Below are positions 1-40,838 of a DNA stretch of 40,838 nucleotides, in pieces. Source of the DNA: Nitrospirota bacterium (GTDB taxonomy: Bacteria > Nitrospirota > Thermodesulfovibrionia > SZUA-242). Within the stretch, counting starts at the first letter, position 1. Each line of letters starts with the position of its first letter. The translations under genes were made by a program, and so were the position numbers. Location: contig JACRHH010000039.1 of NCBI GenBank assembly GCA_016212095.1, positions 1 through 40,838 on the forward strand, read 5' to 3'. Under the pieces are notes generated by a model. The model saw nothing but the letters and a program-made list of their open reading frames with translations. It had not been told where the DNA came from and did no database searches.

Positions 1-1
1 A

Positions 2-535
2 GAACACAACGGCACTTACGATAACTGGCACGGGCGAAAACGGCGCAACGGTTCAGTTATATGATGGCGCAACAGCGGTTGGCCCAACCGGCACGGTGTC
101 TGGCGGCACGTTTTCGATAGATATTTCGCTTGCGGTTGGCGCTCACTCTATCACGGCGAAGCAGACCGATCCTGCCGGAAACGTATCTGCCACAGCGTCC
201 GCCGCGCTGTCGATAACGGTTGACACAACGCTTCCAGACGCGCCCGGCACTCTCGATCTGGCTGCTGCAGATGATACGGGCGATTCCGGCACTGACAACC
301 TGACGAAGAACACAACGGCACTTACGATAAGCGGCACTGGCGAAACCGGCGCGACGGTTCAGCTTTACGACGGCGCAACCGCGGTAGGCCCAACCGGCAC
401 GGTGTCTGGCGGGTTGTTTTCGATTGACATATCCTTAACAGCGGAGGGTGTCCACAATATCACGGCGAAACAGACCGATCCTGCCGGAAACACGTCGGCT
501 GCATCAGTTGAGTTGTTGGTAACGGTTGACACCAC
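2..535 (+). repeat. Tandem 306-bp Ig-like coding repeat
   Basis: The segment starting GAACACAACGGCACTTACG at nt 2 recurs at nt 308, an offset of 306 bp or 102 codons. The copies keep long exact blocks, for example GGCCCAACCGGCACGGTGTC. Copy 2 has one extra codon near its end. The array probably continues upstream of the window. The low divergence indicates recent duplication or gene conversion, and also a risk of collapsed copies in the assembly. Confidence 0.85.
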
Positions 536-2411
536 CGCGCCCGGCGTCGCCTCGATTACCGGCAGTGTCCCTGCGCTTTCGACATGGTCTGGCAGCAAGA
601 TAGTAACTGTCCAGTTGACCGGCGCAACCGACACCGGAAGCGGCATGGGCGGATATGCTGTGGCGTGGGATACGAGCGATGTAACGATTCCGGCGGTTGC
701 ATACGACAAACCCGCAGGCATTACCGCGGTTGCAAGCCCTGACATGGGTGACGGAAACAATATCTATTTCCACATCCGCGCTGTTGACAAGGCGGGCAAC
801 GCCGGAACCACGGTTCACCACGGGCCGTTCTGGATAGAAACCGTTGCGCCTTCGCTTGTCAGCATAACCACGGATACGCCGGACGGCGCATACATGGCGG
901 GCGATACGGTGAATGTCACGCTTAATTTCTCGGAGCCTGTCGATCTTTCCGACGGCTCGATGCATATCAGCTTGAACAGCGGCGCAACGCTGGATATCGC
1001 CGCCATGTCAACCTCGCCCGGCAAATCGGTAACTGTTCCGTATCAGATACAGGCAGGCCAGAGCGTGACAGATCTGAGTGTCGATTCGATTACGCTCGAC
1101 TCTGCTGCGAAGATAACCGATGCCGCGCTTAGCGAACTGGTGAAATCCGGCAACACGGTTCCGATTCCATCGGGCAGCAACTTGTCCGATTCCGGAGCTA
1201 TTGTTATTGACACAACCGCGCCATCGCAAGGCAGTCTTGCCGCCACAATCGGCATGTCGCAGACAAATCTCTCATGGAGCGGCTTTGCCGACGAAACAGA
1301 CGGGAGCGGCCTTGGCCGCTACAAGCTTGTGATGAGCTCAACCGGCTATCCGCCTTCGTCGTGCAACGGCGGAACGCCGCTTACGCTTTCGGGCGATCTG
1401 GCGCTTTCATACATTCATGCCGGCCTTTCAAGCGGCGCGACATATTATTACCGTCTATGCGCCGAGGACAAAGCCGGAAACGTATCAGCAGGCCTGACCG
1501 CATCCACCACCATGCCGTGGGTGGACGGGACAGGCGGCGCTGTGGCCGGAATCGAGCGAGGCGACGGCGGCTCTGACGGCAACAACCTTGTTGACGGCAA
1601 GCCATCGGTTGATGTGGATTACACGTTCAAGATCACGGTGACGGACACGACCAGCGGGGTTAATGCCAGAAGCGTTCAACTTTACCTTACCCAGAGAGAT
1701 GCCCCAACTTCCAGCGACTTTTACTCATTCTACATGGCCTGCGGCACGAGCTGGACAACCGGCGCGGTCTGTTCGCATACCACGAGGCTTGGCCCGGCGT
1801 ATGCCCACAAGTATCATTTTGAGGCAGTTCTTGCCGACGGCTCGACGCTTCGCTACCCTGATTCGGGAGAGATATCGGGGCCGAGCATACAACTTTTAAA
1901 CGGCTTCAACATGATCGGCGTGCCAAGAAGCGGAGCCAGATTCGCCGAGGCGTTCGGCGGCGCGGAGGCATACGCATGGAGCAAGACGGCTTCGGATTAC
2001 GTTCGCCTGCTGCCGGGGCGCGATGTTTCGCCTGGCGAGGGTTTCTTTATTTTGAAGGGCGATGAGCCGGTATTGCCGAAGTTGGACGCATGGACAGAGC
2101 CGACCTCCAACGAGGTTGAAATCCAGCTTTCGCAGGGCTGGAACCTGATTAGCAATCCGTTTTCCGGTGATGTGGAACTTGCCGACGTCAAGGTGAAACG
2201 CGGTTCAGTAACAAAAACGTGGGCCGAAGCCGCCACCGATCGATGGCTTTACAACGCCATTTATTACTATCGCGGCGAGGATTGGGGCGGCACGTACGCA
2301 TCCGAGAGTGCGGGCGGGTATGTTGAAGCCAGGCTGGTTCCGTGGCTTGGGTACTGGGTGTATCTGGCGCGTTCGCAGGGAGATTACAGCCTGGTGATTT
2401 CGAAGCCGTAG
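3..2411 (+). CDS. Secreted Ig-like/FN3 repeat protein, 5' end outside window
   Basis: The reading frame is open from the first bases, so the N-terminus and any signal peptide lie upstream; 802 residues are visible. Order seen: two near-identical bacterial Ig-like repeats (about 102 residues each, with ITAKQTDPAGN and VDTT(A/L)P linkers), a further Ig-like domain (about nt 535-845), another Ig-type domain with FSEPVDLS (about 850-1210), an FN3-like domain ending in YYYRLCAEDKAGN (about 1210-1510), a unique region, and two C-terminal modules built around GFNMIGVP and GWNLISNPF. Such repeats and GWNLIS modules are typical of large extracellular or surface proteins; adhesion is an inference. The gene is upstream of, but not in, the pilus operon, because minus-strand ftsY lies between. 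A hairpin follows the stop. Confidence 0.8.
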   Translation, partial: NTTALTITGTGENGATVQLYDGATAVGPTGTVSGGTFSIDISLAVGAHSITAKQTDPAGNVSATASAALSITVDTTLPDAPGTLDLAAADDTGDSGTDNLTKNTTALTISGTGETGATVQLYDGATAVGPTGTVSGGLFSIDISLTAEGVHNITAKQTDPAGNTSAASVELLVTVDTTAPGVASITGSVPALSTWSGSKIVTVQLTGATDTGSGMGGYAVAWDTSDVTIPAVAYDKPAGITAVASPDMGDGNNIYFHIRAVDKAGNAGTTVHHGPFWIETVAPSLVSITTDTPDGAYMAGDTVNVTLNFSEPVDLSDGSMHISLNSGATLDIAAMSTSPGKSVTVPYQIQAGQSVTDLSVDSITLDSAAKITDAALSELVKSGNTVPIPSGSNLSDSGAIVIDTTAPSQGSLAATIGMSQTNLSWSGFADETDGSGLGRYKLVMSSTGYPPSSCNGGTPLTLSGDLALSYIHAGLSSGATYYYRLCAEDKAGNVSAGLTASTTMPWVDGTGGAVAGIERGDGGSDGNNLVDGKPSVDVDYTFKITVTDTTSGVNARSVQLYLTQRDAPTSSDFYSFYMACGTSWTTGAVCSHTTRLGPAYAHKYHFEAVLADGSTLRYPDSGEISGPSIQLLNGFNMIGVPRSGARFAEAFGGAEAYAWSKTASDYVRLLPGRDVSPGEGFFILKGDEPVLPKLDAWTEPTSNEVEIQLSQGWNLISNPFSGDVELADVKVKRGSVTKTWAEAATDRWLYNAIYYYRGEDWGGTYASESAGGYVEARLVPWLGYWVYLARSQGDYSLVISKP

Positions 2412-2413
2412 GA

Positions 2414-2437
2414 GGGTGGGTTTCAAACCCGCCCTTT
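2414..2437 (+). terminator. Hairpin terminator between convergent Ig-repeat gene and ftsY
   Basis: An inverted repeat with arms GGGTGGGTTT and AAACCCGCCC (one G-U pair, very short loop) directly follows the stop of the Ig-repeat gene and is followed by TTTAATT. It therefore looks like a rho-independent terminator for the plus strand. It lies against the ftsY stop and could also end ftsY transcripts, though no T-tract follows it on the minus strand. Confidence 0.6.
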
Positions 2438-3332
2438 AATTCTGAAACAGGGCTTCCACGAACTCGTCCGGCTTGAAATCCTGAAGGTCTTCAATGCCTT
2501 CGCCAACGCCGATCAGCCGAACCGGAAGCCCAAGCTCCTTCTTTATGGCAAATACGATGCCGCCCTTGGCGCTTCCGTCCAGCTTGGTTAGAACAATGCC
2601 GGTCAGCCCGACGATTTCATTGAAAACCTTTGCCTGTTGAAGCGCGTTCTGGCCGGTTGTGGCGTCGAGCACCAGAAGCACCTCGTGCGGCGCGCCGGGC
2701 ATGGCCTTGCCGATAACCCTGTGAATTTTCTTCAGCTCATCCATGAGATGGGCCTTGTTGTGAAGACGCCCGGCGGTGTCGATGATAACGACGTCGGCCT
2801 TGCGGGCAACTGCGGAAGCCACGGCGTCGTAGGCCACAGCCGCAGGATCGGAGCCGTCCTGATGCTTCACCAGATGCGCTTCGGCCCGTTTCGCCCAAAT
2901 TTCCAGTTGTTCGATGGCCGCGGCTCGAAATGTGTCGCCCGCCGCCATCACCACGTTTAAGCCCTGATCGTGGAAATGCTTGCCGATCTTGCCGATGCTG
3001 GTGGTTTTTCCCACGCCGTTCACGCCAACCACCATGATGATCGAAGGCTTCCCGGTGGTTGAAAGGCTTCTCGCGCCTTCGCTTATCAGCGCCGACATCT
3101 CGGCCTTCAGCGCCTCGCGCATGTCGGTGACTTCACCCTTTTTTGCCTTTTTCCTGATGGCCTCGATTATGTCGGTGGACGCCGCCGGGCCGACATCCGC
3201 CATTATCAGTATCTCTTCCAGCTCTTCGAGCGTTGCGTTGTCGATCGGCTTCGAAAAAAGCGCCGATGCTCGCTCGACAAGGTTTTTGCGTGTCTTTTCA
3301 AGCCCTTCCTTCAGGCGGTCGAAAAATCCCAT
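2436..3332 (-). CDS. ftsY: Signal recognition particle receptor FtsY
   Basis: SRP-receptor GTPase that docks ribosome-SRP complexes at the inner membrane for co-translational insertion. The 298 residues comprise the N and G domains: N-terminal helices (about 1-90), P-loop GVNGVGKTT (103-111), DTFRAA (133-138), DTAGRL (185-190) and TKLDGSAKGG (249-258). GDTFRAAA and the final GVGEGIEDLQDF segment are characteristic of FtsY rather than Ffh, and there is no M domain. The acidic A domain of E. coli FtsY is absent, as in many bacteria. ATG start with a GGAG ribosome site 7 nt upstream. It is convergent with the Ig-repeat gene and divergent from the pilus operon. Confidence 0.97.
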   Translation of the reverse strand: MGFFDRLKEGLEKTRKNLVERASALFSKPIDNATLEELEEILIMADVGPAASTDIIEAIRKKAKKGEVTDMREALKAEMSALISEGARSLSTTGKPSIIMVVGVNGVGKTTSIGKIGKHFHDQGLNVVMAAGDTFRAAAIEQLEIWAKRAEAHLVKHQDGSDPAAVAYDAVASAVARKADVVIIDTAGRLHNKAHLMDELKKIHRVIGKAMPGAPHEVLLVLDATTGQNALQQAKVFNEIVGLTGIVLTKLDGSAKGGIVFAIKKELGLPVRLIGVGEGIEDLQDFKPDEFVEALFQN

Positions 3333-3574
3333 TTATGCTCCGTAAGTTTGCGATTGATTTCAGGCAGAGCCTAACATATCAGAAACCCGGCGGTTATGCC
3401 AAATGAGGATGGCGGCGATGGTCACGGACGTTAAACGGTCTGTTACGTTTCGCCATCGCGCTATGTAATCCCTTTCCCTTTTCCTGAAAGCCGTTTCACA
3501 GAATCTGGCCGACGCATTTTCCCGCCGCCGTCTCCACACCGTTCAAGTCGTTGAAATCACAGGCCGATAGGTAA
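3333..3574. other. Divergent intergenic region, ftsY / pilus operon
   Basis: This 242-bp gap separates ftsY (minus) from the first pseudopilin gene (plus) and must carry the ftsY promoter and probably the pilus operon promoter. No convincing sigma70 or sigma54 consensus was found by eye. A separated inverted repeat, GATGGCG at 3408-3414 and CGCCATC at 3451-3457, could be a regulator site or a loose stem; no T-tract follows it. No coding potential was recognised. Confidence 0.4.
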
Positions 3575-4351
3575 ATGTTGAATTTCGGCATGAAAGGTGC
3601 AACATCTGGGCCGGTGAATATGAGATTTACTACATTTATATATACGGTGATGGGTTGCGGCAGGCGGCCAGGTCAAAGAGGCGTGACATTTGTTGAACTC
3701 GTTGTGGTGCTTGCGCTTCTGGCCATTGTTGCGATGATTGCCGTGCCACAGTTCGGGCGCTTCGCCTCGCAGTCTCGCGTGAAGCGGGCCGCAACCGAGC
3801 TGTTCCAGAACATACGCCTTGCGCGCACGATGGCGATCAAGGAAAACCGGCAGTACCTGATAGTATTCGACACCGTCAATAACCGTTATTTCCTGGGGTT
3901 CGACGCTACCGGCGACAACGATCTTCTGGACGCAACCGACACATACGCACTATGCAACGACACCGACGGCGACCGGCTGCCCAACAGCAATCCTGACAAC
4001 AACGGCGACGGTGTGCCGGATTGCGTGAAAACATACCGGCTTGCGAATAATTACGGCCAGACCGTTCGGTTCGGCACATTGGCCGAGCGCCGGATGGACG
4101 GCGCGGCGATTGGCGCGGGCGACTGCAACGCCAGAACGGCCTGTTTTCAGGGAACCGATCCGATTCGCATAACCTTCAACGCCGACGGATCGGTCAATGA
4201 AACAGGCGAGGTCTATCTGGAAGAGTCTGATACCGGCATTGCCTATGCAATTTCGTTGAACAACAGCGCGGGCGATGTCGATCTGTGGCGATGGGAGGGC
4301 GATGCCGACACCCAGCCGGCAGCCGAGCCATACTGGACGGAGGTGAGGTAG
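3575..4351 (+). CDS. FimT/GspH-like type IV minor pseudopilin
   Basis: Minor pilin that would be cleaved by prepilin peptidase and help initiate the pilus. The leader ends in RPGQRG (G36) and is followed by VTFVELVVVLALLAIVAMIA: cleavage after Gly, Glu at +5 and a hydrophobic helix. The mature part holds an Asp-rich stretch (DTDGDRLPN, DNNGDGVPD) resembling EF-hand or thrombospondin-type-3 calcium loops. In-frame ATGs at 3620 and 3650 would give shorter leaders, and none of the starts has a clear ribosome site, so the start is uncertain. It is the first gene of the operon, 4 nt before pilV. GspH/FimT assignment rests on the N-terminus and position; it could equally be called FimU. Confidence 0.85.
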   Translation: MLNFGMKGATSGPVNMRFTTFIYTVMGCGRRPGQRGVTFVELVVVLALLAIVAMIAVPQFGRFASQSRVKRAATELFQNIRLARTMAIKENRQYLIVFDTVNNRYFLGFDATGDNDLLDATDTYALCNDTDGDRLPNSNPDNNGDGVPDCVKTYRLANNYGQTVRFGTLAERRMDGAAIGAGDCNARTACFQGTDPIRITFNADGSVNETGEVYLEESDTGIAYAISLNNSAGDVDLWRWEGDADTQPAAEPYWTEVR

Positions 4352-4355
4352 CAGG

Positions 4356-4859
4356 ATGCCTGACAACAGCCGTAACTCCGCCGGATTCTCGCTTGTGGAA
4401 GTGATGATAGCGATGGTTGTGCTTCTGATAGGCATTCTCGGCGTGATGGGAATGCAGTACCAGTCTGTCGCGGGTTCAACATCGAGCCGCGAGGTGCGGC
4501 TTGCATCGAACTTCGCCCAGCAGTTTGTGGAGCAGGTGCGTGCCACGCCATACACCTCCCTGACGTCCGGCATATTCAATCCGGGCAACACCGGCGTTGT
4601 GACAACCGGCGGCGTGACATTCACCCGCGCCATCTGGGTAAGCGGCAACTGCCTGAGCATGACGCTTCGCAACGATGACGAAAGCTGTGACGACGCCGAC
4701 GGCAACGGAGCGCTTGACGGCGTGCTTGTTCCGGTGTGCGACGAGGTGTTTCAGAACGTATCGGCAGTGCGCGCGCGCCTTTGCTGGCGCGACCGGCACA
4801 ACACGCTCCACACTGTCACCTTCGACACGGTGAGATGGGATGAAAATGCGAATCCTTGA
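4356..4859 (+). CDS. pilV: Type IV pilus minor pilin PilV
   Basis: A 167-residue prepilin with leader MPDNSRNSAG and mature start FSLVEVMIAMVVLLIGILGV (Glu at +5). The motif after the helix (GMQYQSVAGSTSSREVRLAS) matches PilV-family proteins, which form part of the priming complex with PilW, PilX and PilY1. A further Asp-rich loop, DDADGNGALDG, is visible. GAGG lies 7 nt before the ATG. The 3' end overlaps pilW by 20 nt, suggesting translational coupling. Family length is usual. Confidence 0.9.
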   Translation: MPDNSRNSAGFSLVEVMIAMVVLLIGILGVMGMQYQSVAGSTSSREVRLASNFAQQFVEQVRATPYTSLTSGIFNPGNTGVVTTGGVTFTRAIWVSGNCLSMTLRNDDESCDDADGNGALDGVLVPVCDEVFQNVSAVRARLCWRDRHNTLHTVTFDTVRWDENANP

Positions 4860-5829
4860 TGAATCCGGCTACAGCATGGCCGAACTGATGATATCAATCA
4901 TGCTCAGCTCAATTTTGATGGCCGCCGCCTATGCCACCTACACTACGCAGACAAGATCATATGCGCGTCAGGAGAACACCGGCGAGGTGAACACGCAGGC
5001 GCGCATCGCGTTGGGCATACTCACCGAGGACATCAAGTCGGAGGGTTTCGGCGTGCCTGCCGACATGAATTCCGAACCCATAAACGGACGAACCGCGCCA
5101 ATCGTCATCAACGATGCGGGAAACGGCCCGGACGCTATCACGCTTGTGAGCGGTTTTCGTCAGATCGGCACGCTCCAGAGCGCGGTTGCATCGGGCGCAA
5201 CGCAGATACGAATAAGCTACGGCGGAACTGCAATTCACCCCAATTCGACAGACAGGCGATACATCAGCATCGACGGTGTTTCGTTCAATGTGGTCACGAT
5301 AACGCAGAACGATCCGGTTTTCACTCTACGGGATGCGGTTCCCATTTCATTTCCAGCCGGAAGACCGGTTTATCTGGTCGAGGACGTCACCTACTGCGTG
5401 AGCTTCGCGGCAGGACAGACGGCGGGCGAACTGCGGAGGATAAGGCGCAACGCAAACGCCGCGCGCTGCGAGGCCGCCAACACATCCGACACGGAAGTGA
5501 TTGCGGGCAACGTGGAAGACATGCAGTTGGCCTATGCCGTCGATGCCGACGCCAGCGGGGCGATTGACGACCAGAACGGCAACGGACGGTTCGACGACGG
5601 CGATTATCTGTATAACGGCACAAATGCGGGCCTGATAACCAGCACATCCACGATCAAGGCTGTGCGCGTGAGCATCCTGGCCAGAAGCCCGCGCGAGGAT
5701 GCGAGCATGTCGGCGGTGATGACGCCTCCCGCCAGCATCGAAAACCGTTCAAGAGGCAACGCCGACGTGGTGACGGATCATTTCGTGCGGCGGTTGTGGA
5801 CAGGCATGGCAGCCAGAAGGAGCATGTGA
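4840..5829 (+). CDS. pilW: Type IV pilus minor pilin PilW
   Basis: A 329-residue prepilin with leader MKMRILDESG and mature start YSMAELMISIMLSSILMAAA (Glu at +5). The segment TYTTQTRSYARQENTGEVNT, followed by ARIALGILTEDI, is typical of PilW/ComGF-like minor pilins. Near residue 230-250 there is a calcium-loop-like run (AVDADASGAIDDQNGNGRFD). The start overlaps the end of pilV; ATG codons at 4840 and 4846 are both possible. Its stop shares one base with the pilX start (TGATG), so translation is probably coupled. Confidence 0.9.
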   Translation: MKMRILDESGYSMAELMISIMLSSILMAAAYATYTTQTRSYARQENTGEVNTQARIALGILTEDIKSEGFGVPADMNSEPINGRTAPIVINDAGNGPDAITLVSGFRQIGTLQSAVASGATQIRISYGGTAIHPNSTDRRYISIDGVSFNVVTITQNDPVFTLRDAVPISFPAGRPVYLVEDVTYCVSFAAGQTAGELRRIRRNANAARCEAANTSDTEVIAGNVEDMQLAYAVDADASGAIDDQNGNGRFDDGDYLYNGTNAGLITSTSTIKAVRVSILARSPREDASMSAVMTPPASIENRSRGNADVVTDHFVRRLWTGMAARRSM

Positions 5830-6353
5830 TGTTTATTGACTACCGGAGCGCGAATGAAAAGGGCTTTGTCCTGGTCGCCGTGATGCTGATTCTGCTTGTG
5901 CTCACCATCGTTGGAATCGCGGCGATGGGCACAACCGGCGTGGAGCATATGCTTTCGGGCAACATGAGGCTTCGCGAGGAGAACTCGGCGCGCGCCGACG
6001 GCGGCATGGAGATCATGTCGGGCCTGATAGAACAGATACTTAGAAACGGCGATACCGGCAATTTCGCGGGCATTATTACAGACGCCAACATGGTGACCGA
6101 GCTTAGAACCACTGCATTCGATGCCGACACAGCGGATGTGACGATCCCCGACATCGGAGTGGAGATCGACATAGACAAGATGTACACCAAGTGGATGGGC
6201 GGATCGGCGATGGAGTTTGCCGCCGGTTACGAAGGAGCCGGCAAGAGCGGGGCAACCGGCTCAAACACATATTACAGGGTGAACTCCCGAAGCACGGCTC
6301 TTGCGGGTTCCGAAGCGGAGGTTGGCTCCATCTACCGGTATGTAAGCAGGTAG
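5829..6353 (+). CDS. pilX: Type IV pilus assembly protein PilX
   Basis: A 174-residue protein with short leader MFIDYRSANEKG and hydrophobic helix FVLVAVMLILLVLTIVGIAA. It lacks Glu at +5, as PilX/GspK-type minor pilins do. The segment after the helix (GTTGVEHMLSGNMRLREENS) fits the PilX N-terminal family. The 5829 start is chosen over an upstream in-frame ATG (5796) because it overlaps the pilW stop by one base and gives a normal prepilin leader. It acts with PilV, PilW and PilY1 in pilus priming. Confidence 0.88.
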   Translation: MFIDYRSANEKGFVLVAVMLILLVLTIVGIAAMGTTGVEHMLSGNMRLREENSARADGGMEIMSGLIEQILRNGDTGNFAGIITDANMVTELRTTAFDADTADVTIPDIGVEIDIDKMYTKWMGGSAMEFAAGYEGAGKSGATGSNTYYRVNSRSTALAGSEAEVGSIYRYVSR

Positions 6354-6399
6354 CAGACATGCCGAACGCCCGAACACCAAACGGAGGCATGAGAATATC

Positions 6400-6702
6400 A
6401 TGAGAACCACGCTTATTGGTCTGATGACTCTTCTTGTCCTTCTTTCCGCCATTTGCGGCGTGTGGGCCTACGACCGCGGCCATGTGTACATCAACGGCAA
6501 GGTGGAGGCGATCACCACCGGCACCATAACCATTGACGGGCAGACATACGACATAGAGCCGGATTGCCGCGTGATCCTGAACGTATCGCGAAACGGCGCG
6601 GTTTCGCAACGAGCCGGACGTCTGGCCGATATTGCGTTGGGCGACAAGGTTTACGCCAGACTTCTTGGCCGATCCATTTCCGAAATCCAGGTGGGGAGGT
6701 AG
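6400..6702 (+). CDS. Small secreted protein between pilX and pilY1
   Basis: 100 residues with a clear signal peptide (hydrophobic core LIGLMTLLVLLSAICG, likely cleavage after VWA at about residue 23), leaving roughly 77 residues that look all-beta, with alternating hydrophobic segments (VYINGKVEAITTGTITIDG, VYARLLGRSISEIQVG). A single Cys (DCRVIL) remains after cleavage. A GGAGG at 6383-6387 is rather far from the ATG. The stop lies 4 nt before pilY1, and the pilY1 ribosome site sits inside its end, so both are probably co-expressed. No family is recognised. The position suggests a periplasmic or tip-associated partner of PilY1 (inference). Confidence 0.8.
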   Translation: MRTTLIGLMTLLVLLSAICGVWAYDRGHVYINGKVEAITTGTITIDGQTYDIEPDCRVILNVSRNGAVSQRAGRLADIALGDKVYARLLGRSISEIQVGR

Positions 6703-6706
6703 CGTC

Positions 6707-9700
6707 ATGAAGCTGATTCGCGGCGTTTTCACCCCATGCTTTTCCATGCTTTTGCCCGCGGCGCTGTTCATCCTGGTCATGGCGTTTGCTCCCGGCACAG
6801 TAACGGCGGTAGCGCCGGATCCGGCTGCCGCCGACAGTGCCGCCGTTCCGCCATTTGTGAGCGATATTTCCCCTCCACTGGTCATGATGGTCATGGACAG
6901 GGATCACAAGCTTTATTACCAGGCATACGATGACGCGTCCGACCTCGACCAGGACGGCACTCTTGATGTGGGATATAACCACTCCACCGAATACTACGGA
7001 TACTTCGATCCGGGCAAGTGCTACACGTACAACACTTCGGGCAGCGGAGAATTCGATCCGGCAAGCGCGGCAATCAGCCGTTTTTGCTCATCAGGGCAGT
7101 GGAGCGGCAATGTGCTGAACTGGCTGGCAATGTCGCGCATGGATGCCCTGCGAAAGGTTCTCTATGGCGGCCATAGAAGCACCGACACTACTTCGGCCAC
7201 CGTGCTTGAGCGGGCCTATATCCCGCAGGACGGCCACAGTTGGGGCAAGGAATTCACCGGCAGGCTATGCTCATCCGGCTCAGGATACACCAGTCAATGC
7301 ATGACAGCTCTCGACTGCGCTGCCGGCGAAACCTGCGTGGACAGATCGCTGGAACTGATCGGCATGGCTGCTCCGTCAGCGCCCGCCACCTGTACGGCTG
7401 CCGCTGTGACAGATCCATGGGATACAACAGGCAGGATGCTTGTCGTCCGGTACGGCCATGCCGCATCGAAGGGGTGCGGTCTGAATCATACGTCGATGAT
7501 GGCCCAGTACGAGCCCGATAAATACCTGACGTATTTTTATGTCGATGACCTTAACGATCCGGCGCTCAACCCCTCAACCGATCATGCCGGAGACAATCTG
7601 AGCCTCTTTGGCGTGGCGGAATTCCAGGTGACCGTGGCCGGCGCAGGCAACTGGAGCTTTGCCATCGACGGCGACGACGATGTGGAAATCGAGATTGACG
7701 GCGTGGTCGTGTCGAACTATTACGGCTGCCACGGGCCGGTAAACAACCAGAGCCATTCCGGATCGATCGCCCTGGCTGCCGGTTGGCACAGACTGATCGT
7801 CAGGCACAACGAGGAAGGCGGTTGGGAGGGCTTCCGAGCCTGGTACAAGAAACCTGGCGACGCCGCATGGACTGTCTTTGGAAACACCCTGTCCATCCGC
7901 GCGCCCACCATAGTTGCCGGGAATACCTGCGCGCTGAAGTTCGGATCGTTTATCGAGACCGGCACGCCGGGAACCGGCACAGGCATATCCGGCATTGCCG
8001 AGCGCCATCTTTTCTGCAACACCACTCTCTCGGACGGCGGCGCGCCGGTTTTCCGTCTTCTGAAGGCCAGGCAGAACCGCATTTGGGAATGGGCATCGAA
8101 AGAGCGTCCGGTATGCGACACGTCGCTTGGCGCGCCCACCGACTATGTGGTTCGGGTCAAGGTCTGCGATGCGGCCTCCGGACTTGAGGGCAATTGCAAG
8201 GCATACATCAACAGCGCCGGGACAACAACATACAAGCCGTCCGGGATTCTTCAGAAATATGGCGAAGGCGACAGCAAGATATGCTCAAAAAGCTTTGCCG
8301 CCTGCACCGCCAACGCCGATTGCGCGCCCGATGGAGGCAACTGCATCTACAACGCCAAGATCTATTTTGGCCTGCTTACCGGCTCATACGAGAAAAACCT
8401 CAGCGGCGGCGTGGTTCGCAAGAACATCGGCAGCATCATGGACGAGATCGATCCGGGAACAGGCGTGTTCAACCTCTCGCTCAATTCTGGCGGCAACATA
8501 ATTCAAACCCTCGAACGGCTGAAAACCGTGGAGTACGACTACGGAAGCTACTCATACGGCAACTGCGGCTGGATTTCGACACGATCCATCAACGAGGGCG
8601 AGTGCCGCATGTGGGGCAACCCGACAGCCGAGATGATGTACGAGGCCACGAGGTATCTGGCAGGCAAGAGCGCCAGCACGCCTGCCTTCTGGTACGCAAC
8701 AGCAGCCGATCCGAACGACGCGGGACTGCGGCTGCCCAACATCGGAAGCGGCAGCGGGGCCGACAGCGCCTGGGTGAATCCGTTTAGCGTCTACCCGCAA
8801 TGCGCCCAGCCATTCATGCTGGTCATGAGCGACATAGATCCAAGCTACGACTCCGATTCCGTTCCGGGCAGCCATTTCAACTCTTTCTCAGGCGACCTTT
8901 CCGGTCTTGACGCTTCAACACTGGCCACGGCCATTGCAGGCGGCGAGAATATCGGTGGCGCTTACTTCATTGGCGAGAAGGGGGCGGCCAATGATTTCAT
9001 GTGTACGGCAAAGCCTGTCGGCAGCCTGAGCGACATCCGGGGCCTTTGCCCGGACGAACCCACGAAGAAGGGCAGTTTCTACTCCGCCTCGGTGGCGTAT
9101 TTCGGGCGCGAGAAGCTGAAAACCTGTACCGGCGACAGCGGCACGGCCTGTAGCAGCAACGCCGACTGCGCGGCGGTTGGCGGCAACTGCGAGCGCCGCG
9201 GTATTTCTACATACAGCGTGGCGTTGTCGTCGCCGGTTCCGAAGATCGAGATTCCATTCCCGTCGATAGGGTCGGCTGTCACGCTTGTGCCGGTCGGCAA
9301 ATCGGTCAGCGGCTGTCTGAACGTATCGACATCGTGCTCCGGAAAATGCGCTCTTTCCTATAACGCAGGCACCGGATTGAGCATAACGGGCTGCTCGTCC
9401 GGCGCATACTGTCCGTCGAATACGATCGTGAACCTGTATGTGGACAAGATCGAAGCGGACTACGGCCATTTCCGCATCAACTATGAAGACCAGGAGCAGG
9501 GCGCCGATTACGATATGGACGCTGTCGTCGAATACGAATATTGCAGGGGAAACAGATGCGCGCCGGCCATTGGGGCTAACCAGGTGAAGGTCAGGCTCAA
9601 TTCGATCTTTGCCGCCGGTTGCATAGACCAGGCCATGGGCTTTGTCATATCGGGAACAACCGGTGACGGCACATATCTGGCCGTTCGGGATACCGACTCC

Positions 9701-12298
9701 GGCTCCGGCCTGAGCGGAACCGGCATACCGTTAACATGGGAGAAAACCTTCACGGCATCGGGAAACGCCGCCGCGGGCCTTCTCAATAACCCGCTGTGGT
9801 ATTCCGCCAAATGGGGCGGTTTCAACGACATGGACGGCAGCGGAACCCCAAACCTGGCGTCTGAATGGGATCGCGACGGCGATGGGAATCCCAACACCTA
9901 TTTCTACGTGTCCAATCCGCTGCGCCTTGAGGCCGAACTGGAGTCCGCCTTCACGCAGATCATCAGCCGGGCATCCTCCGGCACGGCAATGAGCGTGCTT
10001 TCCACTTCCGGCGACGGCGACGGCGCAATGTATCAGGCATATTTCCTGCCCGAAAAAATCGAGGAGTCGTCAACCGTCAAGTGGCTTGGCTGTCTTCAGT
10101 CGTTTTTTGTCGATAAATACGGCAACATACGCGAGGATACAAACGGCAATGACGCCATGAACATGGGGAGCGACTACATAATCTCCCTCGATTTCGATCC
10201 CGATCAGGGCGCCATCATAAACAAATACGCCGATTCCAACGGCGACGGCATTAAAGACAGCGCCACTCCGGCGGCAACCCAGACGCTCGAAAACTTCAGC
10301 GCTCCGGTTTGGGACGGCGGAAAGAAACTTTGGGAGAAGAACGCCGCCGACAGGAAGATATTAACCACGATCAACGGCTACGACTTCACCGGGCTTGCAT
10401 CAAACCCCACGAAGGGCTATTTCCACGACGTCAACAATGTCGCGCTGAAACCGTGGCTCAGGGCGGCGGACAACACGGAATCGTCGAACATAATCAACTG
10501 GATACGCGGAGACGCGGTCAGCGGCTATCGTTCCCGTGACGTCGCCATCGGCGCTACTACTCGCGTCTGGAAGCTTGGCGATATCGTCTACTCCACGCCG
10601 GTTGCCGTGGGCAAGGCAACCGAGAATTACGACATCCTTTACAGCGACGCAACATATTCGGCCTACCGCTCGGCCAACCTCAGGCGCAGGCAGGCAGTGT
10701 ATGTTGGCGCCAACGACGGAATGCTTCATGCCTTCAACGGCGGCTATTACGATTCCACGAACAAGCGGTTCTGCACCGCGCTCGACGGAAGCGGATCATG
10801 CTCGAACGGCGCGCCGGAGCTTGGCGACGAGCTTTGGTCTTTCGTGCCGAGGGCGGCTCTTCCACACCTGAAATCGCTCACCGCCTCAACCTATTCGCAT
10901 GAGTATTATGTTGACCTGAAGCCGAAGGTTTCCGACGTGAAGCTGTTTACCGCCGACGCAACGCATGTATCCGGCTGGGGAACCGTGCTGCTGGGCGGCA
11001 TGAGGTACGGCGGCAAGGAGATGTCATGGACTTCCGGCGGATTGAGCTACGGCACGAAGTCCGAATATTTTGCCATGGACGTGACCGACCCCGCCAGTCC
11101 GCGCCTGCTCTGGACGTTCTCGCATTCGTCGCTTGGACAGACGATGTCGCAGCCGGCAATAGTGAAAACGTGCGCGCCCGGCGGATCGTGCAAATGGTTT
11201 GCGGTATTTGGCTCAGGGCCGTCCGGCTACGATTCGCAGTCGAACCTGTCCGGATTCGGCAACGGCTATGTTTTCGTGCTCGATCTCACTTCGGGCTCAA
11301 ACGGCGTCGTAAGCTCGTGGATTGAAAACAGCAATTACTGGCGCATATCCACCGGCCACGCATCGGCGTTTCTTGCCGACCCCGTGGCTGTTGACGTGGA
11401 CATGGATTACGACGCCGACGTGATTTATATCGGCGAGAACTTCAACGATTCCGGAGCCTGGAACGCACGATTGCTGCGGCTCACCACGGTTGCCGGAACG
11501 GAAAACAACCCTTCCAACTGGACTCGTTCGTTCGTTGCCGACGTGAACGCGATGGCAGGCGGCAACGATTCGGCCAGGCGGATCACATCGGCTCCCTCCG
11601 TTGCCATGGACGAACAGGGCAAATTGTGGTTGTATTTTGGAACCGGGCAGTTCCTTGGCGCCGGTGACAAGGCGTCCGGCGAGACAGGAGCCTTCTATGG
11701 AATCAAGGACTCGTGCTGGGACGGCTCATGCGCGGATTCCTACTCCGCCCTGGACGACATGTCCTCCAGCGTGATCTGCCTTGGGGGCGGCACCGCCTGT
11801 CCTTCGGGAACCGGGTTTGCATCGATAAGGCATGATCGCGGCTGGGTGATCTATTTCTCACGCATCCGGGAAACCACCGACTTTACAGGCGCCGCCCTGA
11901 ACCATGTCGGCGAACGCGTTGTTGCCAAGCCTATTGTGATCGGCGGACTGGTCGTCTGGACGACATACGCGCCCGGAACCGATGCTTGCAGCAGCGGAGG
12001 GGAGGGCAACCTCTATTCGGTCTATTACACGACAGGTTCGGCGTATAAAGACTACACAATGAAGGGCCAGAAAACGCGTGAAACCCGTAGCGGCCAGAAC
12101 AATGAGAATACCACCGTCAGCCGGGTTGTGAGGCTCGGAAGCGGAATGCCTTCGTCCGTCAGCGCCCAGATTACGAAGTCGGGGGTTGCCAAGGGCTTTG
12201 CGCAGTCTTCCACCGGCGCGGTTATCGAGGTCGAGAGCATAACGCCGGTGTCGATGAAGAGCAGGATCACGGGCTGGAAGGGCCGGAGGATTCCCTGA
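6707..12298 (+). CDS. pilY1: PilY1-family pilus tip protein, paralog A (Cys-rich, no MIDAS)
   Basis: Giant pilus-tip adhesin and assembly factor, 1863 residues. GGGGAGG at 6693-6699 fixes the ATG at 6707. A signal peptide (about 1-36) is followed by PPFVSDISPPLVMMVMDRDH; where the paralog has the MIDAS motif DNSAS, this copy has DRDHK, so the metal site is lost. An EF-hand-like DLDQDGTLD follows. Residues about 300-400 look PA14-like (FAIDGDDDVEIEIDG). Three Cys modules of pattern C-x6-9-C-x4-D-C-x5-6-C lie near residues 188, 526 and 807. From about residue 1080 comes the PilY1 C-terminal beta-propeller region, including VDVDMDYDADVIYIGENF, the probable calcium site. The C-terminal half is duplicated in the next gene. 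Confidence 0.93.
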   Translation: MKLIRGVFTPCFSMLLPAALFILVMAFAPGTVTAVAPDPAAADSAAVPPFVSDISPPLVMMVMDRDHKLYYQAYDDASDLDQDGTLDVGYNHSTEYYGYFDPGKCYTYNTSGSGEFDPASAAISRFCSSGQWSGNVLNWLAMSRMDALRKVLYGGHRSTDTTSATVLERAYIPQDGHSWGKEFTGRLCSSGSGYTSQCMTALDCAAGETCVDRSLELIGMAAPSAPATCTAAAVTDPWDTTGRMLVVRYGHAASKGCGLNHTSMMAQYEPDKYLTYFYVDDLNDPALNPSTDHAGDNLSLFGVAEFQVTVAGAGNWSFAIDGDDDVEIEIDGVVVSNYYGCHGPVNNQSHSGSIALAAGWHRLIVRHNEEGGWEGFRAWYKKPGDAAWTVFGNTLSIRAPTIVAGNTCALKFGSFIETGTPGTGTGISGIAERHLFCNTTLSDGGAPVFRLLKARQNRIWEWASKERPVCDTSLGAPTDYVVRVKVCDAASGLEGNCKAYINSAGTTTYKPSGILQKYGEGDSKICSKSFAACTANADCAPDGGNCIYNAKIYFGLLTGSYEKNLSGGVVRKNIGSIMDEIDPGTGVFNLSLNSGGNIIQTLERLKTVEYDYGSYSYGNCGWISTRSINEGECRMWGNPTAEMMYEATRYLAGKSASTPAFWYATAADPNDAGLRLPNIGSGSGADSAWVNPFSVYPQCAQPFMLVMSDIDPSYDSDSVPGSHFNSFSGDLSGLDASTLATAIAGGENIGGAYFIGEKGAANDFMCTAKPVGSLSDIRGLCPDEPTKKGSFYSASVAYFGREKLKTCTGDSGTACSSNADCAAVGGNCERRGISTYSVALSSPVPKIEIPFPSIGSAVTLVPVGKSVSGCLNVSTSCSGKCALSYNAGTGLSITGCSSGAYCPSNTIVNLYVDKIEADYGHFRINYEDQEQGADYDMDAVVEYEYCRGNRCAPAIGANQVKVRLNSIFAAGCIDQAMGFVISGTTGDGTYLAVRDTDSGSGLSGTGIPLTWEKTFTASGNAAAGLLNNPLWYSAKWGGFNDMDGSGTPNLASEWDRDGDGNPNTYFYVSNPLRLEAELESAFTQIISRASSGTAMSVLSTSGDGDGAMYQAYFLPEKIEESSTVKWLGCLQSFFVDKYGNIREDTNGNDAMNMGSDYIISLDFDPDQGAIINKYADSNGDGIKDSATPAATQTLENFSAPVWDGGKKLWEKNAADRKILTTINGYDFTGLASNPTKGYFHDVNNVALKPWLRAADNTESSNIINWIRGDAVSGYRSRDVAIGATTRVWKLGDIVYSTPVAVGKATENYDILYSDATYSAYRSANLRRRQAVYVGANDGMLHAFNGGYYDSTNKRFCTALDGSGSCSNGAPELGDELWSFVPRAALPHLKSLTASTYSHEYYVDLKPKVSDVKLFTADATHVSGWGTVLLGGMRYGGKEMSWTSGGLSYGTKSEYFAMDVTDPASPRLLWTFSHSSLGQTMSQPAIVKTCAPGGSCKWFAVFGSGPSGYDSQSNLSGFGNGYVFVLDLTSGSNGVVSSWIENSNYWRISTGHASAFLADPVAVDVDMDYDADVIYIGENFNDSGAWNARLLRLTTVAGTENNPSNWTRSFVADVNAMAGGNDSARRITSAPSVAMDEQGKLWLYFGTGQFLGAGDKASGETGAFYGIKDSCWDGSCADSYSALDDMSSSVICLGGGTACPSGTGFASIRHDRGWVIYFSRIRETTDFTGAALNHVGERVVAKPIVIGGLVVWTTYAPGTDACSSGGEGNLYSVYYTTGSAYKDYTMKGQKTRETRSGQNNENTTVSRVVRLGSGMPSSVSAQITKSGVAKGFAQSSTGAVIEVESITPVSMKSRITGWKGRRIP
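9950..12298 (+). repeat. Diverged direct duplication, copy 1 (pilY1 A 3' half)
   Basis: The 3' half of the first pilY1 gene matches that of the second at DNA level, with long exact blocks such as CAGGCGCAGGCAGGCAGTGT at 10681 and 15146. The protein runs parallel from AMYQAYFLPEK to the C-terminal GWKGRRIP. The duplication boundary near 9950 is approximate. This copy keeps the 249-bp segment 11444-11692. Confidence 0.85.
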
Positions 12299-12329
12299 TG
12301 ATTTATATGGAACCAAAACGAGGTGAATT

Positions 12330-15300
12330 ATGAAGAGAACATGCATGTTGATACTTGCGCTTATGGTTGTCCTGATTCCTGTGCGGATCGCATTCGCCGA
12401 CGATGATGACGACGATGGCGACAACGGTTTTACCGCCACCCCGCCGTTTGTGTCGGTCAACGTGAAGCCGAACATGCTTCTGCTGCTTGATAATTCGGCC
12501 AGCATGAACGATCTGGAATACATCAACGATTCCACGAGCGGCATATATTGCTACGCGAACAATTACAGCAACGCGGGCAATTACGCCGGATACTTCGATC
12601 AGACGAAGATATACGCGTGGGATTCCGGCGACAACTGGTTCGAGTCAATCGACGCGCTGTCGGCCTCATGCAGCCACCGGACGCCGTATCTGTGCGTGGA
12701 CATCGTAGGCGCGGCGGTAACGAAATTCCAGGCTTCAGGCAGGTTCCTGAACTGGCTTTCGGCCTCGAAGATTGATGTGCTAAAGAAAATACTCACCGGC
12801 GGAAAGATGATCCATGTAAACGAGGGCGAGGATCATCACGACGGCGAGCACCATCATGGCGAGGATAACGATGACGACGGCCACCATCACGCCCTGTCGG
12901 CTGAGTCGCGCGGATGCCTTGGCAAGCGGTTCATCAAGGCCGCGCCGTCGGCGGACTTCACGACAGGCGGCGCGATAACATTCGGCATTAACGCGGCCTA
13001 CACCAGCGCCACCGACCCGCTCGTTCTCTCGGCTGGGGCCAATACGAAAATCGAGATATTTTCAGGCACTTACAACGCAACCGCCTGCCAGAACGCCATC
13101 GCCAATATCGACAACCAGGGGCAGTTCAAGCAGAACCTGATCGACTGCTTCAACCTCGGCGGCCCCGACAACAGCTTCAACGGCGCGGCCCGCGCCGCGT
13201 TCAACGTATCGACGCAGTCATGCGTGAAGCTTAACCGGGGGCAGGCGATTCCAAACGGCGATTACGTAAGCCTGAAGAACCATTGCAAGAAATTGTACGA
13301 AAGCATCGCTCCCGCCAATATCAAGGTGACCGACGGCTACTATGTATGCGCCGACGCGGCGCTGAAGCCCGGATCGTATCTGGGCCAGTGCTGGGTGGAC
13401 AACGGCAACAACTGGTCGGCCAACGGAAATTGCGAGCAGACCCAGCTTGCGGCATACTGCGGCTACATGAATTCGCCGCAGGTTGTCGATCCGTCCGATT
13501 CGCCGACGCCGACCGGCGGCATGTCGAACCTTCCGGCCATCTTGAACGACTCCGGCATTCTCGGCCAGCTTGGCCAGCCAAAGGGATCTTTCCCGGTGAA
13601 GATACAGGTTCCTCACGGCGACGATCATATCACCGGGACAAGCGGACTGATCCCGGAGTTCGATTCCGAGATACGCTTTGGCGCGATGCGCTTCAACTAC
13701 TGCGGCTCGGCCTCCGAGAGCGCATTGGACAGCGATATCAGGTATGTTTGCAAGGATCCGGCAAACTCCGCGACGCCGGACAGGGACGGCGGAAAGATAA
13801 TCAGCTACATAGGCTCGCATCATGACGATGACGACGATCACGGTGAGGGCGTCAGCGAGGCGGTGAACGACATGCAGGCCGCCACATGGACGCCGTTTGC
13901 TGAGGCGTACTACAACGCCATTGCCTATTTCGTGAAGGACGCCACGGTATTCAGCACGACAAACTCACCGGTAAAAAACCCGCTCAACGCGACAGACTTC
14001 GAATCCGGAAGGAATCCGATCCAGTATCAGTGCCAGCCCAACAACGTGCTGATAATATCCGACGGCGGTTCCACGGCAGACCTGAACGCCACGATGACGG
14101 CGAAGGCCACGGTGAATCCGTACAAGGACGCCGACGTCATCGACCGCAACAACTGCGGCATGTATTCCGGCAGCACATATGTTGACGATCTGTCGTGGTT
14201 TGCGAAAAACAAGAATATCTTCGATCCGAACGCAGCCAAAACCCAGGCAGGGCAGAGCATTTCGACATGGGTTGTCTATACCGGAGCACAGCAGAACAGC
14301 GAAACCGGCGAGTGCCATCCGATGACCTTGATGCAGAACACCGCGACAAACGGCGGAACAACCATGTATGCCGCCACCGACGCCGATTCGCTTGAAACAA
14401 GCCTCGGCAGCATATTCTCGGAGGTCTCCAAAAAGTCGGCCTCCGGAACCGGCGTGAGCGTGCTTGCGACATCCGGCGACGGCGAGGGCGCGATGTATCA
14501 GGCCTATTTCCTGCCGGAAAAGACGGAAGGATCGTCGGCAAGGCAGTGGCTCGGATACCTTCAGGCCTTCTTCGTGGACAAATACGGCAACATGCGCGAG
14601 GACACGAACGCCGACGACAGGCTGACGCTCACAAGCGACAACATAATCGAGATGGCCTATGACGCGGATCAGGGCACGCTGATAAAAAAATACGCCGACG
14701 CAAACGGCGACGGCGCAAGGGACAGCGCCGATCCGTCTTCCACCGTCACCATCGAGAATTTCAGCTCTCCGATATGGGACGGCGGAAAGAAGCTCTGGGA
14801 GAAGAACGCCGCCGACAGGAAGATATTCACAACGATAAACGGCTACGACTTCACCGGCCTTTCATCGAACGCGACGAAGGGATATTTCCACGACGGCAAC
14901 AACGCGGAGCTCAAGCCGTGGCTCAGGGCTGCGGACAACACCGAGTCCTCGAACATAATCAACTGGATACGCGGCGATGCCGTAGGCGGTTATCGCTCGC
15001 GCGACATAACCATGGGCGGCGCGACGCATGTCTGGAAGCTTGGCGACATCGTCTATTCCACGCCGGTTGCCGTGAGCAAGGCCACCGAGAATTACGACAT
15101 TATCTACAACGACACAACGTATTCGGCCTATCGTTCCGCCAACATCAGGCGCAGGCAGGCAGTGTATGTTGGCGCGAACGACGGAATGCTGCACGCCTTC
15201 AACGGCGGCTATTACGACTCGACGAACAAGCGGTTCTGCACCGCGCTCGACGGAAGCGGATTATGCACAAGCGGCTCGCCCGAGCTGGGCGACGAACTTT

Positions 15301-16628
15301 GGTCTTTCGTGCCGAGGGCGGCGCTTCCGCATCTGAAATCGCTTACGGCGTCCAACTATGCTCACGAGTACTATGTCGATCTGAAGCCGAAGATCTCCGA
15401 CGTGAAGATATTCTCAAGCGACGCAACACACGCATCCGGCTGGGGAACCGTTCTGATAGGCGGCATGAGATTCGGCGGCAAGCAGATTTCCTGGACTTCC
15501 GGCGGATCGAGCTACAGCACGAAGCCCGAATACTTCGCCATGGACGTGACCGATCCCGCCAGCCCGCGCCTGCTCTGGACATTCTCGCATTCGTCGCTTG
15601 GACAGACGATGTCGCAGCCGGCAATCGTGAAAACATGCGCGTCCGGCGGTTCGTGCAAGTGGTTTGCCGTGTTCGGCTCCGGGCCGTCAGGCTACGATTC
15701 GCAGTCGAACCTGTCCGGATTCGGAAACGGCTATGTTTTCGTGCTCGATCTCACGTCAGGCTCAAACGGTGTTATAAGCTCATGGACGGAAAACAGCAAT
15801 TACTGGCGCATCTCAACCGGACATTCATCGGCGTTTCTTGCCGATCCGGTGGTTGTTGACGTTGACATGGATTACGACGCCGACGTGATCTATATCGGCG
15901 AGAATTTCTCGACCGGCGGCGAGCATGACGGCGACGATGATGACGACGACCATGAGGGCGACGATGACGATGATGACCATAATAGCAGCGGGGAATCGCC
16001 CGGCGGATCGGCCACCGGCGCTTTCTATGGCCTGAAGGACGATTGCTGGGACGCGACATGCGCAACCGCATACACAAGCCTCGACGAGATGTCGTCAACC
16101 ACGGTCTGCCTTGGCGGCGGCGCGTCATGCTCAGGCGGAACCGCATTCAATTCGATAACTCATGCGCGCGGCTGGGTGAACTACTTCTCGCGGATGCGCG
16201 AAACAACCGACTATACCGGCGCGGCGTTGAACCACACCGGCGAGCGGATGTTCTCGAAACCGCTGGTAATCGGCGGCCTGGTCACCTGGACGACCTTCGT
16301 TCCCGGAACCGACTCATGCAGCACCGGCGGCGAAGGCAACCTGTATTCCGTCTATTACACGACAGGCAGCGCGTTCAAGGGCTACACCATGAAGGGCCAG
16401 AAGACGCAGGAGGCAAGCAGCGGCCCGAACAATGAGAACACCATCGTCAGCCGAGTCGTGAGGCTCGGAAGCGGAATGCCTTCGGCCATGAGCGCGCAGA
16501 TCACGAAGTCTGGCTCGGCGAAGGGTTTTGCACAGTCTTCCACCGGAGCCATTGTTGAGGTGGAGAGCATCACGCCGGTTTCGATGAAGAGCGTGACAAC
16601 CGGCTGGAAGGGCAGAAGGATTCCGTAA
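12330..16628 (+). CDS. pilY1: PilY1-family pilus tip protein, paralog B (vWA MIDAS, His/Asp tracts)
   Basis: Second PilY1, 1432 residues, 31 nt after the first; GAGGTG precedes the ATG. Signal peptide ends near IAFA (22-23), followed by DDDDDDGD. The MIDAS motif D54-N-S56-A-S58 is intact, which fits a von Willebrand A domain; the distal Asp in LIISDGG (about nt 14050) is consistent. His/Asp-rich tracts occur at residues about 168-187, 497-507 and 1196-1217. From about residue 690 the sequence parallels paralog A, with AMYQAYFLPEK, YVGANDGMLHAFNGGYYDST and VDVDMDYDADVIYIGENF. After ENF, about 83 residues of paralog A are replaced by about 38, mostly Asp, Gly and His. No Cys modules of the paralog A type were seen. 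Confidence 0.93.
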   Translation: MKRTCMLILALMVVLIPVRIAFADDDDDDGDNGFTATPPFVSVNVKPNMLLLLDNSASMNDLEYINDSTSGIYCYANNYSNAGNYAGYFDQTKIYAWDSGDNWFESIDALSASCSHRTPYLCVDIVGAAVTKFQASGRFLNWLSASKIDVLKKILTGGKMIHVNEGEDHHDGEHHHGEDNDDDGHHHALSAESRGCLGKRFIKAAPSADFTTGGAITFGINAAYTSATDPLVLSAGANTKIEIFSGTYNATACQNAIANIDNQGQFKQNLIDCFNLGGPDNSFNGAARAAFNVSTQSCVKLNRGQAIPNGDYVSLKNHCKKLYESIAPANIKVTDGYYVCADAALKPGSYLGQCWVDNGNNWSANGNCEQTQLAAYCGYMNSPQVVDPSDSPTPTGGMSNLPAILNDSGILGQLGQPKGSFPVKIQVPHGDDHITGTSGLIPEFDSEIRFGAMRFNYCGSASESALDSDIRYVCKDPANSATPDRDGGKIISYIGSHHDDDDDHGEGVSEAVNDMQAATWTPFAEAYYNAIAYFVKDATVFSTTNSPVKNPLNATDFESGRNPIQYQCQPNNVLIISDGGSTADLNATMTAKATVNPYKDADVIDRNNCGMYSGSTYVDDLSWFAKNKNIFDPNAAKTQAGQSISTWVVYTGAQQNSETGECHPMTLMQNTATNGGTTMYAATDADSLETSLGSIFSEVSKKSASGTGVSVLATSGDGEGAMYQAYFLPEKTEGSSARQWLGYLQAFFVDKYGNMREDTNADDRLTLTSDNIIEMAYDADQGTLIKKYADANGDGARDSADPSSTVTIENFSSPIWDGGKKLWEKNAADRKIFTTINGYDFTGLSSNATKGYFHDGNNAELKPWLRAADNTESSNIINWIRGDAVGGYRSRDITMGGATHVWKLGDIVYSTPVAVSKATENYDIIYNDTTYSAYRSANIRRRQAVYVGANDGMLHAFNGGYYDSTNKRFCTALDGSGLCTSGSPELGDELWSFVPRAALPHLKSLTASNYAHEYYVDLKPKISDVKIFSSDATHASGWGTVLIGGMRFGGKQISWTSGGSSYSTKPEYFAMDVTDPASPRLLWTFSHSSLGQTMSQPAIVKTCASGGSCKWFAVFGSGPSGYDSQSNLSGFGNGYVFVLDLTSGSNGVISSWTENSNYWRISTGHSSAFLADPVVVDVDMDYDADVIYIGENFSTGGEHDGDDDDDDHEGDDDDDDHNSSGESPGGSATGAFYGLKDDCWDATCATAYTSLDEMSSTTVCLGGGASCSGGTAFNSITHARGWVNYFSRMRETTDYTGAALNHTGERMFSKPLVIGGLVTWTTFVPGTDSCSTGGEGNLYSVYYTTGSAFKGYTMKGQKTQEASSGPNNENTIVSRVVRLGSGMPSAMSAQITKSGSAKGFAQSSTGAIVEVESITPVSMKSVTTGWKGRRIP
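14405..16628 (+). repeat. Diverged direct duplication, copy 2 (pilY1 B 3' half)
   Basis: This is the partner of the copy starting near 9950. It is collinear except at 15909-16022, where 114 bp of GAC/GAT/CAT-rich sequence stand in place of 249 bp in copy 1; the frame is kept. The 5' halves of the two genes are not obviously alignable beyond the signal peptide and first strand. Confidence 0.85.
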
Positions 16629-16632
16629 CGTA

Positions 16633-17532
16633 ATGCCCATGAAAGCACTGGCCGGATTACTGATTCTGTTCATGGGCGTCGGGGCGGTTTCATGCCGCCC
16701 CGCGCAGGATAGGGAATCTGCGCCGGTTACGCCCAAGGCAGCCGACACTCAGACCTCACAGCAACGGATCATGCCTCATCTGGTTCCCGAACATGCCGTC
16801 AGATCATCGAAAATCAGGGTTGAATTGCCCGCGGCCCTGACCAGGGGCAATGTGATCGAGTGGCACTTGAACGGCATGAAATTCCCGACCGCCGGATCAT
16901 CGCGCGAGTTCCCGGCGAATCTGATCAAGCGGGATGATGTGCTGCAAGCGTATATAGTGAACGACGGCGAACGCATCGCCTCGAACAGGATAATCGTCCG
17001 CAATTCGCCGCCCGTTATTACACGCGCCGTTATAATGCCGGAGCGCCCTTCCGCCGCATCGAAGGTGGCTGTTCATGTGACGGCTGAGGATGACGACAAC
17101 GACATTGTTTTTTTTCGCTATGCATGGATCGTAAACGGCAAGCGGTCGGGAGAGGGGCCTGAGCTTAAAGAGCCGTTGAAGCGTGGCGACCGCTTGACCG
17201 TTGAGGTTTATCCCGCCGACGGCAGGGAATCGGGTATGCCCGTAACGCTGAAAACCGAGGCCGTCAACGCGCCTCCGGTTGTGAAGGACGGCACTGACGA
17301 GTTTGACGGCGCGACATACAGGTACAGGATGAACGCTGTCGATCCGGATGGCGACATCCCTGCATACACACTTGCACAGGGGCCGGTTGGCATGAAACTG
17401 GACTCAACCACAGGCGTGGCAACCTGGGAATCCGGCGATGCTTCGGGCGAATATCAGGTGGCGGTTGCCGTGACCGACGGACACGGAGGTAAAACAGTCT
17501 TTGGCTGGCGGGTGAGCGTGGGCAGGAAATAA
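16633..17532 (+). CDS. Lipoprotein with Ig/cadherin-like domains, end of pilus operon
   Basis: 299 residues. The N-terminus MPMKALAGLLILFMGVGAVS followed by Cys21 is a type II lipoprotein signal; Arg at +2 does not suggest inner-membrane retention, so an outer-membrane location is likely. After a polar linker there are three beta-sandwich-like segments: about 50-115, then PPVITRAVIMPERPSAASKV onward, and a C-terminal putative Ig domain with AVDPDGDIPAY and DSTTGVATW, typical of He_PIG/cadherin-like folds. It begins 4 nt after the second pilY1 stop without a clear ribosome site (ATG 16633 or 16639), so it is probably co-translated. A role in anchoring or exporting PilY1 is inference from position. 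Confidence 0.85.
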   Translation: MPMKALAGLLILFMGVGAVSCRPAQDRESAPVTPKAADTQTSQQRIMPHLVPEHAVRSSKIRVELPAALTRGNVIEWHLNGMKFPTAGSSREFPANLIKRDDVLQAYIVNDGERIASNRIIVRNSPPVITRAVIMPERPSAASKVAVHVTAEDDDNDIVFFRYAWIVNGKRSGEGPELKEPLKRGDRLTVEVYPADGRESGMPVTLKTEAVNAPPVVKDGTDEFDGATYRYRMNAVDPDGDIPAYTLAQGPVGMKLDSTTGVATWESGDASGEYQVAVAVTDGHGGKTVFGWRVSVGRK

Positions 17533-17607
17533 CGCCTGAGCCGTCCCGATGGTATAATCTTCGTCAGCCCCGGTATCGGCGGCAAAATAAAACCGGAAGC
17601 AGGCGGC

Positions 17608-18264
17608 ATGAGCAAAAAAAAGGTTGCGGTATTCGTCGATTGGGAGAATGTTCGAAAAGGCGTGTTCGAGGAGGCTGGCCGCAGGCTTCACAGGGAAGTA
17701 AGCTACAACAGCACTGAAAACGTCCTGAGGTTCATAAAGTCGTTCATCAACCCGGATGAAGAGGAAATATACCGGATATTCGTATATCTTACCGAACCTT
17801 ACACCGGAACCATCGGCGGCGTGGATTACACGACCATGCCGGCATTCACGCACTCGATGAATTTCATCGACAGGCTTCAGGTTGAGGAACTGGTTGCGGT
17901 GCGAAAAGGGAAAATAGCCTATCGGGGGCAGGACAGGGACAACCGTCCAATATTCATCCAGAAACAGGTTGACATGATTCTGGGCCTCGATGTGGCGCAT
18001 GTGGCTCATCACCGGCTGGCAGACAGGGCGCTGATCTTGACACTGGACACCGACTGCGTGCCTGCCATGAAGGTCGCCCGCATAAACGGCATGCAGATGA
18101 TGCTGGCATTCTGCCCCGACATCCAGCACGAGATTTCGAAGGAACTGCGCAAACATGCCGATTTCGTGAGGCGGAAGGATTTTGGAGCGATATTTGCCCC
18201 TATATCCCCAGATACTTCCTCATCCCACTCGCGGCTTTCCTCCCCGCGCCCATTGCCAGAATGA
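17608..18264 (+). CDS. NYN-domain (LabA/DUF88-type) protein, putative PIN-like nuclease
   Basis: 218 residues. The N-terminus KVAVFVDWENVRKG carries the conserved Asp11 and Asn14 of NYN domains. Further acidic motifs, KQVDMILGLDV and ILTLDTDCVPAMKVA, complete the expected metal site of the PIN-like fold. These domains are thought to act on RNA; the substrate here is unknown. A TATAAT at 17553-17558 lies upstream, but no good -35 is placed correctly, so a separate promoter is only possible. The last about 20 codons (Ser/Pro-rich) run antisense into the 3' end of nfnB and probably form an unstructured tail. Confidence 0.85.
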   Translation: MSKKKVAVFVDWENVRKGVFEEAGRRLHREVSYNSTENVLRFIKSFINPDEEEIYRIFVYLTEPYTGTIGGVDYTTMPAFTHSMNFIDRLQVEELVAVRKGKIAYRGQDRDNRPIFIQKQVDMILGLDVAHVAHHRLADRALILTLDTDCVPAMKVARINGMQMMLAFCPDIQHEISKELRKHADFVRRKDFGAIFAPISPDTSSSHSRLSSPRPLPE

Positions 18265-19597
18265 CCGTTGCCGCGCCGGTCACGATGTCTCCGCCCGCGA
18301 ACACGCCGGGAATGGATGTCTGCAACTCGTCGTCAACCGCGATGTAGCCCTTTTCAGTAAGCCGTATGCCGCAAGTCCGGCCAATGATCGGGTTGGCGTT
18401 CGTGCCGATGGCGTAAACAATCGTGTCTGCCTCGAACCCCTGCTCGTTTTCCGGAACCGGAACCGGACGCCTTCGGCCCGACGCATCCGGCTCGCCCGGC
18501 TTCATCCGAACGCAGCGGATAGCCCGGACATGACCGTTTTCGTCGCCAAGTATCTCAATTGGCGCGGTAAGCCAGTGAAATATAACGCCTTCTTCCTTCG
18601 CGTGCCGAAGCTCCTCGGCGCGCGCCGGACATTCTTCCTCGCCTCTTCGGTAGAGGCAGAAAACCTGCTCCGCGCCAAGCCGCAGGCTCACGCGCATGGC
18701 GTCCATGGCGGTGTTTCCGGCGCCAATGACCGCAACCTTCCGCCCGATGCCCATTGGCGTGTCGGTTTCGGGGAATGCGTGCGCTGCCATCAGGTTGCAT
18801 CTGGTCAGAAGTTCGTTGGCCGAAATCACGCCGTTCAGCGCATCGCCGGGAATGCGTGGAAATACAGGATAGCCCGCGCCCACGGCCACAAAGACGGCGT
18901 CGAATCCCATTTCGCCCATCATCTGCTCGATGGTGAACATCCGCCCAGCCAGCGTGTCGCATTCGATCTTCACGCCAAGCGCCGCCAGCTTCCCGACCTC
19001 CGCATCGACAACGCTGTTTGGCAGCCTGAATTCGGGAATGCCGTAGCGAAGCACGCCGCCAGGCTCGTGAAGCGCCTCGAAGATCGTCACCTCGCAACCG
19101 GCGCGCGCCATGTCGGCGGCGCAGGCAAGCCCAGCCGGGCCGGAGCCGATAACGCCCACGCGCCTGCCGTTTGATGCAGGACGCGAACCCGTCGTCCATC
19201 CATTTGCTATTGCCATGTCGCCGACGAAACGCTCAAGCGCGCCGATAGCAACCGGCGAGTATTTCTTGCCGACCGTGCATTGTCCCTCGCACTGCCGCTC
19301 CTGCGGGCAGACCCTGCCGCAGACAGCCGGAAGAAGCGTCGATTCCGATAGCACCCGATACGCGCCCTCGTAATCGTGCTCCGAAATTCGTTCGATGAAC
19401 GCCGGAATGTCTATCGAAACCGGACATCCGCCAACGCATCCAGGCTTTTTGCAGCGCAGACACCGCGCGGCTTCGCGCAAGGCTTCATCCACGGTGAAAC
19501 AGATTGACACTTCATCGAAATTGCGGCGGCGCTCAAGCGGCGGCTGCTCGCGCATCGCTGTTCTAAGCGGTTCGATATTGCCAAGGTTTTTTTTCAC
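18200..19597 (-). CDS. nfnB: NfnB/GltA: NADPH-binding iron-sulfur flavoprotein
   Basis: 465 residues, GltD-like small-subunit family. Cys clusters CLRCKKPGCVGGCPVSIDIP and CGRVCPQERQCEGQC provide ligands for two [4Fe-4S] centres. FAD Rossmann motif is VGVIGSGPAGLACAADMARA, the NADPH site is VAVIGAGNTAMDAMRV, and the C-terminus has GVFAGGDIVTGAAT. A GTG start overlaps the nfnA stop (GTGA, 19594-19597). Paired with NfnA this matches the electron-bifurcating NADH-dependent ferredoxin:NADP oxidoreductase of anaerobes, rather than glutamate synthase, because no large GOGAT subunit is nearby. A sulfide dehydrogenase (SudA) label is the main alternative. Its 3' end overlaps the NYN gene by 65 nt. 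Confidence 0.88.
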   Translation of the reverse strand: MKKNLGNIEPLRTAMREQPPLERRRNFDEVSICFTVDEALREAARCLRCKKPGCVGGCPVSIDIPAFIERISEHDYEGAYRVLSESTLLPAVCGRVCPQERQCEGQCTVGKKYSPVAIGALERFVGDMAIANGWTTGSRPASNGRRVGVIGSGPAGLACAADMARAGCEVTIFEALHEPGGVLRYGIPEFRLPNSVVDAEVGKLAALGVKIECDTLAGRMFTIEQMMGEMGFDAVFVAVGAGYPVFPRIPGDALNGVISANELLTRCNLMAAHAFPETDTPMGIGRKVAVIGAGNTAMDAMRVSLRLGAEQVFCLYRRGEEECPARAEELRHAKEEGVIFHWLTAPIEILGDENGHVRAIRCVRMKPGEPDASGRRRPVPVPENEQGFEADTIVYAIGTNANPIIGRTCGIRLTEKGYIAVDDELQTSIPGVFAGGDIVTGAATVILAMGAGRKAASGMRKYLGI

Positions 19598-20454
19598 TTT
19601 GAACCGTGAAGCATGCGGCAGTCTGACTTGTGATTCTGCCAGCGCTCAAGCGCGGCGCGTTCGTCCTCTTTCCAGCGGCGAAGGCGCGTGACAAGCTCGT
19701 CGAAATCCACCTCGTGGCCGTCGAAATCGGGGCCGTCAACGCAGCCGAGCTTTGTTTCTCCGCCAACGGTCACGCGGCATCCGCCGCACATGCCGGTTCC
19801 GTCCACCATTACCGGATTCAGGCTGACGATGGTTTTGATTCCGGCGGGGCGCGTGGCTTCGGCGCAGGCCTTCATCATTACCGGCGGGCCGATGGCCACG
19901 ACCTCCCCGATGTCGGCGTGCCGTGCCATTACATCCTTCAGCCCGGTTGTGACATTCCCCTTTATTCCCTCGGAACCGTCGTCGGTGCAGATTACAAGCT
20001 CGTCGCAGTGAGCTGCGAACTTTTCCTTCCAGAAGACAAGACCCTTCTCGCGAAAACCGACAACTCCGATAACGTAAGCGCCCGATTCCTTGTATGCCCG
20101 AAGTATCGGGTAAACCGGCGCAACGCCCAGCCCGCCGCCCACGCAGACGACTTTGCCAACGCTGTCGATATGGCTTGGATTGCCCATCGGCCCGGCAAGG
20201 CTTTTCAGGCGCGAGCCGACAACGCATTCCTCGCGCATCTGTTTGGTGGTTTTTCCCACGGCCTGAACAACAAGGGTGATTGTTCCCTGTTCGCGGTCGA
20301 AGTCGGCGATGGTGAGGGGTATCCGTTCGCCGCCGGTATGCGACCGGACAATTACGAACTGGCCCGGCATGGCGGCTTTGGCGAGCATCGGACGCTTTAC
20401 CTCGATCAGGAAGGTTGTGTCCGAAAAATCCTCGCGCCTTACGATTTCATACAT
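19594..20454 (-). CDS. nfnA: NfnA: FAD/[2Fe-2S] NAD(H)-binding subunit
   Basis: 286 residues of the ferredoxin-NADP reductase / dihydroorotate dehydrogenase electron-transfer (PyrK-like) family. Motifs: flavin-binding [13 protein letters not shown]-binding [20 protein letters not shown], and C-terminal [2Fe-2S] ligands in [20 protein letters not shown]. Adjacent, overlapping nfnB makes NfnAB likely: NADH plus reduced ferredoxin reduce two NADP. The ATG at 20454 has only a weak ribosome site. The gene starts 36 nt after the tRNA-Arg 3' end with no terminator seen between, so it may be transcribed with the tRNAs. SudB is an alternative name. Confidence 0.87.
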
Positions 20455-20490
20455 GAATCCCGGCTCGTTTCATAAAACAGCATTTACCAT

Positions 20491-20567
20491 TGGTACGCCC
20501 GGAGGGATTCGAACCCCCGGCCAGCTGCTTAGAAGGCAGCTGCTCTATCCAACTGAGCTACGGGCGC
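20491..20567 (-). tRNA. tRNA-Arg (anticodon TCT)
   Basis: A 77-nt cloverleaf on the minus strand: acceptor GCGCCCG/CGGGCGT (G-U at 1-72), D-arm AGCTCAGTTGGATAGAGC, anticodon stem CTGCC/GGCAG-type around loop CTTCTAA with TCT, T-loop GTTCGAATC, and encoded CCA. It reads AGA codons, which are uncommon in GC-rich genomes. Confidence 0.95.
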
Positions 20568-20587
20568 ATGTAATTTCGCAAGAAAAA

Positions 20588-20664
<77 letters not shown>

Positions 20665-20672
20665 AACAGGTT

Positions 20673-20702
20673 AAATTACCGGATGAGGGTAGTCTGTGTC
20701 AA
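20673..20702 (-). promoter_or_regulatory. Probable sigma70 promoter of the tRNA-Pro/Arg unit
   Basis: On the minus strand a perfect TTGACA (20702-20697), an 18-bp spacer and TAATTT (20678-20673) lie just upstream of tRNA-Pro, putting the start of transcription close to the mature 5' end. It would drive both tRNAs and possibly nfnAB. Confidence 0.6.
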
Positions 20703-20759
20703 TCGTGCTGTCTTGTAAAACACTGGTATTTTATGGTAGTTTTCCATTCCGGTTTTGGC

Positions 20760-22145
20760 ATGAACACACCGCTGATCAGACAGGTTCCATTCGCCGATCC
20801 GGCGGATATTTATACAGCCGTTCGCGCCGAAAACACAATCCTGCTGGACAGCGTTCGCGGGCCCGGTTATCTGGCCAGTCATTCGATGATCGCCCTGAAT
20901 CCGTACCTGGTTTTCACCGCCAAGGACGGCAGACTCACTTTTTCAACAGTGGACGGCTGCGTGACCGAACGCCACGGCTCGCCTGTTGACGCGCTTCGGG
21001 AGCTTGTCGGCAGACACAAGTCATTGCCGGATGAGCGCATTCCGTTTCCTGGCGGCGCAATCGGCATATTCTCCTACGATTTCGTTCAGTATCTTGAGAA
21101 AATACCGCGCGGCAGCGTTGATGATCTTGCCATGCCCGACGCGCATTTCCTGTTTACTGACACTGTCATCACTGTCGATCACATCATGAAAACGGCGTTT
21201 GTCTCTATTTTGCCGGGGCCGAGGTATTCCGGCGATGAAGCTGCGGCGAAGCTCGATGAACTATGCGCCGTCATTTCGCAGCCGCATTGCTCAGGTTCGT
21301 TGGCACACGATCGGCGGCGGATAGCCGTGGAGCATGAGCTTGGCGAGGAAGCGTACATGCGCATGGTCGAGCGCGCCAAGGAATACATCGCTGCGGGCGA
21401 CATATTTCAGGCGAACCTCTCGCAGCGAATTCGCGCCGACATAGGCGGCGTTGATCCGTGGCGGATATACACAACGCTTCGTTCGATAAATCCGTCGCCG
21501 TTTGCGGCTTACATGGACATGGGTTCGTATGTGATCGCCAGTTCGTCGCCGGAGCGTCTGGTGCGTTCCGACGGCAGAATCGTGGATACTCGGCCCATTG
21601 CTGGAACAAGACCGCGCGGGGCCGACGCGGAGGCGGACAGCCGGATGAGGGCCGAGCTTCTGATCAACGAGAAAGAGCGGGCCGAGCATATAATGCTGAT
21701 CGATCTTGAGAGAAACGACCTCGGCAAGATTTCGCGGTTCGGCACAGTGGAAGTGAATGAGCTGATGGTGACGGAGGATTATTCTCATGTAATTCATATA
21801 GTTTCTAACGTGCGCGGCGAACTTCTGCCGGGCAGGGACGCCATGGATATTGTGCGGGCCGTGTTCCCCGGCGGCACGATAACCGGCGTGCCGAAGGTGC
21901 GCTGCATGGAGATAATCGACGAACTGGAGCCGGTGCGGCGCGGCCCCTATACAGGCTCGATTGGCTACATGGGCTTCGACGGACGGCTCGATCTGAACAT
22001 CGTAATCCGGACTTTCGTGATAAAGGACGGTTTCGCCTATGTTCAGGCCGGCGCCGGCATCGTTGCCGATTCCGATCCGAGGCGGGAATACCACGAAACA
22101 TTGAAAAAGGCCGAGGCGTTGATCAGAACGATTGAACGGTTGTAA
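20760..22145 (+). CDS. Chorismate-binding TrpE/PabB-family synthase component I
   Basis: 461 residues from the ATG at 20760. The longer frame would run into tRNA-Pro and is rejected; ATG 20733 is another option. The chorismate-binding domain fills the C-terminal part: GDIFQANLSQRI, PFAAYMDMG, DTRPIAGTRPRG, LINEKERAEHIMLIDLERND, GTITGVPKVRCMEIIDELE and GSIGYMGFDG. The family makes anthranilate (TrpE) or 4-amino-4-deoxychorismate (PabB). The PIAGT motif carries Ala where E. coli PabB has its catalytic Lys, which fits TrpE and also many Lys-less PabB proteins. It stands alone, with no trpG/pabA or trp genes beside it, so PabB is slightly preferred. No strong ribosome site is seen. Confidence 0.85.
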   Translation: MNTPLIRQVPFADPADIYTAVRAENTILLDSVRGPGYLASHSMIALNPYLVFTAKDGRLTFSTVDGCVTERHGSPVDALRELVGRHKSLPDERIPFPGGAIGIFSYDFVQYLEKIPRGSVDDLAMPDAHFLFTDTVITVDHIMKTAFVSILPGPRYSGDEAAAKLDELCAVISQPHCSGSLAHDRRRIAVEHELGEEAYMRMVERAKEYIAAGDIFQANLSQRIRADIGGVDPWRIYTTLRSINPSPFAAYMDMGSYVIASSSPERLVRSDGRIVDTRPIAGTRPRGADAEADSRMRAELLINEKERAEHIMLIDLERNDLGKISRFGTVEVNELMVTEDYSHVIHIVSNVRGELLPGRDAMDIVRAVFPGGTITGVPKVRCMEIIDELEPVRRGPYTGSIGYMGFDGRLDLNIVIRTFVIKDGFAYVQAGAGIVADSDPRREYHETLKKAEALIRTIERL

Positions 22146-22167
22146 GGGGCGGTTAGCGAACCGCCCC
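22146..22167. repeat. Perfect intergenic palindrome between convergent genes
   Basis: Arms GGGGCGGTT and AACCGCCCC with a 4-nt AGCG loop lie between the stops of the TrpE/PabB gene and mglA. It is followed by TGCAAAAAAT on the plus strand and not by a T-tract on either side. It may stop transcription or protect 3' ends. A related half-element occurs at 31442-31459. Confidence 0.6.
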
Positions 22168-22180
22168 TGCAAAAAATACG

Positions 22181-23152
22181 TTATCTTCTCAATCCGTCCC
22201 TGATTTCCCGCAGCACCCGCAATATCTCCTCGTCGCGCGCGCGGCTTTCCCGAATATGCGCGGCAAGGGCGCGTGATACGGATGCAATGTCGGTTCCCAC
22301 GGCGAAGTCGTCAAGCGTGTGTGGCGGCGCGTGATGGCTTTCCACCGCATGACGGACATCGGAGAGCCACTGGCTTTCCGGATGAACCTGTTCATGAAGC
22401 GGCGGCGATACGGGTTTTGGCGCAATTGGCGGTTGCGGAGCGCCTGCCGCAGGCTGTGGTTTGGTGAAAGATACTGCCGCAGCCGCAGGCTGTGGTTTGG
22501 TATCTGCCGCAGCCGCAGGCTGCTGTTTGGTGGATGTTACGGCGGTTCTGCCCTGAGCGTACATCTTCTGCTTCCGCGTCGCCTCCTCAACCAGAAGCTT
22601 CGTGACCGCTTCGAATGTCTCATGAACGCCCCTGCCGCTGACCGCCGCAGCCTCGATATATGGAACATTGCGCTCGTTAAGGTCGTGGTTCAGATCGTCG
22701 ATCGACATTATTTCCGGAAGATCGCGCTTGTTGTACTGGAGAATCAGCATTACCGTTGCAGGATCGAGATTGTTTGCAACAAGGTTTTCCTTCATGTTCT
22801 CGAAGCTGACCAGATTGGCGTCGCGCATGGTTCGCTGAGAGTCGGCAACGAAGACGACAGCGTCGGCCCCTTTCAGCACCAGCCGCCGTGTGGCGTCGTA
22901 CCTCACCTGTCCGGGGACGGTGTAAAGCTGAAACTTGATCTTGAATCCGCCGATGGTTCCCAGATCCATGGGCAGGAAATCGAAGAACAGCGTGCGATCT
23001 GTTTCTGTGGCCAGCGAGAGAAGCTTGTTTTTCTTCGCCTCCTCAAGATGCTCGTGCAGATATTGCAGGTTGGTTGTCTTGCCGGAGAGTCCTGGCCCGT
23101 AGTAAACGACCTTGAGAGTGATCTCCTTCGATGCGTAATTAAACAGCGCCAT
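22181..23152 (-). CDS. mglA: MglA-family Ras-like GTPase with long C-terminal extension
   Basis: Small GTPase of the MglA family, which sets cell polarity and directs type IV pilus/gliding machinery. Residues about 1-195 form the G domain: P-loop GPGLSGKTTN (19-28), ATETDRTLFFDFLP, switch/Walker B region YTVPGQVRYDATRRL, and QYNKRDLP for base binding. M. xanthus MglA ends at about 195 residues. Here a Pro/Ala-rich linker with TKPQPAAA repeats (about 205-245) and a charged helical tail (about 260-323, SRARDEEILRVLREIRDGLR) follow, suggesting an extra tethering or oligomerisation segment. The start overlaps the end of the diguanylate cyclase gene by 14 nt. No mglB-like GAP gene is in view. Confidence 0.9.
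   Translation of the reverse strand: MALFNYASKEITLKVVYYGPGLSGKTTNLQYLHEHLEEAKKNKLLSLATETDRTLFFDFLPMDLGTIGGFKIKFQLYTVPGQVRYDATRRLVLKGADAVVFVADSQRTMRDANLVSFENMKENLVANNLDPATVMLILQYNKRDLPEIMSIDDLNHDLNERNVPYIEAAAVSGRGVHETFEAVTKLLVEEATRKQKMYAQGRTAVTSTKQQPAAAADTKPQPAAAAVSFTKPQPAAGAPQPPIAPKPVSPPLHEQVHPESQWLSDVRHAVESHHAPPHTLDDFAVGTDIASVSRALAAHIRESRARDEEILRVLREIRDGLRR
22446..22531 (-). repeat. Short direct repeats encoding the Pro/Ala linker of the MglA-like GTPase
   Basis: On the plus strand the 20-mer GCCGCAGGCTGTGGTTTGGT occurs at 22446 and 22482, and with one change at 22512. Spacings are 36 and 30 bp, both multiples of 3, so unit gain or loss would change linker length without a frameshift. Confidence 0.85.
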
Positions 23153-24033
23153 CGTATAACCTTATCGCGTAAACGAGGTTTCGCTTGGTTGTCTTTGCCA
23201 TGTACATGGCCTCATCAGCCATCCTCAACAGATCCTCCTTCGATTGAGCCGCCTCAGGGTACGATGTGACTCCAAGGCTGGCGGTTATCCTTATCATATA
23301 CCCTTCTTCGGAAAGAAACACCGAATTTTCGATGGTCTGCCGGATGCGTTCGGCCACCAGAAAGGCGGCATCCGGCGGCGTCTGCGGAAGCACTATCACG
23401 AACTCGTCGCCGCCGTATCGAGCCACGATGTCAACCGTGCGAAGGCTTTCAAGCAGCCGGCGTCCTACCTCCACAAGCACCTTGCTTCCGGCCAGATGGC
23501 CGAACCGGTCGTTGACCTCCTTGAAAAGATCGATGTCCATGAAGACAAGTGAAAGCTGATTGCCGTATCTGTTCACGCGCTCGATTTCGGATTCCAGCAC
23601 GGCTCCAAGATGCCGCAGGTTGAAAAGCTGCGTAAGATCGTCCTTGATAGCGGCTGCGGCTATCTCCTTGTACAACGTCGCCCGCTCGACGCACAGCCCT
23701 ATATTCCTGAGCGCGAAATCGAGTTCGGCGAATTTGAAAGGTTTGTAAAGATAGGATGATTGTCCGGGCGACAGCCACCGCGCTACTTTCTTGAAGTCAT
23801 GATCAGGGGAGATAACAATACGCGGGATTGACTGCGCGGCCTTCCGAAGTCTTCGTCCGTATTTATCGGCAACTGGAATTCTATTGTCGATTACAATAAT
23901 GTTGCAGGTTGATTCGGACAGAATTGAGGCTGCTGCTTCCGGCGACCGGGTGGTGTCCACTGTCCAGCCCTTTCGCCTGAGCCTTTCGGCATGGCCGTCG
24001 AGAAGTCCAGGCTCGTGTTCTACAACCAGTATC

Positions 24034-24041
<8 letters not shown>
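23139..24041 (-). CDS. Response regulator diguanylate cyclase (REC-GGDEF)
   Basis: 300 residues. N-terminal receiver: acidic pocket E8/E10, phosphoacceptor Asp52 in IVIDNRIP, and Lys100 in YLYKPFKF. The GGDEF domain (about 132-295) has the intact active site RYGGDEF (GGDEF 210-214) and an intact inhibitory I-site RTVD (201-204), five residues before it. It is therefore predicted to make c-di-GMP with product inhibition under phospho-control. A GTG start at 24041 overlaps the secA stop by 8 nt, and its end overlaps mglA by 14 nt, indicating coupled translation of the three genes. The cognate kinase is not proven; the hybrid kinase upstream of secA is a candidate. Confidence 0.92.
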
Positions 24042-26706
<2,665 letters not shown>

Positions 26707-26778
26707 AGCCCTGATGTTAACCCATCGGCGGCGTTCGTGGCAAGGCTGGAAGAGATGCAACATTATATTTGTTACATG

Positions 26779-29184
26779 TCATCCGAGCACCTTCCTCATG
26801 CAAGACCTCATCTGCTCAAACCCGAACGGTTTTCTCAGGAAGTAATCCGGAATGCATTCTCCCATCTCAAGCTTTGCGGTATTGTCGTCATATCCGCTGG
26901 CTATTACGATTTTAAGATCCGGACGGATCGAACGGAGCGCTATGAACAGTTCCCTGCCGTTCATTCTCTCCATCTGTATGTCGATAATCGCCAGGCGCAC
27001 GGCATCGGGCTCTTTCCTGAACAGGGCAATCGCCTCAATGCCGCTTGACGCCGCCAGCAAGTTGTATCCGGCAATCTGGAGCATATCGCGAAGCACTGAG
27101 AGAACAGCCGGATCATCATCCACAATGAGTATGGTTTCATGTTGCCGCGGCTCCTTGCCTGCCGGCAACTCTTTCCGGTATTTCGGCTCGATGACGGCCT
27201 GTGGAAGGAACACATGGAATGTGGTGCCCTTGCCCTCCGAGCTTTCAACCGACAGACAGCCGCTGTGACTCTTGACGATGCCAGCTACTGCCGCAAGTCC
27301 CAAGCCCCTGCCAAGAAACCTTGTGGAGAAGAATGGATCGAAAATTCTGTCCAGAATGTCATCCGGTATCCCCGGCCCGGTATCGGAAATGGTGAGCCGC
27401 ACGTAATCGCCCGGAGCGCATTGCCGCTGGAATCGATGAAGATTCTGGCTGGCTTCAACATGTTCATTGGCGGTGCCGATGAAAATCCTTCCGCCGCTTG
27501 TTTCCATCGCCTCGAAGGCGTTGGACAGGATGTTTATGATTATCTGGGTCAACTGTATGTTGTCGGCTAGAACCGGACGGATGTCGTCGGCAAGATCCAT
27601 CGAAACCGGAATCGCCGCGGCCTTTCCCTTGTGTATCATGGTCAAGGCTGCGTGAACGGTGTCGTTCAGGCCGGTCAAGGTTCGCTGGTACATCCCCTTC
27701 CCGGCGTAGGCGATGAGCTGGCGCACCAAGTTCGCCATCCTTTCGGAACATGTGTATATGCTGCCGAGCATCCGTTTCGTTTTTTCCGGACTGAAAATCC
27801 GGCGTTGCAGAAGCTCGGCATTGCCCTGCACGCTCATCAGGCAGTTGTTGAACTCATGAGCGATCCCCCCGGCAAGTGTGCTTATCGATTCCTCTTTCTG
27901 CTGATTCGCAAGCCGTTCGTTCAGATCCCTCTCGAATTGCTCAAGCCTGAGCCTTTCCGTGATGTCGCTGTATATCTCGACGATCTGTATCACCTCGCCC
28001 AGTTCGTTGAATATTGGAGAGGCATGAATCTCGACCGTGGTTTCCCGGTTGTTGCATCCCTTGTGCATGTGGATTAATGTTACCGGCTTACGCCTCTGCC
28101 GCGCTGCCTGCAATGGGCATGGATGCATGGAACCGTCGCATGGAACTTCCTGCCCGTGCGATATTTCATGGCATCTTGGCAGTCCGTCTTCATGCAATAC
28201 GATGTTGCCGTTCATGCGGGCCGTCTTGTTCATGAGATGCACCCGGAAGTTCATGTCTATCACCATGATCCCGTCGCTTATTCCGTCGATAACCGTCTGA
28301 AGAAACTCGCGCTCATTCTCAATCTGCTTGCGGGCTTGTTGTATTTCGGAGATATTTCTTGCAATATGCACGGATTTCAGGACGTTTCCTGCCTTGTCGA
28401 AGACCGGCGTGACGGAAACCAGGTAATGCTGGTCGAGCCGCTGCTCGAAATACACGCTTTGGTGCTCGCAGCTATCGGCAAGCATTCTTGCGTGCGGACA
28501 GAAATCCGGAGGCGCGTCGATGTTGTGAACAACGCTGTAGCACTTTGAGCCCACCGCCTCGTCCATCTTCACTCCTAGTGTTTCGGCCATCGCCTTGTTC
28601 ATGCGAAGAATGTTGTAATCGGTATCGATGATCGCCACCAGTTCCGGAACGGCGTTAAAGGTGTCTTCCCATTCATCTCTCCCCTCACGGAGATTTGCCA
28701 TGCTCATGCAGTTCCTGACGGCCACCGCGGCCAGACTGCCGATGTTCATGTAAAACCCTATCTCGTCGCCGGTGAATGTTCTGTTTGCCAGGGTATGTCC
28801 GATCAATGCGCCGATGAACTCATCCCCGGCGATGATCGGAACGCAGATTGCCGATCTGATCCCATGTTCCGGAACAATGCCGGGAATATATGCACTGCTT
28901 CCATTCCTCAGGTCGGAAAACGTTTCGGGCTTTCCGGACTTCAGCGTCAACATTGCGGGTTCCTGACCGTCTGCAAGGCAAGACGTGCCGATGATGGATT
29001 CCGGAAACCCGATCGTATCCCGGACAACAAGCCGCGCCTTGTCTTCGGAAATAAGTGAAATTGTTGAAAAGTCGAGCGAAAGCGTCTCTTTAGCGTAATC
29101 TATGATTTTGCGGTAAATCTGCCCGATATTTGTGGCGCCGGTGATTTCTCTTGAGAATTCGAACAGATGTTCAATGCTTTTCAT
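26779..29184 (-). CDS. Hybrid sensor histidine kinase (GAF-PAS-PAS-HisKA-HATPase-REC)
   Basis: 801 residues from the ATG at 29184; the alternative ATG at 29199 contains the GGAGG that serves as ribosome site for 29184. Order: GAF (about 5-160), PAS1 (about 170-285), PAS2 (about 295-415), dimerisation/phosphoacceptor GGIAHEFNN (His443), HATPase with [10 protein letters not shown] and DTGPGIPDD, then REC with [16 protein letters not shown] and RKPFGFEQ. No membrane segment is seen, so it is cytoplasmic. Both PAS domains carry Cys/His clusters (C215, H220, C229, H231; and C338, H343, C349, H354, C356), suggesting metal, Fe-S or redox sensing. It lies 72 nt upstream of secA and may share its transcript. 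Confidence 0.93.
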
Positions 29185-29264
29185 CGCGCTATCCTCCATG
29201 GTTAGAGGTCAATAGGATACGTGCCCAAACGCGAGGGTTTATAGCTTATCTTATACCTCCAAGT

Positions 29265-29297
29265 TTAGACATTCAATGGCTACGCATATATTATAAT
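29265..29297 (+). promoter_or_regulatory. Possible nadK promoter
   Basis: An AT-rich stretch upstream of nadK contains a -35-like TTAGAC (29265-29270) and -10-like hexamers TATATT (29287-29292, 16-bp spacer) and TATAAT (29292-29297, 21-bp spacer). The first combination has the better spacing. The same 140-bp gap also serves the divergent kinase gene, for which no clear promoter was found. Confidence 0.4.
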
Positions 29298-29324
29298 CAT
29301 CGGGAGATATGGCAGACTGATGAT

Positions 29325-30173
29325 ATGAAACACATTGGCATTATTACTAAAAAAGGCGAACCCAAAGCGATCGGGCTTGTCGGGAGGCTGCTGCCGTGGT
29401 TTGCCGAACGCGGGTACGAAACCTGCCCCGACAACGACACCGCGCGGCATCTTGGCGTGGCCGGACGACCGGCATCGGAGTTGCCCGACATCTCCGACAT
29501 AATAATTGTGTTTGGTGGCGACGGAACGCTTCTTTCCGCAGCCCGGCTTGTGGGCGGCAGGGGCATCCCCATTCTCGGCGTAAACCTCGGCGGCCTTGGC
29601 TTCATGGCCGAGGTTCCGGTTGACGAGGTTCCGGAGGCGATAGAAAACGCCCTTCGCGGAAGCTGCACGATCGAAGAGAGGGTGATGCTTCAGGCCAGCG
29701 TTTTCCGCGACGGCAAGCGAATAGACCAGCATAGCGTGCTTAACGACGTTGTCATCAACAAGGGCGCTCTTGCCCGGATCGTGGCGATAGACACCGCCGT
29801 GGATGGCCGCTACCTCACGACGTTCCATTCCGACGGGCTGATTGTATCCACGCCCACCGGCTCCACCGCATACTCGCTTTCGGCGGGCGGGCCGATTCTG
29901 TACCCCACGCTCAACTCGCTGATTCTCACGCCGATCTGCCCGCATCTGCTTGCCAACAGGCCGATTGTCCTGCCGGATGATTTCACAATCAGCATGACGA
30001 TTGCGTCGGGCGAGGATGTTTTCCTCACGATGGACGGGCAGGTCGGCTTTCCGCTTCATCCGGGAGATGTGGTTGAGGTGGTGAAATCGCCGCATGTCAC
30101 GCGGCTCCTGATTCCGTGCGAGCGCGACTATTTTCAGGTGCTCCGCTCGAAGCTGAAATGGGGCGAGCGATGA
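29325..30173 (+). CDS. nadK: NAD kinase
   Basis: 282 residues; phosphorylates NAD to NADP in the cytoplasm. Motifs: IIIVFGGDGTLLSAAR (the GGDGT signature), GVNLGGLGFMAEV, HSVLNDVVINKG with the NAD-binding NDxxI-type element, and STPTGSTAYSLSAGGPIL. The ATG at 29325 begins MKHIGIITKK, the expected start of the fold; a long in-frame upstream extension overlaps the divergent kinase gene and is rejected. It overlaps the next gene by 4 nt (ATGA), so the two are coupled. NADP made here is the substrate of the NfnAB system upstream. Confidence 0.96.
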   Translation: MKHIGIITKKGEPKAIGLVGRLLPWFAERGYETCPDNDTARHLGVAGRPASELPDISDIIIVFGGDGTLLSAARLVGGRGIPILGVNLGGLGFMAEVPVDEVPEAIENALRGSCTIEERVMLQASVFRDGKRIDQHSVLNDVVINKGALARIVAIDTAVDGRYLTTFHSDGLIVSTPTGSTAYSLSAGGPILYPTLNSLILTPICPHLLANRPIVLPDDFTISMTIASGEDVFLTMDGQVGFPLHPGDVVEVVKSPHVTRLLIPCERDYFQVLRSKLKWGER

Positions 30174-30967
30174 GCGACAGGCAGCGTGTACTGACCGAAC
30201 TCCGCCGCGCGCTTGAGTTCTACCGCGAAATCGGCGTTGAAAGCCTTCCGGTTGGACTGGAAAAACGCATAGCCGCGATGCTGTCGGATAAGGGCGAAGC
30301 CACGGCGGGCGTTTCGGTCAAGCCGGTTGTTACCGCTCCGAAACCTGTGCCGCCGCCTAAACCGGTTGTGCCGTCATGCGAAACGCCTGTTGAACGCAAG
30401 GCCGGGGAAAAGCGCTTAAACGAGATCAAGGCGCTTTTGGGCGACTGCCAGCGATGCCCGCTTGCCGCCAAAAGAACCCATGTTGTTTTCGGCGTAGGCA
30501 ATCCGTGCGCCCCGCTCATGTTCATCGGCGAGGGGCCGGGCAGGGACGAAGACCTTCAGGGGCTGCCGTTTGTGGGCGCTGCGGGCGAACTGCTTACAGG
30601 CATTATCAAGGCGATGGGCTATGCCCGCGACGATGTTTATATCGCCAATATCGTGAAATGCCGCCCGCCCGGAAACCGCGATCCTGAGCCGGACGAGGTT
30701 GAAACCTGCATCCCGTTCCTCAAAAAGCAGATCGAGGCGATCGAGCCGAAGGCGATTGTGGCGCTAGGACGCATTGCAGCGCAGTCTCTGTTCAAGACCG
30801 AGGAGAAGATCAGCAAGATGCGCGGAAGCTTCCGCGATTACAACGGCATTCCGGTGATGATCACGTTTCATCCGGCGTATCTGCTTCGCAACCAGAAGGA
30901 GAAGAAGGTGGTCTGGGCGGACATGCAGCAGGTTATGCGGCTGCTGGCGAAGACTCCGCCTGCCTGA
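30170..30967 (+). CDS. Type-4 (UDGa-like) iron-sulfur uracil-DNA glycosylase
   Basis: 265 residues; removes uracil from DNA. Four Cys for a [4Fe-4S] cluster: C93 and C96 (CQRCPLA), C164 (VKCRPPGN) and C180. Motif A is GEGPGRDED (120-128), followed by GLPFVGAAGELL; motif B is HPAYLLR (234-240). A Pro/Val-rich linker (about 50-70) separates a 45-residue helical N-terminus from the catalytic domain, common in bacterial type-4 enzymes. The start at 30170 is chosen because ATGA overlaps the nadK stop; a longer frame starting at 30116 is rejected. Confidence 0.94.
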   Translation: MSDRQRVLTELRRALEFYREIGVESLPVGLEKRIAAMLSDKGEATAGVSVKPVVTAPKPVPPPKPVVPSCETPVERKAGEKRLNEIKALLGDCQRCPLAAKRTHVVFGVGNPCAPLMFIGEGPGRDEDLQGLPFVGAAGELLTGIIKAMGYARDDVYIANIVKCRPPGNRDPEPDEVETCIPFLKKQIEAIEPKAIVALGRIAAQSLFKTEEKISKMRGSFRDYNGIPVMITFHPAYLLRNQKEKKVVWADMQQVMRLLAKTPPA

Positions 30968-30999
30968 AGACGGTAACGGCAGGTGCAAGTCTGCGTTGA

Positions 31000-31164
31000 A
31001 TGCCTGCGTTGAATAATGTCGAGGAGCGGTGGGTTGCCCTCGGCCTGATCGATAGTCGTCTCAATGTGCTTGTCTACACTCGCAGAAGTGAGGCAATCCG
31101 TATAATCAGTCTGCGCCGGGCCAATAGCCGCGAGAGGGAATACTATGAAGAAACTCAAGCCTGA
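31000..31164 (+). pseudogene. brnT: 5'-truncated brnT toxin remnant
   Basis: A short frame ending just inside brnA reads EERWVALGLIDSRLNVLVYT and then IRIISLRRANSREREYYEE, matching the C-terminal half of BrnT-type RNase toxins (usual EERW...RIISAR.A...ER..YE pattern). The frame is closed by a TGA at 30997-30999, so at most 54 residues remain, and the N-terminal half (about 40 residues, with the DxxK..N..KHG core) is missing. A direct repeat TGCGTTGAAT at 30992 and 31005 flanks the break. It overlaps the brnA start by 20 nt, as in intact brnTA operons. It is likely inactive. Confidence 0.8.
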
Positions 31165-31429
31165 AAACATTTCCCAGCAAGATTGGGATGCTGTAGAATC
31201 TCCGCCGCTCACGGAATCATTCCTCACCGGCATGAAGCCGGTTCATGAGGCACATCCAGATATGCCTCCGCGAGTAGTGCGCGGTTTCCAGAAATCGCCA
31301 CGGAAATCGCCGGTTTCCATTCGTCTGGACGAGAGCATTGTCGCCGCCTTCCGCGCCACTGGCCGTGGCTGGCAATCCCGCGTGAACGCGGCGCTTAACG
31401 ACTGGCTCAAGGAACACAAACCGGCCTGA
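31145..31429 (+). CDS. brnA: BrnA-family antitoxin (orphan)
   Basis: 94 residues. The C-terminal ribbon-helix-helix segment KSPVSIRLDESIVAAFRATG, followed by GWQSRVNAALNDWL, is characteristic of BrnA (DUF4415). The N-terminal part (ESFLTGMKPVHEA) would bind toxin. BrnA normally neutralises BrnT and represses its own operon. Here the toxin gene just upstream is truncated, so the antitoxin is orphaned; it may persist as a DNA-binding repressor, act on another BrnT, or be decaying. A GAGAGGGAA run before the ATG provides the ribosome site inside the toxin remnant. Confidence 0.88.
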   Translation: MKKLKPENISQQDWDAVESPPLTESFLTGMKPVHEAHPDMPPRVVRGFQKSPRKSPVSIRLDESIVAAFRATGRGWQSRVNAALNDWLKEHKPA

Positions 31430-31441
31430 ATATGACTGGAT

Positions 31442-31459
31442 CGGTTCTCGAACCGCCCC
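31442..31459. repeat. Degenerate palindrome between convergent brnA and glgC
   Basis: CGGTTC and GAACCG flank a 2-nt loop and are followed by CCCC, matching the right half of the palindrome at 22146-22167 while the left GGGG arm is missing. No T-tract follows. Confidence 0.45.
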
Positions 31460-31462
31460 TTC

Positions 31463-32695
31463 CTACTCTTCGTCCTGCCTGCTTACCGACGGGCGTTTCG
31501 GAATGACGGCGATGCCTGACGGATCGAAATGCGCGCCCCAGAATTCCTCTGTCTGATCCTCGCAGCCAATCCGCAGATGAGAGTCGAGAACGTTGTTTCT
31601 GTCAACAATCGCGCGCCGGAGTTTCGCGCCGCCGCGCACGGTCACGTTATCCATTATTACCGAATCTTCCACAATCGCGCCGCGCTCGATCACCACGCCG
31701 CGCCTTATGGTCGAGTTCCTGATAACCGCCTCCGGGTGAACGATGCTTCCTTCGGCAATCACGCTGTTTGTTATCTCGCCGCCAAGAATTTTCGCCGCCG
31801 GACGGCTGTGGCGCGACGGCCTGATCGGCCAGAACTGGTTGTCGATGTCGAACACCGGGTTTTCCCCAAGCATGTCGCGGTGCGCCTCCCAGTATGCCCT
31901 GATCGTCCCGACATCGCGCCAGTAGCCGGTTTCCTCGGTTGGCCGCTGTCCGGCGATCACGTTTGTGGAAAAATCGTAGGCGTATAGCTTGCCCGATGGA
32001 ACCAGCTTCGGCAGGACGTATCCGCCGAAGTCGTGCTCGTGATGCCGCTCGGCGTCGGCCAGAGCGTCGAACAGCACGTCGGTGTTGAAAATATAGTTTC
32101 CCATCGAGGCGTAACAGCGTGTGGGATCGGTCGGCATCGGCGCGGGGCGCTTCGGCTTTTCGAGAAATCCGGTGATGCGCCCGTCCGCCTCGGTTGATAT
32201 GATGCCGAACGAGCTTCCCTCAGAAAGCGGCACGGGCCGCGCGGCCACGGTTACGCTTGCGTTTCTGGCCATGTGGAAGTCTACCATCTGCCTGATGTCC
32301 ATTCGGTAGATGTGATCGGCGCCGAAGATGGCAACCAGATCGGGGTTGTTGTGGCGTATCAGGTTCAGGTTCTGGTTCACGGCGTCTGCCGTGCCCTGAA
32401 ACCACTCCGATCCGCGCCGCATCTGCGGCGGAACCAGCGTGATGAAATGCGACGGCACGAGAGATGACAACACCCAGTTGCGGCGGATGTGCTCGATGAG
32501 CGACTGAGACTTGTACTGCACCAGCATGTAGATCGAGAATATCTGCGAGTTGATCATGTTGCTCAGCACAAAATCTATAATGCGGTAGCGTCCGCCGAAC
32601 GGAACCGCCGGTTTCGACCTCTCGGCGGTCAGCGGAAAGAGGCGGTTTCCCTTGCCGCCGGCCAGAATAAGCGCAAGAACATTGGGTCCGGTCAA
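31463..32695 (-). CDS. glgC: Glucose-1-phosphate adenylyltransferase (ADP-glucose pyrophosphorylase)
   Basis: 410 residues; makes ADP-glucose from ATP and glucose-1-phosphate, the committed step of bacterial glycogen synthesis. Motifs: LALILAGGKGNRLFPLTAER, KPAVPFGGRYRIIDFVLSN, FGADHIYRMD, GFLEKPKRP and GYWRDVGTIRAYWEA. The C-terminal left-handed beta-helix has hexapeptide-like repeats (NSVIAEGSIVHPEAVIRNST, then RGVVIERGAIVEDSVI). The start codon is TTG (32693-32695) with a strong GGAGG 6 nt upstream. It stands alone, divergent from the rluA-type gene. Confidence 0.96.
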   Translation of the reverse strand: MTGPNVLALILAGGKGNRLFPLTAERSKPAVPFGGRYRIIDFVLSNMINSQIFSIYMLVQYKSQSLIEHIRRNWVLSSLVPSHFITLVPPQMRRGSEWFQGTADAVNQNLNLIRHNNPDLVAIFGADHIYRMDIRQMVDFHMARNASVTVAARPVPLSEGSSFGIISTEADGRITGFLEKPKRPAPMPTDPTRCYASMGNYIFNTDVLFDALADAERHHEHDFGGYVLPKLVPSGKLYAYDFSTNVIAGQRPTEETGYWRDVGTIRAYWEAHRDMLGENPVFDIDNQFWPIRPSRHSRPAAKILGGEITNSVIAEGSIVHPEAVIRNSTIRRGVVIERGAIVEDSVIMDNVTVRGGAKLRRAIVDRNNVLDSHLRIGCEDQTEEFWGAHFDPSGIAVIPKRPSVSRQDEE

Positions 32696-32735
32696 TGAAA
32701 TCCTCCAGGTTGATTAATGGAAGGCCGGAATCGTT

Positions 32736-32764
32736 TTGACGATATGCGGCGTTTCGATTATTGT
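32736..32764 (+). promoter_or_regulatory. Possible promoter of the rluA-type gene
   Basis: TTGACG (32736-32741), a 17-bp spacer and TATTGT (32759-32764) lie just before the ATG at 32773. Transcription would start within a few nt of the start codon, and no ribosome site is present, so the transcript may be leaderless. Confidence 0.4.
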
Positions 32765-32772
32765 AACCGATC

Positions 32773-33702
32773 ATGAAAAGATTGCAACGAATCGCGGGCG
32801 AGGCCGACGCGGCGGCGCGGCCAACCGCCTTTATGGCGGCACGGCTGGATGTATTTCTCGCGGCGCAAATGGACGGCGTGTCGAAGACGCTTGCCGGACG
32901 GCTGATCGATCTGGGCGCGGCGTATGTCAACGGAAAACGGGTGAGAATTGCCTCGCGCCGGATCAAAAACGGCGATGAAGTTGTTGTCCATATCGCCGAA
33001 CCGCCGCTTCCGCCGATCTTTGCTCTAACCGAAGACCGCGTTCTGTTTCGCGACGCATATCTTCTGGCCATCGACAAGCCCGCCGGATTCCAGAGCCAGC
33101 CAACGCTGAACCAGTACAAGGGCTGCGTTTATGAGGCGGTGGAGCGCTACCTGGCCCGTTCGATCAAGCCCGGCGATATTACCATCGGAATGCCGCAACG
33201 GCTGGATCGCGATGTTTCGGGCGTGATGCTTTTCTCCATAGCCAGTGCCGCGCACAAGCCGCTGACAGACATGTTCCGCGACGGCATAATCCGCAAGACA
33301 TATCTGGCGCTCTGCGAAACCGGAGACAGACACTCGCAGGGCGCTGAGGGCGTTATTGACGCGCCGATCCGGCATGTCTCCGGCGAAAACCGTTACGAGA
33401 CCGGCGATGACGGCGTAAATGCCGTCACCGGCTACAGGATTTTGGAGGCAGCCGGAGGCTTTGCGCTTGTGGAATTCAGGCCTGTCACGGGTCGCACGCA
33501 CCAGATTCGCGTTCACGCCGCGCACGCCGGGATGCCGATAATTGGCGACAGGGTGTACGGAATTCCGTACGAATCGGCGCGTGTGATGCTTCATGCGGCT
33601 GAACTTGCCTTCACGCATCCGGTTGACGGGCGCGAAATGGCAATAACATCGCCCCTGCCGAGGGACTTTGACGGTATGCTCAAGTATTGTCTGAAGCGGT
33701 AG
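32773..33702 (+). CDS. RluA-family pseudouridine synthase
   Basis: 309 residues. N-terminal S4 RNA-binding domain (about 24-75: RLDVFLAAQ, AGRLIDLGAAYVNGKRV, GDEVVVHI) precedes the catalytic domain, with LLAIDKPAGFQSQPT, catalytic Asp145 in PQRLDRDVSGVMLFS (the usual HRLDR has Gln instead of His), and RPVTGRTHQIRVHAAHAGMP. It isomerises uridine in rRNA or tRNA; which site (RluC- or RluD-like) cannot be told. The first about 20 residues precede the S4 domain, so an ATG at 32833 is also possible. Confidence 0.92.
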   Translation: MKRLQRIAGEADAAARPTAFMAARLDVFLAAQMDGVSKTLAGRLIDLGAAYVNGKRVRIASRRIKNGDEVVVHIAEPPLPPIFALTEDRVLFRDAYLLAIDKPAGFQSQPTLNQYKGCVYEAVERYLARSIKPGDITIGMPQRLDRDVSGVMLFSIASAAHKPLTDMFRDGIIRKTYLALCETGDRHSQGAEGVIDAPIRHVSGENRYETGDDGVNAVTGYRILEAAGGFALVEFRPVTGRTHQIRVHAAHAGMPIIGDRVYGIPYESARVMLHAAELAFTHPVDGREMAITSPLPRDFDGMLKYCLKR

Positions 33703-33707
33703 GCGAG

Positions 33708-33722
33708 TTACGTATAACGTAA
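33708..33722. promoter_or_regulatory. Palindromic site upstream of the isochorismatase-like gene
   Basis: TTACGT-ATA-ACGTAA is a perfect 6-bp inverted repeat with a 3-bp centre, 16 nt before the ATG and just before the AAAGGAAAGG ribosome region. Its size and symmetry fit a dimeric regulator site, but no regulator gene adjoins. Confidence 0.3.
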
Positions 33723-33738
33723 AGGAAAGGTTCCCGAA

Positions 33739-34293
33739 ATGATCGATAAGTTCATGCTTTCACACGAAAATTCGGTTCTATTAATCATCGATGTTCAGGA
33801 ACGGCTTGCAGCGGCAATGGACAGAAAGGATCAGGTTTCGGCCAACTGTCTGCACCTGATTGAACTTGCGCGCCTGAAGAATATGCCGATTGTTGTCACC
33901 GAACAGTATCCGAAGGGGCTTGGGCGTACGGTTCCGGAACTTCGCGAGGCGCTCAAGGACATTGCGCCGCTTGAGAAAATCACGTTCAGTTGCTGCGGCG
34001 GCGAGGGATTCAACGAACAGGTTGCCTCAACCGGGCGGAAGAAAATCATAGTCACCGGCATGGAGACGCATGTATGCGTTCTGACCACCGTGCTCGATCT
34101 TCTTCGCGGCGGATACGACGCGCATGTTGTGGGCGACGCGATATGTTCGCGTTCCGACGACAACCGGCGCGTCGCCCTTGAGATGATGCGCGACGCCGGA
34201 GCGGTTGTCACCTGCACGGAGTCGGTTCTTTTTCAGTGCCTTGAACGGGCCGGAAGCGAGGAATTCAAGATCATTTCGAAGCGGATACGGTAG
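33739..34293 (+). CDS. Isochorismatase-family cysteine hydrolase
   Basis: 184 residues. Catalytic triad Asp18 (LLIIDVQERL), Lys80 (LEKITFSC) and Cys113 (GMETHVCVLTT), with the typical cis-peptide region before it. This places it in the isochorismatase/nicotinamidase superfamily, closest in feel to the YcaC-like hydrolases. The metal-binding residues of true nicotinamidases are not evident, so the substrate is unknown. Ribosome site AAAGGAAAGG at 33720-33729. The rmuC gene follows after 10 nt. Confidence 0.88.
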   Translation: MIDKFMLSHENSVLLIIDVQERLAAAMDRKDQVSANCLHLIELARLKNMPIVVTEQYPKGLGRTVPELREALKDIAPLEKITFSCCGGEGFNEQVASTGRKKIIVTGMETHVCVLTTVLDLLRGGYDAHVVGDAICSRSDDNRRVALEMMRDAGAVVTCTESVLFQCLERAGSEEFKIISKRIR

Positions 34294-34303
34294 GGACATG
34301 TTG

Positions 34304-35680
34304 ATGGATGCGACCGCGTTAGGACTTCTTTTTGCCGGAACTGCCGCCGGAGCCGCAATAGGCTGGCTTGCCGCTTCATCGCGCGTTCGCGCCGAACTCT
34401 CCGCGCGCATCGCTCAGGCCGAGGTGAATGCCGGCTCTGCCCGCGCTGTGGCCGACGAACTGCGCGGCAGCGTGGATGCTGAACGCGCCGTGGTAACGAG
34501 ATTGCAGGCCGCGCTCGATGCGGACAGGGCTGCGCGTGTTGAGGCCGAAACGCGGCTGTCAGAGGCGCGTATCGCGATTGAGGCGCAAAGAAAACTGCTT
34601 GACGATTCGGCCAAGCAACTATCCGACACATTCAATTCGCTTTCATCCGAGGCGCTGAAAAGCAACAATCAGGCGTTTCTCGATCTGGCCAGGCAGTCGT
34701 TCGAAAAGCTGATGTCCGAGTCGAAGGGCGATCTCGATGCCCGGCGCGAGGCCGTGGCCGCGCTGGTGAAGCCGATAGGCGACGGTCTCACCCGCTACGA
34801 GGCCGGAATTCGCGAGATGGAAAAGGCCAGAAACGAGGCTTACGGAAGCCTGAACAATCACCTGAACGCGCTTGGACAGAGCCAGCAGACCTTGCAGAGC
34901 GAGACGCGCAATCTGGTGAACGCGCTCAAGATGCCGCAGGTTCGAGGCCGCTGGGGCGAGATAACGCTTCGCCGGGTTGTGGAGGTCGCGGGAATGTCGG
35001 CGTACTGTGATTTCAGCGAACAGGTGTCTGTCAGCTCGGAGGACGGACGGCTTCGGCCCGACATGGTGATCAGGCTGCCGAACGGGCGCACGGTTGTTGT
35101 CGATTCGAAGGCATCGCTCGCGCCGTATATGGAGGCGATGTCGCCCGACATAGACGACGAAGCCCGCAGGGCCAAACTCGCGCATCACGCCCGCACGGTT
35201 CGGGATCATATAGAGAAGCTGGCGTCGAAGCAGTACTGGACGCAGTTCGAAAAGAGCCCGGATTTCGTGGTTCTTTTTCTGCCTGGCGAATCGATATTCA
35301 GCGCCGCGCTCCAGATGGACGAAAAGATGATCGAAGACGGCGCTCAGAAGCGGATCATGCTGGCCACGCCCTCAACGCTTATCGCGCTTCTGCGCTCGGT
35401 TGCATACGGCTGGCAGCAGGCGAAAATGGCTGAAAACGCCCAGATGATAGCCACTGTGGGCAAGGAACTGCACAAGCGGCTTGTCGCGTTCATGGAGCAC
35501 CTTGCCAAAACCGGCGAGGGGCTTGGAAAAGCCGTGGTTTCGTACAACAACGCCGTGGGCTCGTTCAACAGCCGCGTGATTCCGGGCGCGGTGAAGTTCA
35601 AGGAACTGGGCGTTTCTGTCGAAAAAGACGCGGCGGAGATAAAGCCGGTGGAGCATGTCATTCGGGAGATGGGAAAATGA
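34304..35680 (+). CDS. rmuC: DNA recombination protein RmuC
   Basis: 458 residues. N-terminal membrane helix (ALGLLFAGTAAGAAIGWLAA), a long coiled coil (about 25-130, Ala/Arg/Glu-rich), then the conserved nuclease-like domain with QVRGRWGEITLRRVVEVAGM, RPDMVIRLPNGRTVVVDSKA, FVVLFLPGESIFSAAL and ATPSTLIALLRSVAYGWQQ. RmuC limits rearrangements at inverted repeats in E. coli. ATG 34304 is chosen because AGGG lies 8 nt upstream; ATG 34298 would be only 2 nt from it. It overlaps the next gene by 4 nt (ATGA). Confidence 0.95.
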   Translation: MDATALGLLFAGTAAGAAIGWLAASSRVRAELSARIAQAEVNAGSARAVADELRGSVDAERAVVTRLQAALDADRAARVEAETRLSEARIAIEAQRKLLDDSAKQLSDTFNSLSSEALKSNNQAFLDLARQSFEKLMSESKGDLDARREAVAALVKPIGDGLTRYEAGIREMEKARNEAYGSLNNHLNALGQSQQTLQSETRNLVNALKMPQVRGRWGEITLRRVVEVAGMSAYCDFSEQVSVSSEDGRLRPDMVIRLPNGRTVVVDSKASLAPYMEAMSPDIDDEARRAKLAHHARTVRDHIEKLASKQYWTQFEKSPDFVVLFLPGESIFSAALQMDEKMIEDGAQKRIMLATPSTLIALLRSVAYGWQQAKMAENAQMIATVGKELHKRLVAFMEHLAKTGEGLGKAVVSYNNAVGSFNSRVIPGAVKFKELGVSVEKDAAEIKPVEHVIREMGK

Positions 35681-36177
35681 ACGCCGGCACGGAAAAGAGC
35701 GATCCGGCGGCTACTGAAGCGGTAATCGCCGAATTTGGCCGCCGCGAGACAAAGGCAACATTGTGGATCGTGGCGCAGTTCTACTTCATGTTCAGCCTGG
35801 TCATCTGCCACGAGGGATTTCCCATTGTTCTGCTCGGCTTGCTGATAACTCTTTCATCCTTCATGCCGATAGTATTAATGAACTGTTCGGCGTGTGAAAA
35901 GTCTGTGTTTTCCGCATGGCTGTTCAGTTGGGGGCTAAAACCTGAAGAATGTCCCCGGTGCGGCGTCCGGCTTCGTCCGCCAGGAAAAGAGATGGGGTCG
36001 CTGGTTTGGTGCATGACAAGCCTGATCCCTGTTCCGATTCTGGCCCAGCTCGTCGCGCAGAAAACAGATACTGATTATTCGCATGTCCTGCCGGCGTTCT
36101 TTGCGATATGGGCGGGGATTGGCGTCTGGTGGCGCTCCATGAAGCGGCGGCAGGCTGTTCGGTCGAAAGTACAATAA
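35677..36177 (+). CDS. Small membrane protein with a central zinc-ribbon motif
   Basis: 166 residues, no named family recognised. Hydrophobic segments at about 28-45 and 48-67 are followed by a soluble stretch containing NCSACEKS and EECPRCGVRL (CxxC-x20+-CxxC), which looks like a zinc ribbon. Two more hydrophobic segments follow (about 107-125 and 135-152), with a basic C-terminus. The ATGA overlap with rmuC indicates coupled translation. Function is unknown; a membrane-tethered zinc ribbon could hold a protein partner. Confidence 0.8.
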   Translation: MNAGTEKSDPAATEAVIAEFGRRETKATLWIVAQFYFMFSLVICHEGFPIVLLGLLITLSSFMPIVLMNCSACEKSVFSAWLFSWGLKPEECPRCGVRLRPPGKEMGSLVWCMTSLIPVPILAQLVAQKTDTDYSHVLPAFFAIWAGIGVWWRSMKRRQAVRSKVQ

Positions 36178-36195
36178 CTTGCAAGGGGTATATGA

Positions 36196-37728
36196 ATGAA
36201 GCGTTTTTTCGTGACAGTACTGATGAGTTTCATGTTCTTTTCAAATTCCGCGTCGGCTGCGGATACGCCGGCTCCTGATTCGGCAACTCCGGGTTTGGCC
36301 ACTTCGGAACAGTTGAGCAAAAGCACGGAATTCCTGAGCTTGTCGGGAATAAGAGCCGCAATTCGTGACCGGCTTATTTCCGACATGTTCATGGCTTACG
36401 AGTATCTCTTCGACAAGGCGAACCCGCCGGAAGAGTTGAAATCGGCAGTGGAACGGTTCATCGACAAAAAACTTCTGCCGCAATGCGCCGGTTATTACGC
36501 CGAAGCCTTTTCAGAAAGCGAACTCGATGACCTGATCGCGTTCTACAAAAGCCCGGCTGGCCGCAAGCATTCGGCCATGGACGCGGAGATTTCGGGTAAA
36601 ATCGTGTTGGATATTCAGGCCGCCGTGCTTGTTGATCATGATGAGTTGAAGGAGATCATCAAACCGTTTGCAAGCAATGAGCCGGAACCGCCCGCGCCGG
36701 AACCGCCCGCGCCGGAACCGCCATTGCCCGAAGCAACCACGCCTGATGCCGCCAGCCGCGCCGTTTCGGTTTCATTTCGCCTTGTCGAGGAGGCTGGCTC
36801 GCCCGGCTTCGAAAAGGCTGTCGATCCCAAAACCGGCGGCGTCATATTCCTTGGCGCGGAAGCCGTGATCGATAACGACGCCGTCAAGGAAGCCCGCGTC
36901 ACCGCCGATTCCGTATGGAAGGAACCGGTGGTCGAGATCACGCTGAACGAGATGGCGAAGCTGAAGTTCAGCGATTTCACTGCGGAAAACGCGGGCAGGC
37001 GGCTGGCCATTCTGGTTGACGGCAAGGTCGTGAACACGCCGATGATCCGGGAGCGCATAGCGTCCGGCACTTGCATTATCAGCGGCAGCTTCACGCAGCA
37101 GGAGGCGGAGCGCATCGCCGCCGGAATACTGCTTGCGCCGGAGAAACAGGCCGAAATCATTTACCGAACTCCGGAGGAAGCTGTTCAGGCATATTTCCTT
37201 GCGATGCGTGACGGCGGCCTTGCTGCAACCGGCAGGCTGCTGCATCCGGAAGCGCTTGCCCGGTTCAGGGAAATTCTCCTTCCACTGGTCGAGATACAGG
37301 ATTCGGACGGACAGAATCTCATCATGTCTGTTTTCTTCGGAGCCGATGCGACAATAGACAGCGTCCGCGCAAAAAAACCGCTCGAATTCTATACGTCATT
37401 CATGAATGTGGCTTCGGTGATGTCGGGGATGAGCCTTGTCAATATCGGCGGCTTCGAGATCGTGGGCTCCGTGGCCGAGGGCGACATGGTTCATGTTGTC
37501 GTCAGGGGGCAGGCAAGCGCGGGGCCGATCACGACTGGCGGGATGGAGGTTGCCAGCCTGAAGCGCGACGGAGAGGGTTGGAAGATCCTTTTAAACAGGA
37601 ATATCGAGGGCTTTGCCGAAGCGCTTCGGCAGCTTGGCAACCAGAAACCGGATAATTCGCCAAGTAATTCACCGGATAATTCGCCGAAAAATTACGATGA
37701 CGATATTTTTGATATTGAAGACTTCTGA
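36196..37728 (+). CDS. Exported DUF2059-like / SecD-P1-head-like fusion protein
   Basis: 510 residues with a signal peptide (1-21, SNSASA|AD). Residues about 55-150 resemble DUF2059 (AYYAEAFSESELDDLIAFYK-type helices, here YAEAFSESELDDLIAFYKSP). A PEPPAPEPP linker (about 158-178) leads to a domain matching the SecD P1 head: VEITLNEMAKLKFSDFTAEN, GRRLAILVDGKVVNTPMI and ISGSFTQQEAERIAAGI. The third region (about 325-490, PEEAVQAYFLAMRDGGLAAT) looks like an NTF2/DUF4878-type fold. The tail has NSPSNSPDNSP and DDDIFDIEDF. It has no SecD membrane segments, so it is periplasmic and not a translocase. AAGGGG precedes the ATG. Confidence 0.82.
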   Translation: MKRFFVTVLMSFMFFSNSASAADTPAPDSATPGLATSEQLSKSTEFLSLSGIRAAIRDRLISDMFMAYEYLFDKANPPEELKSAVERFIDKKLLPQCAGYYAEAFSESELDDLIAFYKSPAGRKHSAMDAEISGKIVLDIQAAVLVDHDELKEIIKPFASNEPEPPAPEPPAPEPPLPEATTPDAASRAVSVSFRLVEEAGSPGFEKAVDPKTGGVIFLGAEAVIDNDAVKEARVTADSVWKEPVVEITLNEMAKLKFSDFTAENAGRRLAILVDGKVVNTPMIRERIASGTCIISGSFTQQEAERIAAGILLAPEKQAEIIYRTPEEAVQAYFLAMRDGGLAATGRLLHPEALARFREILLPLVEIQDSDGQNLIMSVFFGADATIDSVRAKKPLEFYTSFMNVASVMSGMSLVNIGGFEIVGSVAEGDMVHVVVRGQASAGPITTGGMEVASLKRDGEGWKILLNRNIEGFAEALRQLGNQKPDNSPSNSPDNSPKNYDDDIFDIEDF

Positions 37729-37737
37729 GCAGGTTTA

Positions 37738-38514
37738 ATGAAGCCGAAAGTATTTTGCTACGACGATGACTTCGCGTCGCTGGAACTGCCGCTGACAGCG
37801 AGGCTGGAGGAGTTCATCGAAAAATGGAACCGGCTCGCCAACAGGTTCCGGCGGGACAAGATTACGAAATACCATCACGACGGCAAGCGGCTGCATGTTT
37901 GGGGAGAACAGATTTTCAACCGCGTGGAACGCTGCGACAAGCTCGGCGAGTTCTATTACGAAAAGCAGGAGCTGCTCGATTGCTTCGATCACGAAACACG
38001 CGAGACGGATATTGAAGAACTGGTTGACAGGTCGCGGCAGGAAGACAGGAAGATTGACGAAATCGCCGACATGATTTTTGCCGAGACCGATTACTCATGC
38101 AGGCTGGACGGGGTCGAGGTTGCGTTCCCCGTGAAAATCGAATCGGAAACCGCGCGGCGTTTCACCGTTAGCACAATGGAATATGCGATAAATTCAGACT
38201 GGGTCGATCCGGAGAAGGAGCGGCTTGGTTTCAGGCGCATGGAAGACCACGGCATTCATCTGGTTGTCGATTACCACAAGTCATTCGCAAAGCTGTCAAG
38301 CCTGATCGCCCCGAAATGGCTTTTTTTCGTGCAGTACCGTGGATGGCTGTTGAGGGTTCTGGAAGAGCGTGATGACAAATATCTTCTTTGCGCAAGCGGA
38401 ACAGAAGCCGGTTTCCTTCTGCCGATCCAGAATCTTGCCGCGCGCGCGGCATGGGTTGATAAGCTGGAATGCGGGCGGGTATGCGTCCCGCCGCTACATC
38501 CGGAATACTTTTAG
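37738..38514 (+). CDS. Unknown cytoplasmic protein
   Basis: 258 residues without signal peptide or membrane segment; no family recognised. The N-terminal half is highly charged and helical (RLEEFIEKWNRLANRFRRDK, RETDIEELVDRSRQEDRKID). The C-terminal part looks more beta-rich (GIHLVVDYHKSFAKLSSLIA, FFVQYRGWLLRVLEERDDKY). Aromatic and His residues are frequent but form no known motif. AGG lies 6 nt before the ATG, 9 nt after the DUF2059-like gene; pdxA starts 13 nt after its stop, so it is probably in the same transcript. Confidence 0.75.
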   Translation: MKPKVFCYDDDFASLELPLTARLEEFIEKWNRLANRFRRDKITKYHHDGKRLHVWGEQIFNRVERCDKLGEFYYEKQELLDCFDHETRETDIEELVDRSRQEDRKIDEIADMIFAETDYSCRLDGVEVAFPVKIESETARRFTVSTMEYAINSDWVDPEKERLGFRRMEDHGIHLVVDYHKSFAKLSSLIAPKWLFFVQYRGWLLRVLEERDDKYLLCASGTEAGFLLPIQNLAARAAWVDKLECGRVCVPPLHPEYF

Positions 38515-38527
38515 CGGAACAACCTTA

Positions 38528-39463
38528 ATGCCTAAACTCAAACGAATAGCCATAACCATGGGCGATGCCGGAGGCGTTGGCCCGGAGATTATTGTCGCCG
38601 CGCTGAACGATGCGAGGGTGAAGGGCATTTGCGCGGTTGTTGTCGGCGATCCTGAAATTATCGCGCTGGCAGCGCATCTGCGCGGCGTTGACGCGGATTT
38701 CGAGATCATCGCCGAGGCGAAATACGACGGCGATATAAAACCGGCTTCGAGCGCGAAATCGGGCCATGCCGCCGTTGCCTGCATCCGCCGGGCGGTTGCC
38801 GAGGCGATGGCGGGCAATGTTGACGCGATCGTGACCGCGCCCATTTCGAAGGAATCGCTGAAGCTTGCCGGTTATTCATGGCCGGGCCACACCGAGCTTC
38901 TGGCCGAGCTTGCCGGAACGCGCGATTTTGCCATGATGCTTGCGGGCGGGCCGCTGCGGGTTCTTCTTGTAACCATACACACCGCGCTTGCCAACGTTCC
39001 GGGTCTGATAACGAAAGACCGCGTGCTGGCGTCAATCCGGCTTGCGCGGCGCGCCTGCCTGTCGCTTGGGTTGAAAAAACCGCGCATCGGCGTTGCCGGG
39101 CTGAATCCTCACGCGGGCGAGAGCGGCATCTTTGGCGATGAGGAAATTCGTGAAATATTTCCGGCGGTTGAGGCGGCGCGGGCGGAGGGAATTCCGGCCA
39201 TCGGGCCGTATCCGCCGGATGTGATATTCCGCAAGGCGTACATGCGGGAGTTTGACATCGTGGTGTCGATGTATCACGATCAGGGCTTGATTCCGCTTAA
39301 AATGATAGCGTTCGACAGGGGCGTGAACGTAACCGTGGGGTTGCCGATTGTGCGGACATCGCCGGATCACGGCACGGCGTTCGATATTGCGTGGCAGGGC
39401 CGGGCCGACTGCCGGAGCATGGTTGAGGCGATACGGCTTGCCGCGCGGCTGAAACTGTCTTAA
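38528..39463 (+). CDS. pdxA: 4-hydroxythreonine-4-phosphate dehydrogenase PdxA
   Basis: 311 residues; NAD-dependent oxidation and decarboxylation in pyridoxal phosphate synthesis (DXP-dependent route). Motifs: AITMGDAGGVGPEIIVAAL (most relatives have GDPAGIGPE), ATAPISKESL-type VTAPISKESLKLAG, SWPGHTELLAELA with a metal-binding His, AGLNPHAGESG, SMYHDQGLIPLKM and TSPDHGTAFDIA. It is slightly shorter than E. coli PdxA (about 329). The ATG at 38528 gives the normal N-terminus; a longer frame overlaps the preceding gene and is rejected. The related kinase-linked PdxA2 subgroup is an alternative, though its partner genes are absent. Confidence 0.93.
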   Translation: MPKLKRIAITMGDAGGVGPEIIVAALNDARVKGICAVVVGDPEIIALAAHLRGVDADFEIIAEAKYDGDIKPASSAKSGHAAVACIRRAVAEAMAGNVDAIVTAPISKESLKLAGYSWPGHTELLAELAGTRDFAMMLAGGPLRVLLVTIHTALANVPGLITKDRVLASIRLARRACLSLGLKKPRIGVAGLNPHAGESGIFGDEEIREIFPAVEAARAEGIPAIGPYPPDVIFRKAYMREFDIVVSMYHDQGLIPLKMIAFDRGVNVTVGLPIVRTSPDHGTAFDIAWQGRADCRSMVEAIRLAARLKLS

Positions 39464-39472
39464 GGAGTACAG

Positions 39473-40120
39473 ATGAAAGCAACAAAATCCGAAGTTAAAC
39501 GATTGCTGCTCGATCGTCGTTTCGACGATCTGTGCAGGCTTGAAACCGAACGCGGCGGGGTTTTCAGGTGGCTGCGTTCCCTTGCCTGCGACCGCGAGGA
39601 GCTTGTCTTCTGGCGCGCCGTGGAGGCGATGGGGCCGTTTTCAAGGTTCGTGGCAGCGCAACAGGGTATCGATGCGATGCGCGGCATGGTGCGGCGACTG
39701 AACTGGGCGCTGAGCGACGAATCCGGCGACATGGCCTGGGCCGGGCCTGAGATGCTGGCCGAAATATTCATGGCTAATCCGCAGACATGCCGCGATGTGG
39801 CGTTTATCGTCGTCAATCTGGATGAGCTGATTTTCCGGCGAAACGCCGTCTGGGCCGCCGGGAGAATTGCTGGCGAACATCCGGACATTGTGCGCGAGGT
39901 GGCGGACGAGCTGCTTGCGGAACTGGAGAACGCCGATCCGGAGATCCGCGCTTACGCCGCATGGGCGCTGGGTTTAATAAAAGATGGCCGGGCAGCCGGA
40001 AAGCTGAAAGAGCTTGCCGACGATGCCGCCGGGCCGGTGAAGTTCTACCGCAACGGCGAGCTTGAGCGCGTTACGGTTGGCGATTTGGCGCGTGAATCGC
40101 TTGGGCAAATGAGCGCCTGA
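39473..40120 (+). CDS. HEAT-repeat protein, DVU0298-like
   Basis: 215 residues, all helical, no signal peptide. The N-terminus KSEVKRLLLDRRFDDLCRLE and the central segment RNAVWAAGRIAGEHPDI, followed by IRAYAAWALGLIKDGRAAGK, form HEAT-like helical pairs and match the DVU0298 family known from sulfate-reducing bacteria. AAGGAG lies 7 nt before the ATG and the gene follows pdxA by 9 nt. A protein-binding scaffold role is likely; the partner is unknown. Confidence 0.85.
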   Translation: MKATKSEVKRLLLDRRFDDLCRLETERGGVFRWLRSLACDREELVFWRAVEAMGPFSRFVAAQQGIDAMRGMVRRLNWALSDESGDMAWAGPEMLAEIFMANPQTCRDVAFIVVNLDELIFRRNAVWAAGRIAGEHPDIVREVADELLAELENADPEIRAYAAWALGLIKDGRAAGKLKELADDAAGPVKFYRNGELERVTVGDLARESLGQMSA

Positions 40121-40176
40121 GGCGCATCTGTGTTAGTCTAACCCCGCAATTGAATACTTCAGGGAGCGTATGCATT

Positions 40177-40815
40177 ATGTCCGAAGACAGTAATATCAGA
40201 ACCAGAGATCTCGAATTCGTTTCGCCGCTCGACAATCCCGACATGAAATGCGGCCTTGGCGAGAAATATGCGGGAGCCGGCGATTTTGCGACCGCTGAAA
40301 AGCTTTACCGCGAGGTTATCGCGCAATTTCCGGGACATTACGGCGCTCGCATGGGGCTTGGCGACATGTTTCTTGCGCAGGACAGGGCGGACGACGCCAT
40401 TGTTGAATACGAGAACGCGGCCCGCCTGAATCCGGATAATCCGACAGCTTATGTAAGCATGGGCGCGGCTTTCATTCAAAAGGGCGATTTCGATACCGCC
40501 GTAAATGAATGCGAGGAGGCCCTGTTCATCGATCCGCACCACGCCCCGGCGCTTAAAAACCTCACCTGGGCATATCTGGAGAAGGGCGATTACGACATGT
40601 GCCTTCGCGTGGGCAAGGTGCTTCTGGGCATCGAGCCGGAGTCCGGGCTTGCACACAATAATATTGCCGTTGCGTGGTTTTTCAAGAAGGACTTCGCGAA
40701 GGCGATGGAGCATATGAACAAGGCGCTCTCGTGCGGGTATCCGGTCAGCCCGGACTTCTACCGCGACCTCCGCGCCGCGACGGAGGAAATGGAGGGAATT
40801 GGCGGCAATGGCTGA
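40177..40815 (+). CDS. Tetratricopeptide-repeat protein
   Basis: 212 residues from the ATG at 40177, with AGGGAG 10 nt upstream; an in-frame ATG at 40150 is less likely. At least four TPR units are visible: GDFATAEKLYREVIAQFPGH, RADDAIVEYENAARLNPDNP, GDFDTAVNECEEALFIDPHH and GDYDMCLRVGKVLLGIEPES. No signal peptide or enzymatic domain is seen. It overlaps the next gene by 8 nt. A cytoplasmic adaptor role is likely, but the partner cannot be told. Confidence 0.87.
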   Translation: MSEDSNIRTRDLEFVSPLDNPDMKCGLGEKYAGAGDFATAEKLYREVIAQFPGHYGARMGLGDMFLAQDRADDAIVEYENAARLNPDNPTAYVSMGAAFIQKGDFDTAVNECEEALFIDPHHAPALKNLTWAYLEKGDYDMCLRVGKVLLGIEPESGLAHNNIAVAWFFKKDFAKAMEHMNKALSCGYPVSPDFYRDLRAATEEMEGIGGNG

Positions 40816-40838
40816 GGAAGAATATCAGGATCGTCCGA
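40808..40838 (+). CDS. Start of next gene, truncated by window end
   Basis: An ATG inside the end of the TPR gene opens a frame reading MAEEEYQDRP to the last base; GGAGGG lies 11 nt upstream. Ten residues are too few to identify it. Acidic starts of this sort (MAEE.YQ.R) occur in FlhB-type export proteins, but this is not evidence enough to name it. Confidence 0.4.
   Translation, partial: MAEEEYQDRP

What the first reader, a model, noticed from the sequence alone, without database searches (positions are those of the whole stretch)
12330..16628. His/Asp-rich tracts unique to the second PilY1, one replacing part of the beta-propeller
Paralog B carries acidic/His runs at residues about 24-29, 168-187, 497-507 and 1196-1217. 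The last sits at 15909-16022, exactly where paralog A has 83 residues of propeller sequence ending WLYFGTGQFLGAG. Paralog A has none of these tracts. PilY1 is known to bind calcium in the propeller and to sit at the pilus tip. His/Asp runs suggest binding of transition metals (Zn, Ni, Cu, Fe) and hence a pilus tip that senses or adheres to metal or mineral surfaces. That function is inference; the substitution is directly visible.
Basis: partly seen in the sequence, partly recalled or inferred. Interest (0 to 1): 0.78.

Follow-up and report, generated by a model that had tools for sequence, protein, structure and literature searches.

The report
Pilus-tip protein missing one blade
A Nitrospirota bacterium carries two side-by-side pilus-tip (PilY1) genes, and in the second a stretch of about one "blade" of the protein's ring-shaped domain has been replaced by a floppy aspartate/histidine-rich loop, one of four such loops in that protein, which may let the pilus tip bind metal ions or mineral surfaces.

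Summary
Confirmed. PilY1 paralog B (12330-16628, 1432 aa) has four Asp/His-rich tracts (residues 24-33, 164-187, 497-507, 1196-1218); paralog A has none. They are not chance: four of the seven penta-Asp places in the 2.97-Mb genome are in this gene. The fourth tract lies in a 35-residue block (15909-16013) that stands where A has 80 residues of propeller (11444-11683). About 30 same-class propellers keep that segment, and none of 396 phylum genomes searched showed another loss.

(1) By predicted strands and alignment, the missing piece is C and D of one blade plus A and B of the next: one blade's worth, in register, with the tract as the new B-C loop. The EF-hand-like calcium motif (15858-15884) is kept. 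(2) B is a chimera: its propeller is sister to A's, its N-terminal domain belongs to another PilY1 type. The loss is therefore derived, after the A/B propellers separated. dN/dS of 0.10-0.17 and branch lengths like A's argue against decay.

Metal or mineral binding remains inference. Tracts 1 and 4 are nearly all Asp (calcium/magnesium-like); only tract 2 is His-rich enough to suggest zinc, nickel or copper. A six-bladed ring is likely but not shown. New variant of a known kind.

The parts
12330..16628 (+). PilY1 paralog B, 1432 aa, intact ORF
   Evidence: Pfam PF05567 E 8.8e-17, match ends at profile position 273 of 411
12399..12428 (+). Tract 1, residues 24-33 DDDDDDGDNG, at the expected mature N-terminus after the signal peptide (...AFA)
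   Evidence: signal peptide by inspection
12489..12503 (+). MIDAS-like DxSxS (DNSAS, residues 54-58) in the N-terminal domain of B; absent at the matching place in A
   Evidence: motif scan; no Pfam VWA match
12819..12890 (+). Tract 2, residues 164-187, the His-rich one (8 His, 10 acidic)
   Evidence: insertion relative to N-terminal orthologs
13818..13850 (+). Tract 3, residues 497-507 HHDDDDDHGEG, in a loop of variable length among orthologs
15858..15884 (+). EF-hand-like calcium motif DVDMDYDAD (1177-1185), kept; aligns with the calcium loop of P. aeruginosa PilY1 3HX6
   Evidence: phmmer alignment of A to 3HX6
15909..16013 (+). 35-residue replacement block (1194-1228) with tract 4; joins strand B of one blade to strand C of the next
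   Evidence: model pLDDT below 50 over local residues 522-550
6707..12298 (+). PilY1 paralog A (the listed ORF starts TTG 6632; ATG 6707 before a signal peptide is likelier)
11444..11683 (+). 80 residues of A (1605-1684) absent from B: predicted strands C, D of one blade and A, B of the next
   Evidence: DSSP of model; segment HMM hits A at 2.7e-35, B not significantly
3575..6353 (+). Minor pilin genes upstream: GspH-like, N-methyl pilin, PilW, PilX_N
   Evidence: Pfam
16633..17532 (+). Ig-domain lipoprotein-like ORF starting 4 bases after the B stop codon, probably the same operon
   Evidence: Pfam He_PIG E 1.3e-6; sequence

Best explanation
B is a working second PilY1 tip adhesin, encoded with A behind one set of minor pilins. 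Shown from sequence: its N-terminal domain is of a different PilY1 type from A's, while its propeller is a copy of, or was homogenised with, A's. After that, B lost one blade's worth of the ring and gained an acidic/His loop at the join; three more such tracts sit at the mature N-terminus and in variable loops of the N-terminal domain. Predicted: the loss is in register, so strand B of the calcium blade now pairs through the tract with strand C of the next blade, and the tract hangs out as a disordered loop. Inferred: the four tracts form exposed, highly negative bristles that bind divalent cations (Ca2+/Mg2+ by the Asp runs, Zn2+/Ni2+/Cu2+ by the His-rich tract 2) and give the pilus tip cation-dependent adhesion to mineral or cell surfaces, as an alternative to tip A. 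I put the structural part at about 0.75 and the cation-binding adhesion at about 0.4.
For: Alignment of A and B at the junction. Strand order in the models: A has strands 508-517, 520-529, 542-548, 567-570, 576-581, 598-604; B goes from strand 511-518 through a disordered 522-550 to strand 556-561. The HMM of the missing segment matches 125 of 142 full-length PilY1s and not B. Trees: A+B propellers sister 100/100, but N-termini apart, B with G038 (100/98) and A with G001 (100/100). dN/dS 0.10-0.17 on both sides of the tract, and B propeller branch 0.072 against 0.13 for A. Four of seven penta-Asp places of the genome are in this one gene. In relatives a DDDDDH run is kept at one place in a secreted collagen-like protein of four genomes while its codons differ, so such runs can be under protein-level constraint.
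Against: No metal-binding measurement. No close relative of the species is held, so constancy of the tract cannot be tested. The B model is poorer than A's (pLDDT 74.6 against 80.2; TM to 3HX6 0.43 against 0.67), so ring closure is not shown. Coordinates of the models could not be inspected. No other PilY1 has a D/H run in this loop.
Confidence: 0.5

Rival explanations
1. The tracts are disordered low-complexity spacers with no metal role: the blade was lost by a chance recombination between the equivalent B-C loops of neighbouring blades, the ring tolerated it, and acidic sequence is merely a harmless, soluble linker.
For: Tracts 1-3 sit at places of variable length in homologs; model confidence over tract 4 is 23-30; no tract at the same site in any homolog.
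Against: Four separate tracts of the same unusual make-up in one gene of a genome that otherwise almost lacks them; His, not only acid, is enriched (14 of the 30 His of B lie in 68 tract residues); mixed codons rather than slippage.
Confidence: 0.3
2. B is a decaying or regulatory paralog: with a broken propeller it no longer docks on the minor pilins and no longer primes pili.
For: The propeller is the part that contacts minor pilins in Myxococcus (PMC8833165) and B lacks a blade; the model fits 3HX6 worse than A's.
Against: Intact 1432-codon frame; dN/dS 0.10-0.17 before and after the tract; B branch not longer than A's in the propeller (0.072 against 0.13) and similar in the C-terminal part (0.21 against 0.17).
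Confidence: 0.12
3. Assembly artefact: the A/B repeat was mis-joined and the tract is spurious.
For: Draft genome in 39 contigs; A and B are up to 98% identical over 60-base stretches.
Against: The block is not from A, is in frame, and matches three other tracts of the same gene, a make-up found almost nowhere else in this genome.
Confidence: 0.03

Closest known systems
PilY1 / PilC tip adhesins with PF05567 propeller (P. aeruginosa PilY1, PDB 3HX6)
   Same: Propeller and C-terminus, EF-hand-like calcium motif, minor pilin operon, two paralogs in one genome
   Different: One blade's worth missing in B, replaced by a D/H loop; three further D/H tracts; calcium motif has Tyr where the consensus has Gly
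Xanthomonas and Stenotrophomonas PilY1 with an Asp- and Gly-rich sequence in place of the calcium motif (PMC3123361)
   Same: Acidic sequence altering a propeller loop of PilY1
   Different: There the calcium loop itself is changed (DrwGGasqtDGvrDGyaD); here it is kept and the tract is in another loop with a blade lost
Disordered His-rich loops that bind zinc in periplasmic proteins, e.g. PA4063 (PMC8561739, abstract)
   Same: Disordered His-rich loops on a folded domain; works-like only
   Different: No homology shown; the weak ZrgA match of tract 2 (E 2.1) is not significant; tracts 1 and 4 are Asp, hardly His
PilY1 of G048 with GCHDGDHHDDGDHGQNHDPIQSKC (L033-11044, residues 342-353)
   Same: A D/H loop in a PilY1 of the same class
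   Different: In the N-terminal domain at another site, between two cysteines; propeller intact; apparently independent

Membership tests
PilY1 (PF05567) | Match to the PilY1 propeller profile above the curated cut-off | tested here: met
   61.6 bits against 28.1, though only profile positions 1-273 of 411
PilY1 (PF05567) | Complete seven-bladed ring as in 3HX6 | tested here: not met
   80-residue segment holding four predicted strands absent; TM to 3HX6 0.43 against 0.67 for A. Filed as a variant for this reason
PilY1 (PF05567) | EF-hand-like calcium motif Dx[DN]xDGxxD | tested here: inconclusive
   DVDMDYDAD has all four Asp but Tyr for Gly, as in class homologs (DxDYDVD); M. xanthus PilY1.1 has Asn there and depends on calcium (PMC8833165)
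PilY1 (PF05567) | Gene next to minor pilins | tested here: met
   GspH, N_methyl, PilW, PilX_N upstream
PilY1 (PF05567) | Surface or pilus-tip location and pilus priming | not testable with these tools
   signal peptide seen by eye only
Metal-binding D/H proteins (works-like) | Measured divalent-cation binding | not testable with these tools
   sequence composition only
ZrgA zinc protein (PF10986) | Significant profile match | tested here: not met
   E 2.1, 8.8 bits against 27.4

The most novel reading that the evidence does not exclude
PilY1 B is a six-bladed tip adhesin whose lost blade was traded for a cation-binding loop; with the other three D/H tracts it makes a dedicated metal- or mineral-recognising pilus tip, deployed from the same minor pilin set as the ordinary tip A.
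Probability: 0.2. Interest if true: 0.72.

Novelty: new variant of a known kind. Interest (0 to 1): 0.5.

Why it matters
Seven-bladed PilY1 is the standard pilus-tip and priming protein. A constrained natural variant that has shed one blade in register, beside an ordinary paralog that shares its propeller, is a natural experiment on which blades are needed for priming, calcium switching and minor-pilin docking. If the tracts bind metal or mineral, they would also give a direct, testable route by which a type IV pilus recognises an inorganic surface.

Tried and rejected
Genome-wide D/H habit: rejected, penta-Asp runs are otherwise at only three places in the genome, in unrelated proteins, and His runs are hardly enriched (17 against 13 in the control). 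Codon-repeat slippage: no sign. A second PilY1 with the same loss: not found in 396 genomes of the phylum or about 147 long PilY1 ORFs; the 16 full-length ORFs besides B without a segment-HMM match look like distant types or are cut at a contig end, and were not each resolved. HSPs of G032, G040 and G050 that run through the tract looked like other losses, but these proteins hold the full segment. Structure search of B: only 3HX6 is a strong match, no six-bladed template stands out. Literature: no paper found on D/H tracts in PilY1 or PilY1 in Nitrospirota in the held library. Pfam VWA domain in the N-terminus: no match.

Full report
What was checked. The window is the whole of contig C34 of a 2.97-Mb draft genome. 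Matching contig numbers and lengths between relatives and named records (G046:C107, 8478 bases = CAMYND010000107.1, 'Thermodesulfovibrionia bacterium'; G088:C26 = DRDE01000026.1; G002:C108 = JALUUO010000108.1, both 'Nitrospirae bacterium') places it in Nitrospirota, class Thermodesulfovibrionia (inference). Minor pilin genes (3575-6353) precede two PilY1 genes, A (about 6707-12298) and B (12330-16628), 31 bases apart.

The observation. B has four D/H tracts and A none. Tract 1 follows the signal peptide; tract 2 is an insertion and tract 3 lies in a loop of variable length when compared with N-terminal orthologs; tract 4 replaces conserved sequence. The tracts are far beyond chance and specific to this gene: penta-Asp codon runs occur at seven places in the genome, four of them here, and (GAY)5CAY only here. 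The Asp codons are mixed and neighbouring codons agree less often than random choice would give (9 of 25), so these are not fresh repeats.

The replacement. B residues 1194-1228 (35 aa) stand where A has 1605-1684 (80 aa). In the class alignment the stretch from the calcium-motif end to TGAF is 95-124 residues in complete homologs; B has 53. An HMM of the missing segment matches 125 of 142 full-length PilY1 ORFs, A at 2.7e-35, and B not at all. A search of 396 genomes of the phylum with B's junction found no second case.

What the missing piece is. A aligns with P. aeruginosa PilY1 3HX6, described as a seven-bladed propeller (PMC3123361, PMC13190605), so that DVDMDYDAD falls on its calcium loop and the missing segment on the following sequence up to LYGIWD. 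In the AlphaFold model of A the region runs: strand 508-517 (DADVIYIGEN), 520-529, 542-548, then 567-570, 576-581 (LWLYFGT), 598-604 (GAFYGIK). In B strand 511-518 (DVIYIGEN) runs into a disordered stretch 522-550 and then strand 556-561 (GAFYGL). Reading each blade as four strands A-D, B has lost C and D of one blade and A and B of the next: one blade's worth, in register, with the D/H tract as the B-C loop of a chimeric blade. Ring closure with six blades is an inference; the model's fit to 3HX6 drops from TM 0.67 to 0.43, as a lost blade would cause, but a poor model would do the same. By general propeller topology A-B and B-C loops lie on opposite faces, so the tract is probably not beside the calcium site.

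History. Propellers of A and B are sisters with full support; their N-terminal domains are not: B's groups with a PilY1 of G038 and A's with one of G001. So the propeller was copied or homogenised between two PilY1s with different heads, and the loss in B came later, because A and the outgroups all keep the segment. Nucleotide identity between A and B is about 80-98% through most of the propeller and falls to about 65% just after the tract. dN/dS of 0.10 to 0.17 on both sides, and B branches no longer than A's in the propeller, argue that B is still constrained.

How it may work. Composition suggests divalent-cation binding: tracts 1 and 4 are almost pure Asp (7 acids and 0 His; 15 acids and 3 His), tract 2 is mixed (10 acids, 8 His), tract 3 has 6 acids and 3 His. 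By established chemistry Asp runs favour Ca2+/Mg2+ and His favours Zn2+, Ni2+, Cu2+. B also has a MIDAS-like DNSAS at 54-58 that A lacks. In relatives a DDDDDH run stands at the same place of a secreted collagen-like protein in four genomes while its codons differ, and a cytochrome with seven CxxCH motifs in two genomes ends in a similar D/H tail; these show that such runs can be kept at protein level outside the cell. I therefore favour cation-dependent adhesion at the pilus tip, at about 0.4, with a functionless spacer as the main rival.

Known or new. B is a PilY1 by profile, operon and calcium motif, but does not meet the full-ring feature, so it is filed as a variant. The nearest published parallel is an Asp/Gly-rich replacement of the calcium motif in Xanthomonas-type PilY1 (PMC3123361), at a different loop. 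I found no published D/H-tract PilY1 in the held library.

Noticed in passing
A and B; also L033, L039, L031, L037/L038: PilY1 propellers of one genome tend to group together while the N-terminal domains belong to different types: heads appear to be swapped on a homogenised propeller.
   Followed up: partly
L033, PilY1 ORF from 1011 to about 4958 on the minus strand, residues 342-353: A PilY1 of G048 has its own D/H loop, GCHDGDHHDDGDHGQNHDPIQSKC, between cysteines in the N-terminal domain.
   Followed up: partly
L143, L144, L145, L146: Secreted collagen-like proteins of four genomes keep DDDDDH at the same position with different codons.
   Followed up: partly
L141, L142: Cytochromes with seven CxxCH motifs end in DDDDDDHDGEHGDHDGDDD-like tails.
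   Followed up: no
6632-6706: The listed start of A (TTG 6632) is probably too early; ATG 6707 precedes a signal peptide.
   Followed up: no
window B residue 881, A residue 1292: RGD occurs in both propellers and aligns with the RGD of P. aeruginosa PilY1 in 3HX6, so it looks like a family feature, not an integrin adaptation.
   Followed up: no
L122, ORF at +3418, residues 476-490: A Marinagarivorans PilY1-like ORF has a run of ten Asp.
   Followed up: no
16633-17532: Ig-domain lipoprotein-like ORF directly after B, probably in the same operon.
   Followed up: no
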